DNA of 64,000 nucleotides, taken from the NCBI GenBank assembly GCA_002840095.1, contig PGZL01000012.1, positions 62,001-126,000 of the forward strand, read 5' to 3'. The notes under the pieces were generated by a model, which searched no databases, was not told where the DNA came from, and saw only the letters and a program-made list of their open reading frames with translations. Positions 1 to 64,000 of the stretch are shown in pieces (the first letter of the stretch is position 1; every line of letters begins with the position of its first letter). A program made the position numbers and the translations under genes. Source of the DNA: Gammaproteobacteria bacterium HGW-Gammaproteobacteria-1. Its GTDB lineage: Bacteria > Pseudomonadota > Gammaproteobacteria > Thiohalomonadales > Thiohalomonadaceae.

Positions 1-1
1 C

Positions 2-1198
2 AACCAGGCCAGCGTCAGCACCACCCACCTGGAACGCCGCGCCGACCTCGCCTACCGCGGCGAGGGCTGGGATTTCCTCGGCCGGGTGCAGGGCTACCAG
101 GCCCTGAGCGGCAGCGAACCCTACCAGCGCCTGCCCCAGCTGCTGCTCAACGCCGCCAGCCCGCGCCGGCGCAACACGCTGCAATACACCCTGGCCAGCG
201 AGCTGGTGCACTTCGCCCATGCCGATCGCATCCCCACCGGCAGCCGCGTCGACCTGACCCCCGGCGTCAGCCTGCCCCTGGCCGGCGCCGCCTGGTTTCT
301 CACCCCGCGCCTCGCCCTGCGCCACACCCAGTACCAGTTGCAGGATCACGCACCGGGCGCAACGCCGAGCCGCACCACCCCCATCGTCAGCCTGGACAGC
401 GGCCTGTTCTTCGAGCGCGACACGTCCATCGGCGAACGCTCATTGCTGCACACCCTGGAGCCGCGCCTCTATTACCTGTACGTGCCCTACCGGGACCAGA
501 CCGACCTGCCGCGCTTCGACAGCGCCGCCTACGACTTCAGCTTTGCCCAGCTGTTCCGCGACAACCGCTTCAGCGGCGCCGACCGCCAGGGCGACGCCAA
601 CCAGGTGACCGTCGCCCTCACCAGCCGCCTGCTGGACAGCACCACCGGCGATGAACTGGTGCGCGGCAGCATCGGCCAGATCCACTACTTCGAGGATCGC
701 CGCGTCACTCTGTCCGGCAGCACGGCGGAGGAGCGACAGAGTTCCGACGTGGTGGCCGAACTGGCGGCGCGGCCCCTGCGTGGCCTGGAGCTGGCCGCCG
801 CCACGCGCTGGAACCCGCACGACGAGCAGGGCGAGCTGCTCACCGGCCGTGCCCGCTACCGTCCCGACCAGGATCGCCTGCTCAGCCTCGACTACCGCTA
901 CCGCCGCGACCAAAGCCTGCGCCAGGCCGACCTGGTGGCTTACTGGCCGTTGTACCGCCGCTGGCGCGTCCTCGCCCGCTGGAACTACGACCTCGAACTG
1001 GAGCGCACCCTGGAGACCGTCGGCGGCCTGGCCTGGGAGGACTGCTGCTGGGGCCTTCATCTCACTGTGCGCCGGCGCCTCGATACCGTCACCTTCGACA
1101 CCAGCCACAGCTTCATGCTCACCCTGGAGCTGAAGGGCCTGTCCAGTTTCGGCCGCCGCCTGGAGGACGAACTGGCGGCCTTCCAGACACGCCAATAA
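2..1198 (+). CDS. lptD: LPS-assembly protein LptD, C-terminal part (5' end outside window)
   Basis: The frame is open from base 2, so the gene enters from the left; 398 residues of the C-terminal beta-barrel are present. LptD is the outer-membrane barrel of the Lpt machine that, with lipoprotein LptE, inserts lipopolysaccharide into the outer leaflet. The visible part has the alternating aromatic/polar strands of a barrel and typical family segments such as LEPRLYYLYVPYRDQ and FDSAAYDFSFAQLFRDNRFSG, and it ends with an aromatic- and charge-rich tail including a Cys-Cys pair in WEDCCWG. The position immediately upstream of surA and pdxA is the classical gammaproteobacterial order and supports the assignment. 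The missing N-terminus is an effect of the window edge, not a truncation of the gene. Confidence 0.95.
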   Translation, partial: NQASVSTTHLERRADLAYRGEGWDFLGRVQGYQALSGSEPYQRLPQLLLNAASPRRRNTLQYTLASELVHFAHADRIPTGSRVDLTPGVSLPLAGAAWFLTPRLALRHTQYQLQDHAPGATPSRTTPIVSLDSGLFFERDTSIGERSLLHTLEPRLYYLYVPYRDQTDLPRFDSAAYDFSFAQLFRDNRFSGADRQGDANQVTVALTSRLLDSTTGDELVRGSIGQIHYFEDRRVTLSGSTAEERQSSDVVAELAARPLRGLELAAATRWNPHDEQGELLTGRARYRPDQDRLLSLDYRYRRDQSLRQADLVAYWPLYRRWRVLARWNYDLELERTLETVGGLAWEDCCWGLHLTVRRRLDTVTFDTSHSFMLTLELKGLSSFGRRLEDELAAFQTRQ

Positions 1199-1210
1199 AT
1201 TCAGGTAAAC

Positions 1211-1461
1211 AGTTGAGTCCGCCAATGAACGCGAATGGACGCAAATCTAAGGACTTTTACTCTCGCCAAGACGCCAAGCACGCCAAGAAAAAACAATGGC
1301 ACCCAGCGCAATCGGTGGATGCCGGTAGCCATATCCCCCTGCCATCTCTGCCTTGCTTGCGGTTTTCTTCGCGTGCTTGGCGTCTTGGCGAGATTCAATT
1401 GATGTGTTCAGGTTCATCTGTATTCGCGTCCATTGGCGTTCATTTGCGGACTGATTGAGAA
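1211..1461. repeat. Nested inverted-repeat element (CGCCAAGA-type inner arms)
   Basis: This 251 bp element nearly fills the 353 bp lptD-surA gap, the only gene-free stretch over 300 bp in the window. The outer arms are about 1215-1247 (GTCCGCCAATGAACGCGAAT begins the motif) and 1418-1455 (its reverse complement). The inner arms are 1258-1287, made of CGCCAAGA-like units, and 1361-1396, made of TCTTGGCG-like units. A roughly 70 bp centre separates the inner arms. No coding potential that I trust lies inside. A short fragment resembling the outer arm end (GCGGACTGATT) recurs at about 2948-2960 before pdxA. Confidence 0.85.
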
Positions 1462-1551
1462 TTTCAGGGTAAACCTCCGCGGGCTCGGGCTTCAGCCCGA
1501 CCTGCACTGAGCATGGTATCCTTGCCCCCCTGTGATTTGCGGAATCCCCCA

Positions 1552-2844
1552 ATGAAACGTATCCCTGCCCTCGCCGCCCTGCTGGGCGGCCTGTTGTTGT
1601 CGTTCCCGCCGCTGCACGCCGCCCCCCGGGTGGAGGAGCTGAACCGCATCGTCGCGGTGGTGGACGAGGAAGCCATCACCAGCCTGGAACTGGAAAAGCG
1701 CCTGCAGGCGATCCTCGCCCAGTTGCGCCAGAACGGCACACCGGCCCCGCCGCGGGAGATCCTGCAACGCCAGGTGCTGGAGCGCCTGATCATCGAACGC
1801 CTCCAGCTCACCCTCGCCGCCGACCGCGGCGTGCGCGTCGACGACGAAGCGCTGAACCAGGTGATTACCCGCATCGCCGCCCAGAACAAGCTGACCCTGC
1901 CGCAGTTCCGCGAAACGCTGGAGCGCGACGGCGTGGCCTACGCCGACTTCCGCGAGGAAATACGCGGCGAAATCATCATGAACAACCTGCGCGCCCGCGA
2001 AGTGGAAAGCCGCGTCGAAGTGACCCAGCAGGAGGTCGACGAATTCCTCGCCCGCCAGGCCGGCAACGGCAACCTGGACACCGAATACCACCTCGGCCAC
2101 ATCCTCATCGCCGTGCCCGAAGGCGCCGGCCCCGAGCAGGTGCAGGCGGCCCGTGCCCGCGCCCAGCAGGTGCTGGACGAGCTGCGTGGCGGCGCCGATT
2201 TCCGCCAGCTGGCCATCGCCCATTCCAGCGGCCAGCAAGCCTTGCAGGGCGGCGACCTGGGCTGGCGCAAGGGCGGCCAGCTGCCCACCCTGTTCGCCGA
2301 CAACGTGCTGCGGCTGGCGCCGGGCGAAGTGAGCGAGCCGCTACGCAGCTCCAGCGGCTTTCACATCATCAAGCTGCTGGACAAGCGCGGCGAGCAGCGC
2401 CAGTTCGTCACCCAGACCCATGCCCGCCACATCCTGGTGCGCAGCAACGAACTGGTGCCCGATGTCGAGGCGCGCAACAAGCTGTCGCGCCTGCGCGAGC
2501 GCATCCTGCAGGGCGAGGACTTCGCCGCGCTGGCCCGCGCCAACTCCGAGGACCCCGGTTCCGGCACCAGGGGCGGCGACCTGGGCTGGGCCAATCCCGG
2601 AACCTTCGTCGGACCGTTCGAACAGGCCATGAACGGCCTCAAGGCGGGCGAGATCAGCGAACCCTTCCGCAGCCAGTTCGGCTGGCACATCGTGCAGGTG
2701 GTGGAACGGCGCCAGCACGACAGCACCGAAGAACTCAAGCGCAGCCGCGCCTTCGAGGCCATCCGCCAGCGCAAGATCGAGGAAGACACCCAGGACTGGC
2801 TGCGCCGCCTGCGCGACGAGGCCTATGTCGAATATAAAGACTAG
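1552..2844 (+). CDS. surA: Periplasmic chaperone / peptidyl-prolyl isomerase SurA
   Basis: SurA escorts unfolded outer-membrane proteins, including LptD, across the periplasm. The 430-residue product starts with a signal peptide (MKRIPALAALLGGLLL...LHAA). A helical N-terminal chaperone domain with NRIVAVVDEEAITSLEL follows, then two parvulin (PPIC) domains, recognisable as HLGHILIAV...GGDLGWRKGGQLP and HARHILVRS...GGDLGWANPGTFVGPF. Family length is about 430, so it is full length. The frame is open 13 codons further up to 1513, but the signal peptide begins cleanly at 1552, so that start was chosen. It lies between lptD and pdxA as in Escherichia coli. Confidence 0.97.
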   Translation: MKRIPALAALLGGLLLSFPPLHAAPRVEELNRIVAVVDEEAITSLELEKRLQAILAQLRQNGTPAPPREILQRQVLERLIIERLQLTLAADRGVRVDDEALNQVITRIAAQNKLTLPQFRETLERDGVAYADFREEIRGEIIMNNLRAREVESRVEVTQQEVDEFLARQAGNGNLDTEYHLGHILIAVPEGAGPEQVQAARARAQQVLDELRGGADFRQLAIAHSSGQQALQGGDLGWRKGGQLPTLFADNVLRLAPGEVSEPLRSSSGFHIIKLLDKRGEQRQFVTQTHARHILVRSNELVPDVEARNKLSRLRERILQGEDFAALARANSEDPGSGTRGGDLGWANPGTFVGPFEQAMNGLKAGEISEPFRSQFGWHIVQVVERRQHDSTEELKRSRAFEAIRQRKIEEDTQDWLRRLRDEAYVEYKD

Positions 2845-2845
2845 T

Positions 2846-2935
2846 TACAAGATGCAAGTGGCAAGATACAAGTGAACGAACTCGCTGCGCTCGTGCTAAA
2901 ACAAATATGCTCACCGCATACCCGATGCGTGTGAA
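2846..2935. repeat. Half element: GATACAA-type arm plus loop core, right arm missing
   Basis: Directly after the surA stop, 2846-2873 carries degenerate CAAGTGG/GATACAA heptads. It is followed by AACTCGCTGCGCTCG, which reads on the reverse strand as the end (GAGCGCAGCGAGTT) of the loop core found in the elements at 10814, 13018 and 29849. No complementary right arm follows, so this looks like a truncated copy. Confidence 0.6.
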
Positions 2936-2964
2936 GTCGCCTTCATTCGCGGACTGATTCACGC

Positions 2965-3957
2965 ATGCCTGCCATTCCACGTATTGCCCTCACCCCCGGC
3001 GAGCCGGCCGGCATCGGCCCTGATCTTGCGGTGCTGCTGGCGCAGCAACCGCAGGCGGCGGAGATCGTCGCGGTCGCCGATCCGGAGCTACTGCTGCAAC
3101 GGGCGCAGATGCGCGGCGTGCCGCTGCAACTGCGCGAGTTCGATGCTACCGCTGCGCCGCGCATCAACGAACCGGGCTTGCTCACCGTTCTGCCGGTGCC
3201 GCTGGCCGCGCCCGCCACGCCCGGCACGCTGAATGCGGCCAATGCCCCCTATGTGCTGGAGACCCTGCGCCGCGCCACCGCGCTGTGCCAGCAGAAACTC
3301 TGCACCGCCCTGGTCACCGGACCGGTGCACAAGGGCGTCATCAACGACGCCGGCATACCCTTCACCGGGCACACCGAGTTCCTGGCCGAACTGACGCACA
3401 CGCCGCGGGTGGTGATGATGCTGGCGACGCCCGGCCTGCGCGTGGCCCTGGCCACCACCCACCTGCCCCTGCGCGCCGTGGCCGACGCCATCACGCCGCA
3501 ACTGCTGCGCGAGGTGATCGGCATTCTCCAGCACGACCTGAGCACCAAATTCGGTATTGCCCAACCGCGCATCCTGGTGTGCGGCCTCAATCCCCACGCC
3601 GGCGAAGGCGGCCACCTCGGCCGCGAAGAGATCGAGGTGATCGGCCCGGTGCTGGAAAGCCTGCGCGCACAGGGCATGCAACTCATCGGCCCGCTGCCCG
3701 CCGACACCCTGTTCACGCCGCGCCACCTGGAACACGCCGACGCCGTACTCGCCATGTACCACGATCAGGGCCTGCCGGTGCTCAAGCACAAGGGCTTCGG
3801 CCGCGCCGTCAACGTCACCCTCGGCCTGCCCATCGTGCGCACCTCCGTCGACCATGGCACGGCGCTGGAGCTGGCCGGCCGGGGGGACATCGATTTGGGC
3901 AGCCTGGAGTATGCCGTTGCTGTTGCCATAGAGATGGCAACAGCAAAAAAAAGATGA
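2965..3957 (+). CDS. pdxA: 4-hydroxythreonine-4-phosphate dehydrogenase PdxA
   Basis: PdxA oxidises 4-phosphooxy-L-threonine with NAD+ in the DXP-dependent branch of pyridoxal 5'-phosphate synthesis, acting with PdxJ in the cytoplasm. The 330-residue protein has the family start [16 protein letters not shown] and the divalent-metal/substrate motifs [23 protein letters not shown] and [15 protein letters not shown]. The C-terminal [15 protein letters not shown] is also typical. Length matches the family (about 330). The gene lies 120 bp after surA, with a half repeat element in the gap, and is followed by another repeat before rsmA. Co-transcription with surA is likely but not shown. Confidence 0.97.
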
Positions 3958-3958
3958 A

Positions 3959-4020
3959 AGAGAAAAGATACAAGCAGGTAATCCTTCACTCTTGTATCTT
4001 GTATCTTTCCACTTGTATCT
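3959..4020. repeat. Inverted heptad repeat, GATACAA family
   Basis: Left arm 3961-3975 (GAAAAGATACAAGC) and a longer right arm 3990-4020 built of TTGTATC heptads. It fills the gap between pdxA and rsmA and ends seven bases before the rsmA ATG, so it covers the position of the ribosome-binding site. Confidence 0.8.
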
Positions 4021-4026
4021 GAGTCT

Positions 4027-4800
4027 ATGGAACATAAAGCCCGCAAACGCTTCGGCCAGAACTTCCTGCATGATCGTCATGTGATCGATCGCATCGTGCG
4101 CGCCATTCATCCCAAGGCCGGCGAGCGGCTGGTGGAGATCGGTCCCGGCCTCGGCGCGCTGACGCTGCCGCTGTTGCAGGCGGCCGGGCGGCTGGAGGTG
4201 GTGGAGCTGGATCGCGACCTGATCCCCAAGCTGGCCGAGCAGTGCGCCGGCAAGGGCGAGCTGCTGATCCACAGCGCCGACGCCCTCAAGTTTGATTTTT
4301 GCTCGCTGGCAACGGACGGCAAGCTGCGTCTCGCCGGCAACCTGCCCTACAACATCTCCACCCCGCTGATCTTCCACCTGCTCGATCAGGCGCGCTGCAT
4401 CGACGACATGCATTTCATGCTGCAAAAGGAAGTGGTGGAACGGCTGGCGGCGAAGCCCGACACCAGCGACTACGGCCGCCTCAGCGTCATGGTGCAGTTC
4501 CGCTGCAAGGTGGAGCAGCTGTTCATCGTGCCGCCCGGCGCCTTCACCCCGGCGCCCAAGGTGGAGTCGGCCATCGTGCGCCTGGAGCCCTACGCCGAGC
4601 CGCCGGTAAACGTCGATGCCTCCGTGCTGGAAAAGCTGGTGGCCCAGGCCTTCGGCCAGCGCCGCAAGACCCTGCGCAACACTCTCAAGGGCCTGCTCGA
4701 TGCGGAAGCCATCGAGGCCGCCGGCATCGACCCGCAGCGCCGCGCCGAGACCCTCAGCCTGCAAGAGTTCGCCGCCCTGGCCAACCGCGTCACGGGGTAG
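4027..4800 (+). CDS. rsmA: 16S rRNA dimethyladenosine transferase RsmA (KsgA)
   Basis: RsmA dimethylates the two adjacent adenosines in the 3'-terminal hairpin of 16S rRNA (A1518/A1519 in E. coli) using S-adenosylmethionine, a late step in 30S maturation. The 257 residues begin with the family signature RKRFGQNFLHD. Then come the SAM-binding motif VEIGPGLGALT, the catalytic NLPYNIS motif, and the C-terminal small domain with FGQRRKTLRNTLKG. Full length. It follows pdxA as in enterobacteria, but apaG and apaH, which normally follow, lie about 8-10 kb away in this genome. No conventional Shine-Dalgarno sequence is visible because a repeat arm abuts the start. Confidence 0.97.
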   Translation: MEHKARKRFGQNFLHDRHVIDRIVRAIHPKAGERLVEIGPGLGALTLPLLQAAGRLEVVELDRDLIPKLAEQCAGKGELLIHSADALKFDFCSLATDGKLRLAGNLPYNISTPLIFHLLDQARCIDDMHFMLQKEVVERLAAKPDTSDYGRLSVMVQFRCKVEQLFIVPPGAFTPAPKVESAIVRLEPYAEPPVNVDASVLEKLVAQAFGQRRKTLRNTLKGLLDAEAIEAAGIDPQRRAETLSLQEFAALANRVTG

Positions 4801-4803
4801 GGC

Positions 4804-4865
4804 GACGAGTTTCGAGTTTAAAGTTTCGAAAAGCCACGACACAATCTTGTCGAAACTCGAAACTG
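4804..4865. repeat. Inverted heptad repeat, GAAACTC family
   Basis: Left arm 4805-4831 with GAGTTTC-type units and right arm 4845-4864 with GAAACTC units, separated by about 13 bp. It starts four bases after the rsmA stop codon and could form a stem in the 3' end of the transcript. Confidence 0.75.
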
Positions 4866-4877
4866 CTTCTAACAAAC

Positions 4878-4908
4878 GTAGGATGGGTAGAGCGCAGCGA
4901 AACCCATC
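4878..4908. repeat. Dispersed intergenic repeat (GTAGGATGGGTAGAGCGCAG type)
   Basis: A 31 bp motif beginning GTAGGATGGGTAGAGCGCAG and ending AAACCCATC, with self-complementary ends (GATGGGT/ACCCATC). From memory this kind of sequence is scattered through intergenic regions of many proteobacterial genomes; its role is not established. It lies between the GAAACTC element and the DUF488 gene. Confidence 0.55.
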
Positions 4909-4961
4909 ATGTCGCCGGGAGCCGGTACCGCCGCGCACCATTTGGGCTACCCTCAATCTCC

Positions 4962-5321
4962 ATGAGCATCGCCCTGAAACGCGCCTACGCTCCCCCCGCT
5001 GCCGGCGACGGCTACCGTGTGCTGGTGGACCGGTTGTGGCCGCGGGGAGTGAAGCGGGACACGGCCCGGCTGGATGAATGGCTGAAGGAGGCGGCGCCGT
5101 CGGAGGCGCTACGGCAGTGGTTTCATGCCCACCCGGAACAGTGGGGTGAGTTTCGCCGGCGCTACCTGGCCGAGTTGAAGACACAGCGCGAGGCGCTGCG
5201 CCCGCTGGCGCAACGGGCCCGCAGCGAAACCGTCACCCTGGTGTTCGCCGCCCACGACGCCGCACACAACAACGCCGTGGTGCTGCGGCAGTATTTGGCG
5301 CTGCTGACAGCTGCGTCCTGA
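4962..5321 (+). CDS. DUF488 family protein
   Basis: The 119-residue product carries the hallmarks of DUF488: YRVLVDRLWPRGVKRD near the N-terminus, then LDEWLKEAAPS, LRQWFHAHPEQWGEFRRRYLAEL and the C-terminal VTLVFAAHDAAHNNAVVLRQYL. The family is small, cytoplasmic and biochemically poorly characterised. The Met at 4962 was chosen because the family motif begins about 18 residues later and upstream sequence in the same frame is repeat DNA. It stands alone between rsmA and an exported hydrolase; no operon partner is evident. Confidence 0.9.
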   Translation: MSIALKRAYAPPAAGDGYRVLVDRLWPRGVKRDTARLDEWLKEAAPSEALRQWFHAHPEQWGEFRRRYLAELKTQREALRPLAQRARSETVTLVFAAHDAAHNNAVVLRQYLALLTAAS

Positions 5322-5452
5322 CGTCCTGCGGGAATAAAAGTTGCTGCCGTTTCACCTTTCACCATTACGGCTGAAAAACCGGTGGCCGATACACCGCCGG
5401 GGTACCCGCCGCAAATATCCCGTCAATAATAAATATTCTTTGGAGGAGTCAG

Positions 5453-6337
5453 GTGAAATCATTACTGTCTGTGCTGTTGCTGCTGGCCTGCCTCGGCAGC
5501 GCCGCCGCCGAACCGCTTTCCCTGGCCCACAAAGGCCTGCAACTGAGCGCCGAACTGGAGCGCAGCGGCGACGAGTGGGCGGCGAAACCGGTGATCCTGC
5601 TGCTGCACGGCACCCTCGCCCATCACCGCATGGAGATCATCGCCACCCTGCAACAGGCCTTTCTTGAGCGCGGCTACAGCTCCCTGGCCATCAACCTCAG
5701 CCTGGGCCTGAGCGGACGCGAGGGCATGTATGACTGCCCGACGCCGCACCGCCACCGCCACACCGACGCCGTGGACGAGATCGGCCTGTGGGTCGACTGG
5801 CTCAAGCAGCAGGGCGCCAACTCGGTCGTCCTGTTCGGCCATTCGCGCGGCGGCAACCAGATTGCCCGCTACGCCGCGGCGCACGACAGCGCCCTGCTGC
5901 GCAGCGTGATCCTCGCCGCACCGCAGACCTGGAGCGCCGGCTATGGCGCGAAAGACTATCAGACCCGCTACGGCAAGGCCCTCGCCCCGCTGCTGGCCCA
6001 GGCCGAGACCCTGGTGGCCAGGGGTCGGGGCGACGCCGTGCTCAAGCCGGTGGACTTCATCTACTGCCAGCAGACCGCCGCCACGGCCGACGCCTTCGTG
6101 TCCTACTACAAGCCCGACCCGCGCATGGACACGCCCACCGTGATCAAGGACATCCGCAAGCCGGTACTGGTGTTCGCGGCCTCGGAAGACACCACGGTCG
6201 TCGGCCTGGAGCAGAAGATGGAAGGCCACGGCGACAACGTGCAGGTGCTCAGCATCGACGGCGCCGATCATTTCTTCCGCGACCTCTACGCCGAGGAACT
6301 GGCCGATGCGGCCGTGGAGTTCATCGAGGCCCACTGA
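5453..6337 (+). CDS. Exported alpha/beta-hydrolase (unknown substrate)
   Basis: The 294-residue protein has a cleavable signal peptide (MKSLLSVLLLLACLGSAAA) and an alpha/beta-hydrolase fold. The oxyanion region is VILLLHGTLAHHRME, the nucleophile elbow is FGHSRGGNQ (Ser in G-H-S-R-G), and a likely catalytic Asp and His occur in FAASEDTTV and SIDGADHFF. It therefore probably acts in the periplasm as an esterase, lipase or peptidase-like enzyme, but the substrate cannot be read from sequence. The start is GTG at 5453, supported by a strong GGAGG at 5443-5447. The next gene is about 100 bp downstream on the same strand. Confidence 0.85.
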   Translation: MKSLLSVLLLLACLGSAAAEPLSLAHKGLQLSAELERSGDEWAAKPVILLLHGTLAHHRMEIIATLQQAFLERGYSSLAINLSLGLSGREGMYDCPTPHRHRHTDAVDEIGLWVDWLKQQGANSVVLFGHSRGGNQIARYAAAHDSALLRSVILAAPQTWSAGYGAKDYQTRYGKALAPLLAQAETLVARGRGDAVLKPVDFIYCQQTAATADAFVSYYKPDPRMDTPTVIKDIRKPVLVFAASEDTTVVGLEQKMEGHGDNVQVLSIDGADHFFRDLYAEELADAAVEFIEAH

Positions 6338-6434
6338 CGCGCCCGTGCGGATCCGGCCGCGCGTCGGATCCGCCACCGCACAGGGGCAGCCCGCATAAGA
6401 CGGGCGCCCTTCACACGCTGGGGAGGAGTACGGT

Positions 6435-7301
6435 ATGGAATTGAACACTTGGGTCCTGGGCCACGAAGTGCCCATCCGCCTCGGCTTTTTCTTCGGCGTG
6501 CTGCTGCTGGTCGGGCTGTGGGAGCTGCTGGTGCCGCGCCGCGCCCTCACCGTGTCCAAGGCGCTGCGCTGGGGCAACAACCTGGGGCTGGTGTTCCTCA
6601 ACAGCGTGCTGCTGCGCCTGCTGTTCCCCGCCGCCGCCGTGGGCATGGCCGCCTTCGCCGCCCAGCACGGCTGGGGCATCTTCAACCACTTCCAGGTGCC
6701 CTGGTTCATCGCCGTGGCGGTCTCGGCGATCGCCATGGACTTCGTCATCTACCTGCAACACGTGATGGTCCATGCGGTGCCCGCCCTGTGGCGCCTGCAC
6801 CGCATGCACCACGCCGACCCCGACTTCGACGTCACCACCGGCGCCCGCTTCCATCCCTTGGAGATCATCCTCTCCATGCTGATCAAGTTCGCCACCATCA
6901 TCGTGCTCGGCGCGCCGGTGCTGGCGGTGGTGATCTTCGAGGTGATGCTGAATGCCACCGCCATGTTCAACCACGGCAACATGCGCCTGCCGCTGGGTCT
7001 CGATCGCGTGCTGCGCCTGCTGGTGGTCACGCCCGACATGCACCGCGTGCATCACTCGGTGGAGGACGACGAGGCCAACAGCAACTTCGGTTTCAACCTG
7101 CCCTGGTGGGACCGCCTGCTCGGCACCTACCGCGACCAGCCGCGCGCCGGTCACGAGGCCATGACCATCGGTATCCACAAATACCGCAGCACCAAGGAAG
7201 TGAGCTGGCTGCCCGGCATGCTGACGCTGCCGTTCAAGGGCAAGATCAGCGACTACGCCATCAACCGCCGGCAGTGGCAGGCGGGCGAAAAGCAGGACTG
7301 A
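6435..7301 (+). CDS. Sterol desaturase / fatty acid hydroxylase family membrane protein
   Basis: The 288-residue integral membrane protein belongs to the di-iron fatty acid hydroxylase superfamily. The histidine clusters are visible: HVMVH, HRMHHAD, FNHGN and HRVHHSVEDDE. Several hydrophobic segments cover roughly residues 10-33, 50-75, 80-110 and 150-180. These enzymes use O2 and a di-iron site to hydroxylate or desaturate lipids in the membrane; the bacterial substrate here is unknown. A clear GGAGGAG Shine-Dalgarno precedes the ATG at 6435. The C-terminus has the family feature GFNLPWWDRLLGTYRDQP. Confidence 0.9.
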   Translation: MELNTWVLGHEVPIRLGFFFGVLLLVGLWELLVPRRALTVSKALRWGNNLGLVFLNSVLLRLLFPAAAVGMAAFAAQHGWGIFNHFQVPWFIAVAVSAIAMDFVIYLQHVMVHAVPALWRLHRMHHADPDFDVTTGARFHPLEIILSMLIKFATIIVLGAPVLAVVIFEVMLNATAMFNHGNMRLPLGLDRVLRLLVVTPDMHRVHHSVEDDEANSNFGFNLPWWDRLLGTYRDQPRAGHEAMTIGIHKYRSTKEVSWLPGMLTLPFKGKISDYAINRRQWQAGEKQD

Positions 7302-7309
7302 AGGCTACC

Positions 7310-7387
7310 CTCGCAGAGGCGCCAAGCTCGCCAAGAAAACAACGTATTGAATGCCCTTCTTCGCGGGCTTGGCGTCTTGGCGAGAGA
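7310..7387. repeat. Inverted repeat, CGCCAAGA family
   Basis: Left arm 7310-7340 (GCGCCAAGCTCGCCAAGA) and right arm 7357-7386 (GGCTTGGCGTCTTGGCGAGA) around a loop of about 17 bp. It begins about eight bases after the stop codon of the hydroxylase-like gene and ends about 20 bases before the next start. Its arms match the inner arms of the element at 1211-1461. Confidence 0.8.
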
Positions 7388-7409
7388 ACCATTTAGCTGG
7401 AGTATTTGC

Positions 7410-8072
7410 ATGAACAACAAACTGCTGCGTCTCGCCCTCGCCGCGCTGCTGCTCGGCGGCATCGCCCTGGCGATCATCTATCGCGATCAGCTCGACCCCG
7501 CCGCGCTGGAGCAGTGGGTGAGCGGCTTCGGCCTCGCCGGCCCGCTGGTGTTCATGGCCATCTACGCCCTCGGCACCGTGCTGTTCCTGCCGGGTTCGGT
7601 GCTCACCCTCACCGGCGGCGCCCTGTTCGGTCCGGTGTGGGGCACCTTCTACAACCTCACCGGCGCAACGACGGGCGCCACCCTGGCCTTTCTCGTCGCG
7701 CGCTACCTGGCCGCCGACTGGGCCGAGCGCCACAGCGGCGGCCGCATCGGCCAGATCAAGAAGGGCGTGGAGGACGAAGGCTGGCGCTTCGTCGCCTTCG
7801 TGCGCCTGGTGCCGCTGTTTCCCTTCAACGCGTTGAACTACGCGCTGGGCCTGACGCGCATCCGCCTGTGGCATTACGTGCTCACCAGCTATGTCTGCAT
7901 GCTGCCCGGCGCCATCGCCTACACCTATCTCGGCTATGCCGGGCGCGAGGCAGTGGCCGGCGGCGAGGGGCTGATCCAGAAAATCCTGCTGGCACTGGCC
8001 CTGCTCGCCATGGCCATGTTCCTGCCGCGCCTCATCAAGCGCCTGCGCCGCGCCCCGGCGCAGCTAGACTGA
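7410..8072 (+). CDS. TVP38/TMEM64 (VTT/DedA-like) membrane protein
   Basis: The 220-residue inner-membrane protein has the VTT (SNARE-associated Golgi/DedA-like) pattern. There is an N-terminal TM, then GLAGPLVFMAIYALGTVLFLPGS, LTLTGGALFGPVWGTFYNL, ATTGATLAFLVARYLA and the re-entrant FVRLVPLFPFNALNYALGLT with its conserved Arg and Pro. Related bacterial and eukaryotic proteins act as lipid scramblases/flippases or affect membrane homeostasis; the specific role here is unknown. Start 7410 was preferred over an upstream in-frame ATG inside the repeat element because the hydrophobic N-terminus begins there. Confidence 0.88.
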   Translation: MNNKLLRLALAALLLGGIALAIIYRDQLDPAALEQWVSGFGLAGPLVFMAIYALGTVLFLPGSVLTLTGGALFGPVWGTFYNLTGATTGATLAFLVARYLAADWAERHSGGRIGQIKKGVEDEGWRFVAFVRLVPLFPFNALNYALGLTRIRLWHYVLTSYVCMLPGAIAYTYLGYAGREAVAGGEGLIQKILLALALLAMAMFLPRLIKRLRRAPAQLD

Positions 8073-8105
8073 GTGAACGCCAGCCTACCCCGTGGAGCGA
8101 TAACC

Positions 8106-9149
8106 ATGCACGAACAGGTACAACACTATTACGGCAACGTGCTGCAAGGCAGCGCCGACCTGAAGACCGACGCCTGCTGCACCGCGGCCGCGCCGCCGCC
8201 GCACCTGCGCGCCGCACTCAATGAGGTGCACGAAGAGGTGCGCGGGCGCTACTACGGCTGCGGCCTGGTGGTGCCGCCGCTGCTGGAGGGCATGAGCGTG
8301 CTCGACCTGGGCTGCGGCGCCGGCCAGGACTGCTACGTGCTGGCACAGTTGGTGGGGCCAGACGGTTCCGTGGTCGGCGTGGACATGACCGCGGAACAGC
8401 TCGCCGTGGCCGAGCGCCACCGCGCCTGGCACGCCGAACGCTTCGGCTACGCCAACGTGGAATTCCGTCACGGCTACATCGAGCGCCTGGGCGCGCTGGG
8501 CCTCGCCGACGCCAGCTTCGACCTCATCGTCTCCAACTGCGTCATCAACCTGGTGCCGGACAAGGCCGCCGTGCTGCGCGAGGCGCGCCGCCTGCTCAAG
8601 CCCGGCGGCGAGCTTTATTTCTCCGACGTCTACGCCGATCGCCGCGTGCCGGCGGATTTGGCCGCCGACCCGGTGCTGTACGGCGAGTGCCTGGGCGGCG
8701 CCCTGTACTGGAACGACTTCCTGCGCCTGGCCCGCGCGGCCGGCTTCACCGACCCGCGCCTGGTGGAAGACCGCCCGCTGGCGATCCAGAACGCCGAGGT
8801 GCAGGCCAAGGTGGGCCAGGTGCGCTTCTATTCCGCCACCTACCGCCTGTTCAAACTGGACGGCCTGGAGCCGGACTGCGAGGACTACGGCCAGGCGGTG
8901 CGCTATCGCGGCAGCGTGCCGCACCACCCGCACCAGTTGGTGCTCGACAAGCACCACCACATGGAAGCCGGCCGCATGTTCCCGGTGTGCGGCAACACCT
9001 GGCGCATGCTGCACGACACCCGCTTTGCCGCTCACTTCGAGTTCTTCGGCGACTTCAGCCGCCACTACGGCCTGTTCCCCGGCTGCGGCGGCGGCCTGCC
9101 TTTCGATGGCGGCAGCGCACCGGACGACGCGGCCGGCTGTTGCTGCTGA
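8106..9149 (+). CDS. ArsM-like arsenite methyltransferase family protein
   Basis: The 347 residues follow the ArsM pattern throughout. They begin with YYGNVLQGSADLKTDACC (cysteines at about 24-25). The SAM-binding motif is VLDLGCGAGQDCYVLAQLVG, then come VSNCVINLVPDK, ELYFSDVYADRRVPADL and YGECLGGALYW. The C-terminal half has CEDYGQAV, MFPVCGNTWRML and HYGLFPGCGGG, and the protein ends CCC. ArsM transfers methyl groups from SAM to As(III) bound by cysteine thiolates. No arsR, arsB or acr3 lies nearby, so the substrate may differ or the gene may act alone. The Met at 8106 follows a GGAG and begins the conserved N-terminus. Confidence 0.85.
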   Translation: MHEQVQHYYGNVLQGSADLKTDACCTAAAPPPHLRAALNEVHEEVRGRYYGCGLVVPPLLEGMSVLDLGCGAGQDCYVLAQLVGPDGSVVGVDMTAEQLAVAERHRAWHAERFGYANVEFRHGYIERLGALGLADASFDLIVSNCVINLVPDKAAVLREARRLLKPGGELYFSDVYADRRVPADLAADPVLYGECLGGALYWNDFLRLARAAGFTDPRLVEDRPLAIQNAEVQAKVGQVRFYSATYRLFKLDGLEPDCEDYGQAVRYRGSVPHHPHQLVLDKHHHMEAGRMFPVCGNTWRMLHDTRFAAHFEFFGDFSRHYGLFPGCGGGLPFDGGSAPDDAAGCCC

Positions 9150-9199
9150 GACGAGCGCAGCAACCGCAGGGCGGTCAGGGCAGCGCCCCACCCCCGGAC

Positions 9200-9220
9200 G
9201 TAGGGAGCGCACCGCGCACC
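9200..9220. repeat. GTAGGG-GCGCACC dispersed repeat
   Basis: One of five copies of GTAGGG-N6-N2-GCGCACC in the window (others at 29794, 54520, 58991 and 61369), here in the gap between the ArsM-like gene and the CheW-LysM gene and preceded by CCCGGAC. Confidence 0.6.
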
Positions 9221-9319
9221 AACAGGCGCAGACACCGGCCAGGGGATTGACTCCCGGCGGAGCGCTCCTCCGCCCGCCGCGAACTGAGCCGCGGTTCAAG
9301 GTCGGCGCGCCGTTGCCGT

Positions 9320-9325
9320 TATACT
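9320..9325 (+). promoter_or_regulatory. Possible -10 hexamer (TATACT) before the CheW-LysM gene
   Basis: TATACT lies 20 bp before the ATG at 9346, the best sigma70-like -10 in the 196 bp gap. The nearest -35 candidate (TTCAAG, 9295-9300) is 19 bp upstream and weak. No Shine-Dalgarno is obvious, so a short or leaderless-like 5' end is possible. Confidence 0.3.
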
Positions 9326-9345
9326 CTGTGCCCTGGGGCCACAGA

Positions 9346-10806
9346 ATGACAGCAACCACTCACTCATCCACCTGGCTGATCTTCCGCATCGGCCGCGTCG
9401 CCTGTGCCGTGCCGGCACTGGCGGTGGACAGCATTCTGCCCGTGCCGGAGCACATCACCGCCGTTCCCGGCGCCGACGCCGGCAACCCCGGACTGTTCCA
9501 TCACAACAGCGGCACCATGGCGGTCATCGACCTGCGCCACCGCTTCGGCTGCGAAGCCCCCGACCCGAAGCGGGGCCGGCTGCTGCTGGGCCACGTGAGC
9601 GGCCGCGGCTACGGCTTCTGGGTGGACAGCGTCGTCGGCCTGGCCGATGCCGATCAGGTCAAACCGGCGCCGCTGCCGCCGGAGCTGCCCCACAATGTCT
9701 TCACCGCCGCCCTGCGCCATCACGACGAAATCGTGTTGTGCAGCGATCTGGCACGGCTGCTGGCCATGCGGGATGCCGGCGGCCTGCGCCACCTGGTCTG
9801 TGCCGCCCCACCGGCTGCAGCGGCGACGATCGAGCCTGCCGGGACGCCGCCTCTGCCCCGCGCCGCCACGCCGTCCGCCCGGGAGAGCGCGCCCCTGCCC
9901 CCCATCCCGGCTCCAGTTGCACCGCCATCGGTGCCGTCCCCTGCGCTCCGTCCCGCCCCGCCGCTGCCGCCGCGCCACACGACGCCTGTCCGTCCCGCCG
10001 CCCCGGCACCGACAACGCCAGGCCGGGCGGCCATCCGGACGGCGCCGGCCCCGGCGACAAAGACCGCTGCGCCACGGGCAACCCCGGCCCCGGCGGCAAC
10101 GACTGCCCCGCCCCGGGCCGCCCCTGCGCCCCAAGCGCCGTCTCCCGCACGCCCGGAAATGCCGGCCCCTGTACCGATCCCCCCCATGGCGCCGATCCCG
10201 CCTGCACCCACGGGCGCGCCGTCCCGGCTCTGGCTACTCCTGCTGCTGGTGGCCGGCGTGGCCGCCGGCGGGTTCTGGCTGTGGCCCGAGGAACAGACGG
10301 CGCAACCGCCGCGGATCGAGCCGCCGCCGGCGGTTTATATGGCACCGGCACCGACATCGGCGCCCAAACCCGAACCGGAGCCGGCCCCCGCGCCGGTGAC
10401 CGCCCCGATGGCAGCCGCGGCCCCGGCCGCCACGCCGCTGTTCCAGGGCGACGGCATCCAGGTGGAACAGAACGGCGCCGACATCACCATCATCATCGAC
10501 CGCGCCAAAACGGAAGCCGGGCCACCGCCCGCCGCGGCGGAACCCGAGCCGATGCCGGTGCCCGGCGCCGGAGCGGAGGCGGAAGCGGAAACCCCGCCGA
10601 TCGCGCCCGCCCCCGAACCCGCACCACCGGCGAGCGCGCCGCAGCAGATGTATGTCCACACCGTCGTCAGGGGCGATACCCTGTGGGACATCGCCGAGCG
10701 CTATCTGGACGATCCCTGGCGCTACAAGGAGCTGGCGCAGTTGAGCCGGATACGCAATCCGGACCTGATCTATCCGGGCAACAAGGTGCGCATCATCATT
10801 CGATGA
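9346..10806 (+). CDS. CheW-like domain / transmembrane / LysM fusion protein
   Basis: The 486-residue protein has an unusual architecture. Residues 8-150 look like a CheW-like domain (WLIFRIGRVACAVPALAVDSI, GTMAVIDLRHRFG, GFWVDSVVGLAD). Residues 155-293 are a Pro/Ala-rich linker and 295-312 a single TM helix (LWLLLLLVAGVAAGGFWLW). A second Pro/Ala/Glu-rich stretch precedes a C-terminal LysM domain at 436-485 (HTVVRGDTLWDIAERYL...NPDLIYPGNKVRI). Predicted topology puts the CheW part in the cytoplasm and LysM on peptidoglycan, resembling FimV-type organisation in reverse. Its likely job is to couple a chemosensory or polar complex to the cell wall (inference). An in-frame extension upstream of 9346 is G+C-rich junk with no domain. 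ComFB follows 183 bp downstream. Confidence 0.8.
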   Translation: MTATTHSSTWLIFRIGRVACAVPALAVDSILPVPEHITAVPGADAGNPGLFHHNSGTMAVIDLRHRFGCEAPDPKRGRLLLGHVSGRGYGFWVDSVVGLADADQVKPAPLPPELPHNVFTAALRHHDEIVLCSDLARLLAMRDAGGLRHLVCAAPPAAAATIEPAGTPPLPRAATPSARESAPLPPIPAPVAPPSVPSPALRPAPPLPPRHTTPVRPAAPAPTTPGRAAIRTAPAPATKTAAPRATPAPAATTAPPRAAPAPQAPSPARPEMPAPVPIPPMAPIPPAPTGAPSRLWLLLLLVAGVAAGGFWLWPEEQTAQPPRIEPPPAVYMAPAPTSAPKPEPEPAPAPVTAPMAAAAPAATPLFQGDGIQVEQNGADITIIIDRAKTEAGPPPAAAEPEPMPVPGAGAEAEAETPPIAPAPEPAPPASAPQQMYVHTVVRGDTLWDIAERYLDDPWRYKELAQLSRIRNPDLIYPGNKVRIIIR

Positions 10807-10813
10807 ATGAATG

Positions 10814-10935
10814 AGGGGCTAGGGGCTAGGATTTAGGGACTAGGGAATGTACTCGCTGCGCTCGCGCCTGTTTCGATACATCTGCGCGTAGCGCACACCT
10901 CCCCTAGCCCCTAGCCCCTAGCCCCTAGCCCCTCA
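10814..10935. repeat. Inverted heptad repeat, GGGGCTA family, with loop core
   Basis: Left arm 10814-10845 (GGGGCTAGGGGCTAG and variants) and right arm 10897-10934 (five CCCCTAG units). The loop, read on the minus strand, contains GTGCGCTACGCGCA near one end and GAGCGCAGCGAGTACATT at the other. That matches the loop of the 13018 element in opposite orientation. Confidence 0.85.
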
Positions 10936-10988
10936 AAGAGAGTGCTAAACTCCAACCACCCCCCTCCAACGGTCAGGGAAGCACGTCG

Positions 10989-11270
10989 ATGAACTTCGAG
11001 AACATACATAACTACTACGAAAAACTGGTGTTCGAACGCCTGCAGGACGAGGTGGCGGAAAAACAGGGCATCACCGACGAGGACTTGCTCGAAGACGTCG
11101 CCTGCGTCGCCCTCAACCGCCTGCCGACGCGCTATGTGCGCTATGACGTGGACACCGCCTTTTTCATGAGCGACGAGGAGCGGCAGCACATGGAAATTCA
11201 GGTGGCGGCCGCCGTGGACGCCGCGCTCGAGTACGTGCAGCAGAACGGCCTGCTCCACGAGGCCGGCTGA
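10989..11270 (+). CDS. ComFB family protein (late competence development protein ComFB)
   Basis: The 93-residue protein matches the ComFB family: NIHNYYEKLVFERLQDE at the N-terminus, then DVACVALNRLPTRYVRYDVD and FFMSDEERQHMEIQVAAAVDAAL. In Bacillus ComFB lies in the comF operon. Members in other phyla have been reported to bind cyclic dinucleotides, including c-di-GMP, which would fit the two GGDEF/EAL proteins in this window (inference). The N-terminal Cys pairs of Bacillus ComFB are absent. It starts 12 bp before pgl ends of the cluster, with a short gap to pgl that suggests co-transcription. Confidence 0.8.
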   Translation: MNFENIHNYYEKLVFERLQDEVAEKQGITDEDLLEDVACVALNRLPTRYVRYDVDTAFFMSDEERQHMEIQVAAAVDAALEYVQQNGLLHEAG

Positions 11271-11281
11271 GCAGCCCGGCC

Positions 11282-12016
11282 ATGACCCGCGCCGCGCCGC
11301 CGCTGCATATCCTGCCGGACCCGCCCGCGCTGTTCCGCGCCGCGGCGGAGCGGTTGCTGGAGATCGGCGCGCAGGCCATCGCCGAACGCGGCGCCTTTCA
11401 CCTTGCCCTGGCCGGCGGCGCCACGCCGCAAGGACTGTACGCCCTGCTCACCACCCCGGAACTGGCCGGCCGTCTCGACTGGGCGCAGGTGCGGCTGTAT
11501 TTCGGCGATGAACGCAGCGTCGCCCCGGAACACAGCGACAGCAATTACCGCATGGTGCGGGAAAGCCTGCTCGATACCCTGCCGACAGCACCGCAGGTGC
11601 ACCGCATCAGCGGCGAGCTGCCGCCGGAGCAGGCCGCCGCCGACTATGCCGCGCTGCTGCGCACGCAACTGCCGCAGGAGGGGTTCGACCTGGTGCTGCT
11701 CGGTCTCGGCCCCGACGGTCACATCGCCTCGCTGTTTCCCGGCAGCGACGCCCTCAACCAGCGCAAGCAGCCGGTGGTCGCCGACTATGTGCCCAAGCTG
11801 GACAGCTGGCGCATCACCCTCACCCTGCCGACCCTGAACAAGACGCGTCACGTGATCCTGCTGGTCAGCGGAGCCCACAAGGCCGACGTGCTGCGCCATG
11901 TGCTGCGCAACATCGGCCACGCCAACCCCCTGCCGGTGGAGATGCTGCGCCCGGCCGGTGAGCTGGAATGGTTCGTCGACGCCGACGCGGCACGCCATAT
12001 CGAACACAAGGACTGA
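11282..12016 (+). CDS. pgl: 6-phosphogluconolactonase
   Basis: Hydrolyses 6-phosphogluconolactone to 6-phosphogluconate in the oxidative pentose phosphate or Entner-Doudoroff route. The 244 residues show the NagB/Pgl-type fold motifs FHLALAGGATPQGLYALL, VRLYFGDERSVAPEHSDSNYRM, LVLLGLGPDGHIASLFPGS and RITLTLPTLNKTRHVILLVSG. Full length for the DevB/Pgl family. It starts 11 bp after comFB and ends 6 bp before glk, so it is probably in one transcript with glk, giving two consecutive sugar-phosphate steps. Confidence 0.95.
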   Translation: MTRAAPPLHILPDPPALFRAAAERLLEIGAQAIAERGAFHLALAGGATPQGLYALLTTPELAGRLDWAQVRLYFGDERSVAPEHSDSNYRMVRESLLDTLPTAPQVHRISGELPPEQAAADYAALLRTQLPQEGFDLVLLGLGPDGHIASLFPGSDALNQRKQPVVADYVPKLDSWRITLTLPTLNKTRHVILLVSGAHKADVLRHVLRNIGHANPLPVEMLRPAGELEWFVDADAARHIEHKD

Positions 12017-12022
12017 TTTCGC

Positions 12023-13033
12023 ATGACGGCCATCCGCGTCCTCGCCGGCGACGTCGGCGGCACCAAGACCCTGCTGCAACTGGCCGAGTTCGACGCGGGC
12101 GCCACCCGGCCACAGCGCGTGCTGCGCCAGGCGCGCTACGACAGCGCCGCCTATGCCGGCCTGACGCCGCTGCTGGACGAGTTCCTGCGCGACCACCACG
12201 CCCCGCTGCACGGCGCCTGCTTTGCCGTCGCCGGCCCGGTACAGGACGACGGCACGCAGCAGCACGCCAGCCTCACCAACCTGCCCTGGCAGCTGGATTC
12301 CCTGCATCTCGGCGCCGACCTCGGCCTGCCGGCGGTACGCCTCATCAACGACTTCCAGGCGGTGGGCTACGGCATCGAGGCGCTCACCGCGGAGGAAACC
12401 GCGGTCCTGCACGACCGCCCGGCGCAGCCGCGGGCGCCGCGCGTGGTGCTCGGCGCCGGCACCGGCCTCGGCGTCGCCCTGCTCATGCCCTGCGGCCCGC
12501 ACTATGAGGTGTTTCCCACCGAGGCCGGCCACGCCGACTTCGCCCCCGGCGACGCGGTGCAGGACGGCCTGCTCGCCTTTCTGCGCGCCGAACTGGGCCA
12601 CGTCTCGTGGGAGCGCATCGTCTCGGGGCCGGGTCTGGTCAACATCTACCGCTATCTGCTCGCACGGGACGGCGCAGCGGACGCCGCTGCGCTGCTGCAG
12701 GCCACCGACCCGGCCGCCGCCGTCGCCGTCGCCGCAGCGGCCGCGACGGACGGCCGCGCCGCGGCCGCGCTGGATCTGTTCGTGCGCCTCTACGGCGCCT
12801 GCGCCGGCAACCTGGCGCTCACCACTCTCGCCCGGGGCGGCGTCTATCTCGCCGGCGGTATCGCGGCGAAGATCCTGCCGCACTTGCAACGGGGCGGCTT
12901 CGCCCTCAGTTACTGTGACAAGGGCCGCATGCGGGGCGTGGTGGATGCCATACCCGTGCACGTGGTCACCAATCCTGAAGTAGGCCTGCTCGGCGCGCTG
13001 CTGACGGCCGCGAGGACAGGGGCTAGGGACTAG
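12023..13033 (+). CDS. glk: Glucokinase
   Basis: ATP-dependent phosphorylation of glucose to glucose 6-phosphate. The 336-residue protein has the ROK/hexokinase-type nucleotide-binding start LAGDVGGTKTLLQLAEF, the sugar-binding LINDFQAVGYGIEAL, GAGTGLGVALLMP, FPTEAGHADFAP and the C-terminal GGVYLAGGIAAKILP typical of the bacterial Glk family. Only 6 bp separate it from pgl. The 3' end runs into a GGGGCTA repeat element, so the last codons are within or next to repeat sequence. Confidence 0.95.
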   Translation: MTAIRVLAGDVGGTKTLLQLAEFDAGATRPQRVLRQARYDSAAYAGLTPLLDEFLRDHHAPLHGACFAVAGPVQDDGTQQHASLTNLPWQLDSLHLGADLGLPAVRLINDFQAVGYGIEALTAEETAVLHDRPAQPRAPRVVLGAGTGLGVALLMPCGPHYEVFPTEAGHADFAPGDAVQDGLLAFLRAELGHVSWERIVSGPGLVNIYRYLLARDGAADAAALLQATDPAAAVAVAAAAATDGRAAAALDLFVRLYGACAGNLALTTLARGGVYLAGGIAAKILPHLQRGGFALSYCDKGRMRGVVDAIPVHVVTNPEVGLLGALLTAARTGARD

Positions 13034-13201
13034 GGATGAGGGACTAGGGGAGGAGTGCGCTGCGCGCACAACTGATCTAAAAAAATCGAGCGAAGCCAGT
13101 ACATTCCCTAGCCCCTAGCAACCTAGCCCCTAGCAACCTAGCCCCTAGCCCCTAGCCCCTAGCCCCGAAATCTAAGCCCCTAGCCCCGAAATCTAAGCCC
13201 C
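13018..13201. repeat. Large inverted heptad repeat, GGGGCTA family, with expanded right arm
   Basis: The left arm (13018-13050: GGGGCTAGGGACTAGG...) overlaps the end of glk. The loop at 13050-13105 contains GTGCGCTGCGCGCA and GAGCGAAGCCAGTACATT. The right arm (13106-13201) is expanded to about twelve CCCCTAG-type units and includes two copies of a longer CCCCGAAATCTAAG variant. The right arm is roughly three times the left, a sign of tandem-unit copy change. Confidence 0.85.
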
Positions 13202-13213
13202 TATACTGATGAA

Positions 13214-13591
13214 ATGAACGACAAATACCGTATCGCCGTCGAAGTGGAAACCCAGTACCTGGACGATCAGTCGCTGCCCGATGAAGGCCGCTACGTGTTC
13301 TCCTACACCATCACCATCCGCAACGCCGGCAGCGTGCCGGCCAAGCTGCTGTCGCGGCACTGGATCATCACCGACGGCAACGGCGCGGTACAGGAAGTGC
13401 AGGGCGCCGGCGTGGTGGGCGAACAGCCGCACCTGCAACCGGGCAAGCAGTTCCGCTACACCAGCGGTACCGTGCTCGACACGCCGGTGGGCTCCATGCA
13501 GGGCAGCTACCAGATGCGCGCCGACGACGGCCACGAGTTCGACACCGACATCCCGGTATTCCGGCTGTCGATGCCGAAGACGTTGCATTGA
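13214..13591 (+). CDS. apaG: ApaG (DUF525) protein
   Basis: The 125 residues match ApaG: IAVEVETQYLDDQS, YVFSYTITIRNAG, LLSRHWIITDGNG, EVQGAGVVGEQPHLQPG and the GxGxxG-containing middle, then GSMQGSYQM and the C-terminal FRLSMPKTLH. ApaG has a fibronectin-III-like fold. Its cellular role is unsettled; the CorD phenotype in Salmonella concerns Co2+ resistance and Mg2+ efflux. In E. coli it follows rsmA directly. Here it lies 8.4 kb downstream, with a methyltransferase between it and apaH. Confidence 0.95.
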   Translation: MNDKYRIAVEVETQYLDDQSLPDEGRYVFSYTITIRNAGSVPAKLLSRHWIITDGNGAVQEVQGAGVVGEQPHLQPGKQFRYTSGTVLDTPVGSMQGSYQMRADDGHEFDTDIPVFRLSMPKTLH

Positions 13592-13661
13592 AAGTGACAA
13601 GTCGCAAGTGACAAGTTCCAAGTCTTTTTCTTGCCACTTGTAACTTGCAACTTGGAACTGA
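13591..13661. repeat. Inverted heptad repeat, CAAGTGA family
   Basis: Left arm 13591-13623 (AAGTGACAAGTCGCAAGTGA and on) and right arm 13630-13660 (CTTGCCACTTGTAACTTGCA and on), with a loop of only about 7 bp, TTTTTC-like. It touches the apaG stop codon and ends just before the methyltransferase start. The short T-rich loop and strong stem could let it act as a transcription attenuator. Confidence 0.82.
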
Positions 13662-13665
13662 TGTC

Positions 13666-14262
13666 ATGTCTTTACGCCATACCTACACCCTGTTCGCCCC
13701 GATTTATGATCTGGCCATCGGCCGGGCCAGCGAGGGACTGCGGCGTGACAACCTGCGACGGCTGGATGTGACGCAGGGCGACGTGCTCCTCGCCGGCATC
13801 GGCACCGGGCTCGACATTCCGCATCTACCGCACGGCCCCTGCTACATCGGCCTCGATCTCACACCGGCGATGCTGCGCCGCGCGCAGCGTCGCAGCCGCG
13901 ACCGCGACGACGTCCGCCTGCACCTGGGCGACGCCATGCAGCTGCCCTACCGCGACGCCAGTTTCGATGCCGTGGTGCTGCACCTGATCCTGGCCGTGGT
14001 GCCGCAGCCGGAACGCCTGCTGGCGGAAGCGGAGCGCGTGCTCAGACCCGGCGGCCGCATCCTCATCGTCGACAAGTTCCTGCGCCCGGGCCAGCGCGCG
14101 CCACTGCGGCGCCTGCTCAACCTGTTTACCCGCCACGTCGCCACCCGCACCGACGTGGTGCTGGAAGACGTGCTCGCCTGCTGCACGCAGCTGCATCTGC
14201 ACCTGGACGAACCGGTGCTGGCGCGGGGATGGTTTCGGCGGATTGAACTGGTTAAAAGATAA
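13666..14262 (+). CDS. Class I SAM-dependent methyltransferase (substrate unknown)
   Basis: The 198-residue protein begins RHTYTLFAPIYDLAIGRA, a typical UbiE/phosphatidylethanolamine-methyltransferase-like start. It carries VLLAGIGTGLDIPHLP (SAM motif I), CYIGLDLTPAMLRRA, GDAMQLPYRDASFDAVVLHLILAVVP and RVLRPGGRILIVDKFLRPG. This is the type-11 methyltransferase pattern; the substrate may be a lipid or quinone but cannot be assigned. The start at 13666 begins the conserved region and lies immediately after the repeat element. It sits between apaG and apaH, which are adjacent in E. coli. Confidence 0.85.
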   Translation: MSLRHTYTLFAPIYDLAIGRASEGLRRDNLRRLDVTQGDVLLAGIGTGLDIPHLPHGPCYIGLDLTPAMLRRAQRRSRDRDDVRLHLGDAMQLPYRDASFDAVVLHLILAVVPQPERLLAEAERVLRPGGRILIVDKFLRPGQRAPLRRLLNLFTRHVATRTDVVLEDVLACCTQLHLHLDEPVLARGWFRRIELVKR

Positions 14263-14391
14263 TTTCGAGTTTCGGGTTTCGAGTTCCGAGAAAATGATGC
14301 GGCCGGGATGTATACGCTCAGTGCGCTTTGAACTTGGTGGGTAAACCCGATAAGCTGCCCCCGAAACTCGAAACTCGAAACTCGAAACTGA
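14263..14391. repeat. Inverted heptad repeat, GAAACTC family
   Basis: Left arm 14263-14290 (GAGTTTC units) and right arm 14362-14390 with four clean GAAACTC copies, around a loop of about 70 bp. It occupies the whole gap between the methyltransferase stop and the apaH start. Confidence 0.85.
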
Positions 14392-14395
14392 ATTT

Positions 14396-15229
14396 ATGTC
14401 GACTTACGCCATCGGTGACCTTCAGGGCTGTTATGACCAGCTGATGCAGCTGCTGGAACGGATCCGTTTCGATCCGACCCGGGATCGCCTGTGGTTTGCC
14501 GGTGATCTGGTCAACCGCGGCCCCCGGTCGCTGGAGGTGCTGCGCTTCGTGCGTGACCTCGGCGACCGCGCCGTCACCGTGCTCGGCAATCACGATCTGC
14601 ACCTGCTGGCGGTGTGGCAGGACCGACATCACCACTTCAAATCCAACGACACCCTGCTGCCGATCATCGAGGCCCCCGACTGCGACGAGCTGTGCAACTG
14701 GCTGCGCCGCCTGCCGTTGCTGCATCACGATGCACAGCTGAATTACGTCATGGTGCACGCCGGGCTGCCGCCGCAGTGGGACCTGGCCACAGCGCAGCGG
14801 CTGGCCGGCGAAGTGGAAGCCGTATTGCGGGGCGAGGATTTCGTCGCCTTCATGGAAAACATGTACGGCAACAAGCCGCGCTGCTGGTCGGAGGATCTGC
14901 GCGGCTGGGAACGCCTGCGCTTCGCGGTGAACTGCTTCACCCGGCTGCGCTTCTGCACCGCCGACGGTGAACTGGATTTCCATCACAAGGGCAAACCGGG
15001 CAGCGAGGACGGCGGGGTGATGCCGTGGTTTGCCGTGCCGCAACGGCGCAACCAGGATCAGCGCATCCTGTTCGGCCACTGGTCGACCCTGGGCTTCCAT
15101 CGCGCCGACAACGTCGTCGCCCTGGACACCGGCTGCCTGTGGGGCGGCGCACTGACTGCGCTGCGCCTGGACGACGACGCGGCGTTCCAGCTCGACTGCC
15201 CCGCCACCTGCGCCCCGGGCGCCGACTGA
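14396..15229 (+). CDS. apaH: Bis(5'-nucleosyl)-tetraphosphatase, symmetrical (ApaH)
   Basis: Cleaves Ap4A to two ADP; in enterobacteria it also removes Np4 caps from RNA. The 277-residue metallophosphatase begins [14 protein letters not shown] (metal motif GDxxG) and has [43 protein letters not shown] and the C-terminal [10 protein letters not shown]...[18 protein letters not shown]. These are the phosphoprotein-phosphatase family residues D-H-D-N-H. Full length (about 280). A repeat abuts its start, so no standard Shine-Dalgarno is visible. Confidence 0.97.
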
Positions 15230-15283
15230 GCCGCGGGCAGGAGGCCTGCCACTCACCGCCGCAGTTTCATTTCTGGCCTACGC

Positions 15284-15297
15284 TTGATATTCATCAA
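15284..15297. promoter_or_regulatory. FNR/ANR-type operator dyad (TTGATATTCATCAA)
   Basis: A perfect TTGAT-N4-ATCAA palindrome, the consensus for FNR/ANR regulators, centred about 134 bp upstream of the chemoreceptor start at 15424 and downstream of apaH. It suggests oxygen- or NO-responsive control of the chemoreceptor (inference). Confidence 0.6.
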
Positions 15298-15423
15298 GTG
15301 GCCTGCGCCGCCGGGCCCGTAAACTCTGGAATCAAAAATCCGTGCCGTGGCCGCAGCGTTCTCCGGAACCGCCGGCCGCGTCCCAATGTGGCGGGATGCC
15401 ACAGCCATGTGGAGACCCCCGCC

Positions 15424-16941
15424 ATGCTCATACAGCGCCGATCCCTCGCCGTGAACATCATCCTGCTGGCGCTCATCATCGGCGCACCCTATGCGCTGCT
15501 GTGGGGCTGGCTGCTCTATACCGGCCGCATCGGCCTCGATGTGATGCTGTGGGTGGCGGTACTGCTGCTGCTCGACACCGCCGTGATGGTGCTGTTCGTG
15601 CGCGGACTGATGCTGCCGCTGCGCACCGTAAGCGAAGTGCTGCGCCGCGTCGCCGAAGGCGACTTCACCGTGGAGGTGGACAATCCCTACCAGGGCCAGA
15701 TCGGCCGCATGCTGGATGATGTGGCGACCTCGGTATACGCCAACCGTACCATGATGGAACGCATACTCGGCAATACCGTCAATATCGCCTCGGCCAGTTT
15801 CGAAACGGTCAGTTCCTCCTCCAAGGTGGTGTTCAACGTCGAGGTGGAGGAGAACCACGTACACAGCATCTCCGAGGCCAGCCTCCATATCACCGCCATC
15901 ACCGCCGACACGGCGGAAAATGCGCAGCGTGCCAGCGCCGCCGTCGCCGCACTCAACGGCACCGTGACCGAAGGCAATTCCATCGCGCAACAGACGCTGG
16001 AAAGCATGGGCCAGCTGGCCGAAACCGTCGGAGAGGCCGCGGCCAAGGTGGAGGCACTGGGTGCCTCGTCGCAGCGCATCGGCGAAATCACCGACGTGAT
16101 CAACAACATCGCGGGCCAGACCAACCTGCTCGCCCTCAACGCCGCCATCGAGGCGGCGCGGGCCGGCGAACACGGCCGCGGCTTTGCCGTGGTGGCGGAC
16201 GAGGTGCGCAATCTGGCCGAGCGCACCAGCAACGCCACCAGTGAAATCGCCGGCATGATCCACACCATCCAGAGCGAAATCGCCGCCGTCACCACCACCA
16301 TGCAGACCGGCGTCAGCCGCGCCGACAGCAGCCGCCAGGCGGCGCAACGCTCCGGCGAGGCCTTCGACACGGTCAAGGGCGGTATCGAAACCGTCACCAC
16401 CCTCATCGGCCAGATCGCCTCTGCCGCCGGCGAACAGAAGACGGCCACCGAGGAGATTACCGCCAGCATCCAGATGATCTCCGACCTCGCCGGCAGCAAC
16501 ACGCGCCAGGCCTACAGCGCCGTCGACACCATCGAGCAGATGAATGCGGTGATCGGCGATCAGCTGCGTACGCTGGAACAGTTCCAAATCCCGCACAAGG
16601 CGCTGCTGGTGGCCAAGTCCGATCACATGCTGTGGAAGAAGCGGTTGACGGAGATGCTGCTGGGCCGTACCCAGATGCGCGCCACCGAAGTGACCGACCA
16701 CCATTCCTGCCGCTTCGGCAAGTGGTACTACAGCGAGGGACAGCAGCTCTACGGCAACCAGCCCGCCTTCCGCGCCATCGAGGAGCCGCACCGCATCATT
16801 CACGCCACGGCGCGTCAGGTGGTGGAATTGTACGAACGGGGCGACAAGACCGAGGCGCAGCATCTGGTGGACGAGCTGACCCGGCCCACTGCGGAGGTTC
16901 TGGGGCAGCTGGAGGAACTGCACCGCATCGCGGCGGGATAA
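15424..16941 (+). CDS. Methyl-accepting chemotaxis protein with C-terminal CZB domain
   Basis: The 505-residue receptor has two N-terminal TM helices (about 9-31 and 39-59) joined by a loop of only a few residues, then a HAMP domain ([20 protein letters not shown]). A long coiled coil follows with the signalling tip [20 protein letters not shown] and [18 protein letters not shown]. The C-terminal 100 or so residues form a chemoreceptor zinc-binding domain with its His/Cys set: [17 protein letters not shown] and PHRIIH. With almost no periplasmic sensor, input probably comes through CZB zinc or oxidant chemistry in the cytoplasm; CZB domains sense zinc and, in some receptors, HOCl. The start at 15424 was chosen because the frame above it is non-domain sequence. 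Confidence 0.92.
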
Positions 16942-16989
16942 AAATCAAAGGCGTTAAACGCAAAGGCGCAAGGGATCAACCACAAAACA

Positions 16990-17061
16990 TCTGACGCAGA
17001 GGCGCGGAGACACAGAGATTAAGAGTGTGTTTCTCTGCTTCTCTGCGTCTCTGCGTCAATT
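16990..17061. repeat. Inverted octad repeat, CGCAGAGA family
   Basis: Left arm 16992-17020 (CGCAGAGGCGCGGAGACACA and on) and right arm 17030-17059 (CTCTGCTTCTCTGCGTCTCT and on), with a loop of about 10 bp. It lies between the convergent chemoreceptor and GGDEF-EAL genes, where it could serve as a bidirectional 3' structure. A degenerate unit run (AAAGGCGTTAAACGCAAAGG) lies just upstream. Confidence 0.8.
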
Positions 17062-17074
17062 GGGTTTTCGACTT

Positions 17075-20000
17075 TTAGGTTTCCGGATTCAGCAGCTTTT
17101 CGAATTCGGCCACAGGCTGCGGCCGGCCCAGGAAGTAGCCCTGATATTCGTCGCAGCCCTGCTCGCGCAGGAACTGCTGCTGTTCCTGGGTTTCCACGCC
17201 TTCCGCGATCACCTCCAGCCCCAGGCTGCGCGCCATGGCGATGATGGTGGTGACGATGGCGGCATCGTTGCGGTCGCCAGGCACGCCCTGCACGAAGGAG
17301 CGATCGATCTTGAGGCGATCCACCGGCAGGCGCTTGAGATAGCTGAGCGATGAATAGCCGGTGCCGAAATCGTCGATGGCCAGGCTGACGCCGAGGGCCT
17401 TGATCCGCTCCAGCGTGCGCACGCCGGTCTCGGCGTGGCTCAACACGAAACCTTCGGTGATCTCCAGCTCCAGCCATTGCGGGTCCAGGCCCGTCTCGGC
17501 CAGCACCTCACTCACCGTGGCTACGATGTCGCCGTGCACAATCTGCTGTCCCGACAGGTTGACCGCAACGCGCAGCGGCCGGCCCTGGTCGTGCCATTGC
17601 TGCGCCTGGCGGCAGGCACTGCGCAGAACCCAGCGCCCCAGTCCCTGAATCAGGCCGGTCTCCTCCGCCAGCGGAATGAACCGGTCGGGCGGTATCAGGC
17701 CGAGTTCGGGGTGCTGCCAGCGCACCAGTGCCTCGGCGCCGACACAGTGTTCGTCCTGCAACGACGATTGCGGCTGGTAGTGCAGCAACAGCTCGTCACG
17801 CTCCAGGGCCAGGCGCAGGCCGCGCTCCAGCTCGAAACGCTCCAGACTGAGACGGGTCAGCTCCGGCGTATAGAACTGGTAGTTGTTGCGCCCCACTTCC
17901 TTGGCGCGGTACATGGCGGTGTCGGCATTCTTGATCAATGCATCGGCGTCATAGCCGTCACCGGGAAACACGCTGATGCCGATGCTGGCGCCGATGTAGA
18001 TTTCGTGCTGTTCCACCCGTACCGGCACGCTGAGCAGCTCCAGTATCTTGCGCGCCACCACGCCGGCATGTTGCGGATCGTGCAGGTCCTCCAGTATCAG
18101 CAGGAACTCGTCGCCGCCCAGGCGCGCCACCGTGTCCTGGTCGCGCACCACACCCTTGAGGCGGTGGGCCACGCCTTGCAGCAGGCGGTCGCCCACCGGA
18201 TGGCCCAGGCTGTCGTTGACGTTCTTGAAGCGATCCAGATCGAGGAACAGCACGCCCAGCTGGCTGCCGGCGCGGCGCATGCGGTCCAGCGCATTCTGCA
18301 GGCGATCCTGCAACAGCACGCGGTTGGGAAGATCGGTGAGCAGGTCGTAGTGCGCGAGATGGTGGATGCGCTCCTCCGAGGCCTTCTTCTCGGAAATGTC
18401 GGTGAACACGCCGATGTAACGCACCGGCTCGCCCTGCGCGTTCTTCACCGCGCTCAGGTTCTGCCAGGCCGGGAACACCTCGCCGTCGCTGCGGCGATAC
18501 CACACCTCGCCCTGCCAGCTGCCGTCCTGGTCCACCCGTGCCCACAGCTCGCCGCAGGCGTGGTCGTCAAACTGTTCCTGGGCAAGAAAGTCGCGCAGCA
18601 GCTGGCCCGCCACGTCGACGGCACCAAAACCTGTGATGGTGCTGAAGGCCTGGTTGACGTCGACGATGCGGTGATCGGCGCCCATGATCATGATGCCTTC
18701 CTGGCTGCCTTCGAACACGCTGGCCGCGAGGCGCAGCTGTTCCTCGGTCTGGCGCGCGCGGGTCATGTCCTTGATGCCCATCAGCAGGCCGATGGGCTGC
18801 TCGCGCGGATCGCGGATGATGCGTATCGACACCTCGATGGGACGGCCCACGGGATTGCTGACATCGTCGGCGTCCATGGTGACATAGGCGTCCTCGCGCA
18901 GGCGCCGTGCGCGACATACCGGGCATTCCTTCTTTTCCCCGTGGGGGTGGGTAAGCAGGGCGATGTCGCGGCCGATCACCTGCTCCGGGCGGAGGCCGAA
19001 CAGGCGATAGAAGGCGCGGTTGGCGCGCAACACCTGGTCGTCCAGGTCGAGGAGATAGACCGCATCCTCGAAGAAATCCATGGCGTAGGACCATTCCTGC
19101 GCCGACTGCTGCAGCGCCAGCTCGGCGCGGCGCCGTTCGGTCACGTCGCGCCCCAGCACCACCAGGCCCCTGCGCCCGCCGTTGCCGTCGAACACCGGCA
19201 CCTTGATGACGTCGTAAATATGGGTCTCACCCTGGATCGTGGGGATCGCCTCCTCGCCGCGCGCAATGCCGCCGCCGCTCCAGGCTTGTTCATCGGACAG
19301 CTCACAGGCGAGAAAGGCATCGCGATACAAGGGCGCGGTGAACTCGGCCAGTTCGGAATCGGTCCTGCCGCGGTAGTCGACGTCGGTCAGGGCGAACAGC
19401 TCCAGGTCGGCCTGGTTGGCCTCCAACCAGCGGCCGCGGCCATCCTTGAAACAGATGATGTCCGGCGTCGCATTGATCAGCGTACGCAGGCGTTCCTCAC
19501 TCTCGGCCAGCGCGCGCGACGTGTTCACCACTTCGCTGCCCAGCGGACGGATCAACCGCGCGGTGATCACCACACCGGAGAACACCATCAGCAGGATGGT
19601 CAGCGCCGGCAGCAGCAGCTGCTGCTGCACCGGCAGATACAAATCATCCGCCCGTACCGACACCGTCAGTCCCCAGCCGTCGCTGCGCTGGACCGGTTCG
19701 TAAAACAGGATTCGGCCGCCATCCTCCGCTTGCAGAAAGCCGTGGCGGTCGGACACCGCCAGCTGCAACGCTTGCAGCACGTCCCCTTCCGGCCGCAACA
19801 CCTTCAGTTCACCGCCTTGCGTCGTCGTGGCAAGCAGCAACTGCTGGGGCAGGTTGCCGAGGTATTGCCGCACCTTCATGCCGAAGGCCGCCTGGTCGCT
19901 CAGCAGCAGCAACAGGCCGTCAAGCTGGAATACGACGACGTCGGTGCCGACCCGTGTGCCCTGACGGTTGATGATCGGCGCGGCGATCAGCAGACGGGGA

Positions 20001-20479
20001 GCGCCGTCCAGCAGGAGCGGGCCGCGCATCACCGGCTGGGTGGCCGTTGCCGGCAGCAGCGGCCAATGCTCCGGCGGCGGCACCAGGCCGAGGGTGACCG
20101 CCGCCTCGCCCGCGGCATCCAGGCGTACCAGGCCGATCACGTCGGCGGACTGGCCGAGCGCATCCTGCAGGCGCGGTGCACTGAAGGCGACCAGCGCCTC
20201 GCGCGACATCTCGCCGCGGTTGTACTGCTCCAGCCGATCACGGATCACGCTGCGGCTGGTCAGCTGCATCGCCACTTCGGTCAGCTTGGTAAAGTACTGC
20301 CTGATGGTCTGGACCTGGCCATGCATCTGGGAATGCAAGGCCTCTTCACTGTGGCTGCGCCCCTGCAAGTACAAAGGAACGCCCGTAGCCAGCCCCACCA
20401 CCAGGCCGGTGAGCAGGATACCCAGCATGGCAAAGGCGAGGATGCGGCGTTGCAGCCGATCCGTTTTGTGTGCGGTCAC
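17075..20479 (-). CDS. Membrane sensor PAS3-GGDEF-EAL (diguanylate cyclase/phosphodiesterase)
   Basis: The 1134-residue protein has a TM at about 13-34, a periplasmic Cache-like sensor at 35-286 and a second TM at 287-309. Then come three PAS domains (about 330-450, 460-575 and 583-700). The GGDEF domain has the intact active-site motif RLGGDEF at 788-792. The EAL domain has EAL at 916-918, DDFGTGYSS around 1036 and the metal residues expected of an active enzyme. It therefore makes and/or degrades c-di-GMP in response to periplasmic and cytoplasmic cues. The second PAS carries an inserted HPHGEKKECPVCRARR with CxxC at 519-522, which could bind metal or sense redox. GTG at 20479 overlaps the folA TGA by 4 bp, so translation is probably coupled to folA. 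Confidence 0.93.
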   Translation of the reverse strand: MTAHKTDRLQRRILAFAMLGILLTGLVVGLATGVPLYLQGRSHSEEALHSQMHGQVQTIRQYFTKLTEVAMQLTSRSVIRDRLEQYNRGEMSREALVAFSAPRLQDALGQSADVIGLVRLDAAGEAAVTLGLVPPPEHWPLLPATATQPVMRGPLLLDGAPRLLIAAPIINRQGTRVGTDVVVFQLDGLLLLLSDQAAFGMKVRQYLGNLPQQLLLATTTQGGELKVLRPEGDVLQALQLAVSDRHGFLQAEDGGRILFYEPVQRSDGWGLTVSVRADDLYLPVQQQLLLPALTILLMVFSGVVITARLIRPLGSEVVNTSRALAESEERLRTLINATPDIICFKDGRGRWLEANQADLELFALTDVDYRGRTDSELAEFTAPLYRDAFLACELSDEQAWSGGGIARGEEAIPTIQGETHIYDVIKVPVFDGNGGRRGLVVLGRDVTERRRAELALQQSAQEWSYAMDFFEDAVYLLDLDDQVLRANRAFYRLFGLRPEQVIGRDIALLTHPHGEKKECPVCRARRLREDAYVTMDADDVSNPVGRPIEVSIRIIRDPREQPIGLLMGIKDMTRARQTEEQLRLAASVFEGSQEGIMIMGADHRIVDVNQAFSTITGFGAVDVAGQLLRDFLAQEQFDDHACGELWARVDQDGSWQGEVWYRRSDGEVFPAWQNLSAVKNAQGEPVRYIGVFTDISEKKASEERIHHLAHYDLLTDLPNRVLLQDRLQNALDRMRRAGSQLGVLFLDLDRFKNVNDSLGHPVGDRLLQGVAHRLKGVVRDQDTVARLGGDEFLLILEDLHDPQHAGVVARKILELLSVPVRVEQHEIYIGASIGISVFPGDGYDADALIKNADTAMYRAKEVGRNNYQFYTPELTRLSLERFELERGLRLALERDELLLHYQPQSSLQDEHCVGAEALVRWQHPELGLIPPDRFIPLAEETGLIQGLGRWVLRSACRQAQQWHDQGRPLRVAVNLSGQQIVHGDIVATVSEVLAETGLDPQWLELEITEGFVLSHAETGVRTLERIKALGVSLAIDDFGTGYSSLSYLKRLPVDRLKIDRSFVQGVPGDRNDAAIVTTIIAMARSLGLEVIAEGVETQEQQQFLREQGCDEYQGYFLGRPQPVAEFEKLLNPET

Positions 20480-20970
20480 GCCGGCGGCTCCCGCCGTTCC
20501 AGGATGAGGAAGCTGAAGGAATAGGGATTTTTGTCGTCCGCCGCGTGGTCACCACGTTCGACTTCGCGCCAGTCGTTCCAGTCAAACTCCGGGAACCAGG
20601 CGTCACCCGGCACGTCGGCGTGCACCAGGGTCAGGATCAGCCGATCGGCCCGCGGCAGCATTTGGCGGTAGAACGACTCGCCGCCGAGGATCATCACCTC
20701 CGGCACGTCGCCCGCCGCGGCCATGGCCTCGTCGATGGAATGGGTCACCGTCGCGCCCGGCGCCTGATAAGCGGCATCCGCCGTGACCACGATGTTGTGC
20801 CGCTCCGGCAGCGGCCGGCCGAGGGACTCGAAGGTCTTGCGCCCCATCACCACCGGCTTGCCCAGGGTGTGGCGGCGAAACCATTTCATGTCGCCGGGCA
20901 GATGCCAGGGCAGGCGGTTCTCAATGCCGATGACGCGGTTCTCCGCCAGGGCCACGATGATCGAAATCAT
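20476..20970 (-). CDS. folA: Dihydrofolate reductase
   Basis: Reduces dihydrofolate to tetrahydrofolate with NADPH, regenerating the cofactor oxidised by ThyA. The 164 residues begin MISIIVALAENRVIGIENRL and show PWHLPGDMKWFRRHTLGKPVVMGRKTFESLG in pieces typical of DHFR, followed by VMILGGESFYRQMLP and LILTLVHADVPGDAWFPEFD. Start 20970 is set by the conserved first strand; the frame extends upstream only into a GAAACTC repeat. The TGA overlaps the GTG of the downstream sensor. thyA lies 115 bp upstream on the same strand. Confidence 0.97.
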   Translation of the reverse strand: MISIIVALAENRVIGIENRLPWHLPGDMKWFRRHTLGKPVVMGRKTFESLGRPLPERHNIVVTADAAYQAPGATVTHSIDEAMAAAGDVPEVMILGGESFYRQMLPRADRLILTLVHADVPGDAWFPEFDWNDWREVERGDHAADDKNPYSFSFLILERREPPA

Positions 20971-20971
20971 C

Positions 20972-21081
20972 GGTTTCGAATTTCGAGTTTCGAGTTTCGA
21001 ATCACTATCATCGTCATGCACCGTATTCACCGTTGGCACCGTCGCCTCCTCCGAAACTCGAAACTACAAACTCGAAACTGT
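20972..21081. repeat. Inverted heptad repeat, GAAACTC family
   Basis: Left arm 20972-21001 (GGTTTCGAATTTCGAGTTTC and on) and right arm 21051-21080 (CGAAACTCGAAACTACAAAC and on), loop about 49 bp. It fills the thyA-folA gap, ending a few bases after the thyA stop and starting two bases before the folA start codon, so it covers the folA ribosome-binding region. Confidence 0.82.
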
Positions 21082-21084
21082 GTT

Positions 21085-21879
21085 TTACACCGCAACGGGA
21101 GCCTTGATGTGCGGATGATGCTCGTACCCGACCAGTTCGAAATCCTCGAAGCGGAAATCGAACAGCGACGTCACCGCCGGGTTGAGCTTCATCTGCGGCA
21201 GGGGATAGGGGTCGCGCGACAGTTGCAGCTGCGCCTGTTCCAGGTGATTGAGGTACAGGTGGGCGTCGCCCAGGGTGTGGACGAAATCGCCCGGCTCGAG
21301 CCCGGTCACCTGCGCCATCATCAGGGTGAGCAGCGCATAGGAGGCGATGTTGAACGGCACGCCGAGGAAGATGTCGGCGCTGCGCTGGTACAACTGGCAG
21401 GACAGCCGGCCGTCGGCCACGTAGAACTGGAAGAAGGCATGGCACGGCGGCAGCGCCATCTTGTCGATCTCGGCCACGTTCCAGGCGGAGACGATGAGGC
21501 GGCGCGAGTCCGGCGTGTTCCTGATCTGCTCGATCACCTGGCTGATCTGATCGACGTGGCCGCCGCCCGGCGTGGGCCAGGAGCGCCACTGGTAACCGTA
21601 GATCGGCCCCAGCTCGCCGTTGGGGTCGGCCCATTCGTCCCAGATGGAAACGCCGTTGTCCTTGAGGTACTTGATGTTGGTGTCGCCGCGGAGGAACCAC
21701 AGCAGCTCGTGAATGATGGAGCGCAGGTGCAGCTTCTTGGTGGATACCACGGGAAAGCCGTCCGCCAGATTGAAGCGCATCTGATGGCCGAACACGCTTA
21801 CGGTGCCGGTGCCGGTGCGATCTTCCTTGCGTGTGCCGTGCTCCAGCACATGCCGCATCAGGTCCAGATACTGCTTCAT
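21085..21879 (-). CDS. thyA: Thymidylate synthase
   Basis: Methylates dUMP to dTMP using methylene-tetrahydrofolate as carbon donor and reductant. The 264-residue protein matches ThyA closely: [22 protein letters not shown] at the start, the folate/dUMP residues in [46 protein letters not shown] and the catalytic Cys in [12 protein letters not shown]. Also present are [26 protein letters not shown] and the C-terminal IKAPVAV. Length 264 is canonical. Its ATG overlaps the lgt stop by 4 bp, the conserved lgt-thyA arrangement. Confidence 0.98.
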
Positions 21880-22661
21880 GCCTTACCTCTCTTCATTGCC
21901 AGTCCCATCAACACCACGCCCGCCACCAGCAGCGGCAGCGACAGCAGCTGGCCCATGGTCAGCCAACCGAAGGCCAGGTAGCCGATGTGGGCGTCCGGCT
22001 CGCGCACAAACTCCACCAGGAAACGAAATACCGCATAACAGATGGCGAACAGGCCGGACACCGCCATGGTCGGCCGCGGCCGGCTGGAATACAGCCACAG
22101 GATGGTGAACAGCAACACCCCCTCCAGCAGGAACTCGTACAACTGGTTCGGGTGGCGCGGCAGCGGCCCGGCGCCGGGAAACACCATCGCCCAGGGCACG
22201 TCGCTCACCTTACCCCACAGCTCGCCGTTGATGAAGTTGCCGATGCGCCCGGCGCCCAGGCCGACGGTCACCAGCGGCGCGGCGAAATCCACCACGCCGA
22301 AATAGGACAGGCCGAGACGGCGGGCAAACAGCCACAGCGCGGTCATCACGCCGAGCAGGCCGCCGTGGAACGACATGCCGCCCTGCCACACCTTGAACAG
22401 CAACAGGGGATCGGCCGCAAAGGCGGAGAAGTTGTAGAACAGCACATAGCCGATGCGCCCGCCCAGCACCACGCCGAGGGCGACGTAAAACACGAAGTCG
22501 TCCACCTGGGCCGGCGTCATCAGGGCGCCGGGGCGCCGCGCCCGCAACCGTCCCAGCCACCAGCCGCCGGCAAAGCCGACCAGGTACATCAGGCCGTACC
22601 AGTGCACCTTGAGCGGGCCCAGGCTGAGGGCGACAGGATCGATGTCGGGATAGGTCAGCAT
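21876..22661 (-). CDS. lgt: Prolipoprotein diacylglyceryl transferase
   Basis: First enzyme of lipoprotein maturation; it transfers diacylglyceryl from phosphatidylglycerol to the lipobox Cys in the inner membrane. The 261-residue, seven-TM protein carries [25 protein letters not shown] (essential His region) and the Lgt signature [26 protein letters not shown] and the C-terminal membrane segments follow. Start 22661 ([23 protein letters not shown] in family form) was chosen over an upstream in-frame Met lying next to a repeat. It overlaps thyA by 4 bp and forms the head of the lgt-thyA-folA-sensor run. Confidence 0.97.
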
Positions 22662-22680
22662 CGGGGCAGTATCCTTAACG

Positions 22681-22754
22681 GCAGATACAAGTTGCAAGAT
22701 ACAAGAGGAAAGAAGTCCTTCACTTGTATCTTTCCTCTTGTATCTTGCATCTGC
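22681..22754. repeat. Near-perfect inverted heptad repeat, GATACAA family
   Basis: Arms 22681-22711 (GCAGATACAAGTTGCAAGAT and on) and 22720-22754 are close to perfectly complementary over about 26 bp with a loop under 10 bp, giving one of the strongest stems in the window. It sits between the rlmI stop and the lgt start on the minus strand. Confidence 0.87.
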
Positions 22755-22755
22755 T

Positions 22756-23949
22756 TTAAAGCATCACCGACCGCGCGGTGAAGCACTTGATGTAGTCGGT
22801 CTCGGTGATGGCCGGGTGCACCGGGTGGTCCGGTCCCTGGTGGCCCTGCTCCAGGATCTGCATCTGGCGGTCGAGGTGACGTGCGCTCTGGTGCAAAAGG
22901 TCGAGGAATACGTCGCGTTGCAGGTGGAACGAGCAGGAGGCGGCGACGAGGATGCCGTCCTTGCCCAGCAGTTGCAGGGCGGCCTGGTTGATGCGGCGAT
23001 AGGCCTGGATCCCCTCCTTGGCGTCCTTCTTGCGCTTGATGAAGGCCGGCGGGTCGACGATCACCAGGTCGTAGCGCTCCTTGTCGGCGCGCAGCGCCTT
23101 GAGCGCCTCGAAGGCGTCGCCCTCGATGGCATCCACCCGGCCCTCCACCCCGTTCAGCGCCGCGTTGCGCTGCACCTGGTCCAGGGCCCGGCTGGAGGCG
23201 TCGATGCAGGTCACCTGCTCCGCCCCGGCGGCCGCCGCGGCGATGCCCCAGCCGCCGATGTAGCTGAATACGTCCAGCACCCGCGCGCCGCGGGCATAGC
23301 GCTGCATGCGTGCGCGGTTGTCGCGGTGGTCGTAGAACCAGCCGGTCTTCTGCCCGGTGAGCAGGGGCGCCTCGTAGCGCACACCGTTCTCCTCCACCGC
23401 CACCGTCTCCGGCGCCTCACCCAGGACCGATTCCACATAGCTGCCCAGGCCCTCCGGCGCCCGTGCCGAACTGTCGTTGCGCAGCAGGATCACCCGCGGC
23501 TTGACCACCTTGTCCAGCGCCGCCACCACATCCTCCTTCAGCACCTCCATGCCGGCGGTGGTGATCTGTACCGACAGCACGTCGTCGAAGCGGTCCACCA
23601 CCAGGCCCGGCAGGCTGTCGCTCTCGCCGTAGACCAGGCGGTAATAGGGGCGGTCGAACAGGCGCTGGCGCAGGGCCAGGGCGATGTTGAGGCGGTGCAC
23701 CAGCAGGGAACGGTCCAGCACCTGGGCCGGCTCGCGGCTGACCAGGCGGGCGCAAATAAGAGAGTGAGGATTCACATAGCCGCAACCCAGCGGCTTGCCG
23801 TCGTTGCCCAGGATCTGCACCGGCTGGCCGGGGGTGAAGGCGGTGAGCGGGGTGCGCTCCACGTTCACCTCGTTGCTGTATACCCACAGATGGCCCTGGC
23901 GCAGGCGGCGTTCTTCGTTTTTCTTCAACAGCAGGGGAGCAAGTTCCAT
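22756..23949 (-). CDS. rlmI: 23S rRNA (cytosine1962-C5)-methyltransferase family RlmI
   Basis: The 397-residue SAM methyltransferase has an N-terminal PUA-like domain ([23 protein letters not shown]...[20 protein letters not shown]). A Rossmann domain follows with [40 protein letters not shown] and the catalytic [16 protein letters not shown]; the second Cys region is [12 protein letters not shown]. This is the RlmI/YccW organisation. Start 23949 ([15 protein letters not shown]) begins the PUA-like domain; an earlier Met at 23982 has no support. It is divergent from the DUF255 gene, with about 100 bp between the two starts. Confidence 0.93.
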
Positions 23950-24055
23950 GGGGCAATACCGGCGGGAGGAAAGGGGCGGCATTATCGCAGAATCGGCCGC
24001 CGCTGGTCAGGGCGATGCGCTATAGTCGAGTAAATCAATCATCTATTACCTCGTC

Positions 24056-26089
24056 ATGACCACAACCACCAACCGCCTGCAACACGAAACCAGCCCCTAT
24101 CTGCTGCAACACGCCCACAACCCGGTGGACTGGCACCCGTGGGGCGAAGAAGCCCTGGCACGGGCACGGGCCGAGGACAGGCCGATCCTGCTGTCCATCG
24201 GCTACTCCGCCTGCCACTGGTGCCATGTGATGGCCCACGAGTCCTTCGAGGACGAGGCGACGGCGCACCTGATGAACGAGCTGTTCATCAACATCAAGGT
24301 GGACCGCGAGGAGCGGCCGGACCTGGATCGCATCTACCAGACCGCTCACCAGCTGCTGGTCGGCCGCGGCGGCGGCTGGCCGCTCACCATGTTTCTCGGC
24401 CCCGACCAGGTCCCCTTCTTCGGCGGCACCTATTTCCCGCCCGAACCGCGCCACGGCCTGCCCGCCTTCCCCGACCTGCTGCAGCGCGTCAGCGAAGTCT
24501 ACCGCCACAAGCGCGGCCTGCTGCGGGAACAGAACGCCTCCGTACTGGCCGCCCTGGCCCAGACCAACCCCGCCGGCGACAGCGCCGGGCGGCTGGACGA
24601 CACGCCGCTGCGCGCGGCCCAGGCCCAGCTGGCCGACAGCTACGACCGCCGCCACCACGGCTTCGGCGCCGCCCCCAAATTCCCCCATCCCGGCAATCTC
24701 GACTTCCTGCTGCGGCGCGACGACGCCGCGGCCCGGACCATGGCCCTGGACACCCTGCGCGCCATGGCGCGCGGCGGCCTGCAGGACCAGATCGGCGGCG
24801 GCTTCTTCCGCTACAGCGTGGACGAACGCTGGGAGATTCCCCACTTCGAGAAAATGCTGTACGACAACGGGCCGCTGCTGTCGCTGTATGCCGACGCCTG
24901 GCAAATCAGCGGTGACGACGAATTCCGCGCCGTCGCCGAGGGCATCGGCGACTGGGTGCTGCGCGAGATGCAGCAGCCGGACGGCGGCTATTACGCCACC
25001 CTGGACGCCGACAGCGAGGGTGAGGAGGGCAGGTTCTACGTCTGGGATGACGCCGAGGTACTCGCCCTGCTCACGGAGGAGGAATACCGGGTGGCGGCAC
25101 TGCACTACGGCCTGGATCAGCCCGCCAATTTCGAGGGGCGCCGGCACCTGCACGTCGCCACGCCACCCGATGCCGTGGCCGCCGCCCTCGGCATCGCGGA
25201 ACCGCTTGCCCACGAACGGCTGGGCACCATACGACGCCGCCTGTTCGACGCCCGCGCCCGCCGCACCGCCCCCGGCCGCGACGACAAAATCCTCGCCGCC
25301 TGGAACGGGCTGATGATCAAGGGCATGGCCGGGGCCGGCCGCCGTCTCGGCCGCGCCGATTTCATCGCCTCCGCCCAGCGGGCGGCAGACTTCATCCGCA
25401 CCCGGATGCTGCACGACGGCCGCCTCGCCGCCAGCTGGAAGGACGGCCAGGCCCGCCACCACGCGGTGCTCGACGACTACGCCTTCCTGCTCGACGGCCT
25501 GCTGGAACTGCTGCAGGCCGTCTGGCGCGACGAGGACATGGTCTTCGCCCGCACCCTCGCCGAAGCGCTGCTGGAACACTTCGAGGATGAGTCCCACGGC
25601 GGCTTCTTCTACACCGCCGACGATCATGAACAACTGATCCTGCGCCCCAAGCCCCTGGCCGACGAAGCCATCCCCTCGGGCAACGGCGTCGCCGCCCAGG
25701 CCCTCATCCGTCTCGGCCATCTCAGCGGCAGGCCCGAATATCACTCCGCCGCCGAGGCCACGGTGCGCGCCGCCTGGGCGGCCCTGGCCGAGGCTCCCTA
25801 CGCCCACGCCAGCCTGCTCCTCGCCCTGGAAGACCTGCTGCGGCCGCCGGCCATGGTGGTGCTGAGCGGCGCGCCGGCGCAGCTGCACGCCTGGCAGGAG
25901 CGCCTCGGCCGGGATTACCGGCCGCGGCAATACATCGTCGCGGTGGCACCGGAGGCCAGGGAACGGCCCGGTGCGGCGCCCCCCCATGCCGTCACGGAAC
26001 CGCCCCTCGCCTTCCTCTGCCATGGCCATCAGTGCCACCCGCCGCTGCACACCCTCGACGCCCTGCTGCACGCCCTGGCCGCGGCCTGA
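24056..26089 (+). CDS. DUF255 thioredoxin-domain protein (YyaL/SSP411 family)
   Basis: The 677-residue protein begins [21 protein letters not shown], the DUF255 signature. A thioredoxin-like segment follows with the redox pair in [20 protein letters not shown] (CxxC at about residues 52-55), [19 protein letters not shown] and [14 protein letters not shown]. The C-terminal two thirds form a six-hairpin-glycosidase-like region with [31 protein letters not shown] in family form, [19 protein letters not shown] and [15 protein letters not shown]. The family is widespread and its function is not established. Length is normal for the family. No signal peptide, so it is cytoplasmic. Confidence 0.93.
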
Positions 26090-26095
26090 TCAGGT

Positions 26096-26109
26096 TTGAC
26101 GCAGGTCAA
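26096..26109. promoter_or_regulatory. FNR/CRP-family operator dyad (TTGACGCAGGTCAA)
   Basis: A perfect TTGAC-N4-GTCAA inverted repeat about 166 bp upstream of the heme-type GGDEF/EAL gene at 26269 and just after the DUF255 stop. It differs from the FNR consensus by one symmetric base pair, which is tolerated by several CRP/FNR paralogues such as DNR. Confidence 0.5.
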
Positions 26110-26268
26110 CGGACGCGCCGTGCCGCTATGCTACGGTGCCGGCGGACAATCGTAATTACACAGGGATTATGTGAGAATCGCGAAAAACGTCCGTGGCCAC
26201 ACCGCGGCAATATCCAACAACAACAAGCGAACAGCAGGGAATGCGTCGCCTGACGCCCAGGGGTAGTC

Positions 26269-28851
26269 ATGTCTCCGTTCCGGACCATCAAGGCCTTCAT
26301 CCTCACTGCCGCGCTGGCGGTATCGCTGGTGCTGTTCGTCGGCATGTATCTGGCCACCGCGCGCGTCTATGACCGCGCCGTGAACGAGAGCGCCGCCACC
26401 GTGGCCAACACCGTGGCCCAGGGCACCTTCAACGCCATGTACCAGATCATGCGCCGCGGCTGGACCCGCGAGCAGCTGACCGAGTTCATCACCGCGATCC
26501 AGTCGTCGGCCCAAGGCAGCCCCTACACCGTCACCATCTACCGCGGCGATCTGGTCAGCGCCCGTTTCGGCCCCATCGACCAGCCGCCCATCGACGACTT
26601 CGTCGCCGCCACCCTGAGCCAGGGCAAGCCGCACAGCGAAACCATCGAGGGCGGCGTGCGCAACAGCCACCCGCTGGTGGCACGCACCGAATGCCTGCGC
26701 TGCCACACCAACGCCCGCACCGGCGACGTGCTGGGCGTCATCACCGTGCGGCAGGAACTGACGCCGCTGGTGGCCAAGGCCAAGTCCGATCTGCTGCTGC
26801 CGCTGCTGCTCATCGCGCCGCTGCCCCTGGTGGTGGCCTTCGGCGTGGCCCTGTTCCTCAACCGCCGCATCAACGACTCGCTCAACGTGCTGCAGAGCAA
26901 CATCGACGCCGTCAACAAGGTCTCCGATCTCACCCATATCGAACTGCAGCACATGGACCTCGGCTTCAACGAGCTCAACACGCTGTTCTCCAAGGTGGAG
27001 GAGTTGGCCGCCAAGCTGCGCTCCGTAGCCGTGGATAAGGAATTGCTGGAATTCGAGATCCGCCTGCTGGAGAAATTCGTCATCACCTCGGAGGTGGTAC
27101 GCGACTGGCGCGAGTACGTCGGCTACCTGATGGTCGACATCAACAAGGTGATCGACGCCTACACCCTGTTTTCCATCTTCAAGGTGGACGACGAGCTGTT
27201 CGACCTGGAAATTTTCTGGATCCGCCCGCCGTCCGCCGCCACGCGCGCGATGCTGGAGGAATCGGTGCGGCGCATACTCGGCAGCAGCACCCACTTCAGC
27301 GACATCACCGCCGTCACCATCAACCACAACCTCGCCCAGACCGAAGGCCCCGAGATCGTGCTGGACCATGCCGATATCGAATTGCAGACCAAGACCCTGC
27401 TGGTGGACACCCCCAAGATCGGCGGCATCGTCGGCATCGGCGTCCACGCCGCGCTCAAGCGCGACGAGATGCGCATGCTGGTCATCGAGAGCATCCTCTC
27501 CACCCTGCTCAACGTGGTCGGCTCGGTCAAGGCCATCTACAAATACACCAAGGATCTCGAGTTCTACGCCACCCGCGACCCGCTCACCAACCTGTACAAC
27601 CAGCGCCTGTTCTGGGAAATGCTCGGCTACGAAGTGAACCGCGCCGAGCGCCATAACTACCAGTTCGCCGTGCTGGTCATCGACCTGGACAACTTCAAGT
27701 CCATCAACGACAGCTACGGCCACGCCTTCGGCGACCGCTTCCTGCAAGCCTTCGCCACCTGCATCCACGGCGCGCTGCGCACCGGCGACGTGCTGGCCCG
27801 CTACGGCGGCGACGAGTTCGTGGTGGTGCTGCCGGAGAGCGGTACGGAGCAGGCCTATACCGTCAGCGAGCGCATCCTGGCCAACAGCGCCGCGCTGACG
27901 CTTGAGTCGCCGGACCTGGCGCGGGTGCAGGCCACGGTGTCAATCGGCATTGCCGTCTATCCGGAACACGCCACCGACCCCAAGGATCTGTTCCTGTTCG
28001 CCGACAACATGATGTACAAGGCCAAGACCGGGGGAAAAAACCGCATCGGCCTGCCCACCGCAGAAGACGTGGTGGAGGTGTTCCGCAGCATCGGCGAAAA
28101 GAGCCTCATCATCGCCAACGCCATCAGCGAGAAGCGGGTGGTGCCCTACTTCCAGCCGATCCTCGACGTGACTGACGGCCGCGTGGTCGCGGTGGAGGTG
28201 CTGTCGCGGATCCATCTCGACGGCGAAAGGGTGATGGGAGCCCACGAGTTCATCGAGATCGCCGAGAAGACCGGGCTGATCCACAAACTCGATTACGCGG
28301 TCATGGAAAAAGCCTTCGAGCAGATACAGCGCGCCGGTTACGCCGGCAAGATATTCGTCAACCTGTCACCGCGCGCCCTGGTGCTGAACGAATTCATCCC
28401 GGAAGTGAAACGGCTGACAAGCCATTACCACATCGCCCCGGCCCAGGTGGTGTTCGAAATCACCGAGCGCGACACGGTGAAAAACATCACCCTGCTGGAG
28501 CACTTCGTCAACGACCTCAAGCTGGAAGGTTTCGGCCTGGCCATCGACGACTTCGGCTCCGGCTTCTCTTCCTTCCACTACCTGAAGCGCTTCCCCATCG
28601 ACTACCTCAAGATCGAGGGCGACTTCATCATCAACATGCTCGATGACCCGCGCGACCGCGCCTTTGTCCACAGCATCGCCGACCTGGCGCAGCAGTTGGG
28701 CATCAAGGCCCTGGCGGAATTCGTGGAGAACGCCGAGGTACTGGAGCAAATCCGTCTGGCCGGAATTCCCTATGCCCAGGGCTTCCACATCGGCCATCCC
28801 AGCCGGGAGCTGCCGCTCACCACTGCCGTTCCGGGGCACAAGCAGGACTGA
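26269..28851 (+). CDS. Membrane GGDEF-EAL protein with periplasmic CXXCH heme motif
   Basis: The 860-residue protein has TMs at about 9-30 and 176-198 flanking a periplasmic domain with a single heme c motif CLRCH (142-146) in RTECLRCHTNARTGDVLGVI. A cytoplasmic region without a clear family (about 200-430) precedes GGDEF (RYGGDEF, 513-517). The EAL-type domain has a variant signature: E-V-L at 643-645 in place of EAL. The other metal/base motifs look intact: VNLSPRAL, FEITERDTV, IDDFGSGFSSF and LAEFVENAEV. A heme-gated c-di-GMP enzyme responding to a gas or redox signal is the likely role (inference). An FNR-type dyad lies upstream. The start at 26269 is preceded by a GGGG-containing site. 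Confidence 0.9.
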   Translation: MSPFRTIKAFILTAALAVSLVLFVGMYLATARVYDRAVNESAATVANTVAQGTFNAMYQIMRRGWTREQLTEFITAIQSSAQGSPYTVTIYRGDLVSARFGPIDQPPIDDFVAATLSQGKPHSETIEGGVRNSHPLVARTECLRCHTNARTGDVLGVITVRQELTPLVAKAKSDLLLPLLLIAPLPLVVAFGVALFLNRRINDSLNVLQSNIDAVNKVSDLTHIELQHMDLGFNELNTLFSKVEELAAKLRSVAVDKELLEFEIRLLEKFVITSEVVRDWREYVGYLMVDINKVIDAYTLFSIFKVDDELFDLEIFWIRPPSAATRAMLEESVRRILGSSTHFSDITAVTINHNLAQTEGPEIVLDHADIELQTKTLLVDTPKIGGIVGIGVHAALKRDEMRMLVIESILSTLLNVVGSVKAIYKYTKDLEFYATRDPLTNLYNQRLFWEMLGYEVNRAERHNYQFAVLVIDLDNFKSINDSYGHAFGDRFLQAFATCIHGALRTGDVLARYGGDEFVVVLPESGTEQAYTVSERILANSAALTLESPDLARVQATVSIGIAVYPEHATDPKDLFLFADNMMYKAKTGGKNRIGLPTAEDVVEVFRSIGEKSLIIANAISEKRVVPYFQPILDVTDGRVVAVEVLSRIHLDGERVMGAHEFIEIAEKTGLIHKLDYAVMEKAFEQIQRAGYAGKIFVNLSPRALVLNEFIPEVKRLTSHYHIAPAQVVFEITERDTVKNITLLEHFVNDLKLEGFGLAIDDFGSGFSSFHYLKRFPIDYLKIEGDFIINMLDDPRDRAFVHSIADLAQQLGIKALAEFVENAEVLEQIRLAGIPYAQGFHIGHPSRELPLTTAVPGHKQD

Positions 28852-29045
28852 GCCGTGCGCCACGCTATGTGCTCCTTGTCCGGGCCGAACGGGTGCATGC
28901 GGCCGTGAAACATGGTACACATGCCCGGTCGAGCACGACCCGCGCGGGCTCGTCCCGCTGCCGCCCCGAACTGTGACCGTCGACACTGTCCGGCGCTGCG
29001 GCCTTGCAAACAATACGCGGGTTTGACCATCAAGGACTGCACACC

Positions 29046-29699
29046 ATGAGAATCATCCTGTTCGCGCTGCTGTTCGCCGTCGCGGCGGCTGCCACAGCCG
29101 AAACCAATTACGTCGATGACACCCTGGTGATCACCCTGCGCACCGGCCAGGGCAACACCTACCAGATTCTGCGCACCCTCAGCTCCGGCACCGCCGTGGA
29201 GGTATTGGAGCGGGAGGACAAGTATGCGCACGTCCGCACCGAGGACGGCACCGAAGGCTGGGTACTGGCGCAATACCTGATCCCGCAGCCCATCGCACGC
29301 GACCGCCTGGCCCAGGCCGAGCAGAAACTGACGCGCTTCACCGAGGAAAACCAGCAGCTGAAGAAGGACCTGGCGGCGCTGAAGGCGGAGAAGCGTACCG
29401 TCGAGGGCGAACACAAGCAGGTTGCGGGCACGGCGGAGAAACTGCAGGCGGAGCTGGAGCGGCTGAAGACCGTCGCCGCGCGTCCGATGGAACTGGAGAA
29501 GCAGAACCAGGAAATGCGCCAGCGCCTGCAGGAGCTGGAGCTCGATGCCCGCATGCTGGGCGAAGAGAATACGGCCCTGCGCGACCGGGCCAACCGGGAC
29601 TGGTTCCTGGCCGGCGCCGGCGTCCTGTTCGGCGGCCTGATCCTCGGCCTGATCCTGCCCAAGCTGCGCAAGCGCCAGGGCTGGGGCGACTGGCACTGA
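29046..29699 (+). CDS. SH3-domain, coiled-coil, membrane-anchored protein (TIGR04211-like)
   Basis: The 217-residue protein has a signal peptide (MRIILFALLFAVAAAATAE) and a bacterial SH3 domain at about 20-90 (YVDDTLVITLRTGQGNTYQI, LEREDKYAHVRTEDGTEGWV). A long coiled coil spans 95-190, and a C-terminal TM helix (WFLAGAGVLFGGLILGLILP) ends in basic LRKRQGWG. This is the TIGR04211 architecture seen in E. coli YgiM. It would expose the SH3 domain to the periplasm, perhaps on peptidoglycan; the function is unknown. A paralogue lies at 38262-38828 on the other strand. Confidence 0.85.
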   Translation: MRIILFALLFAVAAAATAETNYVDDTLVITLRTGQGNTYQILRTLSSGTAVEVLEREDKYAHVRTEDGTEGWVLAQYLIPQPIARDRLAQAEQKLTRFTEENQQLKKDLAALKAEKRTVEGEHKQVAGTAEKLQAELERLKTVAARPMELEKQNQEMRQRLQELELDARMLGEENTALRDRANRDWFLAGAGVLFGGLILGLILPKLRKRQGWGDWH

Positions 29700-29793
29700 G
29701 TCCAGGAAAACTTCAAACCTGCCGCGGACGACTACATGGATGTAGTCGGTTGGAAATGTCTGGAACATATTTCCCGGACGCGGAGGGTTTCAA

Positions 29794-29814
29794 GTAGGGT
29801 GCGCATCGCGCACC
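29794..29814. repeat. GTAGGG-GCGCACC dispersed repeat
   Basis: GTAGGGTGCGCA-N2-GCGCACC copy in the gap between the SH3 protein and rimO, close to the B-type hairpin at 29849. Confidence 0.6.
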
Positions 29815-29848
29815 AACCCTGCGGTCTCAATGTAGGGTGGATAAGAGC

Positions 29849-29959
29849 AAAAAGGGAAAGATACAAGAGGATGAGTGCGCTACGCGCACAGCAGTTTGTA
29901 AACAGTGCGGACACAGCGAGTTCCTTCCCTTGTATCTTTTCTCTTGTATCTTTTCTCTC
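29849..29959. repeat. Inverted heptad repeat, GATACAA family, with loop core
   Basis: Left arm about 29849-29870 (GGGAAAGATACAAGAGG) and right arm 29922-29958 (two TTGTATC units in a T/C-rich run). The loop begins GTGCGCTACGCGCA and ends AGCGAGTTCCTT, like the loops of the GGGGCTA elements at 10814 and 13018, although the arm family is different. It lies between convergent genes and ends only a few bases before the rimO stop. Confidence 0.8.
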
Positions 29960-29964
29960 CGTTT

Positions 29965-31287
29965 TTACCCCGGTACCGCCGCACCGAACAGGTCATGCTC
30001 GCCCGCTGCGGTGATCTCCACCTCCACGAACTGTCCGCTTCGCAGCCCGGCGCCGTTCTCGATGATCACCATGCCGTCGATCTCCGGTGCGTCGGCGCTG
30101 GAACGGCCATAGGCCTCGTCCTCGCCCACTTCGTCCACCAGCACGGTCAAGGTGCGCCCCACCTTGTCCTGCAACTTGTCGGCGCTGATCGCCGCCTGCA
30201 ATTCCATGAAGCGCTCCAGCCTCTCCTCCTTGAGGTCTTCCGGCACCGCATTGGCCAGGGCATTGGCGGCGGCCCCCTCCACTGCTGAATAGGCGAAGGC
30301 ACCGACGCGATCCAGCCGCGCTTCCTCGATGAAGCTGAGCAGTTGCTCGAAATCGTCATTCGTCTCGCCGGGGAAGCCGACGATGAAGGTGGAGCGCAGG
30401 GTGAGATCGGGGCAGGTGGCGCGCCACTGTTCGATGCGCTGCAAGGTGTTTTCGATGTTGCCCGGGCGACGCATGGCCTTGAGGATCGCCGGGCTGGCGT
30501 GCTGCAGGGGCACGTCGAGGTAGGGCAGGATCACGCCCTCGGCCATCAGCTCCACCAGCTCGTCCACGTGCGGATAGGGATAGACGTAATGCAGGCGCAC
30601 CCAGGCGCCGAGCGTACCCAGATTGCGCGCCAGCTCGGTGATGCGGCTCTTCACCGGCTTGCCGTGCCAGAAGCCGGTGCGGTATTTGAGGTCGACGCCG
30701 TAGGCGGCAGTGTCCTGCGCCACGATGAGCAGTTCCTTCACCCCGGCGCCCACCAGTTTCTCCGCCTCTTCCAACACCTCGCCCGCCGGACGGCTCACCA
30801 GGTCGCCGCGCATGGAAGGGATGATGCAGAAGGTGCAGCGCTGATTACAGCCCTCGGCGATCTTGATGTAGGCGTAGTGACGCGGCGTCAGCTTGATGCC
30901 GCCGGGCGGCACCAAATCGGTATAGGGATCGTGGTGCGGCGGCAGCACGCCGTGCACCGCACTCATCACCTCGGCCAGCGAATCCGGCCCGGTCACCGCC
31001 AGCACCTGCGGGTGGGCGGAACGGATCACCTCCTCCTTGGCGCCGAGACAGCCGGTGACGATCACCCGGCCGTTCTCCGCCAGCGCCTCGCCGATGGTGT
31101 CCAGCGACTCCTCCACCGCCGCGTCGATGAAGCCGCAGGTGTTCACCACCACCAGGTCCGCGTCGTCATAGGTGGGCACGATGCGGTACCCCTCGGCGCG
31201 CAGGTGGGTAAGGATGCGCTCCGAGTCCACGGTCGCCTTGGGGCAGCCGAGGCTGATGAAACCGACTTTGGGAATGGACTTGCTCAT
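29965..31287 (-). CDS. rimO: Ribosomal protein S12 methylthiotransferase RimO
   Basis: Radical SAM enzyme that methylthiolates the conserved aspartate of ribosomal protein S12. The 440 residues show the UPF0004 domain with cysteines 15 and 51 ([39 protein letters not shown]) and [10 protein letters not shown]. The radical SAM triad is in [21 protein letters not shown], then come [10 protein letters not shown] and [19 protein letters not shown], and a C-terminal TRAM domain closes the protein. Full length. Start 31287 begins the conserved region; the frame is open for another 333 codons upstream but that stretch is antisense to the TonB receptor region. Divergent from the TonB receptor. Confidence 0.97.
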
Positions 31288-31512
31288 GGCGGCGGCAGGT
31301 AGCAATTGGGGGCCATAGGATAGCAGGACCGCTCCTGCCGGCCCATGCCCGCTGCCGGTCATATACCGCGTTCGGCAAGGCATACAACGCACGGCACGCC
31401 GAGCCTGGCGCAACAATCCCCGCAAAACCAATGACTCACAACTGGTATGGTTTCTGCTAACTACGGTCCGGACATTTCTCCTTCCGGCACACACCAGGGA
31501 AACCATCGGACC

Positions 31513-33822
31513 GTGAACAACAACAAACCTTATACGCCAGATATCCCCGCGGCACGCCGCGGCTCCATCCACCTCACCGACATTACGCCGCGTGCCGGCA
31601 CAGCACCCGCCGCCCTCCTTCTGGGCGCAGTCGCCGCCGCCGTGGCGGGTGCCGTGCGCGCGGCGGACGATGCGGGAGCCGGCGCCGTTTCCCTGGGCGA
31701 CATCGTCATCACGGCCACCCGCACCGCGACGGACATCTCCGACGCGCCCGCCGCCGTCAGCGTGGTCACCGGCGAGGACATCGAGCGGCAAGGCACGGTC
31801 CATCTCGTCGACGCGCTGAAGAACCTGCCCGGCCTGATGGTGCGCGACAACGGCGGCAATCCCAGCGCCTGGAGCCAGCAGGTGATCATGCGCGGCGTCG
31901 CCGGCTACAACCGCAACGCGGTTCTGGTCGACGGGCAGTCGCTCAACAACGCGTTCTCCGCCGGCGCCAACTGGTCGATGATCGATCCCAACGCCGTCGA
32001 ACGTGTCGAGGTGGTGCGCGGCCCGTTTTCGTCCCTCTATGGCGGGTCGGCCATGGGCGGCGTGGTCAACATCATTACCAAAAGGCCGAACGGACGTGAA
32101 ATCACCGCCAAGGCCGGGGTCGGCAGCAACAACCTGCGCTACGCCTATGCGTCCTACGCCAATCGCCTCAACGATAAAGTCGGTCTGCGCCTGGAAGCGG
32201 GGCAGAAGGGCAGCGACGGCTACGTCCAGGATCTGGTGGTGAAGACACCGTCGACCGGCACCGGTACGGCGGTGGACGGCTTGCAACCGACCCAGACGAC
32301 GGCGGGCAGTACCGCCTACATCGTGGGGGACAAGGGCAAGACGCCGTGGTGGCAGCAGAATGCCGGCCTGACGCTAGACCTGGCTACCGCTCCGGACACC
32401 ACCGTCACCCTGGGGCTGCGTTACCACAAGCACCAGAACAGCTTCGACGCCTACAACACCTACCTGACCGATGCCTCGACCGGCGTGCCGATCACCAGCG
32501 GCAACGTGGAGGTCAACGGCACGCAGCGCATATCGCTGCGCGAAAGCGATTTTCTGTTCGGCGCCAACGGCGAGGAAGTGACGCGCCTGACCGCCGCCTA
32601 TGAGCGCAAGCTGGACGCCGGCGCCAACCTGAAGTTCGATGCCCTCTATACCATCAACGGGTATTGGTACATCACACCGACCGCAGGCACTGCCACCGCA
32701 TCCGGCGGCAGCGGGAAATTCGTCGACATCCCCACCGATCGGCTCAGCGCCAACGCCACCTATAGCCTCGCGCTGTCCGACACCCACTTTCTGGTTTCCG
32801 GTGCGGCGTTCACCCGCAGCACCCTGGCCAAACGCGAGAGCACCATCAGCGACTGGCGCGATCGCGACAGCACCGTGACTGCCCGCAACACCTTTGTCGC
32901 CGACGGTGAAAACGCAACCTACGCCGTCTATCTGCAGGATGAGGTGACGCTGTCGCCGTCCCTTACCGCCTATCTCGGCGCCCGCTACGACCACTGGACC
33001 ACCCATGGCAGCTATGCACAGGTCATCACCCCGGTGTTCCAGGGCGACTATGCGGAACGCAGCAAATCCGCCCTCAGCCCGAAACTGTCACTGGTGTACG
33101 CACCGACCGCGCAAACCACGCTGCGCGCCTCGGCGGGCAGCGCCTTCCGCGAACCGACTCTTTCCGACATGTACTCCACCTGGTCTTCGAGCAGCGGCGC
33201 CATCTACTTCTCCAATCCCGACCTCAAACCGGAAACCATAACCTCTTACGAAATCGGCGGCGAACACCGTCTGAGTGCCGCCACCCGGCTGACCGCCACG
33301 GTATTTCACAATGAAATCACCGACATGATCGCGTCCGATCGACTCAACGACGGCACCAGCAACCGCATCCAGGTGAACATCGGCAAGGCGGAGTCACGCG
33401 GCTTCGAGATGGAGCTCAGGCACAGCTTCGACGGCGCCGTCACCGGCTTCGTCAACTACACGCTGACCAACAGCAAGGTGCTGGAAAACCCGAGCGCCCC
33501 CACCACCATCGGCAAACGGCTGACACTGATTCCCGAGCGTGCAGCCAACGTCGGCCTCGAACTCAACCGCGGCCCGCTGTCCGGCTACCTTGCCGCCCGC
33601 TACGTCGGCAAGATGTACGGCAACAGCAGCAACACCGACGTGGTCAACAATGTCTATGGCAGTTACGACCCATACACCGTGGTCGACGCCAAGCTCGGCT
33701 ACAGGTTCGGAGATACGTTCAATGTCTCCTTCAGCGTCTTCAATCTGCTCGACCGCCGGTACTACCTGAACAGCATCGCGCCGCGGCGCACTGTGCTGGC
33801 CGAAGTGACTGCAAATTTCTGA
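31513..33822 (+). CDS. TonB-dependent outer-membrane receptor
   Basis: The receptor has a long N-terminal leader ending in a hydrophobic stretch ([18 protein letters not shown]). A plug domain follows with [50 protein letters not shown] and [20 protein letters not shown]. The 22-strand-type barrel ends in a C-terminal Phe ([11 protein letters not shown]). The ligand could be a ferric chelate, cobalamin or other metal complex; the colicin-I/FepA-like plug favours an iron chelate but does not prove it. The downstream DUF4198-like and polyferredoxin genes overlap or abut, so this is an operon. The GTG at 31513 gives a long leader of 769 residues in total; an ATG at 31447 is the alternative. No riboswitch was recognised upstream. 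Confidence 0.9.
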
Positions 33823-33848
33823 TGCCCCCCGGACGTGGAGCGATGACG

Positions 33849-34850
33849 ATGAACATGAAGCAAACCCTGATGGCCGCCGCCCTCACCCTGACCCTGCTGC
33901 TGCCGGCGCCGGCCCTGTGCGCGGATCAGCTGCTGTGGCTCACCGACGTGCGCCCGGCGCGGAAGACGCCGGCGACGGAACAGGACCACGCCGCCGGCAC
34001 GGCATCCGCGGCCGACGAAGTGGATCTGCCGCAAAGCGAAAGCAAGCGGCTATGGCTGCGCCGCGGCGATGACCCGCTCCGTGCATCCTATGTTGCCGCC
34101 GATGCCGTCGCTGGCGAGATGCACCTGCTCGACCGCCGCGGTGACCGCCTCCCCCTGGTGCCCGGCGTCAAGACCGCGCCGTTCCACGTCACCGTAATCC
34201 TGGAGGAGCTCGGCTTCTACAACGCCTACCTGGTGGAGCGGACGGTACGATTCGATACGCTGCGGGTGGACATCGCCAAGTTCGAGGTATTGAAAGGTAC
34301 CTGCTGCAAAAAAGGCATCGAACAGGAACAGACCCGGGCCTTCCACGACGCGGAGCTGCCGCTGGAACTGGTGCGCGAACACCATCCGGACGAGGGGCTG
34401 ATGACCCGCATCACCTCCGGCGATGAAGTGGTGTTCACCGTGCTGCGCCATGGCCGGCCCGTCGCCGGCGTGCCCGTGACGCTGACCACCCAGCAGGGCT
34501 GGCGCAGCATTCGGGAAAGCGGCGCCGACGGCCGCGTCGCCTATACGATGCTGCGCGATTATTTTCCATCCTGGCATGAATTCAATCGCCGGCACCGGGA
34601 CACCTTTCTGGTTAGCGCCAGCCTGGAGGAGGAGACCGGCGGCGTCTACAACGACACGGCTCACCGCTCCGTCCGCTACACCACGACCCTGTCGGGCCAC
34701 TACTACCCATCGTCCCATGACTACCGCTCCTACGCCTGGGGCCTGGGCCTGACCCTGCTCGTAGCAGCGTTCGGCGGCACCGCCATCTACCTGTACCGCC
34801 GCCGCCGCGTGCAGCCGTTCAAGGAGGTACGCTTCGATGAGCAGGCTTAA
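33849..34850 (+). CDS. Membrane-anchored periplasmic protein, DUF4198-like
   Basis: The 333-residue product has a signal peptide (MKQTLMAAALTLTLLLPAPALCA). A periplasmic region follows with a Cys-Cys pair at about 152-153 (LKGTCCKKG). An Ig-like/carboxypeptidase-regulatory-like segment (VVFTVLRHGRPVAGVPVTLT...GADGRVAYTML) resembles DUF4198 proteins. One C-terminal TM (YAWGLGLTLLVAAFGGTAIY) ends in a basic tail. It lies between a TonB receptor and a polyferredoxin and overlaps the latter by 14 bp, so it likely takes part in the same uptake or reduction step (inference). I chose ATG 33849 because GGAG at 33837-33840 gives an 8 bp spacing; ATG 33843 is closer than ideal. The family fit is moderate, not certain. 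Confidence 0.65.
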   Translation: MNMKQTLMAAALTLTLLLPAPALCADQLLWLTDVRPARKTPATEQDHAAGTASAADEVDLPQSESKRLWLRRGDDPLRASYVAADAVAGEMHLLDRRGDRLPLVPGVKTAPFHVTVILEELGFYNAYLVERTVRFDTLRVDIAKFEVLKGTCCKKGIEQEQTRAFHDAELPLELVREHHPDEGLMTRITSGDEVVFTVLRHGRPVAGVPVTLTTQQGWRSIRESGADGRVAYTMLRDYFPSWHEFNRRHRDTFLVSASLEEETGGVYNDTAHRSVRYTTTLSGHYYPSSHDYRSYAWGLGLTLLVAAFGGTAIYLYRRRRVQPFKEVRFDEQA

Positions 34851-35799
34851 AGACGCCGTCAACGGCGTCGACCTCAACCGCTTCCGTTTCTGGTTGCAAC
34901 TTGCCTTCTTCGTGTTCCTGGTTTACGGCGGCTTCTTCGCCGTTGAGCTGGGCAACCAGTTGCCGACCTTTTCCTGCGGCTACAACAGCGAAGGCCGCGC
35001 CGGCATGTGTTACCTGATGAGCCTGCAACACCAGCTCGCCTGGCCCTGGCCCAAGCTGTTCGGTGTCGCCGCGCTCACCGTGGCCACGGGACTAGGAGTG
35101 TTTCTGCTGTGGTTCGCCGTGCTCAACAAAGCCTGGTGTGGTTTCGCCTGCCCGCTCGGCACACTGCAGGACTGGATCACCGCCTTGCGACGCCGCCTCG
35201 GCGTGCGCTACTCGCGCTACACCCAGGGGCAGTTCCGCCGGCTCACCACCATAAAATACCTGCTGCTGGCCCTGGCCCTGCTGCTGCCTCTCGGCATCGG
35301 CGGCGGCATGCTGTCCAAGGACTTGCGTACGCCGTTCTGCGACATCTGTCCCGCGCGCATGATCATTCCCACCTTCACCGGCAACTTCAGTCACTGGACC
35401 ATCGACTTCTCCACCAAGACGGCCATGGCGATGAGCGCCCTCGGCCTGATCGTCACCGGCTTGTTCTTCATCGGCGCCTTCGTCAAGAAGCGGTTTTTCT
35501 GCTTCTTCTGCCCGATGAGCGCACTGCATTACCTGTTTTCCAGGCTGGCCCTGCTGCGGCTGAGAAAGGACGGCGCCAAATGCACCCGCTGCGGCGACTG
35601 CTACCGCGTGTGCGACATGGAAATCCGGGAAATAGCCGACGAGGTCGACAGACCGCAAATCATGATGGACGATTGCACCCTTTGTCTGAAATGCGTGGCT
35701 TCCTGCCCCGAGGAGGGAGCCCTCAAGGCCACCTTCGCCGGCATCCCGATCTTCGAATCCACCGAGCGGGGATTCGTCAAGCGGATGAATAAGCCCTAG
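34837..35799 (+). CDS. Membrane polyferredoxin (NapH/FtrD-like 4Fe-4S protein)
   Basis: The 320-residue inner-membrane protein has about five TM segments. CxxxC pairs lie near membrane faces: CGFACPLG (101/105), CDICPAR (168/171) and CFFCPMS (222/225). Two ferredoxin-type clusters are present at CTRCGDCYRVCD (249/252/255/259) and CTLCLKCVASCP (280/283/286/290). This is the NapH/RdxA/FtrD pattern, proteins that pass electrons across the membrane to a periplasmic acceptor. Given the TonB receptor and DUF4198-like protein upstream, a role in reducing an imported metal complex is plausible (inference). It overlaps the previous gene by 14 bp and is convergent with the MFS gene. Confidence 0.88.
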   Translation: MSRLKDAVNGVDLNRFRFWLQLAFFVFLVYGGFFAVELGNQLPTFSCGYNSEGRAGMCYLMSLQHQLAWPWPKLFGVAALTVATGLGVFLLWFAVLNKAWCGFACPLGTLQDWITALRRRLGVRYSRYTQGQFRRLTTIKYLLLALALLLPLGIGGGMLSKDLRTPFCDICPARMIIPTFTGNFSHWTIDFSTKTAMAMSALGLIVTGLFFIGAFVKKRFFCFFCPMSALHYLFSRLALLRLRKDGAKCTRCGDCYRVCDMEIREIADEVDRPQIMMDDCTLCLKCVASCPEEGALKATFAGIPIFESTERGFVKRMNKP

Positions 35800-35828
35800 A
35801 CTGCCGCCACGCGCCCGATATCGGGCGC

Positions 35829-37001
35829 TCAAGTCTTCCGGCCACGCAACACCCACACCTGCATCAGCACCCCCGCCAGGAGGGCGCAGGCCGCGGAGAA
35901 CGCAAAGGCCACGCCGGACGACCAGGTCTGCCACAGCCAGCCGAAGATCAGGGACGCCGGCAGCAACAGCACGCCGGCGGTGAGATTGAACCAGCCAAAG
36001 GCCGTGCCGCGGCGCTCGACGGGCGCCAGGTCCGCGACCAGCGCCTTCTCCACGCCTTCGGTCGCGGCCAGGAACAGGCCGTAGAACGCAAACAGGGCAA
36101 ACAGCTGCGGACCGTCGTGGCCGATACCACCCAGGGCGAGATAAAACAGCCCGTAGGCCGTGTAACCACCGACCAGCAGCCTCCTGCGGCCGAAACGATC
36201 GGACAGCGCGGACAGCGGCGTCGAAAACACCATCGCCACCACCGAGACCGCGGCCCACAGCAGAGGGACCGTGGCCGCGGCCACTCCCAACTCCTGTGCC
36301 CGCAGCAGAAGAAACATGTTGGATGAATTCCCCAGGGTGAACAGGGCGATGACCACCAGGTAGCGCTTGAACACCGGCGGCATGCCGGCCAGATGCCAGT
36401 CGATGGTACGCGGCTCCGGCGCGGCGATCTGCGGCTCGCGCAGGGCGAGGGCCAGCCCGAGGCACAGCAGCGCCGGCACGATGGACCACAGAAAGATGTC
36501 CTGCAACGGCATGTGCAACGCCAGCAGCGCGGCGGCCACCAGCGGTCCGACCACGGCGCCGGCATTGTCCAGGGCGCGGTGCAGGCCAAAGGCCAGGCCG
36601 CGCCGCTCCGCCGGTACCCATGCCGCCAGCAGGGCATCGCGCGGCGAGGTGCGCAGCCCCTTGCCGACCCGATCGGCGAAACGTATCGCCAGCAGCCAGG
36701 GCCAGCTGCCGACAAAGGCGATCAGCGGCCGCCCCAGCCCCGCCAGGCCATAGCCGAACACGATCCACGGCTTGGTGCGGCGGGTGCGATCGACGATGAC
36801 GCCGGAAAACAGCTTGAGCAGGGAGGCCGTCGCCTCGGCGATGCCCTCGATCACTCCCAGGACGCGGGGTCCGGCCATCAGCACCGAGGCCAGGTACAGC
36901 GGAATCAGCGGATACAGCATTTCCGAGGCGGCATCGTTGACCAGGCTGATCAGCCCGATCAGCCAGACCGTGCGCGGCAACTGGCGCAGGCCGGACAACA
37001 T
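35829..37001 (-). CDS. MFS transporter (MJ1317-like subfamily)
   Basis: The 390-residue protein has about 12 TM segments with the MFS motifs. It starts LVNDAASEMLYPLIPLYLASVL, has GVIEGIAEATASLLKLFSGVIVDRTRRTKP, and then the subfamily-typical FADRVGKGLRTSPRDALLAA and FGLHRALDNAGAVVGPL. The substrate is unknown; related proteins are annotated as generic effluxers. The start at 37001 begins the conserved first TM; a longer frame reaches 37130 but is not supported. Convergent with the polyferredoxin operon, with 29 bp between stops. Confidence 0.85.
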   Translation of the reverse strand: MLSGLRQLPRTVWLIGLISLVNDAASEMLYPLIPLYLASVLMAGPRVLGVIEGIAEATASLLKLFSGVIVDRTRRTKPWIVFGYGLAGLGRPLIAFVGSWPWLLAIRFADRVGKGLRTSPRDALLAAWVPAERRGLAFGLHRALDNAGAVVGPLVAAALLALHMPLQDIFLWSIVPALLCLGLALALREPQIAAPEPRTIDWHLAGMPPVFKRYLVVIALFTLGNSSNMFLLLRAQELGVAAATVPLLWAAVSVVAMVFSTPLSALSDRFGRRRLLVGGYTAYGLFYLALGGIGHDGPQLFALFAFYGLFLAATEGVEKALVADLAPVERRGTAFGWFNLTAGVLLLPASLIFGWLWQTWSSGVAFAFSAACALLAGVLMQVWVLRGRKT

Positions 37002-37177
37002 GCTAGCCGTTGCGCGCGCCACCGCTGTACACCCTAGGGAATTTCCACTGCATGTTCGTGCCCCTGCCGCCGGCCTATCCAAAGCTATAGCACAGCGGCG
37101 GCGGCAACGGGCTTGCCCGCGGCGGAACAATGGGCTTCAATGAAAGCCCAAGCCCCAGCGCGAGACCCGAACCGACC

Positions 37178-37519
37178 ATGAGCTGCATCTTCTGCAAGAT
37201 CGCCGCCGGCGAGATCCCGGCCACCATCGTCCACCAGGACGATGACGTGGTGGCCTTCCGCGACCTGAACCCGCAGGCGCCGACCCATATCCTGATCATC
37301 CCGCGCAAGCACATCGCCACCGTCAACGACCTGGGGGAGGACGATGCCGCCATCGTCGGCCGGCTGTTCCTGGCAGCGCGCAAACTGGCCGCCGAACTGG
37401 GTTTCGCCGACGACGGCTATCGCCTGGTGATGAACACCAACGCCGGTGCCGGCCAGACCGTATTCCACATCCACCTGCACCTGCTCGCCGGACGCAATCT
37501 CGGCTGGCCGCCGGGATAA
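37178..37519 (+). CDS. HIT family (HinT-like) nucleotide-binding hydrolase
   Basis: The 113-residue protein matches the HinT branch of the histidine triad family. It has [25 protein letters not shown] with the Cys/Cys pair, then [16 protein letters not shown] and the catalytic triad [17 protein letters not shown] at the C-terminus. HIT proteins hydrolyse adenosine 5'-monophosphoramidate-type substrates; physiological partners in bacteria are largely unknown. Length is canonical. Start 37178 gives the conserved N-terminus; an upstream ATG at 37130 adds 16 residues without support. A CAAGTGA hairpin follows. Confidence 0.93.
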
Positions 37520-37522
37520 CCC

Positions 37523-37598
37523 CAGTTGCAAGTGACAAGTTTCAAGTGGCAAGAAACTGCCTCTAACTTGTCACTTGCAACTTGCCACTTGGAACTTA
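37523..37598. repeat. Inverted heptad repeat, CAAGTGA family
   Basis: Left arm 37523-37553 (CAGTTGCAAGTGACAAGTTT and on) and right arm 37566-37596 (ACTTGTCACTTGCAACTTGC and on), loop about 12 bp. It fills the gap between the HIT gene and the GST gene, ending 5 bases before the GST start. Confidence 0.85.
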
Positions 37599-37602
37599 TC
37601 AA

Positions 37603-38265
37603 ATGAAACCCGAACTGGTCAGCTTCAAACTCTGTCCCTTCGTGCAGCGCTCGGTGATCGTGATGCTGGAAAAGGGCGTGCCCTTCGACATCACCTACAT
37701 CAACCTGAAGGAACCGCCGGAGTGGTTCAAGGCCATCTCGCCCTTGGGCAAGGTGCCGCTGCTCAAGGTGGGCGACACCGTGTTGTTCGAGTCCGCGGTG
37801 ATCATGGAGTATCTGGACGAGGTCAATCCGCCCTCGCTGCATCCGGCCGATCCGCTGCGCAAGGCGCATAACCGCGCCTGGATCGAGTTCGCCTCCGGCC
37901 TGCTGGCCGGGCAATACAACCTGACCATGACGGCCCAGGACGAAGCCGCCTTCAACTGCCAGCGCGACGAACTGCGCACCCGGCTGAAGCAGCTGGAGCA
38001 GCAGATTGCCGGGCCGCTGTTCAACGGCGAAGAGTTCGCCCTGGTGGATGCGGCCTTCGCGCCCTACTTCATGCGCTTGGAACTGCTGGAGGGATGGCGG
38101 CCTCTGGGCCTGCTGCAGGGACTGCCAAAGGTGACGGAATGGGCACGCCGGCTGCTGGAACGCCCGGCGGTGCAACAATCGGTGGTGCAGGAATTCGCCG
38201 AGCTCTACCGCAAGCACATCCAGACGGCGGCGGCCTACGGCGCCACGGTGTTCGGCGCGGGCTAG
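37603..38265 (+). CDS. Glutathione S-transferase family protein
   Basis: The 220-residue protein has a thioredoxin-like GST N-terminal domain with the likely active-site Cys in SFKLCPFVQRSVIVMLEKG. The glutathione-binding segments are PLGKVPLLKVGD and LFESAVIMEYLDEV. An all-helical C-terminal domain follows (GPLFNGEEFALVDAAFAPYFMRL). The CPFVQR active-site motif resembles omega-class GSTs, which use a catalytic Cys, rather than classic Tyr/Ser GSTs. Likely a glutathione-dependent reductase or dehalogenase-type activity; the substrate is unknown. It overlaps the convergent SH3 gene by 4 bp at its 3' end. Confidence 0.88.
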   Translation: MKPELVSFKLCPFVQRSVIVMLEKGVPFDITYINLKEPPEWFKAISPLGKVPLLKVGDTVLFESAVIMEYLDEVNPPSLHPADPLRKAHNRAWIEFASGLLAGQYNLTMTAQDEAAFNCQRDELRTRLKQLEQQIAGPLFNGEEFALVDAAFAPYFMRLELLEGWRPLGLLQGLPKVTEWARRLLERPAVQQSVVQEFAELYRKHIQTAAAYGATVFGAG

Positions 38266-38828
38266 AGCTCCAGCCCGCCGAAGCGCTGCGCGACGCGCTC
38301 CTTGTCCCAGCGTACGCCCAGATAGGCGCCGAGGAAGAACAGCGCGATCAGCGCCACGGTGTAGTAAATCCAGGTATAGCCACCTTTTGCGCTGCGCAGC
38401 TCGGCGGTCAGTGCGGCGGCCCTGGCCTGCAACTGGGCGTTCTCCGCCTGCAAGGTATCGATGCGCGCCGTCAGCTGCGCGACCTGCGCGCTGCTCTCGC
38501 CGCTGCTGCTGCGCAGACTCGCCAGCTCGGCCTGCAACCGGTCGCGCTCCTTCTCCATCCGCTCCAGACGCAGCCGCGCCGGCAGTTCGCCGCTGGCATA
38601 GACCTCGCTGATCCAGCCCTCGATGCCGTTCGCCGTGCGCACGCGCATATGGCCATCCCGGCGTTCCAGCACCTGCAACTCGGCACCGGACGTCACCACC
38701 GTGACGGGAATATCGCTGGAATTGGGTTCGGCACGCACGCCCACGCGCAGGACGTCACTGATATAGACGGTCTCCGCCACCGCGGGGGCAAGGAACAGCA
38801 GCGATAACAGAAAGAGTGCCTGTCGCAT
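38262..38828 (-). CDS. SH3-domain, coiled-coil, membrane-anchored protein (TIGR04211-like)
   Basis: The 188-residue paralogue of the protein at 29046-29699 has a signal peptide (MRQALFLLSLLFLAPAVAE) and an SH3 domain (YISDVLRVGVRAEPNSSD, LERRDGHMRVRTANGIEGWI). A coiled coil follows, then a C-terminal TM (WIYYTVALIALFFLGAYLGV) and a basic tail. The membrane-anchored SH3 would sit in the periplasm. Start 38828 begins the signal peptide; the frame extends to 38924 but that segment overlaps nothing meaningful. It lies just downstream of the AEC transporter on the same strand. Confidence 0.85.
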   Translation of the reverse strand: MRQALFLLSLLFLAPAVAETVYISDVLRVGVRAEPNSSDIPVTVVTSGAELQVLERRDGHMRVRTANGIEGWISEVYASGELPARLRLERMEKERDRLQAELASLRSSSGESSAQVAQLTARIDTLQAENAQLQARAAALTAELRSAKGGYTWIYYTVALIALFFLGAYLGVRWDKERVAQRFGGLEL

Positions 38829-38902
38829 CTCTATCAATCCTTTGTCGTTATTCTGGACAGCATCCCCATCATACGTGTTCGCGCCCGCGCCTGTCACCCG
38901 CG

Positions 38903-39817
38903 TCAGATCAGCCAGGCAAACCATAACGGCAGGGTAATCATGCTCAAGGCGGTGGTCACGGTCACCGCCATTGCATACAGGCCCGTATCAAGATTGTAGC
39001 GATCGCACAGCACGATACCGAGCACCATGCTCGGCATCGCGGCCTCCAGCACCACTGCGGCCAGGGTCTGTCCCTGCAGGCCGATGGTTGCTGCCAGCCC
39101 CCAGATGAGCAACGGCATGAGCATGAGCTGTATCAGCGCCACCGGCAGCACCAGCGGGATCTGGTGGCGCCAGGTGCCGGCCCAGCGCAGGCCCAGGCCG
39201 AGGGAAAACAGCATCAGCGGCACCACGCCGGAACCGAGCATGGTAAGCCAGGAATGAACAATGGCCGGCAGCGGCACCTGTGCCAGATTGAGAAATATTC
39301 CCGCCACGGCCGCCCACAACGGCGGCACCTTGAGCAGGGCAAGCAACGGATGCTCGCGCTGCCCGCCGCCGCCATGCCACGCCGCCAGGGCGATGCCGGC
39401 GGACAACAGCAGGGGGGTGCAGGCCAGCAGGTCGTACTGGATGGCGATGCTGCGCGCCCAGGGCCCAAAGGCCGACTCCAGTACCGGCAACCCGAGGTAG
39501 GTGGCATTGGGAAAGGCCGATGCCAGCAGCAGCGCACCCACCACCCGATTGGGCCGCGCGCTGCGCCGGAACCACAACCAGGACGCCAGCAGCCCGAAAC
39601 CGACCGCCACCGCCGCCGACACGGCGATACGCACCGAATCCAGCCCCAGCGGCGCCTGCCACAGCACCAGCAGCACCAGTCCCGGCAGCAGCAGCACGTA
39701 GACCACACCGGTCAGGCTGCGGCGCACCGACTCCGCCTCCAGCCCCAGCGGGGTCGTTACCCGCCACAACACGCCGCACACGATCAGCGCCGCCGCCTGC
39801 AATATCACATCAATCAT
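38903..39817 (-). CDS. AEC (auxin efflux carrier) family transporter
   Basis: The 304-residue membrane protein has about ten TM helices in the AEC pattern: the helix break with PNATYLGLPVLESAFG, SAGIALAAWHG, and the C-terminal repeat GSGVVPLMLFSLGLGLRWAG and VLEAAMPSMVLGIVLCDRYNLDTGLYA. Bacterial AEC members move organic acids such as malonate or malate; the substrate here is unknown. Full length for the family. Its start is 18 bp from the stop of the downstream YjbQ gene on the same strand. Confidence 0.88.
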   Translation of the reverse strand: MIDVILQAAALIVCGVLWRVTTPLGLEAESVRRSLTGVVYVLLLPGLVLLVLWQAPLGLDSVRIAVSAAVAVGFGLLASWLWFRRSARPNRVVGALLLASAFPNATYLGLPVLESAFGPWARSIAIQYDLLACTPLLLSAGIALAAWHGGGGQREHPLLALLKVPPLWAAVAGIFLNLAQVPLPAIVHSWLTMLGSGVVPLMLFSLGLGLRWAGTWRHQIPLVLPVALIQLMLMPLLIWGLAATIGLQGQTLAAVVLEAAMPSMVLGIVLCDRYNLDTGLYAMAVTVTTALSMITLPLWFAWLI

Positions 39818-39835
39818 GAATTCATCCCGAAGTTT

Positions 39836-40243
39836 TCAGCCGCCGATATGCAGCACACAGCGGCGCCGGCCGCGCTGCCGCCGGTGTTCCCACAGATATA
39901 TGCCCTGCCAGGTGCCCAGGGCCAAGCGCCCATCCATCACAGGAATGGTCAGGCAGGTCGCCGTCAACGCCGCCTTGATATGGGACGGCATGTCGTCCGG
40001 CCCCTCCTGGGTATGGGTGTACAGCGGATCATCTTCCGGCACCAGGCGATTGAGCCAGCGTTCCAGATCACGGCGGGCGGAGGGATCGGCGTTTTCCTGG
40101 ATCAGAAGGCTGGCCGAGGTGTGCTGCAAAAATACCGTGCACAGCCCTTCCCGCACTGCGGCGCGCCGCACCGCCTCGGTCACCCGGGCCGTAATTTCAT
40201 GCAGGCCCTGCCCCGGAATCTCGATACTGATCTCGACTATCAT
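39836..40243 (-). CDS. YjbQ family (UPF0047) protein
   Basis: The 135-residue protein is a typical UPF0047/YjbQ member: GLHEITARVTEAVRRAAVREGLCTVFLQHTSASLLIQENADPSARRDLERWLNRLVPED, present in order, and the C-terminal LALGTWQGIYLWEHR. The family has a thiamine-phosphate-synthase-like side activity (E. coli YjbQ) but its main function is unsettled. The start at 40243 begins the conserved MIVEISIEIP; a longer frame to 40315 is unlikely. Confidence 0.92.
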   Translation of the reverse strand: MIVEISIEIPGQGLHEITARVTEAVRRAAVREGLCTVFLQHTSASLLIQENADPSARRDLERWLNRLVPEDDPLYTHTQEGPDDMPSHIKAALTATCLTIPVMDGRLALGTWQGIYLWEHRRQRGRRRCVLHIGG

Positions 40244-40365
40244 GCGCTCCTTCCCCGCCCGCCCCTCCCAGTTGCAAACGCATCCTAGCATTATCCGCCG
40301 GGCAGCCACGCGCACGGTACGGGAGAAAAATTCGAAAAATGCCCCGGAACTGGAAAAAAAGGGGG

Positions 40366-40393
40366 TTTACGCCGTTTTTTTTCCTTGTATTTT
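40366..40393 (+). promoter_or_regulatory. Possible sigma70 promoter for the HU gene
   Basis: TTTACG (40366-40371) and TATTTT (40388-40393) are separated by 16 bp in an AT-rich gap before the HU gene. A small stem (AACTCA-TCGG-TGAGTT, 40429-40444) would then lie in the 5' untranslated region before the GGGAG ribosome-binding site. Confidence 0.35.
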
Positions 40394-40473
40394 GTAAATT
40401 ATCGTTTCAAAATCACTCGCCGACGACAACTCATCGGTGAGTTGTTTCTACCATCGACCAAGGGAGATCACAG

Positions 40474-40890
40474 ATGGCTGTCAAGAAAAAGACCGCTGCG
40501 AAGAAAGCTGTAAAGGCTGCACCGAAGAAGGCCGCTCCGGCCAAAGCTGCTCCGGCCAAGGCCGCCCCGCTGAAGGCGATCACCGCCAAGCAGACCAAGA
40601 CCCAGATCGTCGCCGCCATTGCCGACGCTACCGGCGTGTCCAAGAAGGACGTAGGCGCCGTGTTCAGCACCATGGCTGGCATGGTCGAAGCCCACATGAA
40701 GAAGAACGGCTCCGGCGAGTTCACCATCCCCGAAGTGGGCGTGAAGATCCGTCGTCACAAGAAGCCCGCCACCAAGTCGCGCAAGATGATCTCCCCGTTC
40801 ACCGGCGAAGAAATCACCGTCAAGGCCAAGCCGGCGCGCAACACCGTCAAGCTGACGGCGCTGAAGGGTCTGAAGGAAAGCGTTCTGTAA
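40474..40890 (+). CDS. HU-family DNA-binding protein with Lys/Ala-rich N-terminal tail
   Basis: The 138-residue protein joins a histone H1-like Lys/Ala/Pro-rich tail (residues 1-40: KKKTAAKKAVKAAPKKAAPA and similar repeats) to a complete HU/IHF domain from about 41. The HU core includes KTQIVAAIADATGVSKKDVGAVF, FTIPEVGVKIRRHKKPA and the C-terminal strand KLTALKGLKESVL. Such tails add nonspecific DNA binding and may affect compaction. It has a good GGGAGATCACAG Shine-Dalgarno and a strong downstream terminator at 40914. HU family usual length is about 90, so the tail accounts for the excess. Confidence 0.93.
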   Translation: MAVKKKTAAKKAVKAAPKKAAPAKAAPAKAAPLKAITAKQTKTQIVAAIADATGVSKKDVGAVFSTMAGMVEAHMKKNGSGEFTIPEVGVKIRRHKKPATKSRKMISPFTGEEITVKAKPARNTVKLTALKGLKESVL

Positions 40891-40913
40891 GACGCCTCCT
40901 CACCCTGGTGACC

Positions 40914-40942
40914 AAAAGGCCGGCGTATGCCGGCCTTTTTTA
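40914..40942 (+). terminator. Rho-independent terminator after the HU gene
   Basis: Stem AAAAGGCCGGC-GTAT-GCCGGCCTTTTTT with a perfect GC-rich inverted repeat and a T run, 24 bp after the HU stop. Confidence 0.9.
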
Positions 40943-41094
40943 TGGGCACAATACTTATCAGGCAAGGCAGGACATTCAAGCAGCTAATGACCAACGAAAT
41001 TTATTTGGTTCTGGTTTAATTGAAAAACCGCGGTTTTTGCATTATTTCTAAGTTCACAGGGTAAAAAACACACGACCACTGGAGAACCTTATCT

Positions 41095-41691
41095 ATGAGC
41101 CAGAACTACAATCCCCTGTCCCACAAGCGCCTGGAAACCGGAGCCACCTACCAGCGCCCGCCGCAGCGCCTGCCGGAACGCGTCCATGCCGACAGCCCGG
41201 CCACCGATGTAATGACCGACTTCCTCAAGGTGGCCGCCATGACCATCGGTCCCTGCGCCAGTCTGGAAGACGCCAATCAGCGCATGATTGCCTCCAGCAT
41301 CCGCCTGCTGTTCGTCACCGGGCGCGACAATGAAATCCTCGGCGTCATCACCGCCACCGACATCCTGGGCGAAAAGCCGATGAAATATCTGCAGGAAGTG
41401 GGCGGCAAGCGCGAGGACATCTTCGTGCGCGACATCATGACCGGCCAGGATCACCTGGACGTGCTGTGCATGCCCGACGTGCAGCGCGCCACCGTGGGCG
41501 ACATCGTGGAAACCATGAAGCGGGTCGGCCGCCAGCATGCCCTGGTGGTGGACCGCACCGCCGACGACCGCCAAATCGTGCGCGGCATGTTCTCCACCAA
41601 ACAGATCAGCAAGCAGCTGGGCATCACCATCGAAACCACCGAGGTCGCCAAGACCTTCGCGGAACTGGAGGCGGCATTGAACGCCGCCTGA
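41095..41691 (+). CDS. CBS-domain protein
   Basis: The 198-residue protein carries two CBS motifs (about residues 35-90 and 110-175). They are recognisable as ATDVMTDFLKVAAMTIGPCASLEDANQRMIASSIRLLFVTG...ILGVITATDILG and VRDIMTGQDHLDVLCMPDVQRATVGDIVETM...HALVVDRTADDRQIVRGMFSTKQISKQLG, in order. A basic N-terminal tail precedes them. CBS pairs bind adenine nucleotides and often regulate a partner; no enzyme domain is attached, so the partner is unknown. A terminator follows at 41712. Confidence 0.9.
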   Translation: MSQNYNPLSHKRLETGATYQRPPQRLPERVHADSPATDVMTDFLKVAAMTIGPCASLEDANQRMIASSIRLLFVTGRDNEILGVITATDILGEKPMKYLQEVGGKREDIFVRDIMTGQDHLDVLCMPDVQRATVGDIVETMKRVGRQHALVVDRTADDRQIVRGMFSTKQISKQLGITIETTEVAKTFAELEAALNAA

Positions 41692-41711
41692 GCCGGTTTT
41701 CAAGCGACAAT

Positions 41712-41741
41712 AAAAAGGGGCGCAGTGATGCGCCCCTTTTC
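41712..41741 (+). terminator. Rho-independent terminator after the CBS gene
   Basis: AAAAAGGGGCGCA-GTGA-TGCGCCCCTTTT inverted repeat with flanking A and T runs, 20 bp after the CBS-protein stop. The A/T-flanked stem may also serve the convergent YfaZ-like gene. Confidence 0.88.
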
Positions 41742-41772
41742 ATTTCCTCCCGCACGCGGCGGACGGAAACGA

Positions 41773-42333
41773 TCAAAACATCATCTTCATGCCCAAATGC
41801 AGGTTGTCATCGATTTGGTAGGTACCGGCATTCTGGATATCGGTTTCCACCTTGCGATAGCCCACATAGACATAGGCCTGGGTCAGCAGCTGGTAGTCCA
41901 CTGCCAGGTTCCATTCCAAGTATTCTTCGCTGTCGAGAAAACTGGTGATCTTCGGTGCGTAAAACAGCGAGCCGCCGAAGCCGATGCGGTTGATCGGCGA
42001 GAACCGGACGCGGCCGCCGAAGGCAATGTTGGCGCCATTACCGGGCTTGGTGTCGGTGAACACTGCACGGCCACCGAGACCGATGTCGAAATTGCCCTGC
42101 TTGCTCCAGTTCTGACCGGCGACCTGCAGGCCCACATGCAGCAGATGATCGGTCTGGGCCGGGTTTTTGGCGTAGAGATAACCGGCATCCAGATCCAGGC
42201 CGCGGCTGGCGCCGATGCCCCGGCTGTAGGTTGCCCGCAGGGCATCGCCATGCAGATTCAGATCCAGCGAGTCGGCGGCAGCCTGCATCGCCACCATAGA
42301 ACCAAGCACCACACCCAACGCACGCAGAACCAT
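41773..42333 (-). CDS. YfaZ-like outer-membrane protein
   Basis: The 186-residue exported protein has a signal peptide (MVLRALGVVLGSMVAMQAAADS) followed by beta-barrel-like repeats: LDLNLHGDALRATYSRGIG, LHVGLQVAGQNWSKQGNFDIGLGGRAVF and VDYQLLTQAYVYVGYRKVE. It ends in a C-terminal Phe (LHLGMKMMF), typical of outer-membrane proteins. It resembles the YfaZ family, whose function is unknown. The start at 42333 was chosen because GAGAGGG lies at -5 to -12; longer starts at 42348 and beyond lack this. Confidence 0.75.
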   Translation of the reverse strand: MVLRALGVVLGSMVAMQAAADSLDLNLHGDALRATYSRGIGASRGLDLDAGYLYAKNPAQTDHLLHVGLQVAGQNWSKQGNFDIGLGGRAVFTDTKPGNGANIAFGGRVRFSPINRIGFGGSLFYAPKITSFLDSEEYLEWNLAVDYQLLTQAYVYVGYRKVETDIQNAGTYQIDDNLHLGMKMMF

Positions 42334-42501
42334 AAGCACCCTCTCCATTATCCGTTGCCAGTCGTATGAACCGCGCCGCGCACGGCGCACTGGCTCATAA
42401 TAGTATCGGTAAACCTCTTTCATTACACCTGTTGCCGGGCCATTTTGCCCGCGCTTTACGCAAATTCGGTCACAGGGCAACGCCATGTCACATCAATTCT
42501 C

Positions 42502-42507
42502 TATAAT
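42502..42507 (+). promoter_or_regulatory. TATAAT -10 element before the exporter operon
   Basis: A consensus TATAAT 29 bp before the ATG of the periplasmic adaptor gene at 42536. No good -35 hexamer is visible at 17 bp, so activator-assisted initiation is possible. Confidence 0.45.
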
Positions 42508-42535
42508 CTGAAAAACCCGCCCGCAGCGAGCCGAC

Positions 42536-43702
42536 ATGAACCGACCTCTCCGCCGTACCCTGATTTTTCTTCTCCCCGCTGCCGCCATTGCCGCCTTCGC
42601 CTGGTATGCGGCGCGTCCCCAGCCGGTTGCCGTGGTGGTGGCGCGGGTGCAGACCGGTCTGGTCGAGGCCACGGTCGCCAACACCCGCGCCGGCACGGTC
42701 AAGGCCTGCCGCCGCGCGCGGCTGGCGCCACCGCAGGGCGGACAGGTGGCGGAGCTGCTGGTGCGCAAGGGTGACCGCGTCAAGGAGGGGCAACTGCTGC
42801 TGCGTCTGTGGAACGACGATCTCGCGGCACAGGTGGCCTTGGCGCGCAGCGAGGCGCAGGCGGCCAGTGCCCGCGCCGACGAGACCTGCCTGCTGGCCGA
42901 CGTGGCGCGGCGCGAAGCCCAGCGCATCACGTCGCTGCACCAGCAGAAGCTGGTGTCCGACGAGCAGCGCGATCGCAGCGCCACCGACGCGCTGGCCCGT
43001 GCCGCGGGCTGCACCGCGGCCCGGGCCAGCGCGCGGGTGAGCAATGACCGGGTACAACTGAATGAGGCGCTGCTGGAGCGCACCCTGTTGCGCGCACCGT
43101 TTGCGGGCACGGTGGCGGAAACCACCGGCGAGGTCGGCGAATACGTCACGCCGTCGCCGCCGGGCATTCCCACCCCGCCCGCCGTGGATCTGGTCGACAA
43201 CAGCTGTCTTTACGTCGTCGCCCCCATCGATGAAATCGACGCGCCGCGGGTAACTGAAAACATGCCGGCGCGCATCCTGCTCGACGCCTTCGGCAACCGC
43301 CCCTTCCCGGGACACGTGCGCCGTATCGCCCCCTACGTGCTGGACGTGGAGAAGCAGGCGCGCACGGTGGAAGTGGAGGTGGAGTTCGACGAACCGCAGG
43401 AAACCATCCGCCTGCTGGCCGGCTACAGCGCCGACGCCGAGGTCATCCTGGACCGGCGCGAGGGCGTTTTGCGGATCCCCACCGAGGCCTTGCAGGAAGG
43501 CGGTCACGTATTGCTGTTCGACGATAGCCGCGGCGTCCTGGAACGGCGCAGCATCGAAACCGGCCTGGCCAACTGGCAACACACCGAGGTGCTCCGGGGC
43601 CTGGCGGAAGGCGACCGGGTGGTCACCTCCATCGATCGCGAAGGGGTGCGCGACGGCGCTGCGGCAACCGTGGAGGACAGCGCTTCCGGGACGGACCGAT
43701 GA
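42536..43702 (+). CDS. Periplasmic adaptor protein of a MacAB-type exporter
   Basis: The 388-residue membrane-fusion protein has an N-terminal TM anchor (LRRTLIFLLPAAAIAAFAWYA). A lipoyl-type half (LAPPQGGQVAELLVRKGDRVKEGQLLLRLWNDD), an alpha-helical hairpin and the second lipoyl half (LLRAPFAGTVAETTGEVGEYV) follow, then beta-barrel and membrane-proximal domains. Such adaptors link an inner-membrane ABC transporter to an outer-membrane channel (no TolC gene is visible here). It overlaps the ATPase gene by 4 bp, consistent with one operon; the substrate is unknown. Confidence 0.87.
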   Translation: MNRPLRRTLIFLLPAAAIAAFAWYAARPQPVAVVVARVQTGLVEATVANTRAGTVKACRRARLAPPQGGQVAELLVRKGDRVKEGQLLLRLWNDDLAAQVALARSEAQAASARADETCLLADVARREAQRITSLHQQKLVSDEQRDRSATDALARAAGCTAARASARVSNDRVQLNEALLERTLLRAPFAGTVAETTGEVGEYVTPSPPGIPTPPAVDLVDNSCLYVVAPIDEIDAPRVTENMPARILLDAFGNRPFPGHVRRIAPYVLDVEKQARTVEVEVEFDEPQETIRLLAGYSADAEVILDRREGVLRIPTEALQEGGHVLLFDDSRGVLERRSIETGLANWQHTEVLRGLAEGDRVVTSIDREGVRDGAAATVEDSASGTDR

Positions 43703-44373
43703 TCCGGCTGCAGGACATCGAGCGCGTCTTTGACGTCGGCGGCCAGCAGGTGCATGCGCTGCACCAGGTCAATCTCGACATCGAACGCGGTGCCTATGTC
43801 TCCATCATGGGCCCGTCGGGCTCGGGCAAGTCCACCCTGCTCAACCTCATCGGCCTGCTCGACCGGCCCAGCGCCGGCCGCTACCTGTTCGAGCAGCGGG
43901 ACATCACCGCTCTCTCCGACGACGAGCAGGCACAGGTGCGGCGCGAGCGCATCGGCTTCGTGTTCCAGTTCTTTCACCTGGTGCCGCGCCTCACCGCTGC
44001 CGAAAACATCGAACTGCCGCTGGTGCTGGCGGGCATGCCGCCGGCACAGCGCCGCACCAAGGTGAACGAGACGCTCAAGGCCTACGGGCTGAGCGAACGG
44101 GCCCATCACCGCCCGGATCAGCTGTCCGGCGGCCAGCGCCAGCGCGTCGCCATCGGCCGCGCCACCATCATCGAACCCGGCCTGCTGCTGGCGGACGAGC
44201 CCACCGGCAACCTGGATCGCGCCTCGGGCCACGAAGTGGTGGAGATACTGGAACAGCTCAACGCGCGCGGCATCACCCTGCTGGTGGTGACGCACGATCC
44301 GGAGCTGGGCCAGCGCGCGCGGCGCCGCCTGCGCATGGTGGATGGCGCCATCGTCGAGGACTCGGCGCAATGA
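43699..44373 (+). CDS. ABC transporter ATPase (MacB/LolD class)
   Basis: The 224-residue ATPase has a full nucleotide-binding domain: Walker A GPSGSGKSTLLNLIG, Q-loop FVFQFFHLVPRL, signature LSGGQRQRVAIGRA, Walker B LLLADEPTGNLD and H-switch VVTHDPELG. Length and motifs place it in the MacB/LolD mechanotransmission group. It overlaps the upstream adaptor and the downstream permease by 4 bp each, so the three are translationally coupled. Confidence 0.95.
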   Translation: MIRLQDIERVFDVGGQQVHALHQVNLDIERGAYVSIMGPSGSGKSTLLNLIGLLDRPSAGRYLFEQRDITALSDDEQAQVRRERIGFVFQFFHLVPRLTAAENIELPLVLAGMPPAQRRTKVNETLKAYGLSERAHHRPDQLSGGQRQRVAIGRATIIEPGLLLADEPTGNLDRASGHEVVEILEQLNARGITLLVVTHDPELGQRARRRLRMVDGAIVEDSAQ

Positions 44374-45575
44374 ATACCCGCGACCATCTGCGCTTCGCCT
44401 TTACCGCCCTGCGCGGGGCGCGGTTGCGCTCCGGGCTGATGCTGCTGGCCATGGCCATCGGCGTCGCCGCGGTGGTGGTCCTTTCCGCCCTGGGCGAAGG
44501 GGCACGGCGCTACGTGGTCGGGGAATTTTCCTCCCTCGGCACCCACCTGCTGATCGTCCTGCCCGGCCGCAACGAAACCACCGGCGGCGCGCCGCCCTTG
44601 ACCTCGGAGACCCCGCGCGATCTCACCCTGGACGACGCGGAGTCGCTGCTGCGCAGCAGTCACGTGCGGCTGGTCGCGCCGCTCAACGTCGGCTCCGCCG
44701 CCGTGTCCTGGCAAGGCCGCGAGCGCGAGGCCGTGGTCATGGGCACCACCCACGAGATGTACGAAGTGCGCCATTTCGCCTTGGCCCAGGGCCGCTTCCT
44801 GCCGCCGGGTGACGTGCATCATCCGCAGCCGGTGTGCGTGCTCGGCGCCAAACTGAAACATGAACTGTTCGGCAGCCAGCCGGCGCTGGGGGAACGCGTC
44901 CGCATCGGTGATCGCGGTTTCCGCGTCATCGGCATACTGCAGGAGCAGGGACAGTCGCTGGGCATGAATACCGACGAGCTGGCCATCATCCCGGTGCTGG
45001 CGGCACAGTCGCTGTTCAACACCAACTCGCTGTTCCGCATCCTGGTCGAGGCCGCATCGCGCGATGCGCTGGAGCCGGCGCAGCGTTTCATCGTCGCCAC
45101 CCTCAAGGCACGCCATGACGGCGAGGAGGATGTCACGGTCATCACCCAGGACTCGGTACTGGTCACCTTCGACCGCATCCTCGGTGCACTGACCATGACG
45201 GTGGCCGGCATCGCCGCCATCAGTCTGGTGGTGGCCGGCGTGCTGATCATGAACGTCATGCTGGTGGCCATCTCGCAGCGCACCGCCGAAATCGGCCTGC
45301 TCAAGGCACTGGGGGCGCCGGGCACGGTCATCCTGCGCCTGTTCCTCACCGAGGCGGCGCTGCTGTCACTGCTCGGCGCCGCCATCGGTCTTGCCGTCGG
45401 CGAGGCCAGCACCGCCCTGCTGCGCCGGTTGTATCCGACGTTGCCTTTCGGCGCGCCGCTGTGGGCCATCATCGCCGCCGTCACGATTGCACTCATCACC
45501 GGCCTCGCCTTCGGCGTGCTGCCGGCCCGCCGCGCCGCCCGCCTCGACCCGGTCCAGGCCCTGGCCCGGCGGTGA
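44370..45575 (+). CDS. ABC permease, FtsX/MacB type (first of two)
   Basis: The 401-residue permease has an N-terminal TM (LRFAFTALRGARLRSGLMLLAMAIGVAAVV), a large periplasmic MacB-like domain, then three C-terminal TM helices of the FtsX family. The linking VMLVAISQRTAEIGLLKALGAPG and the final PARRAARLDPVQAL are typical. It overlaps the ATPase by 4 bp. A second permease of the same family follows 132 bp downstream, after a repeat element, suggesting a heterodimeric exporter or a duplicated module. Confidence 0.9.
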   Translation: MNTRDHLRFAFTALRGARLRSGLMLLAMAIGVAAVVVLSALGEGARRYVVGEFSSLGTHLLIVLPGRNETTGGAPPLTSETPRDLTLDDAESLLRSSHVRLVAPLNVGSAAVSWQGREREAVVMGTTHEMYEVRHFALAQGRFLPPGDVHHPQPVCVLGAKLKHELFGSQPALGERVRIGDRGFRVIGILQEQGQSLGMNTDELAIIPVLAAQSLFNTNSLFRILVEAASRDALEPAQRFIVATLKARHDGEEDVTVITQDSVLVTFDRILGALTMTVAGIAAISLVVAGVLIMNVMLVAISQRTAEIGLLKALGAPGTVILRLFLTEAALLSLLGAAIGLAVGEASTALLRRLYPTLPFGAPLWAIIAAVTIALITGLAFGVLPARRAARLDPVQALARR

Positions 45576-45595
45576 CAGGATGAACCTCAAACCTT

Positions 45596-45668
45596 TGTCG
45601 CAGAGACGCAGAGACACAGAGATGTTTGTTGCATACATATGCTCTGCGCCTCAGCGTCTCTGCGGCAG
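45596..45668. repeat. Inverted octad repeat, CGCAGAGA family
   Basis: Left arm about 45599-45624 (CGCAGAGACGCAGAGACACA and on) and right arm 45642-45666 (CTCTGCGCCTCAGCGTCTCT and on), loop about 17 bp. It sits between the two permease genes of one probable operon. Confidence 0.82.
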
Positions 45669-45707
45669 ATGGGTTTTCCGCTTTCAATTTTTGTCCGGCA
45701 TACAGCC

Positions 45708-46907
45708 ATGATCACCCGCGACTTCATCAGGCTGACCGTGGGTTCGGTGATTGCGCAGCGCCTGCGCAGCTTTCTCACCGCGCTGGGTATCGCCATCGGC
45801 ATCGCCGCAGTGGTGTTGCTCACGGCCATCGGCGAGGGCATCCAACGTTACGTGCTGAACGAATTCACCCAATTCGGCACCAACCTCGTGGCGGTCAGCC
45901 CCGGCCGCACCACCACCATGGGGGCGTCGGTCGGCGCCTTCGGCAACACCCGGCCGCTCTCGCTGGACGACGCCGAGGCACTGAAGAAACTGCCGCGCGT
46001 CATAGGCGTGGAACCCGTCGTCGCCGGCAATGCCCTGGTGACCGCGGGCGAGAAGCAGCGCCGCACCAACGTCTACGGCGTCGGCCCGGCCTTCCCCGAG
46101 GTGTTCAATTTCCAGGTGGCCCGCGGCCGCTTTCTCCCGCCTGACGACCCGCGCGCCGCGCGCGCCTTCGCCGTGCTCGGCAGCCAGCTGCGCCAGGAGC
46201 TGTTCGGTGACGCCAATCCCCTGGGGCAGACCCTGCGTGTGGGCGGAGATCGCTACCGCATCGTCGGCGTGATGGACGCCAAGGGCCAGGTACTCGGTTT
46301 CGACATCGACGACACCGTGTACATTCCCGCCGCCAAGGCGCTGGATCTGTTCAACCGCGACAGCCTGATGGAGATCGACGTGTTGTACGAGGCCGGCGCC
46401 AACGTCGACGAAATCTCCGCCGGCATCCGCCGTATCCTGAGCGCCCGCCATGGCCGCGAGGACTTCACCATCATCACCCAGCAACAGATGCTCGACGTGC
46501 TCGGCTCGGTGCTGGACGTGCTCACCTTCGCCGTCGGCGCGCTGGGCGGGATTTCGCTGCTGGTAGGCGGCGTCGGCATCCTCACCATCATGACCATCGC
46601 CGTGCGGGAACGGACCTCGGAGATCGGCCTGCTGCGCGCCCTCGGCGCCGAACGGCGCCAGGTGCTGGCCTTGTTCCTGGGCGAAGCCACGGTGCTGGCC
46701 GCCATCGGGGGCCTGGCGGGTCTGCTGCTCGGTCTCGGTATCGCCTGGCTGCTCGATCTCGCACTGCCCGCCCTGCCGGTACACATCACCTGGAGCTACG
46801 TGGTAATCGCCGAAGTACTCGCCGCCGGCGTCGGCCTCATCGCCGGTGTCTGGCCGGCCCGCCACGCCGCCGGGCTCGACCCGGTGGAAGCCTTGCGCAC
46901 CGAATAG
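45708..46907 (+). CDS. ABC permease, FtsX/MacB type (second)
   Basis: The 399-residue paralogue of the preceding permease: N-terminal TM with VIAQRLRSFLTALGIAIGIAAVV, a periplasmic MacB-like domain (LVAVSPGRTTTMG, VARGRFLPPDDPRA) and C-terminal TMs with ILTIMTIAVRERTSEIGLLRALGAERRQV and PARHAAGLDPVEALRTE. Start 45708 gives the conserved N-terminus; an earlier frame start at 45639 lies in the repeat. One ATPase and two permeases suggest an asymmetric exporter. Confidence 0.9.
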   Translation: MITRDFIRLTVGSVIAQRLRSFLTALGIAIGIAAVVLLTAIGEGIQRYVLNEFTQFGTNLVAVSPGRTTTMGASVGAFGNTRPLSLDDAEALKKLPRVIGVEPVVAGNALVTAGEKQRRTNVYGVGPAFPEVFNFQVARGRFLPPDDPRAARAFAVLGSQLRQELFGDANPLGQTLRVGGDRYRIVGVMDAKGQVLGFDIDDTVYIPAAKALDLFNRDSLMEIDVLYEAGANVDEISAGIRRILSARHGREDFTIITQQQMLDVLGSVLDVLTFAVGALGGISLLVGGVGILTIMTIAVRERTSEIGLLRALGAERRQVLALFLGEATVLAAIGGLAGLLLGLGIAWLLDLALPALPVHITWSYVVIAEVLAAGVGLIAGVWPARHAAGLDPVEALRTE

Positions 46908-46976
46908 GCCTGTGTTTTGATTGCGCCCACCGGCCGCAGAGCCGGAGGCGTCACCAATAACCTGTGGAGGGAAACC

Positions 46977-47558
46977 ATGAAACGAGTCATCGCAATCACC
47001 CTGCTGTGCTGCGCGCCGCTGTCTTCGGCCCTGGCCGACAATCACGGCAACCAGGCCCGCGTGGACCGGAGCAAGGCCGTGGTGCAGGAATTTTTCGGCA
47101 AGCTGAAGGGCGAACTGGAGGCCGCCATGAAGGAAGGCGGCCCCATCAAGGCCATCGAGGTATGCAACCGCGTGGCGCCGGGCATCGCGCATGAACTGTC
47201 CAGCAAACACGACATGAACGTGGCGCGCACCAGCCTGAAGACCCGCAATCCCGACAATGCGCCAGACGCCTGGGAAACCGCGGTGCTGAAGAAGTTCGAG
47301 GAGCGCAAGGCCGCCGGTGAAAGTCCGGATACGCTGGCCTTCGCCGAGGTGGTGGATAGTGGCGGCAAAAAGGAATTCCGCTTCATGAAGGCCATCATCA
47401 TGCCGCCGGCGGACAAAATGCCCTGCCTCAAGTGCCACGGCACCGACATCGACCCGGCCGTCGCCGCCAAGCTGGACGCCCTGTATCCCAAGGACATGGC
47501 GCGCGGCTACAAGGCCGGTGACGTGCGCGGCGCCTTCACCCTGCGCCAGCCCATGTAA
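46977..47558 (+). CDS. DUF3365 (Tll0287-like) periplasmic heme c protein
   Basis: The 193-residue protein has a signal peptide (MKRVIAITLLCCAPLSSALA), then a Tll0287-like/DUF3365 domain with AIEVCNRVAPGIAHELSS, VARTSLKTRNPDNAPDAWE and one c-type heme motif CLKCHG near the C-terminus (MPPADKMPCLKCHGTDIDP). Such domains are proposed heme-based sensors or small electron carriers; this one has no attached signalling domain. Start 46977 follows GTGGAGGGAAACC, a strong ribosome-binding site. A terminator follows at 47582. Confidence 0.88.
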   Translation: MKRVIAITLLCCAPLSSALADNHGNQARVDRSKAVVQEFFGKLKGELEAAMKEGGPIKAIEVCNRVAPGIAHELSSKHDMNVARTSLKTRNPDNAPDAWETAVLKKFEERKAAGESPDTLAFAEVVDSGGKKEFRFMKAIIMPPADKMPCLKCHGTDIDPAVAAKLDALYPKDMARGYKAGDVRGAFTLRQPM

Positions 47559-47581
47559 TCGCGCTACGTGCCGCAGCAGGA

Positions 47582-47612
47582 TAAAGGGGGCCGGCGGCCC
47601 CCTTTATTTTTT
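47582..47612 (+). terminator. Rho-independent terminator after the DUF3365 gene
   Basis: TAAAGGGGGCC-G-GCGGCCCCCTTTA followed by TTTTTT, 24 bp downstream of the stop and just before the convergent DMT gene. Confidence 0.88.
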
Positions 47613-47618
47613 CCGCAC

Positions 47619-48503
47619 CTAGCGCCGCCGCAGAAACCGCAGCACCGGCCCGCCCCACTGATAGAGCAGCAGGCCGAACAGGATGCACGCCGTTCCCTGC
47701 CATACGCGCGCGTCGACGCTCTCGTCGTTGATCCAGTTGCCCAGCAACAGGGCCAGCACCGGCGTGATCAGCGTAATGACGGAAATCGCACCGGCCGACA
47801 GCCGCTTCAGCACGAAGAAATAGAGATTGAAGCCGACCACAGTGCCGAGCACCCCCAGATAGGCGATCGCGCCGGCGCTGCGTTGATCTAGCTGCTCCGG
47901 CCACTCCCGATCGAACAGCCCCCAGGTCAGCAGATAGGCAATCAGCGCCAGCAACAGCGCACCGCTATTCAAGGCCATGGGGTGCAGGGTGGCGCCGGTG
48001 CGCTTCACCCATATCGCGCTGGCCGCCTGCAACAGCACACCAAACAACACGGCGATGATGCCCTGCCAGGCGATATGTTCCAGTGTACGGCCGGCGATAA
48101 AGATCAACGCCAGGCCCGCGATCCCCAGCATCACACCGACTATCCGCAAGGGTGACAGGCTGCGCTCGTTCAGCCACCAGGCCGCCATGACACCGGTGAA
48201 CAGCGGCGTCAGTCCGTACAGCACCGAGATCAAGCCCGACGGTATTTGCTGGGCGCCCCAGTAGGTGCTCATCAAGGCACCGTACATCCCCAGCGCCGCC
48301 GCCACATAGGCACGGCGTGCATCGCGATGCCACGGCAGGTCTATGCGCAGCAGCCACAGCAGCAGCAGGCACAGCAGCGTGCCCAAGGCCATACGCGCAG
48401 TCACCGCAAACAAAAAACCTGCCCCCGCGCTGCTCCACTTGATGGCCAGCGGGGTGGTGGACCAAATCAGCACTATGCCCAGATAGGCGGCGGGAACCGA
48501 CAT
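47619..48503 (-). CDS. DMT superfamily (EamA) transporter
   Basis: The 294-residue protein has ten TM helices in two EamA halves. The first is YLGIVLIWSTTPLAIKWSSAG...GALMSTYWGAQQIPSGLISVLYGLTPLFTG, in order, and the second AIAYLGVLGTVVGFNLYFFVLKRLSAGAISVITLITPVLA. Substrates of this superfamily are diverse (amino acids, nucleotide sugars, drugs), so function stays open. The start at 48503 begins TM1. A terminator-like hairpin and a short ORF lie upstream. Confidence 0.9.
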   Translation of the reverse strand: MSVPAAYLGIVLIWSTTPLAIKWSSAGAGFLFAVTARMALGTLLCLLLLWLLRIDLPWHRDARRAYVAAALGMYGALMSTYWGAQQIPSGLISVLYGLTPLFTGVMAAWWLNERSLSPLRIVGVMLGIAGLALIFIAGRTLEHIAWQGIIAVLFGVLLQAASAIWVKRTGATLHPMALNSGALLLALIAYLLTWGLFDREWPEQLDQRSAGAIAYLGVLGTVVGFNLYFFVLKRLSAGAISVITLITPVLALLLGNWINDESVDARVWQGTACILFGLLLYQWGGPVLRFLRRR

Positions 48504-48522
48504 TTTTCTCAAGCTCCATAAA

Positions 48523-48557
48523 CAAAAAGGCCGCAGACTCAATGTCTGCGGCCTTGG
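48523..48557 (-). terminator. Rho-independent terminator (minus strand)
   Basis: On the minus strand AAGGCCGCAGAC-ATTGA-GTCTGCGGCCTT runs directly into TTTTTGTTTA. The 12 bp perfect stem ends the transcript coming from 49165 or from a short transcription unit in 48558-48709. Confidence 0.87.
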
Positions 48558-48580
48558 TGAAATTCCGTTTGCGGTTACGA

Positions 48581-48676
48581 CTAACCCGGCTTCACTCCTG
48601 CGGCACGCAGACGTAAAACGACACGCCATACGGCGCGTCGTACTGCGGGCATCGGTCGTGCATTCAGGTAAGCCAT
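48581..48676 (-). CDS. Possible small basic peptide or leader ORF (31 aa)
   Basis: A 31-codon frame beginning ATG at 48676 encodes a short peptide rich in Arg and Val (MAYLNARPMPAVRRAVWR and on) and stops just before the terminator at 48523. No Shine-Dalgarno is visible. A stem ACGACACGCC-ATAC-GGCGCGTCGT lies within it at 48628-48651. It could be a small protein, an untranslated RNA or the 3' tail of the glutaredoxin-like transcript. I cannot decide from sequence. Confidence 0.22.
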   Translation of the reverse strand: MAYLNARPMPAVRRAVWRVVLRLRAAGVKPG

Positions 48677-48709
48677 GGGACGTAAGCTACGCTGCCGCGG
48701 CGGCGGGCG

Positions 48710-49165
48710 TCAAGGTGTGGCACGCAAATGTCCGGCCTGCTCCAGCATGCCGGTGAGGCGGGTGGCGCTGAACCCGTTCATGCGTTCGTCGCCCACCAGA
48801 ATGATCGGCACGCCGGTTCCCTGCAGGCGACGGTAATCCTCCCGGCCCTTGCGGCTGGTTTCGATGTCGTATTCGGTAAAGGGCACGGCACGGGATTTCA
48901 GAAAGGCCTTGGCCCTGGTGCAGACGCCGCACCAGACGGCGCTATAGACCACCACCCGCTGTCCGCTGTCGAAGGTGCCCGGCGGCACCGGGGTCGATCC
49001 CACCTGGTTGTATTTCAGCTCGACACTTTCCGCCTTGCGCTCCGCCGGCGGTTCGTCGCCGAAGTGCACCTTGCCGTCGGCATCGGTCCAGCGATAGACA
49101 CCCGCGCCCCAGGCAGGCAGGGCCAGGAACAGCAACAAGAGTAATACCGGGCTATGCAGTTTCAC
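48710..49165 (-). CDS. Periplasmic DUF4124-glutaredoxin fusion protein
   Basis: The 151-residue exported protein has a signal peptide (MKLHSPVLLLLLFLALPAWG) and a DUF4124 domain (AGVYRWTDADGKVHFGDEPP). A glutaredoxin-like domain follows with VVYSAVWCGVCTRAKAFLKS (active site CGVC), GVPIILVGDERMNGFSATRL. It is likely a periplasmic thiol-disulfide protein; the substrate is unknown. Length and domain order match a recurring proteobacterial arrangement. A separate small gene and terminator lie upstream. Confidence 0.88.
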   Translation of the reverse strand: MKLHSPVLLLLLFLALPAWGAGVYRWTDADGKVHFGDEPPAERKAESVELKYNQVGSTPVPPGTFDSGQRVVVYSAVWCGVCTRAKAFLKSRAVPFTEYDIETSRKGREDYRRLQGTGVPIILVGDERMNGFSATRLTGMLEQAGHLRATP

Positions 49166-49224
49166 GGGCCGCTCCTGCAGCCATGGCGGAAGCCCAGCTT
49201 ACCGCGCCGCCGCCATCAAGCAAA

Positions 49225-49250
49225 AGCCCCGCCGGAGCGGGGCTTTTGGA
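49225..49250. terminator. Terminator-like hairpin between 48710-49165 and 49268-49474 genes
   Basis: AAAAGCCCCGC-CGGA-GCGGGGCTTTT is symmetrical with A and T flanks and lies 17 bp downstream of the small gene's stop (minus strand). Confidence 0.85.
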
Positions 49251-49267
49251 TAGAGGTTCTCTCCGGC

Positions 49268-49474
49268 TCAGGCGGCCTTCTTGCCCACCCAGGCCTTGTA
49301 GCCGTCCATCACCTGGTCATGGCCATCGCGGTAGCCGGCCTCATAGGCCTCGGTGATGTGCTGTTCGCCCCGGCGCGGGTTGTGCAGAAAACCGCAGGCC
49401 CAGCCGTCCATGTACTGCCGATCGACGCCGGCCTTCTCCATGGTATCCATCGCCTTGAAATAGGTGGTGTTCAT
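49268..49474 (-). CDS. Small conserved-looking protein of unknown function (68 aa)
   Basis: The 68-residue protein has a strong GGAGGCAAC ribosome-binding site before ATG 49474. It has a patterned sequence: AMDTMEKAGVDRQYMDGWACGFLHNP, then ITEAYEAGYRDGHDQVMDGYKAW in order, and a basic end. The glycine/tyrosine/tryptophan spacing loosely recalls ribosome modulation factor but the order differs and I do not assign it. It is framed by a terminator and is likely expressed as a single gene. Confidence 0.6.
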   Translation of the reverse strand: MNTTYFKAMDTMEKAGVDRQYMDGWACGFLHNPRRGEQHITEAYEAGYRDGHDQVMDGYKAWVGKKAA

Positions 49475-49585
49475 GTTGCCTCCTGATTACCTTGTTAGCC
49501 ATGTAGTTTTTTCCGGCCGCTGGCGGCCATGGGCATAACATAGTATTTCAGTAAACTATTTCAACCCCCCGTGAATTAAGGCAAT

Positions 49586-49975
49586 TCAGCGCAGAAGCAC
49601 GTCCAGCTGCTTTTCGCCCACGGCCCCGAGCATCACCTTCACCACCTTGCCGCCCTCCACCAGCACCAGGGTCGGCGTGGCGCGGATGCCGAACTGCCGC
49701 GCGGCAGCCGGCTGCCGCGAGACATCCACCTTCACCACATTGCCGTAGCGTTCCGCCATGGTGTCGATCAGCGGCGCCAGGGTCCGGCAGGGACCGCAAT
49801 GCTCGCTGCCGAAATAGAACAGCAGCTTGTCCTTGCCGCGCTGCTCCGGCGCCAGCAACGCCGCATAGTCGGGTGCGTCGTTCCCCTGCATGCGCTTGCT
49901 GCTGAGCCAGGCGAACAGGGGCATGGCCATGAACAGAGCCAATATGGCGATCAATATGAAAGGCAGGTATTCCAT
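49586..49975 (-). CDS. Membrane-anchored thioredoxin-like protein
   Basis: The 129-residue protein has an N-terminal TM (MEYLPFILIAILALFMAMPLF) and a thioredoxin domain with LLFYFGSEHCGPCRTLAPLID (CGPC active site), YGNVVKVDVSRQP and FGIRATPTLVLVEGGKVV (cis-Pro). The TM places it at the cytoplasmic membrane with the domain either side; a periplasmic face is likely from the anchor. ATG 49975 or 49990 are both possible starts; neither has a strong Shine-Dalgarno. Divergent from the lytic transglycosylase, with 50 bp between starts. Confidence 0.85.
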   Translation of the reverse strand: MEYLPFILIAILALFMAMPLFAWLSSKRMQGNDAPDYAALLAPEQRGKDKLLFYFGSEHCGPCRTLAPLIDTMAERYGNVVKVDVSRQPAAARQFGIRATPTLVLVEGGKVVKVMLGAVGEKQLDVLLR

Positions 49976-50024
49976 GACGAGGTCTCGCATTTGGCGGTGG
50001 CGATCGATGCGGTATGCTACGCCC

Positions 50025-51206
50025 ATGCAACGATTCAGCAAACTCACGTTCGCCTGCGCTGCGCTGCTCGCTCTCGCCGCCTGCTCCACCTACGACGTGG
50101 TAAAGATCGCCACCAGCGGCAACCCGAGCAGCACCGCCACCAGCATCGCCCGCTACAAGGCCGCCAGCTATCAGCAAAATCCGGTCCGCCTGGTGCAGGA
50201 TCTGCAGCAGGCGCAGCGCAATTACCAGAAGCTCGTGGACATACTCTCCGGCAAGGCCGGGGCGCAGTGGGGCAAAAAGGAAGCGGTGACCCCCAGCAAC
50301 AAGCGCTATGTCAAATACACGCAGAATTACATGAGCCGCGCCATCGTCCAGTTCGATCGGGGACTGGTCACGGTGGAGACGCTGGATCCGGCACGGCCGG
50401 AGCAAAGCCTGAAGAATGCCATCGTCACCACCCTGCTGACGCCGGACGATCCCCGCGCGGTGGACCTCTATTCGGACAAGAGCATCGCACTGTCCGGCCG
50501 TCCCTACCTGCACGGCCTGGTGGTGGATCAACGCGGCCGCGCCATCGACACCCCCGCGCTGGCGGAGGGCTATGCCGCCCATCTGCTGCAGACCGCGCGC
50601 CAGACGCGCATGGTGGACACCGAGCAGGGCAGCCGCCAGGTGCACTACGTGCAGATCACCATGGTGAGCGATTATGAAAACAAGCAGGCGCAGCGCTATG
50701 CCGCCAGCGTCGAAAAGCACGCCAAGCAGTATGGCGTCAGCAAGAGTTTGATCTACGCGGTAATGAAAACCGAAAGCGGCTTCAATCCCTTCGCGGTGAG
50801 CAGCGCGCCGGCCTACGGCCTGATGCAGCTGGTGCCGGAAACCGGCGGTCGCGACGCCTACCAGATGGTGAAGGGCTACGCCCACACCCCGAGCAAGGAA
50901 TATCTGTTCGATGCGGACAACAACATCGAACTGGGCTCCGCCTACCTCAACATCATCGAACAGCGCTACCTGGGACGCATCGAGCATCCGCTGACGCGCG
51001 AGTACTGCACCATCGCCGCCTACAACGGCGGCGCCGGCAACGTGCTCAACATGTTTTCCAAGGATCGCGCCAGGGCGCCGGAGGTGATCAACTCGCTGCC
51101 GCCGGCGGAGGTTTACCGCCGCCTGCGCGACGAGCACCCGCGCGACGAAACCCGGCGTTATCTGGTGAAGGTGCTGGAGGCGCGGCGCGAGTTCGTCAAT
51201 ATCTGA
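50025..51206 (+). CDS. Lytic murein transglycosylase, MltC-like lipoprotein
   Basis: The 393-residue protein has a lipobox (FACAALLALAACSTYD), an N-terminal DUF3393-type domain (KRYVKYTQNYMSRAIVQFDRG and LKNAIVTTLLTPDDPRAVDLYS in order) and a C-terminal soluble-transglycosylase domain. That domain has the catalytic Glu in AVMKTESGFNPFAVSSAPAYGLMQLVPET and the typical YNGGAGNVL. It cleaves the beta-1,4 bond between MurNAc and GlcNAc. The layout matches E. coli MltC, slightly longer. Start 50025 gives the lipobox position; longer starts would disrupt it. Confidence 0.92.
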   Translation: MQRFSKLTFACAALLALAACSTYDVVKIATSGNPSSTATSIARYKAASYQQNPVRLVQDLQQAQRNYQKLVDILSGKAGAQWGKKEAVTPSNKRYVKYTQNYMSRAIVQFDRGLVTVETLDPARPEQSLKNAIVTTLLTPDDPRAVDLYSDKSIALSGRPYLHGLVVDQRGRAIDTPALAEGYAAHLLQTARQTRMVDTEQGSRQVHYVQITMVSDYENKQAQRYAASVEKHAKQYGVSKSLIYAVMKTESGFNPFAVSSAPAYGLMQLVPETGGRDAYQMVKGYAHTPSKEYLFDADNNIELGSAYLNIIEQRYLGRIEHPLTREYCTIAAYNGGAGNVLNMFSKDRARAPEVINSLPPAEVYRRLRDEHPRDETRRYLVKVLEARREFVNI

Positions 51207-51248
51207 CGGCACGTTTGCCGCAAAGGTGCAAAAAACTTCCAATATTTG

Positions 51249-51327
51249 CCGCAGAGACGCAGAGGCGCGGAGAACACAGCGTTTATGAATGAGTATCCTC
51301 TGCGGGCTTTGCGTCTCTGCGGCAACG
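51249..51327. repeat. Inverted octad repeat, CGCAGAGA family
   Basis: Left arm about 51249-51276 (CGCAGAGACGCAGAGGCGCG and on) and right arm 51297-51326 (CCTCTGCGGGCTTTGCGTCT and on), loop about 20 bp, 40 bp after the transglycosylase stop. Confidence 0.8.
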
Positions 51328-51404
51328 GTTTGGAAGTTTCTGAGCAAGAAGCCCGGCGAAAGACGGCACCGACCACGGCGCACTGTTCACTTCATAACCG
51401 AATA

Positions 51405-51481
51405 CACGCCGCCGAGACGCCGATTCACAGAGGAATACATGGTGTCATCTCTGCGCCTCTGCGCCTCTGCGACAAGGGCGA
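51405..51481. repeat. Second CGCAGAGA-family inverted repeat in the same gap
   Basis: Degenerate left arm 51405-51440 (CGCCGAGACGCCGATTCACA and on) and right arm 51450-51475 (CATCTCTGCGCCTCTGCGCC and on), loop about 10 bp. With the copy at 51249 it makes a pair filling most of the 280 bp between convergent genes. Confidence 0.6.
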
Positions 51482-51486
51482 GAAGT

Positions 51487-52044
51487 TCATCCCCGCCAGG
51501 TGCGGAACGGGCCGGTATCGAGGTGAATGAAACCGGAACGGGGATAGTAGCCGACACCGCCGCCGTGCAGTTCGCGCGCCGCCCGCAGCATCCGTTTCAG
51601 TTCCTTGTCCGGCAGGCGCACGTCGATGGCGCGCCCTTCCATGTGCAGGCTGTTCTTGGCCACGCCGCTGCTGTGCTGGCTCAGCATGGCGTTGGTCTGC
51701 GGCGATCGGTAGGCGGAAACCACTTGGTAGGGCCGCTCCATCCCCAGCCGCTGCCGCAACAGGAACATCAGGTCCAGCAGCTGCGGTTCTATGGCGCCGA
51801 CCTCGGCGCTGCGGTGATCGCGCAGCACGTGATTGATGGCCGCGATCTCCTCGGCCACGTAGCGCCCTTCCTGCCAGTACACCGCCTGCAAGGACTCCCC
51901 GGTATGCAGGTTGACGAAGGCCAGGCGGCGCTCGCCGCGGGCGGCCAGGACCGGGCCGGCGGCCAGGGCCAGGGCCGCGCCGGCACCCAGGGCAAGAAAG
52001 CGGCGGCGACGAAGTTCGGGCAGGGACGGGGAACGGGAGTTCAT
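51487..52044 (-). CDS. Tat-exported DUF882 peptidase, MepK-like
   Basis: The 185-residue protein has a twin-Arg-type leader (LRRRRFLALGAGAALALAAG). A DUF882/peptidase M15-like domain follows with LLDLMFLLRQRLG, VVSAYRSPQTN and the zinc-site His/Asp in SLHMEGRAIDVRLPD and GFIHLDTGPFRTW. In E. coli MepK (YcbK) cleaves the 3-3 (mDAP-mDAP) cross-links made by L,D-transpeptidases. It is 11 bp downstream of the L,D-transpeptidase on the same strand, the same pairing as ycbB-ycbK in E. coli. Confidence 0.9.
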   Translation of the reverse strand: MNSRSPSLPELRRRRFLALGAGAALALAAGPVLAARGERRLAFVNLHTGESLQAVYWQEGRYVAEEIAAINHVLRDHRSAEVGAIEPQLLDLMFLLRQRLGMERPYQVVSAYRSPQTNAMLSQHSSGVAKNSLHMEGRAIDVRLPDKELKRMLRAARELHGGGVGYYPRSGFIHLDTGPFRTWRG

Positions 52045-52054
52045 GGCGGCGATT

Positions 52055-53728
52055 TTACGGCTTCGCCGGCTCCGCCGCGACTATCGCCGTCGCATTTCCC
52101 CGCCAGGCCTCGTACAGGCGCCGGTCGCGGCCGTAGATGTCCTCGCGCAGCTGCAATACGCCGTCCTCGTCCACCCACGCAGTCCAGTAGGTGAGATACA
52201 CCGGTATCGGCTCCGGCAGGTCCAGGCTCAGGGGCTTGCCCTGGGCGATGGCCTCCTCCAGGGCGGTGCGGTTCCAGCGCTTTTCGTCGGCGAGCACGTA
52301 GCGGGCCATTTCCACCGGGTCTTCCAGGCGGATGCAGCCGGAGCTGAAGGCACGGGCCGCCTGGCTGAACAGGCGGCGATCGGGTGTGTCGTGCAGGAAA
52401 ATGCCGTAACGGTTGGGCAACAGGAACTTGATCCGTCCGAGGGCGTTGTGCGCCCCCGGCTCCTGGCGCAGGGTGTGGGGAAAGCTGTCGCCGTCCACCG
52501 TCGTCCAGTCCAGCGTCGCGGCGTCCACCTCGCTGCCGTTGCCGCTCAGGCTGCTGAACACGCGCATGCCGAGCCGGGTCAGAAGAGCGGGGTCGCGGCG
52601 CAGGCGCGGCAGGATGTCGTCGCGGAAGATGGTGCGCGGCACGTACCAGTGGGGATTGAGCACCAGGGAAGTCATGGTGCTGGAAAACACCGGGGTCTGG
52701 CGGTAATCGCGGCCGACGATGACGCGCATGCCCAGGACCGATTTTCCGTCTTCGATCACCTGCAACTCGTAGCCGGCCATATTGACCAGAATGTAGCGCG
52801 GCTCCATCTGCCGCGGCAGCCAGCGCCAGCGTTCCATGTTGGCCTCGATCTGGCGGATGCGCTGCGCCACCGGTACGTTGAGCGCGGCCAGGGTGCCCGC
52901 GCCCACGCTGCCGTCCGCCTGGAGGCCATGGCGACGCTGGAAGCGCCGTACGGCACGGCGCAGGGTGGCATCGAACAGCTCCGGATCGTCCGTCGTCCCC
53001 AACGCCAGATCCTCCGACAGGATCAGGCGTCGGCGCAGCTGCACCACCCGTTCCTCCCGCGCGCCGAGACGCAGGATGTCGCCGCCCGCCACCGGTGCCC
53101 AGCCGCCCGCTGCCGCCACGGCACGGTACTGGCGCAATATGGCACGCAGGCGGCGGTAGCCCTCGTGGGGCGGCGGCAGGCCGGCCAGCACCTCGGCGAG
53201 ATTCTTCTGCGCCAGCGCCTCGGGCAGCAGCAGCGGCGCCTCGAACGGCGTGGGCGGGATGAACCAGTCGCCGCCGATGCTGCGCGGATCGAGGCGGCCG
53301 CTGCGGACGCTCTGGCCGTAATGGAAAAAGGCATCGGTCAGCAGCAGGTCGAGCTGGGCCAGCTGCTGCGGATCGTCGATTTCCCGGAACATCAGCTGCT
53401 CGATGGCTGCCAGGGCGTAATCCGCCTGCGGCAGGCCTTCCGCTTCCACCCCACGCAGCGCCTGCACCAGATCGCCGGCCTCGATGAAGATGCCGTCCCG
53501 ATCGAACCAGGCCGGGCGGAAGTCGCGCTGCCAATAGAAGCGGGACACCTGGCCCGGCTGGGCCAGGGCGGTACCGTCCACTGACGCCGCGCCGTTGATG
53601 GCCACCACGTAGCGAATCAGATCCGTCGTCTGATCGAGGACCGCCGCGGTGGTCGGCCAGGGCAGGGGGGCGGCGCGTAGCGGCAGCGCCGCCAGCAGCA
53701 GGGCCAGGGCGGGCAGCACGCTACGCAT
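52055..53728 (-). CDS. L,D-transpeptidase, LdtD/YcbB-like
   Basis: The 557-residue exported enzyme has a signal peptide (MRSVLPALALLLAALPLRA) and an N-terminal scaffold domain (YWQRDFRPAWFDRDG). A peptidoglycan-binding segment (LRRAVRRFQRRHGLQADGSVG) precedes a YkuD catalytic domain. It has the catalytic Cys motif in SQAARAFSSGCIRLEDPVEMA and the His in GIFLHDTPDRRLFS. It forms 3-3 cross-links and can attach proteins to peptidoglycan. Length and order match YcbB. The downstream MepK-like hydrolase acts on the same bond, so the two form a matched pair; a thioredoxin-like gene overlaps the start by 8 bp. Confidence 0.95.
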   Translation of the reverse strand: MRSVLPALALLLAALPLRAAPLPWPTTAAVLDQTTDLIRYVVAINGAASVDGTALAQPGQVSRFYWQRDFRPAWFDRDGIFIEAGDLVQALRGVEAEGLPQADYALAAIEQLMFREIDDPQQLAQLDLLLTDAFFHYGQSVRSGRLDPRSIGGDWFIPPTPFEAPLLLPEALAQKNLAEVLAGLPPPHEGYRRLRAILRQYRAVAAAGGWAPVAGGDILRLGAREERVVQLRRRLILSEDLALGTTDDPELFDATLRRAVRRFQRRHGLQADGSVGAGTLAALNVPVAQRIRQIEANMERWRWLPRQMEPRYILVNMAGYELQVIEDGKSVLGMRVIVGRDYRQTPVFSSTMTSLVLNPHWYVPRTIFRDDILPRLRRDPALLTRLGMRVFSSLSGNGSEVDAATLDWTTVDGDSFPHTLRQEPGAHNALGRIKFLLPNRYGIFLHDTPDRRLFSQAARAFSSGCIRLEDPVEMARYVLADEKRWNRTALEEAIAQGKPLSLDLPEPIPVYLTYWTAWVDEDGVLQLREDIYGRDRRLYEAWRGNATAIVAAEPAKP

Positions 53729-54056
53729 CGAAGAACATGGCGTAGGGTCGTTGCAGGGCCTCGGCCAGCTGGGCCGGTGAGAAATTGCGCGCCAGCCGCA
53801 GCAGCTCCTGCCCCTCGAAACACACCAGCAGGGTCGGCACCGCGAACACTGACTGCTGTGCCGCCAGCTCCGGTGCGGCGGCGCAATCCACCTGCGCCAC
53901 CGCGATACGGGGGAATTCGCGGGCCAGCAACTCCAGGACGCGGGGCTTCAGCACCTGGCACACGGCGCAGTCAGGCCCGCTGAAATAGACGGCAACGGCC
54001 GGGTTCTGCTGTAAAAATCCGGAAAATTGCGCACTGCTTTCGAGAACGGCGGGCAT
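53721..54056 (-). CDS. Thioredoxin-like protein
   Basis: The 111-residue protein lacks a signal peptide or TM and has the thioredoxin fold signals VAVYFSGPDCAVCQVLKPRVLE (active-site CAVC), AVAQVDCAAAPELA and VFAVPTLLVCFEGQE (cis-Pro). It is likely a cytoplasmic thiol-disulfide protein. It overlaps the L,D-transpeptidase start by 8 bp, indicating an operon. The ATG at 54056 begins the conserved part; a longer frame reaches 54098. Confidence 0.87.
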   Translation of the reverse strand: MPAVLESSAQFSGFLQQNPAVAVYFSGPDCAVCQVLKPRVLELLAREFPRIAVAQVDCAAAPELAAQQSVFAVPTLLVCFEGQELLRLARNFSPAQLAEALQRPYAMFFDA

Positions 54057-54121
54057 AGGTTTTTTGACGGGCGGTGGCGGGTTCGTGATAATGGCCAAAG
54101 ACCTTGTAGAGGAATCAACTT

Positions 54122-54502
54122 TTGTCGCACTACAGCCAACAGGAACGGGAGCAGCTCGCCACCCTCGTCATGGGCGTACTGAACGACTGGAATATTCGGG
54201 AAGAATACCAGATCACCCTGCTCGGCCTGCCGGAAGAAACGGCCACCCGCGAGCTGACCAAGTTCAGCCGCGGCAAGGCCCTGCCCGACGACGATGACCT
54301 GCTGCAACGCGCCGTCCATCTCATCGGCATCCAGCACGCCCTGCACGTGGTCTTCCCGCTCAACCCCAAGATGCCCGGCTTCTGGCTCACCACCCGCAAC
54401 CGCTTCTTTCGCGGCCAGCCGCTCACCGTGATGCTGGAGGAAGGACTGAACGGCATGGACCGCGTCTGGCGCCACCTGGACTGCACCCGCAACTGGGAGT
54501 GA
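54122..54502 (+). CDS. MbcA/ParS/Xre antitoxin-family (DUF2384) protein, orphan
   Basis: The 126-residue protein resembles the Xre/MbcA/ParS-like family: a helical N-terminal part (LATLVMGVLNDWNIREEYQITLLGL) and a C-terminal DUF2384-like end (RNRFFRGQPLTVMLEEGLNGMDRVWRHLDC in order). These usually pair with a RES-domain toxin, but none is next to it. The start is TTG at 54122, supported by GAGG at 54109-54112 with 9 bp spacing. It is divergent from the thioredoxin-like gene. Confidence 0.75.
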   Translation: MSHYSQQEREQLATLVMGVLNDWNIREEYQITLLGLPEETATRELTKFSRGKALPDDDDLLQRAVHLIGIQHALHVVFPLNPKMPGFWLTTRNRFFRGQPLTVMLEEGLNGMDRVWRHLDCTRNWE

Positions 54503-54519
54503 AAAACGACTGCCCGGAC

Positions 54520-54540
54520 GCAGGGTGTGCACTGCGCACC
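54520..54540. repeat. GTAGGG-GCGCACC-like dispersed repeat
   Basis: GCAGGGTGTGCA-N2-GCGCACC, a variant copy preceded by CCCGGAC as at 9193, in the gap before the TauE gene. Confidence 0.5.
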
Positions 54541-54645
54541 GATATGCCGTGCCCGCACCCGGTGCGCACCTCTACGTAAAAATGGATCGGGAACAAATAC
54601 GCAGGGTGGGAATGGCGGCTGTTCGGGGGCATAATCCGCCCCCAC

Positions 54646-55383
54646 ATGGACCCGCTCACCCTCGCCGCCTTTCTCTTCGTCGTCGCCCTCGGCGCCTACG
54701 TACAAACCGTCACCGGCTTCGCCCTCGGCCTCATCGTCATGGGCGGCATCACCCTGTTCGATCTGGCGCCGGTGGCCTTTACCGCCGTGGTGGTGAGCTT
54801 TACCGCCCTCAGCAACAACTTCCTGGCGCTGCACCGCGCCCTGCACATGATTGATCGGCGGGCGGTGGGTTACACCCTGATCGGCATGCTGCCCGCGGTC
54901 TACCTGGGGGTGCTGCTGCTGGAGCAGTTGCACTCCACCTCGGTGGAAACCCTGCGCATGATCCTGGGGGGCGTGATACTCGCCGGCGGCGTGCTGCTGG
55001 CGCTGCGGCCGCACCCGCGGCCGGTGCGCGCGGCGGGCTGGGTCGACGCCGGCATCGGCGTCGCCGGCGGGATCCTGGCGGGAATGTTCGCCATCGGCGG
55101 CCCGCCGCTGGTGTTTCATTTCTACCGCCAGCCGCTGCAGCTGCCAGTCATCCGCGCCACCCTGCTCGCCACCTTTGCGGTGGCGACGGCAACGCGTCTG
55201 CTCTACGTCGGCCTGGAAGGGGATATCGATCTCAGCATGCTGCAGCTGAGCGTGCTGTGCCTGCCGGTGGTCTTTCTCGCCACCTTCATCGGGCGCCGCT
55301 ACCCGCCGCCGCTGCCCGACCTGGCCATGCGCCGCTTCGCCTTCGCCCTGCTCGGCCTCATCGGCCTGATGCTGCTTATCTAG
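54646..55383 (+). CDS. TauE/SafE family sulfite/anion exporter
   Basis: The 245-residue membrane protein has about eight TM helices and the TauE/SafE repeats: AAFLFVVALGAYVQTVTGFALGL at the start and GGILAGMFAIGGPPLVFHFYRQPL in the second half. Members export sulfite, sulfoacetate or other anions. A sulfur link is possible but not shown; no partner gene is adjacent. A CAAGTGA hairpin follows. Confidence 0.85.
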   Translation: MDPLTLAAFLFVVALGAYVQTVTGFALGLIVMGGITLFDLAPVAFTAVVVSFTALSNNFLALHRALHMIDRRAVGYTLIGMLPAVYLGVLLLEQLHSTSVETLRMILGGVILAGGVLLALRPHPRPVRAAGWVDAGIGVAGGILAGMFAIGGPPLVFHFYRQPLQLPVIRATLLATFAVATATRLLYVGLEGDIDLSMLQLSVLCLPVVFLATFIGRRYPPPLPDLAMRRFAFALLGLIGLMLLI

Positions 55384-55386
55384 AAC

Positions 55387-55468
55387 CAGTGACAAGTTTC
55401 AAGTGACAAGTTGCAAGCAAAGACAACACTGCTTTTTCTTGTAACTTGCAACTTGCGACTTGCAACTA
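55387..55468. repeat. Inverted heptad repeat, CAAGTGA family
   Basis: Left arm 55387-55417 (CAGTGACAAGTTTCAAGTGA and on) and right arm 55437-55467 (TTCTTGTAACTTGCAACTTG and on), loop about 20 bp. It lies between convergent genes; the right arm overlaps the last bases of the SPOR gene's stop region. Confidence 0.83.
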
Positions 55469-56743
55469 TTTATCGAGTCCCACCCACGGCGTCACGCCCA
55501 TCTTGTGGTTGACCATGTCGCTGTAGACCTGGGCCTCCTCCCGTGAGGAGAATCCGGTGGCGCGCACCCGGTACCAGGTGCGGTTGTTCATCTGTGCCGT
55601 CTGCACCTCGACATTGAAGCCGGCCGCCTTCAGCCGCGCCTGTTCAACGGACGCCGCCTTGGCATCGGTGAGGGACGCGACGTTGACCACCCAGCCGCCC
55701 GCCGCCTTGGCCGGGGCGACCGCCTTGGTCGGGGCAACCGCCTTGGCGGCGGGCCGCGGCGTGGGTGCCGCCGTTTTTTCCGGAGTCTTGGCGGCGGCTT
55801 TGACCGGGGCAGGCGTCGGGGCACTGCGGGCCGCGGCGGCCAGTTCATCCTGCAGGCCGCCGACCCGCTGCTCCAGCGCATCGAGGCGGGAGACCACGGC
55901 GTTCGCCTGTTCGCTGGCGGCGCTCAAATGGGTCATGGGCCCGTCGAGGACCAGGGCCATTTCGTTCACCCGCTGGGTCAGTTGCGCCAGCGTTTCCTGT
56001 GTCTGCCGGTCCGGCCCCGCGTAGACCCCGGCAGGTTGTTGCCGCAACTGTGCCAGTTCGGCGCGCAGGTCGTTCATCTGGCCGTGGAGGCTGAGGGCAA
56101 ACCAGCCGGCCACCGCCGCGATCACCAGTGAAAGCAGCGCCACGCCGATGGTGGACACGTCCAGCGAACGGCCTGTCGCGGCCGGCTCGTCTTCGGCCGC
56201 CATGATCGGTACCGCCGCCGGTGCGGCATAGACGGGCGGCGGCGCCATGGACGCAGGATCGGTGTTGACGTCGAACAGGTCGTCGATGTCGTCCTGGCTG
56301 GCATACACCTCGCTGTCCAGGGCCACCGCCGGTCCGGATGCCGGAATCTCCTCCATCGCATCCAGGTTCAATTCGTCGGGCGTCATGGCGGATTCGACGT
56401 TCAGTTCCGGCACGTCAAGCGCGTCGTCCACTGCCTCGGCGGCGGTATCGGCATCGTCCTGATCCGGGGCCGAAGTGTCGGTGTCGGGTTCGGCGCCCAG
56501 CTCCGGCACGTCGGCGCCGAACTCGGCGACGTCTTCCACCGGTGTTCCGGCGGTGACCTCGTCCCGCGCTACGCCGTCCCCGCTGCCAAACTCGTTGAGA
56601 AAGGCATCGAGTGCATCCAGGTCGGTTGTATCGTCGCCGGCGGGCGCATCCCCGCCGCCCGCATCCTCACCCAGCACGTCGCGAAAATCCGCCAGCAGGT
56701 CTTCTTCCTCGTGCTGCCCGTCGGCGTTTTGCCTGTCGCTCAT
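55466..56743 (-). CDS. SPOR-domain protein with acidic N-terminal region
   Basis: The 425-residue protein has a long acidic, Asp/Glu-rich N-terminal part (residues 1-190), a TM (VSTIGVALLSLVIAAVAGWFALSLHG), a coiled-coil and Pro/Ala/Lys-rich linker, and a C-terminal SPOR domain (WVVNVASLTDAKAASVEQARL...VQTAQMNNRTWYRVRATGFSSREEAQVYSD in order). SPOR binds denuded glycan at the septum. The acidic cytoplasmic tail may interact with other proteins (unknown). Start 56743 follows GAGG and gives a clean N-terminus; ATG 56755 is close by. Confidence 0.88.
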   Translation of the reverse strand: MSDRQNADGQHEEEDLLADFRDVLGEDAGGGDAPAGDDTTDLDALDAFLNEFGSGDGVARDEVTAGTPVEDVAEFGADVPELGAEPDTDTSAPDQDDADTAAEAVDDALDVPELNVESAMTPDELNLDAMEEIPASGPAVALDSEVYASQDDIDDLFDVNTDPASMAPPPVYAAPAAVPIMAAEDEPAATGRSLDVSTIGVALLSLVIAAVAGWFALSLHGQMNDLRAELAQLRQQPAGVYAGPDRQTQETLAQLTQRVNEMALVLDGPMTHLSAASEQANAVVSRLDALEQRVGGLQDELAAAARSAPTPAPVKAAAKTPEKTAAPTPRPAAKAVAPTKAVAPAKAAGGWVVNVASLTDAKAASVEQARLKAAGFNVEVQTAQMNNRTWYRVRATGFSSREEAQVYSDMVNHKMGVTPWVGLDK

Positions 56744-56842
56744 GGTTTGCCTCATTTATTGTTTTTCGCCCGGCCGCCCCCGCTGCCGGCCGTGCTGCCG
56801 CACCGGCACAGACTAACAACAGCCGGCGCAGGCGGCAAACCT

Positions 56843-57256
56843 TCAGTGACCGCTCCGCTCCGCCTTGAGCAGGTCGCGGATTTCCGTCAGCAGCACTTCC
56901 TCCGCGGACGGCACCGGCGGAACCGGCGGCGCCTCTTCTTCGTGGCGGCGCAGACGGTTGATCCCCTTGACCAGGAGGAATACCGCAAAGGCGACGATGG
57001 TGAAGTCGACCACGGTCTGGATGAAGCGGCCGTAGTTCACCGTCACCGCGGCGGCGCCTTCCTTGATAACGGGGAGACTGAAGACCAGATCGGAAAAATC
57101 CACGCCGCCGATGAGCAGACCCAGCGGCGGCATCACCACGTCGGCCACCAGCGACGACACGATCTTGCCGAAGGCGGCGCCGATGATGATACCGACGGCC
57201 ATGTCCACCACGTTGCCGCGTACCGCAAACGCCTTGAACTCCTGCACCATTCCCAT
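56843..57256 (-). CDS. mscL: Large-conductance mechanosensitive channel MscL
   Basis: The 137-residue protein is a full Msc[47 protein letters not shown] in order, then TM2 ([25 protein letters not shown]) and the C-terminal helix with [13 protein letters not shown]. It opens under high turgor to release solutes. GGGAGAGCAAC precedes ATG 57256, the better of two starts (57250 is the other). It is followed downstream by the SPOR-domain gene on the same strand with a 99 bp gap. Confidence 0.97.
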
Positions 57257-57344
57257 GTTGCTCTCCCTGTTCCCGACTCGAACGGACCGGTTGTCCGCCC
57301 CCTCAGCATAATGATGCCGGCTGCGCCGTGCCAGCAGCCGGATG

Positions 57345-58109
57345 TCAACGTCGCTCCTCGGCACCGAAATAGCGCATCAGCGCCTCCGTCACCGACGGCG
57401 GCAGGTTTTTCGCGCCGCCGAACTCCGCGTTGGTCAGATCGGCGTGGGTGAACTCCGCCCGCGCCAGGTCCGCTTCGTGAAAGCGGGCGTAGCGCAGAAT
57501 GGCGCTGTTGAAACGCACGCCCACCAGGCGTGCCCCGCTGAAGTCCGTCGCCTCGGCGTCGATGCCCGTCATGTCCGCACCGCTGAAATCCGCGCCGTGC
57601 AGACGTGCCCCGGCCATGCCGCCGCTGCGCAGAAAGCAGCCGCGGCAACGGGTGGCACTCATGTCCGCTTCGTCGAACAGCACGTCCTTGAGGTAGGCCC
57701 CGGTAAAATCCGCGCCCGCGGCCTGCACCTGGAGGAGGTTGGTGCCGAACATGAAGGCATTGTGGAACCGTGCCCGCTCCAGGCGCGCGCCGTCGAAGGT
57801 GGTATGGAACAGATCGGCGCCGGTGAAATCGGCGTCGCGCAAGTCCGCCCCGTTGAGGTGGGCCCATTTGAGATTGGCGCCGTGGAAATCGGCGCCGATC
57901 AGGACGGCAGTGCGCAAGTCGGCATTTTCCAGCTGGGCCTGGGCGAAGCGGGCACCGCTCAGGTCGCGCCCGGCCAGGGAAATCCCGGCAAAGCTGCAAT
58001 GGCCCAGGTCCGTGTTGGGCGCCGGCGCGGCGCAGTCGCCGCGGACCGGCCCGGCACCGGCTGCCGCCGGCAGCAACGCCAGCAGCATAAGCAGTGTCCA
58101 CCGCGCCAT
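57345..58109 (-). CDS. Exported pentapeptide-repeat protein
   Basis: The 254-residue protein has a signal peptide ([19 protein letters not shown]) followed by about 35 tandem pentapeptides of the A(D/N)Lxx type ([20 protein letters not shown] and so on), forming a right-handed quadrilateral helix. Two Cys-containing coils (CRGCF) interrupt it. The export signal sets it apart from cytoplasmic gyrase-protecting Qnr/MfpA members, so that role is unlikely. Function unknown. It lies 88 bp from MscL on the same strand. Confidence 0.87.
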
Positions 58110-58229
58110 ATCCGCCCCTCCTGCTGTGACATCCCCGCAAGCATAGCAACGTCACCGCGGCACAACTGGCCAGACGAGGCCGGATACCGCTAAACTCCCG
58201 TGCCATCATCCCTCATGCGGCCACATCCC

Positions 58230-58940
58230 ATGGACACGGTCAGTTACGAATACCGCTTCAGCTTCCCGAGCGGGCGCGAGGAACAGTTTCACATCCATCT
58301 CGACGGCGCCACCATGACGCCGCGCGAGCCCTTGCCGCCGGTGCTGCCGGAATGGACGCGGCTGGAATTCAAGCAATGCGAGGGCTGCCGGCTGCCCTAC
58401 GGCTCCTACAGCCACTGCCCGCTGGCGGCCCACCTGTCGCCGGTGGTGGAACAGCTGAGCGACGTCACCTCCATCGATCAGGTGAAGGTGACGGTGCTGG
58501 TGGACGATCGCACGCTCACCCGCAGCGCCACCGCACAGGAAGGCATCAGTTCCCTGATGGGCATCATCGTCGCCACCAGCGGCTGCCCGGTCACCGAATT
58601 CTTCAAGCCCATGGCGCGCTTCCACCTGCCCTTCGCCAGCACCGAGGAAACGTTTTACCGCGCCGCCTCCATGTACATGCTGGCGCAATACTACCGCTGG
58701 CAGGACAACCTCTCCGCCGATCTCGACATGAAGGGGCTGTTCCGTTTCTACGAAAAGGTGGCCAACGTGAACAAGGGCATGGCCGATCGCATCCGTTCCA
58801 TCAAACGCGAGGACGGCGCCATCAATGCCCTCGTCCTGCTCGACATGTTCGTGCATGGCATGCAGCACGGCCTGGGCTCCACCCTGAGTGATCTGAAGCC
58901 GCTGTTCGCGCCCTACCTGGCGGAGACCAATATCGTTTGA
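58230..58940 (+). CDS. DUF6901 family protein
   Basis: The 236-residue protein matches DUF6901: YEYRFSFPSGREEQFHIHLDG at the N-terminus and EFKQCEGCRLPYGSYSHCPLAAHLSPVVEQL with a Cys-rich CEGC...HCPLA. Then come ISSLMGIIVATSGCPVTEFFKPMARFHLPFASTEETFYRAASMYMLAQYY in order and a helical C-terminus. The conserved cysteines suggest metal binding, not proven. Function unknown. Start 58230 gives the conserved N-terminus; ATG 58215 is an alternative. Confidence 0.8.
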   Translation: MDTVSYEYRFSFPSGREEQFHIHLDGATMTPREPLPPVLPEWTRLEFKQCEGCRLPYGSYSHCPLAAHLSPVVEQLSDVTSIDQVKVTVLVDDRTLTRSATAQEGISSLMGIIVATSGCPVTEFFKPMARFHLPFASTEETFYRAASMYMLAQYYRWQDNLSADLDMKGLFRFYEKVANVNKGMADRIRSIKREDGAINALVLLDMFVHGMQHGLGSTLSDLKPLFAPYLAETNIV

Positions 58941-58990
58941 TGGCGGTGGCAACGACCACGGAGTCTCCCTGGTCGGTCCCCTGAGCTGTC

Positions 58991-59059
58991 GTAGGGTGCG
59001 CACTGCGCACCGTTCACGCCCTAGGGCAGGCGGCGATGCTGCGCAGTGCGCGCCCTACG
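58991..59059. repeat. GTAGGG palindromic element with two arms
   Basis: GTAGGGTGCGCACTGCGCAC at 58991-59010 is answered by its near reverse complement (TGCGCAGTGCGCGCCCTAC) at 59040-59058 across a loop of about 30 bp. This is a two-armed version of the single repeats at 9200, 29794, 54520 and 61369. It lies just beyond the 3' end of the DUF4250 gene. Confidence 0.7.
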
Positions 59060-59065
59060 AAGACA

Positions 59066-59266
59066 TCAACCGGCGTCGTCGGCTGGGGCATGGCGGAACT
59101 GGTTGATGGCGGGCTCGTAGCGATACCCGGCTTCGGCCATGCGTCGCTCCAGCTCCGTGCGCTCCACCTCCAGGCTGCGCACCAGGTCGTCCAAATCGGC
59201 ATAGTCGTTGCGCAACTTCATGTTCACCAGGCTGTAGAGCAGGTGCGGGTCGGTCGGCAGCTTCAT
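59066..59266 (-). CDS. DUF4250 domain protein
   Basis: The 66-residue protein fits DUF4250: MKLPTDPHLLYSLVNMKLRNDYADLDDLV at the start and the RRMAEAGYRYEPAINQF end, in order. The family is small and its function is unknown. The ATG at 59266 overlaps the DUF2061 stop by 4 bp, so the two are translationally coupled. The inverted repeat at 58991-59059 could close the transcript. Confidence 0.8.
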   Translation of the reverse strand: MKLPTDPHLLYSLVNMKLRNDYADLDDLVRSLEVERTELERRMAEAGYRYEPAINQFRHAPADDAG

Positions 59267-59469
59267 GCCCGCACCGCCGCCATCGGCACTGCCTGCGCGC
59301 GGCGTCCCACGGCGCCCCAGATTTTCTCGTGGAAGTAGTAGGCCACGGTGTTCACCGCCGGCTCCACCAAGGCGACGGCGCCGCCGATCACCACGTCGCC
59401 GGTGAGCGCATAGGCCACGCCGAAGGCAACGGTGAAATGGGTAACGGCGAAGGTGATGGTCTTGGTCAT
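59263..59469 (-). CDS. DUF2061 membrane protein
   Basis: The 68-residue protein has two short TM segments and the DUF2061 pattern: MTKTITFAVTHFTVAFGVAYALTGDVVIGGAVALVEPAVNTVAYYFHEKIW in order. Function unknown. The start at 59469 follows AAGAGGG at a suitable distance and is the first Met of the conserved region. It overlaps the DUF4250 gene by 4 bp. The upstream region 59470-59645 is AT-rich and includes a TTTCTATCTATT motif shared with the region before the SOR-like gene. Confidence 0.82.
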   Translation of the reverse strand: MTKTITFAVTHFTVAFGVAYALTGDVVIGGAVALVEPAVNTVAYYFHEKIWGAVGRRAQAVPMAAVRA

Positions 59470-59645
59470 GGCGGCGCCCTCTTGGAGTGTGTCTGTATGG
59501 TCCAAAGCATAGCGGCGCCACAAAATAGATAGAAATGGGTTGTTTATATTGAATTGATAGCCCATGGCTATTTAACGCCGAAGGCCGGGAATAAAGCCCC
59601 CCTCCGTCCCCACTCACACATACACCCTGCCGCGCGGAGCCTCCG

Positions 59646-60143
59646 ATGAAAACCACGACCCGCCTGTTCGCCCTAGCCGCCCTGCTGCTGACCACGCTGG
59701 TCCACGCCGATCCGCCGTCCGGTTATGCCTTCCTGCCCTACGACCAGGGCCTGCGCCAGGCCCAGGCCAGCGGCAAGAAGATCTTTCTCTACTTCGGCCG
59801 CTACGGCTGCGCCTGGTGCGACAAGACCAACAAGGAGAGCTTCTCCGACGCCGGGCTGAAGCAGCTCTACAGCGCCAATTACGTGCTGGTCTACGTCGAC
59901 GCCGAGAGCGGCACCCGCCTCAGCCTGCCCAGCGGCGAGCGCATCACGGAAATGGAACTGGGGGCGCGGCTCAACGTGTTCGCCACCCCGGTGTTTCTCT
60001 ACCTGGAGCCGGACGGCACCACCATCCTCAAGGTGCCCGGCTTCAAGACCGTGCAGGATTTCCGCGACTTCGACCGTTACGTCAGCGGCGGCCACTACAG
60101 GAAAATGAAACTGCTGGAGTTCCTGGCGGAGAACCCGTCGTGA
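59646..60143 (+). CDS. Exported thioredoxin-fold protein (SoxW/DUF255-like)
   Basis: The 165-residue protein has a signal peptide (MKTTTRLFALAALLLTTLVHA). A thioredoxin-like domain follows with KKIFLYFGRYGCAWCDKTNKESF (CAWC), LYSANYVLVYVDAESG and LNVFATPVFLYLEPDGT (cis-Pro). It resembles thioredoxins such as SoxW and DUF255-type heads. It is coupled by a 4 bp GTGA overlap to the downstream beta-propeller gene, suggesting a shared periplasmic role (unknown). Confidence 0.87.
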   Translation: MKTTTRLFALAALLLTTLVHADPPSGYAFLPYDQGLRQAQASGKKIFLYFGRYGCAWCDKTNKESFSDAGLKQLYSANYVLVYVDAESGTRLSLPSGERITEMELGARLNVFATPVFLYLEPDGTTILKVPGFKTVQDFRDFDRYVSGGHYRKMKLLEFLAENPS

Positions 60144-61339
60144 GGCGGCTGGCGACGGCGCTGCTCGGCCTCACGCTGGCCCTGCCGCTGCAGGCGGAGT
60201 GGGTGTTCGCTGACTTCGAGGCGGTGTCGGGGACGCCGCAGGCCAAACTGTTTCCCCACCTGGAGTCCGCCGGGCGCGGCAACCTCGCCGCCGGCGGCGG
60301 CCAGCTCGCCCTGGTGTGGGAGGACAACCGCGACGGCAGCCCGCAGGTCTATGCCGCGCTGCGTGATCTCGGGCGCACCGGGTTCTCCGCGCCGCGGCGC
60401 CTCAGCACCGGCGCCGAGGCCTACGAGCCGGTGGTGCTGGGCCTGGGCGAGGGCCGCTTCCTCGCCGCCTTCGAGCAGGACGGCAAGGTGGTGATGCGGG
60501 TGTTCTCCGCCGCCGCGCAGGGCCCGCTGGCAACGTTGGACGCCGCGGCGTCCGCCCAACCCACCCTGGCCGCCGGCAAGGTCGGGTTGCATGCGGTGTG
60601 GGGCCGGCGCGACGGCCGCTTCCTGCGCCTGGTCAGCGCCCCGCTCACCGTGGACGGCCTGAAGCCCCACGCCGGCGCGGCCCGCGCCGTGGATACCAGT
60701 CCGGCACAGGACGAACAGCTCTACGCCTCCCTGGTCGCCACCGCCGGCGGTTATGCCCTGGCCTGGGAAGACCGCCGCGCCGGCCACACCCGCCTGCTCA
60801 CGGCGACGAGCAGCGACGGCAGGAAGTGGAGCGAACCGCAGCCGCTGAACGAAATTCCCCGCAGCGGCACGGCGCGCGAACTGGGCCTGGGCCGCGGCCC
60901 CGGCGTCACCCGCGTCTGCCTTGCCGGCGACGGCGCGGATACCGTGGCGGCGGTGTGGATGGACAAGCGTGATTTTCTTTCCGGCTACGACATTTACGCC
61001 GGTGTGAGCACCGACGGCGGCGCAGGCTTCGGCGCCAACGAAAAGGCCCAGGACGTATTCGGCGCAGAAAAGCCCCAGTGGCACCCGGCCGTCGCGGTCA
61101 CGCCCCATGGCGTGGTCGCCGCCTGGGACGACCCGCGCGACGACAGCCCCGACATCTGGCTTGCCGCCCGCGCTGGCGGGAAGGATTGGAGCGACGATTT
61201 CACCCTCGACGGGGCCCGCGGCACCGGCAGCCAGGACAACCCGGCCCTGCTGTGGCACGGCGGCCGCCTCCACCTGGCCTGGGTGCACCGCGACGAGCAG
61301 GGCGGCCAGGTGCGCTATGCGCAGGCGCGGTGGGAGTAG
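60140..61339 (+). CDS. Exported beta-propeller (sialidase/BNR-like) protein
   Basis: The 399-residue protein has a signal peptide (VRRLATALLGLTLALPLQA) and repeats of the BNR/beta-propeller type. They are visible in LALVWEDNRDGSPQVYAAL, YALAWEDRRAGHTRLLTA, AAVWMDKRDFLSGYDIYAGVS and AAWDDPRDDSPDIWLAA; Asp-rich WEDxRDG motifs recur five or more times. Enzymatic activity as a sialidase is unlikely without the Arg triad; a binding or scaffold role is more likely. The GTG at 60140 overlaps the stop of the thioredoxin-like gene. Confidence 0.8.
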   Translation: MRRLATALLGLTLALPLQAEWVFADFEAVSGTPQAKLFPHLESAGRGNLAAGGGQLALVWEDNRDGSPQVYAALRDLGRTGFSAPRRLSTGAEAYEPVVLGLGEGRFLAAFEQDGKVVMRVFSAAAQGPLATLDAAASAQPTLAAGKVGLHAVWGRRDGRFLRLVSAPLTVDGLKPHAGAARAVDTSPAQDEQLYASLVATAGGYALAWEDRRAGHTRLLTATSSDGRKWSEPQPLNEIPRSGTARELGLGRGPGVTRVCLAGDGADTVAAVWMDKRDFLSGYDIYAGVSTDGGAGFGANEKAQDVFGAEKPQWHPAVAVTPHGVVAAWDDPRDDSPDIWLAARAGGKDWSDDFTLDGARGTGSQDNPALLWHGGRLHLAWVHRDEQGGQVRYAQARWE

Positions 61340-61368
61340 ACCGGCGCCGATCCTGAACCGCGCCCCGC

Positions 61369-61389
61369 GTAGGGTACGCACCACGCACC
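61369..61389. repeat. GTAGGG-GCGCACC dispersed repeat
   Basis: GTAGGGTACGCA-N2-ACGCACC copy 30 bp after the beta-propeller stop, between convergent genes. Confidence 0.55.
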
Positions 61390-61415
61390 TTTTCCCCGCG
61401 AGCCCCCTGGCGAAC

Positions 61416-61778
61416 TCAGGCCGCAAACAACGGCGAGGTGTCGGCGTAAATGCGGTAGTCCCGGATCAGGCCCTCCGCCAGGCCCATGATATTGGCGAAC
61501 GGGAGAGTAATCTCGCTGCCGTCGTGGCGGGTATAGGTGGCCGTGCCGCGGCAGATGGCCGTGCCGTCCACCACCCACACCTGGTCCAGCGCATGGGATA
61601 TTCCGGCGATGGCGGCAAAGAAGCCGCCCACCGCCGCCGCGATCTCCGCCCGCCCGCACACCGCCGGGGCATTGCCGAAGACAAAGCGCGCATCGGCCGT
61701 CAGATAGCCGGCAAAGGCCTCCGCGTCGCGCCGATCGATGGCCTGGAACAGGCCGGACATCCACTCTGGAACCTGCAT
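61416..61778 (-). CDS. NTF2-like (SnoaL-type) protein
   Basis: The 120-residue protein has an NTF2/SnoaL-like fold: WMSGLFQAIDRRDAEAFAGYLTADARFVFG, then IAAAVGGFFAAIAGISHALDQVW and a beta-rich C-terminus (ICRGTATYTRHDGSEITLPFANIMGLAEGLIRDYRIYAD in order). The fold serves isomerases, dehydratases and binding proteins; no catalytic set is clear. It is divergent from the SOR-like gene with a 189 bp regulatory gap. Confidence 0.82.
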   Translation of the reverse strand: MQVPEWMSGLFQAIDRRDAEAFAGYLTADARFVFGNAPAVCGRAEIAAAVGGFFAAIAGISHALDQVWVVDGTAICRGTATYTRHDGSEITLPFANIMGLAEGLIRDYRIYADTSPLFAA

Positions 61779-61834
61779 TTACGTCTCCCCCTGCTGCAAA
61801 GGCGCCATCCTGCCTGTTTATCGTTGCAACTCCA

Positions 61835-61848
61835 TTGACTGACATCAA
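61835..61848. promoter_or_regulatory. FNR/CRP-family operator dyad (TTGACTGACATCAA)
   Basis: A near-perfect TTGAT-N4-ATCAA dyad (one base off) in the gap between the NTF2-like and SOR-like genes, centred about 126 bp before the SOR-like start. Confidence 0.55.
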
Positions 61849-61882
61849 TCGGCACCAGGCCAAGTTTTTTCTATCTATTACT

Positions 61883-61897
61883 TGATAATTTTTATCA
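61883..61897. promoter_or_regulatory. Palindrome TGATAA-TTT-TTATCA in an AT-rich control region
   Basis: An exact 15 bp palindrome in a conspicuously AT-rich segment (61860-61930) before the SOR-like gene. It could be an operator or promoter-associated site. The nearby TTTCTATCTATT (61868-61879) matches a sequence before the DUF2061 gene on the other strand. Confidence 0.4.
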
Positions 61898-61967
61898 GGC
61901 ATATATATTAGCATTTAAGTAGGTTATTAAATGCCTACATACTCTTCAGCCCGATAGGAGGTGCATC

Positions 61968-62420
61968 ATGGCCGGTAGCCTGATCAACAACTTTCCCCAC
62001 GACGGCGTGGTCACGGTCAATCGCGTGATCCTCAAGCCCGGATATTCCGTCGATGACTTGCAGGAGCGCGTCGCCCTGCTGTGTGAAAACGTCAAAACCT
62101 ATCACTCCACCACCGGCTTCGTCGGCGGCTTCGTCTCCCTCAACAGCGGCGCCGTATCCAACGAAGGCTCCACCGTGGGCCAGGCCGTGGACAGCCCGCT
62201 CAAGGGCAGGGAGGCGCTGATCATCACCTTCTGGCGCTCCTTTGCCGAGCATGAGGAATCGCACAAGTCGCCCACCTTCCAGCCGCTGTTCAAGGAAGTG
62301 CTGGAACTGTGCGAAAACGGCAACGAGGAGATCGCCTACGAAATGCTCTGGTCCGGCGCCGCCTATAATGCTGAGGAAGCCCGCCAGGCCCAGGAAACCA
62401 AGGCGCGCTACGCCGCCTGA
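61968..62420 (+). CDS. Small dimeric alpha/beta-barrel protein resembling one half of sulfur oxygenase reductase
   Basis: The 150-residue cytoplasmic protein (no signal peptide) has GAGGAGGTGCATC-like upstream spacing, with GGAGG at 61956-61960. It shows a pattern reminiscent of SOR: VALLCENVKTYHS (Cys39) just before GFVGGFVS (50-57), then STVG, TFWRSFAEHEESH (His95, His99 in HEExH) and a later Cys115 and Glu120/121/125. In SOR the catalytic Cys31 precedes GFVG and iron is held by H86, H90 and E114. The protein equals about half a SOR. A generic antibiotic-biosynthesis-monooxygenase-like fold is the alternative. It is followed by YeeE/YedE and TusA genes, which favours a sulfur role (inference). 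Confidence 0.5.
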   Translation: MAGSLINNFPHDGVVTVNRVILKPGYSVDDLQERVALLCENVKTYHSTTGFVGGFVSLNSGAVSNEGSTVGQAVDSPLKGREALIITFWRSFAEHEESHKSPTFQPLFKEVLELCENGNEEIAYEMLWSGAAYNAEEARQAQETKARYAA

Positions 62421-62462
62421 TTTGTCCCTAATCAGCAGCCGTCATACCCACATCCGCTGCTG

Positions 62463-62505
62463 CAGCCCCCGCTGGTCGCAAGACTGCCGGGGGCTGTTTT
62501 ATTTT
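62463..62505 (+). terminator. Rho-independent terminator after the SOR-like gene
   Basis: CAGCCCCCG and CGGGGGCTG arms enclose a 16 bp loop, followed by TTTTATTTT, 43 bp after the stop. The SOR-like gene is therefore probably a separate transcript from yedE. Confidence 0.82.
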
Positions 62506-62588
62506 CGGCCCCGCCCATCGCCGGCCTTGCCCGCCGCAGTAACCACGTATTACAGTCAGATGCCAACCACCGCATAACAATACAAGGC

Positions 62589-63701
62589 ATGGTCGAGTCA
62601 CCCTTCCTGTTGATAGCCGCCACCTCCGCCGCCGCCGGCCTCACCGCCGGCTTTGTCATGCACCGATCCGATTTCTGCGTCACCGCCATGTTTCGCGACC
62701 TGTTCCTGGTGGGTGATTTCTTCCTGCTGCGCATGCTGGTGCTGCTGGTGGTGGTCAGCATGGTGGCCTTCGAACTGGGCCGCGCCGGCGGCATGCTCAC
62801 CCCCTACCCCTTCCCCCTGCTCGGCCCCGGCTCCCTCGCCACCCTCATCGGCGGCCTGGTGTTCGGCATCGGCATGGTGCTGGCGGGCGGTTGCGTGGTG
62901 GGCACCCTGTACAAGCTGGGGGCCGGCAGCATGATCAGCGCCGTGGCCTTCCTCGGCCTATTGGCCGGCTCGGCGCTGTATGCCGAATGGCACCCGTGGT
63001 GGAGCGCCTTTGCCCGGGCCACCGCCCTCGGCCCCGCCCTCACCCTGCCGCAGTGGCTGGACGTCGCCCCGGCGCTGCTGATCCTGCCGCTCGCCGCGGT
63101 CGGCGCCGCCTATCTCTACCGCTGCCGACGCCGCGGCCTGCTCACCCGGCCGGCCTACGCCGCCGGTCACATCCCGCCCTGGCAGGCGGCCCTGATCCTG
63201 GCCGCCGTCGGCTTTGTATCCTGGCTGTTCATCGGCATGCCCCTGGGCATCACCACCTCCTACGCCAAGCTGGGCGCATCGGTGGAGGCTCTTTTCTGGC
63301 CCGGCCACGTGGCGGGCCTGGCCTATTTCCAGGCGCTGGGGCTGAACTACACGCCGCCCTTCGCCACCGAGCCCGTCAGCGGCGGCGCCGGTCCGCAGCT
63401 GGACGCCATCGCCGCCATCCAGTATCCGCTCATCGTCGGCATCATCCTGGGCGCGGCCGTTTCGGCTCTGCAGGTACGCGAATGGCGCCTGCACTGGCGC
63501 ATACCGCCGCGCCACTATGCCTCGGCCCTGCTCGGCGGCCTGCTGCTCGGCGCCGGCGCGCGCATGGTGCCCGGCTGCAACATCTGGCACCTGTGGGGCG
63601 GCCTCCCCATCCTCGCCGTGCAAAGCCTGCTGTTCCTGCTCGGCATCCTGCCCGGCGCCTGGATCGGCGGCAAACTGTTGACCCGATATGTTGTGCGTTG
63701 A
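62589..63701 (+). CDS. YeeE/YedE family sulfur-compound transporter (TsuA-like)
   Basis: The 370-residue membrane protein has about nine TM helices and the two conserved-Cys segments of the YeeE/YedE family: VLAGGCVVGTLYKLGAG (about residues 97-113) and GARMVPGCNIWHLWGGLP (about 320-337), plus CxT-type MHRSDFCVTAMFRD near the start. Characterised members take up thiosulfate through cysteine relays (TsuA). The neighbouring TusA-like carrier 27 bp downstream fits a pathway that passes sulfur from the transporter. Start 62589 is the first Met of the conserved region. Confidence 0.9.
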   Translation: MVESPFLLIAATSAAAGLTAGFVMHRSDFCVTAMFRDLFLVGDFFLLRMLVLLVVVSMVAFELGRAGGMLTPYPFPLLGPGSLATLIGGLVFGIGMVLAGGCVVGTLYKLGAGSMISAVAFLGLLAGSALYAEWHPWWSAFARATALGPALTLPQWLDVAPALLILPLAAVGAAYLYRCRRRGLLTRPAYAAGHIPPWQAALILAAVGFVSWLFIGMPLGITTSYAKLGASVEALFWPGHVAGLAYFQALGLNYTPPFATEPVSGGAGPQLDAIAAIQYPLIVGIILGAAVSALQVREWRLHWRIPPRHYASALLGGLLLGAGARMVPGCNIWHLWGGLPILAVQSLLFLLGILPGAWIGGKLLTRYVVR

Positions 63702-63728
63702 ACCCATAACAAAAAAGGAGCTTCGACC

Positions 63729-63977
63729 ATGGAACAGGTAAACAGCATCACCATCGACATCAGCGGCCAGATTTGTCCTTCCTGCCTGCTGCTGACGCTG
63801 AAGGAACTCAACCAGCACGCCGCCGCAGTGCGCAGCGGCGACACCGAGATCGTGGTCACCACCGACGACCGCCAGGCCACCGCCACCATTCCCGACGCGG
63901 TAAACAAAATGGGCTACGCAGCGGAGGTGACCCGTGTGGACGCCGGCTACCGCATTCGCGTCTGCGCCAAACGCTGA
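63729..63977 (+). CDS. TusA-like sulfur carrier with CPSC motif
   Basis: The 82-residue protein has the TusA fold signals: ITIDISGQICPSCLLLTLKELN near the start, VTTDDRQATATIPDAVNKMGYAAEV and a C-terminal strand. Canonical TusA has CPxP with a catalytic Cys; here the second Pro is Cys (C16-P-S-C19), so it may hold persulfide or form a disulfide. It lies 27 bp after the YeeE/YedE gene with a good AAGGAGC ribosome-binding site, so the two are likely one operon. Confidence 0.88.
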   Translation: MEQVNSITIDISGQICPSCLLLTLKELNQHAAAVRSGDTEIVVTTDDRQATATIPDAVNKMGYAAEVTRVDAGYRIRVCAKR

Positions 63978-64000
63978 CCCCAACGGAACGAGACGTGGAT

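Follow-up and report, generated by a model that had tools for sequence, protein, structure and literature searches.

A CheW-LysM membrane fusion family with a possible role as a wall-anchored scaffold of chemosensory arrays

We observed that a gene in the window, a 64,000-nucleotide stretch of contig PGZL01000012.1 from Gammaproteobacteria bacterium HGW-Gammaproteobacteria-1, encodes a CheW domain, a single transmembrane (TM) helix and a LysM domain in one chain. The fusion is confirmed as real, and it recurs in other genomes. We hypothesize that the protein serves polar flagellar chemosensory arrays as a CheW-family scaffold anchored in peptidoglycan, a reading to which we give a probability of about 0.5. 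What is known of polar holding comes mainly from relays, HubP-ParC-ParP being an example. CheW and LysM in a single chain would directly link an array to the wall and would allow a simple genetic test; at stake is how arrays stay at the pole, and whether the wall takes part.

Gene, domains and membrane topology

The reading frame at 9346-10806 on the forward strand gives 486 residues counted from its ATG, and the same frame stays open upstream of 9346 as far as a TTG at 9025. We take the ATG at 9346 as the start because the homologous frames in genomes G002 and G003 contain or begin with the same MTATTHSS. The features of the gene are as follows.

9346..10806, + strand: coding sequence of the CheW-TM-LysM protein, 486 aa (open reading frame; start backed by the G002 and G003 homologues)
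9373..9765, + strand: CheW domain, residues 10-140 (Pfam, AlphaFold2, Foldseek)
9796..10227, + strand: Pro/Ala-rich linker, residues 151-294, predicted to be cytoplasmic (composition, low pLDDT, net charge +9)
10228..10281, + strand: single TM helix, residues 295-312 (hydropathy, helix in the AlphaFold2 model)
10441..10497, + strand: short beta-hairpin in the model, residues 366-384, probably periplasmic (AlphaFold2, pLDDT 65-76 per ten residues)
10657..10794, + strand: LysM domain, residues 438-483, predicted to be periplasmic (Pfam)

From the letters alone, an earlier note had read a CheW-like region at residues 8-150, a TM segment at 295-312 and a LysM domain at about 436-485, in that order and joined by long Pro/Ala linkers, and each of these elements was borne out. 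Pfam matches CheW (PF01584) at residues 10-140 with 57.7 bits (cut-off 23.5; E 1.3e-15; model positions 2-135 of 138) and LysM (PF01476) at 438-483 with 43.1 bits (cut-off 20.9). Outside the CheW domain there is one hydropathy peak, at 295-313 (KD 2.07). The linkers, one before the TM helix and a second between it and LysM, consist of about one third Pro and one quarter Ala. In an AlphaFold2 model built with 19 sequences, mean pLDDT per ten residues is 74-96 over residues 11-150, 70-71 in the helix at 295-312, 63-80 in the LysM region (431-486) and low in the linkers, with a whole-chain mean of 66.3. Foldseek ranks 6s1k_C first for this model (E 6.6e-12, TMt 0.77). This chain of the core signalling unit of E. 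coli is CheW according to the family-profile search of structure chains, and the model is nearest to E. coli CheW; structures titled LysM scored no better than E 0.1. A strand-like run occurs in 15 of 21 members, a weak excess over the 8.8 expected from shuffles, by a coarse criterion that in some members probably picks up a different element. FimV_core (TIGR03505) is absent among the seven NCBIfam matches of the window protein up to E 1.

The CheW fold begins at about residue 9 and leaves no room ahead of it for a signal peptide, which is therefore unlikely. We compared K+R counts in the 30 residues on either side of the TM helix: the count ahead of the helix is the larger one in 14 of 21 members and the smaller one in four, with three ties (Wilcoxon P 0.02). 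The window protein itself has two on each side, with a net charge of +1 before and -2 after. This bias favours, only moderately, an arrangement with CheW inside and LysM outside. Given the N-terminal position of CheW and the K+R bias, a cytoplasmic CheW and the periplasmic LysM domain proposed earlier form the likelier topology, which is in part a prediction.

Distribution and evolution of the family

The fusion, or pieces of it, was found in at least 21 genomes of the class, from ten families, and on four named contigs, two of which are Desulfobacterota MAGs. As the family spans two phyla, it is no peculiarity of a single MAG. Every one of the 19 members in alignment A2 has Pfam matches to both CheW and LysM, and this, together with the low dN/dS within the genus, argues that the fusion is not due to chance. 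Chance juxtaposition and assembly artefact are ruled out by these matches and by the unbroken fusion in many genomes.

A first survey of 56 genomes gave matches in 43, most of them limited to LysM or to CheW. The two parts occurred together in G002, G003 (full length), G013 and G052; G001 also has them, spread over two overlapping frames. A draw of 369 genomes gave 13 with both domains in one frame (the window genome G000 and G052, G071, G145, G155, G205, G257, G309, G313, G318, G335, G352 and G362), two with a broken frame (G001 and G196) and three with pieces cut by contig ends (G054, G120 and G209). Carriers thus number at least 18 of 369, from ten families and with a second copy in G071; this is a lower bound, as few candidates were scored per genome. 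The search profile took in wrong-strand translations of the CheW loci L001, L003, L008 and L013, and the tree used the correct reading. Among the best 80 of 382 relatives in a scan of named contigs, at least six have both domains in one frame (L083-L088). L083, a Thiohalomonas denitrificans MAG, is apparently the G003 contig and L086 apparently G362; L085 belongs to Chromatiales, L087 to Gammaproteobacteria, L084 (cut at its 5' end) to Desulfobacteraceae and L088 to Thermodesulfobacteriota.

In the tree, a branch with 98/98 support, present in 97% of bootstrap trees, separates the 22 family CheW domains from the 13 others, all of which come from the window's genome; some long branches meet in this tree. 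This fits a single origin of the fusion. Across three genomes of the genus, identity is 83-91% in CheW (dN/dS 0.15-0.33), 90-94% in LysM (dN/dS 0.05-0.10) and 51-53% in the middle (dN/dS 0.35-0.49, with high dS and a rough linker alignment). These ratios indicate that the CheW and LysM ends are both maintained by purifying selection.

Several loci depart from the full architecture. The fusion halves in G001 (L064) and G196 (L079) lie in different overlapping frames, which is either a real break or a sequencing error. In G120, the CheW piece L194:3-863 and the LysM piece L199:6950-8983, which are unjoined, end at contig ends in short Ser/Thr-Glu-Val-type repeats; such a repeat probably broke the assembly. 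A similar LysM part that has no Pfam CheW match occurs at L074:8713-11037, L077:1385-3619 and L198:6580-7311, the last cut by a contig end. The L074 protein starts beside receiver, CheB, MCP and CheW genes, and the L077 protein beside similar receiver genes, as read by eye. Frames with CheW at the N-terminus in G135, G250 and G217 look by eye like runs of CheW-like units and were excluded as members. L200:5930-7474, L201:6769-8322 and L202:6263-7699 encode proteins of ~480-520 aa in which CheW-like units, three by eye, follow one another, and each of these stretches also contains a CheA match.

Proposed role and its alternatives

We assessed how close the family domain is to known CheW and CheA proteins. 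A phmmer search with the CheW domain of the window protein alone reached TtCheW at no better than E 0.006. With the family profile, TtCheW scored E 2.7e-21, compared to 3.4e-4 for the best CheA chain and worse values for the other CheA chains. By this profile the domain is nearer to CheW than to CheA P5. On paralogues in the window genome the profile gave 75.7 bits for the flagellar CheW, 74.3 for a second CheW, 67.5 for a CheV, 44.9 for PilI, 24.1 for a ParP-like protein, at most 13.5 for CheA and less than zero for ChpC, scores that also reflect how typical a CheW each protein is. The names cheV, pilI, chpC and parP are our presumptive labels, based partly on length and neighbours; library matches were used for CheW and ParA only.

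The receptor groove of T. maritima CheW involves L14, V27, I30 and V33, as given in PMC5706961. When these positions are mapped through the family-profile alignment, three stay hydrophobic in the family (n = 22; L11, V27 and I30 in the window protein), with Ala at window-protein position 27 in one member. At the fourth (A24 in the window protein), 20 of the 22 members have Ala, Ser or Thr. An important segment of canonical CheW adaptors is NLRG, which precedes their second conserved strand. None of the 22 family members has NLRG, and four have Arg at its place (L070, L080, L088 and L084). The 13 other CheW domains of the window genome have NLRG in four cases, NIRG in PilI, and TLRG and HLRG in two CheV proteins; CheA, ChpA, the ParP-like protein (QYRE), the ChpC-like protein and one CheW do without it. 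Since NLRG is often missing among these domains, its absence alone does not exclude a function in arrays; since it is missing in 22 of 22, docking may differ from that of canonical CheW. The family domain is therefore maintained as a CheW, yet differs from a standard coupling protein.

Under the scaffold reading, the CheW domain, cytoplasmic and on a long flexible linker, would dock in the array via CheA and/or receptor tips, the chain would pass the inner membrane once, and LysM would grip peptidoglycan. The wall would thereby hold the array in place or keep it close to one of its regions, for example at the old pole. We favour such a tether. FimV shows that a LysM domain, and ParP that a CheW-like domain, can do such jobs; peptidoglycan binding, array docking and localisation are what we infer, along with part of the topology. 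In G120, a LysM protein that shares the C-terminal part of the family and has no CheW domain adjoins CheW, MCP and CheB genes.

We determined co-occurrence with chemotaxis and polar genes across the draw. Of the 369 genomes, 236 have an H-kinase_dim (CheA) match, including 18/18 carriers (Fisher 2.5e-4). At E<1e-10, a threshold chosen after seeing the table, CheA was found in 186 of 369 (18/18 carriers compared to 168/351 others; Fisher 2.9e-6), and FlhF at E<=1e-30 in 191 of 369 (18/18 compared to 173/351; Fisher 4.7e-6). With only the 13 unbroken carriers these values become 2.7e-3, 1.1e-4 and 1.6e-4, and with the ten families counted as ten draws ~0.011, ~0.0011 and ~0.0014; the P values ignore the relatedness of the genomes. 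When G002, G003 and G013 are included, all 21 carriers of the gammaproteobacterial class have CheA and all 21 have FlhF; the FlhF match is a fragment in G205 and exceeds the cut-off in the other 20. FimV_core was found in 20 of the 21, the miss being G205 (86% complete), and the fusion as a replacement for FimV/HubP is thereby ruled out. The earlier note had suggested that the protein positions arrays or polar complexes. The presence of CheA and FlhF in all 18 draw carriers makes this plausible, and the missing NLRG segment leaves the mode of docking less certain. Overall, the interpretation in that note is partly supported: the domains, their order and the TM helix stand, and topology and positioning are predictions.

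Other observations speak against the scaffold. Beside the loss of NLRG throughout the family, we recognised no che operon around the fusion in neighbourhoods read by eye from mechanically chosen ORFs, a minority of which were scanned, and about half of the non-carrier draw genomes have CheA and FlhF but yielded no fusion. A flagellar cluster is already present in the window genome, read by eye as flhF-flhG-fliA-cheY-cheZ-cheA-cheB-mot-parA-parP-cheW (FlhF, CheW, ParA and CheA profile-matched), as are FimV_core matches on contigs C3 and C66; the genome also has another che cluster and one that is Pil-Chp-like. There is no further CheW match on contig C31, which carries the window. An MCP gene adjoins the fusion, on the other strand, at L072 only.

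The neighbours of the window gene include three synteny markers and a ComFB-family gene.

1513..2844, + strand: surA, synteny marker (SurA_N and rotamase domains)
2965..3957, + strand: pdxA, synteny marker (PF04166)
4027..4800, + strand: rsmA, synteny marker (PF00398, 223 bits)
10989..11270, + strand: ComFB-family protein, 93 aa, next gene after the fusion (PF10719, 82.1 bits)

surA, pdxA and rsmA lie upstream of the fusion, and fatty-acid hydroxylase, VTT-domain protein and methyltransferase genes, among others, stand between. Downstream follow ComFB, glucosamine-isomerase/6-phosphogluconolactonase, glucokinase and methyltransferase genes and a metallophosphatase gene read as apaH. In G001, G352, G257 and G196, rsmA is directly upstream of the fusion. 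Two further features of these neighbourhoods were observed. A 162-173 aa HExxH protein (HESCH, HEACH or HETCH) is encoded directly after the fusion at L067:6891-7388, L068:8531-9052, L078:7290-7781 and L079:7852-8340, and in L067 and L068 its gene overlaps the end of the fusion slightly, over a few bases. At E 1e-3 neither of these two proteins had an NCBIfam match, and the L067 protein had none in Pfam either. The methyltransferase at 8073-9149 of the window, with a Cys-rich C-terminal end, is closest to arsenite methyltransferase models, below their cut-offs (182.9 compared to 263 bits).

This neighbourhood bears on the possibility that the CheW domain has left chemotaxis for another partner, such as ComFB or a cyclic-dinucleotide effector, and would link the envelope to a second messenger, which we regard as rather unlikely. 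ComFB binds c-di-AMP, with which c-di-GMP competes (PMC12313861). Among the 19 carriers searched, ComFB lies within two genes after the fusion in seven, from two families (G000-G003, G013, G352 and G257), and a PilZ gene ~60 bases upstream (L088), FIST and GGDEF-EAL genes downstream (L071) and an adjoining GGDEF gene on the other strand (L075) were found at other loci; loss of NLRG in all 22 members would also fit. ComFB is elsewhere in five of the 19, however, and was not found in seven, which rules out a universal partnership; its place may be passively inherited in a conserved block, and the recurrence of cyclic-dinucleotide genes, seen at few loci and with no control, may be chance. The constant presence of CheA and FlhF in the draw carriers also argues against a departure from chemotaxis.

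It is unlikely that the protein is instead a sensor, in which wall state or tension, received through LysM and the linkers, alters CheW-CheA coupling as a receptor-independent input. The altered NLRG segment fits a CheW that goes beyond plain canonical coupling, a hairpin is modelled in the periplasm besides LysM, and CheWS, another CheW fusion, is assigned a signal-input role in the relevant part of PMC10653840. The long linkers change too fast within the genus to be good at passing on force or conformation, though, and LysM is the only input-type domain that Pfam recognises in the window protein. A more speculative variant, which we consider quite improbable, makes the wall-anchored CheW a second, receptor-like node of the array through which wall state or geometry, possibly with ComFB or PilZ, would feed CheA without a chemoreceptor.

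There is little to recommend a role in type IV pili, with ChpA complexes tethered at the pilus poles. The window genome does encode a 1971-aa ChpA-type kinase (named by eye) in its Pil-Chp-like cluster, but no H-kinase_dim match in a frame >1900 aa was found in G205, G313, G362, G155, G071, G052, G120 or G335, with a model that is weak on ChpA, and with the family profile the flagellar CheW outscores both PilI and ChpC. Pil-Chp as a common partner of the family is thus weakened. That the CheW domain is a degenerate relic in what is only a LysM membrane protein is highly improbable: the missing NLRG would fit, as would the G120 and G335 proteins in which Pfam finds no CheW beside the LysM part, but the low dN/dS of CheW, its Pfam match in every A2 member and its well-formed model stand against it.

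Comparison with known systems

The earlier note knew of no named family with this domain order, and our search of the literature by terms, titles and abstract starts found no paper naming a CheW-LysM architecture. The supplement of PMC10653840 lists 30 CheW architectures that were new at the time, among which CheW-LysM may be present; the novelty would therefore lie in the function and in the description of the family. CheV and CheWS also fuse CheW to another domain, but theirs is CheY-like or CheR-like, and the descriptions of them that we drew on include no TM or wall-binding domain.

ParP offers a precedent for the cytoplasmic end. Its CheW-like AIF domain joins the array and couples Vibrio arrays to the ParC localiser, as summarised in PMC5706961. 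Both proteins would use a CheW-like domain as an array link, and the ParP-like protein of the window genome likewise does without NLRG. In ParP, however, the AIF domain is C-terminal behind an N-terminal ParC-binding part, there is no TM helix, and the gene stands beside ParA/ParC in a che operon, whereas the fusion has an N-terminal CheW, a TM helix and LysM and shows none of these ParP features; the low score of the ParP-like protein with the family profile also sets the two apart.

HubP and FimV offer the precedent for the wall-facing end. In the accounts consulted, they have one TM helix, a periplasmic LysM domain and a long low-complexity cytoplasmic part, and they help to place the chemotaxis system (PMC12918733, PMC8789113); in P. 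putida, polar placement depends on the LysM domain of FimV, which binds peptidoglycan (PMC12918733). The fusion resembles them in its single TM helix, its LysM domain and its long low-complexity part. HubP and FimV carry LysM before the TM helix and a C-terminal TPR/FimV domain, whereas the order is reversed in the fusion and its cytoplasmic domain is CheW. As a scaffold, the fusion would join ParP-like and HubP/FimV-like functions in one chain and would act in addition to these proteins.
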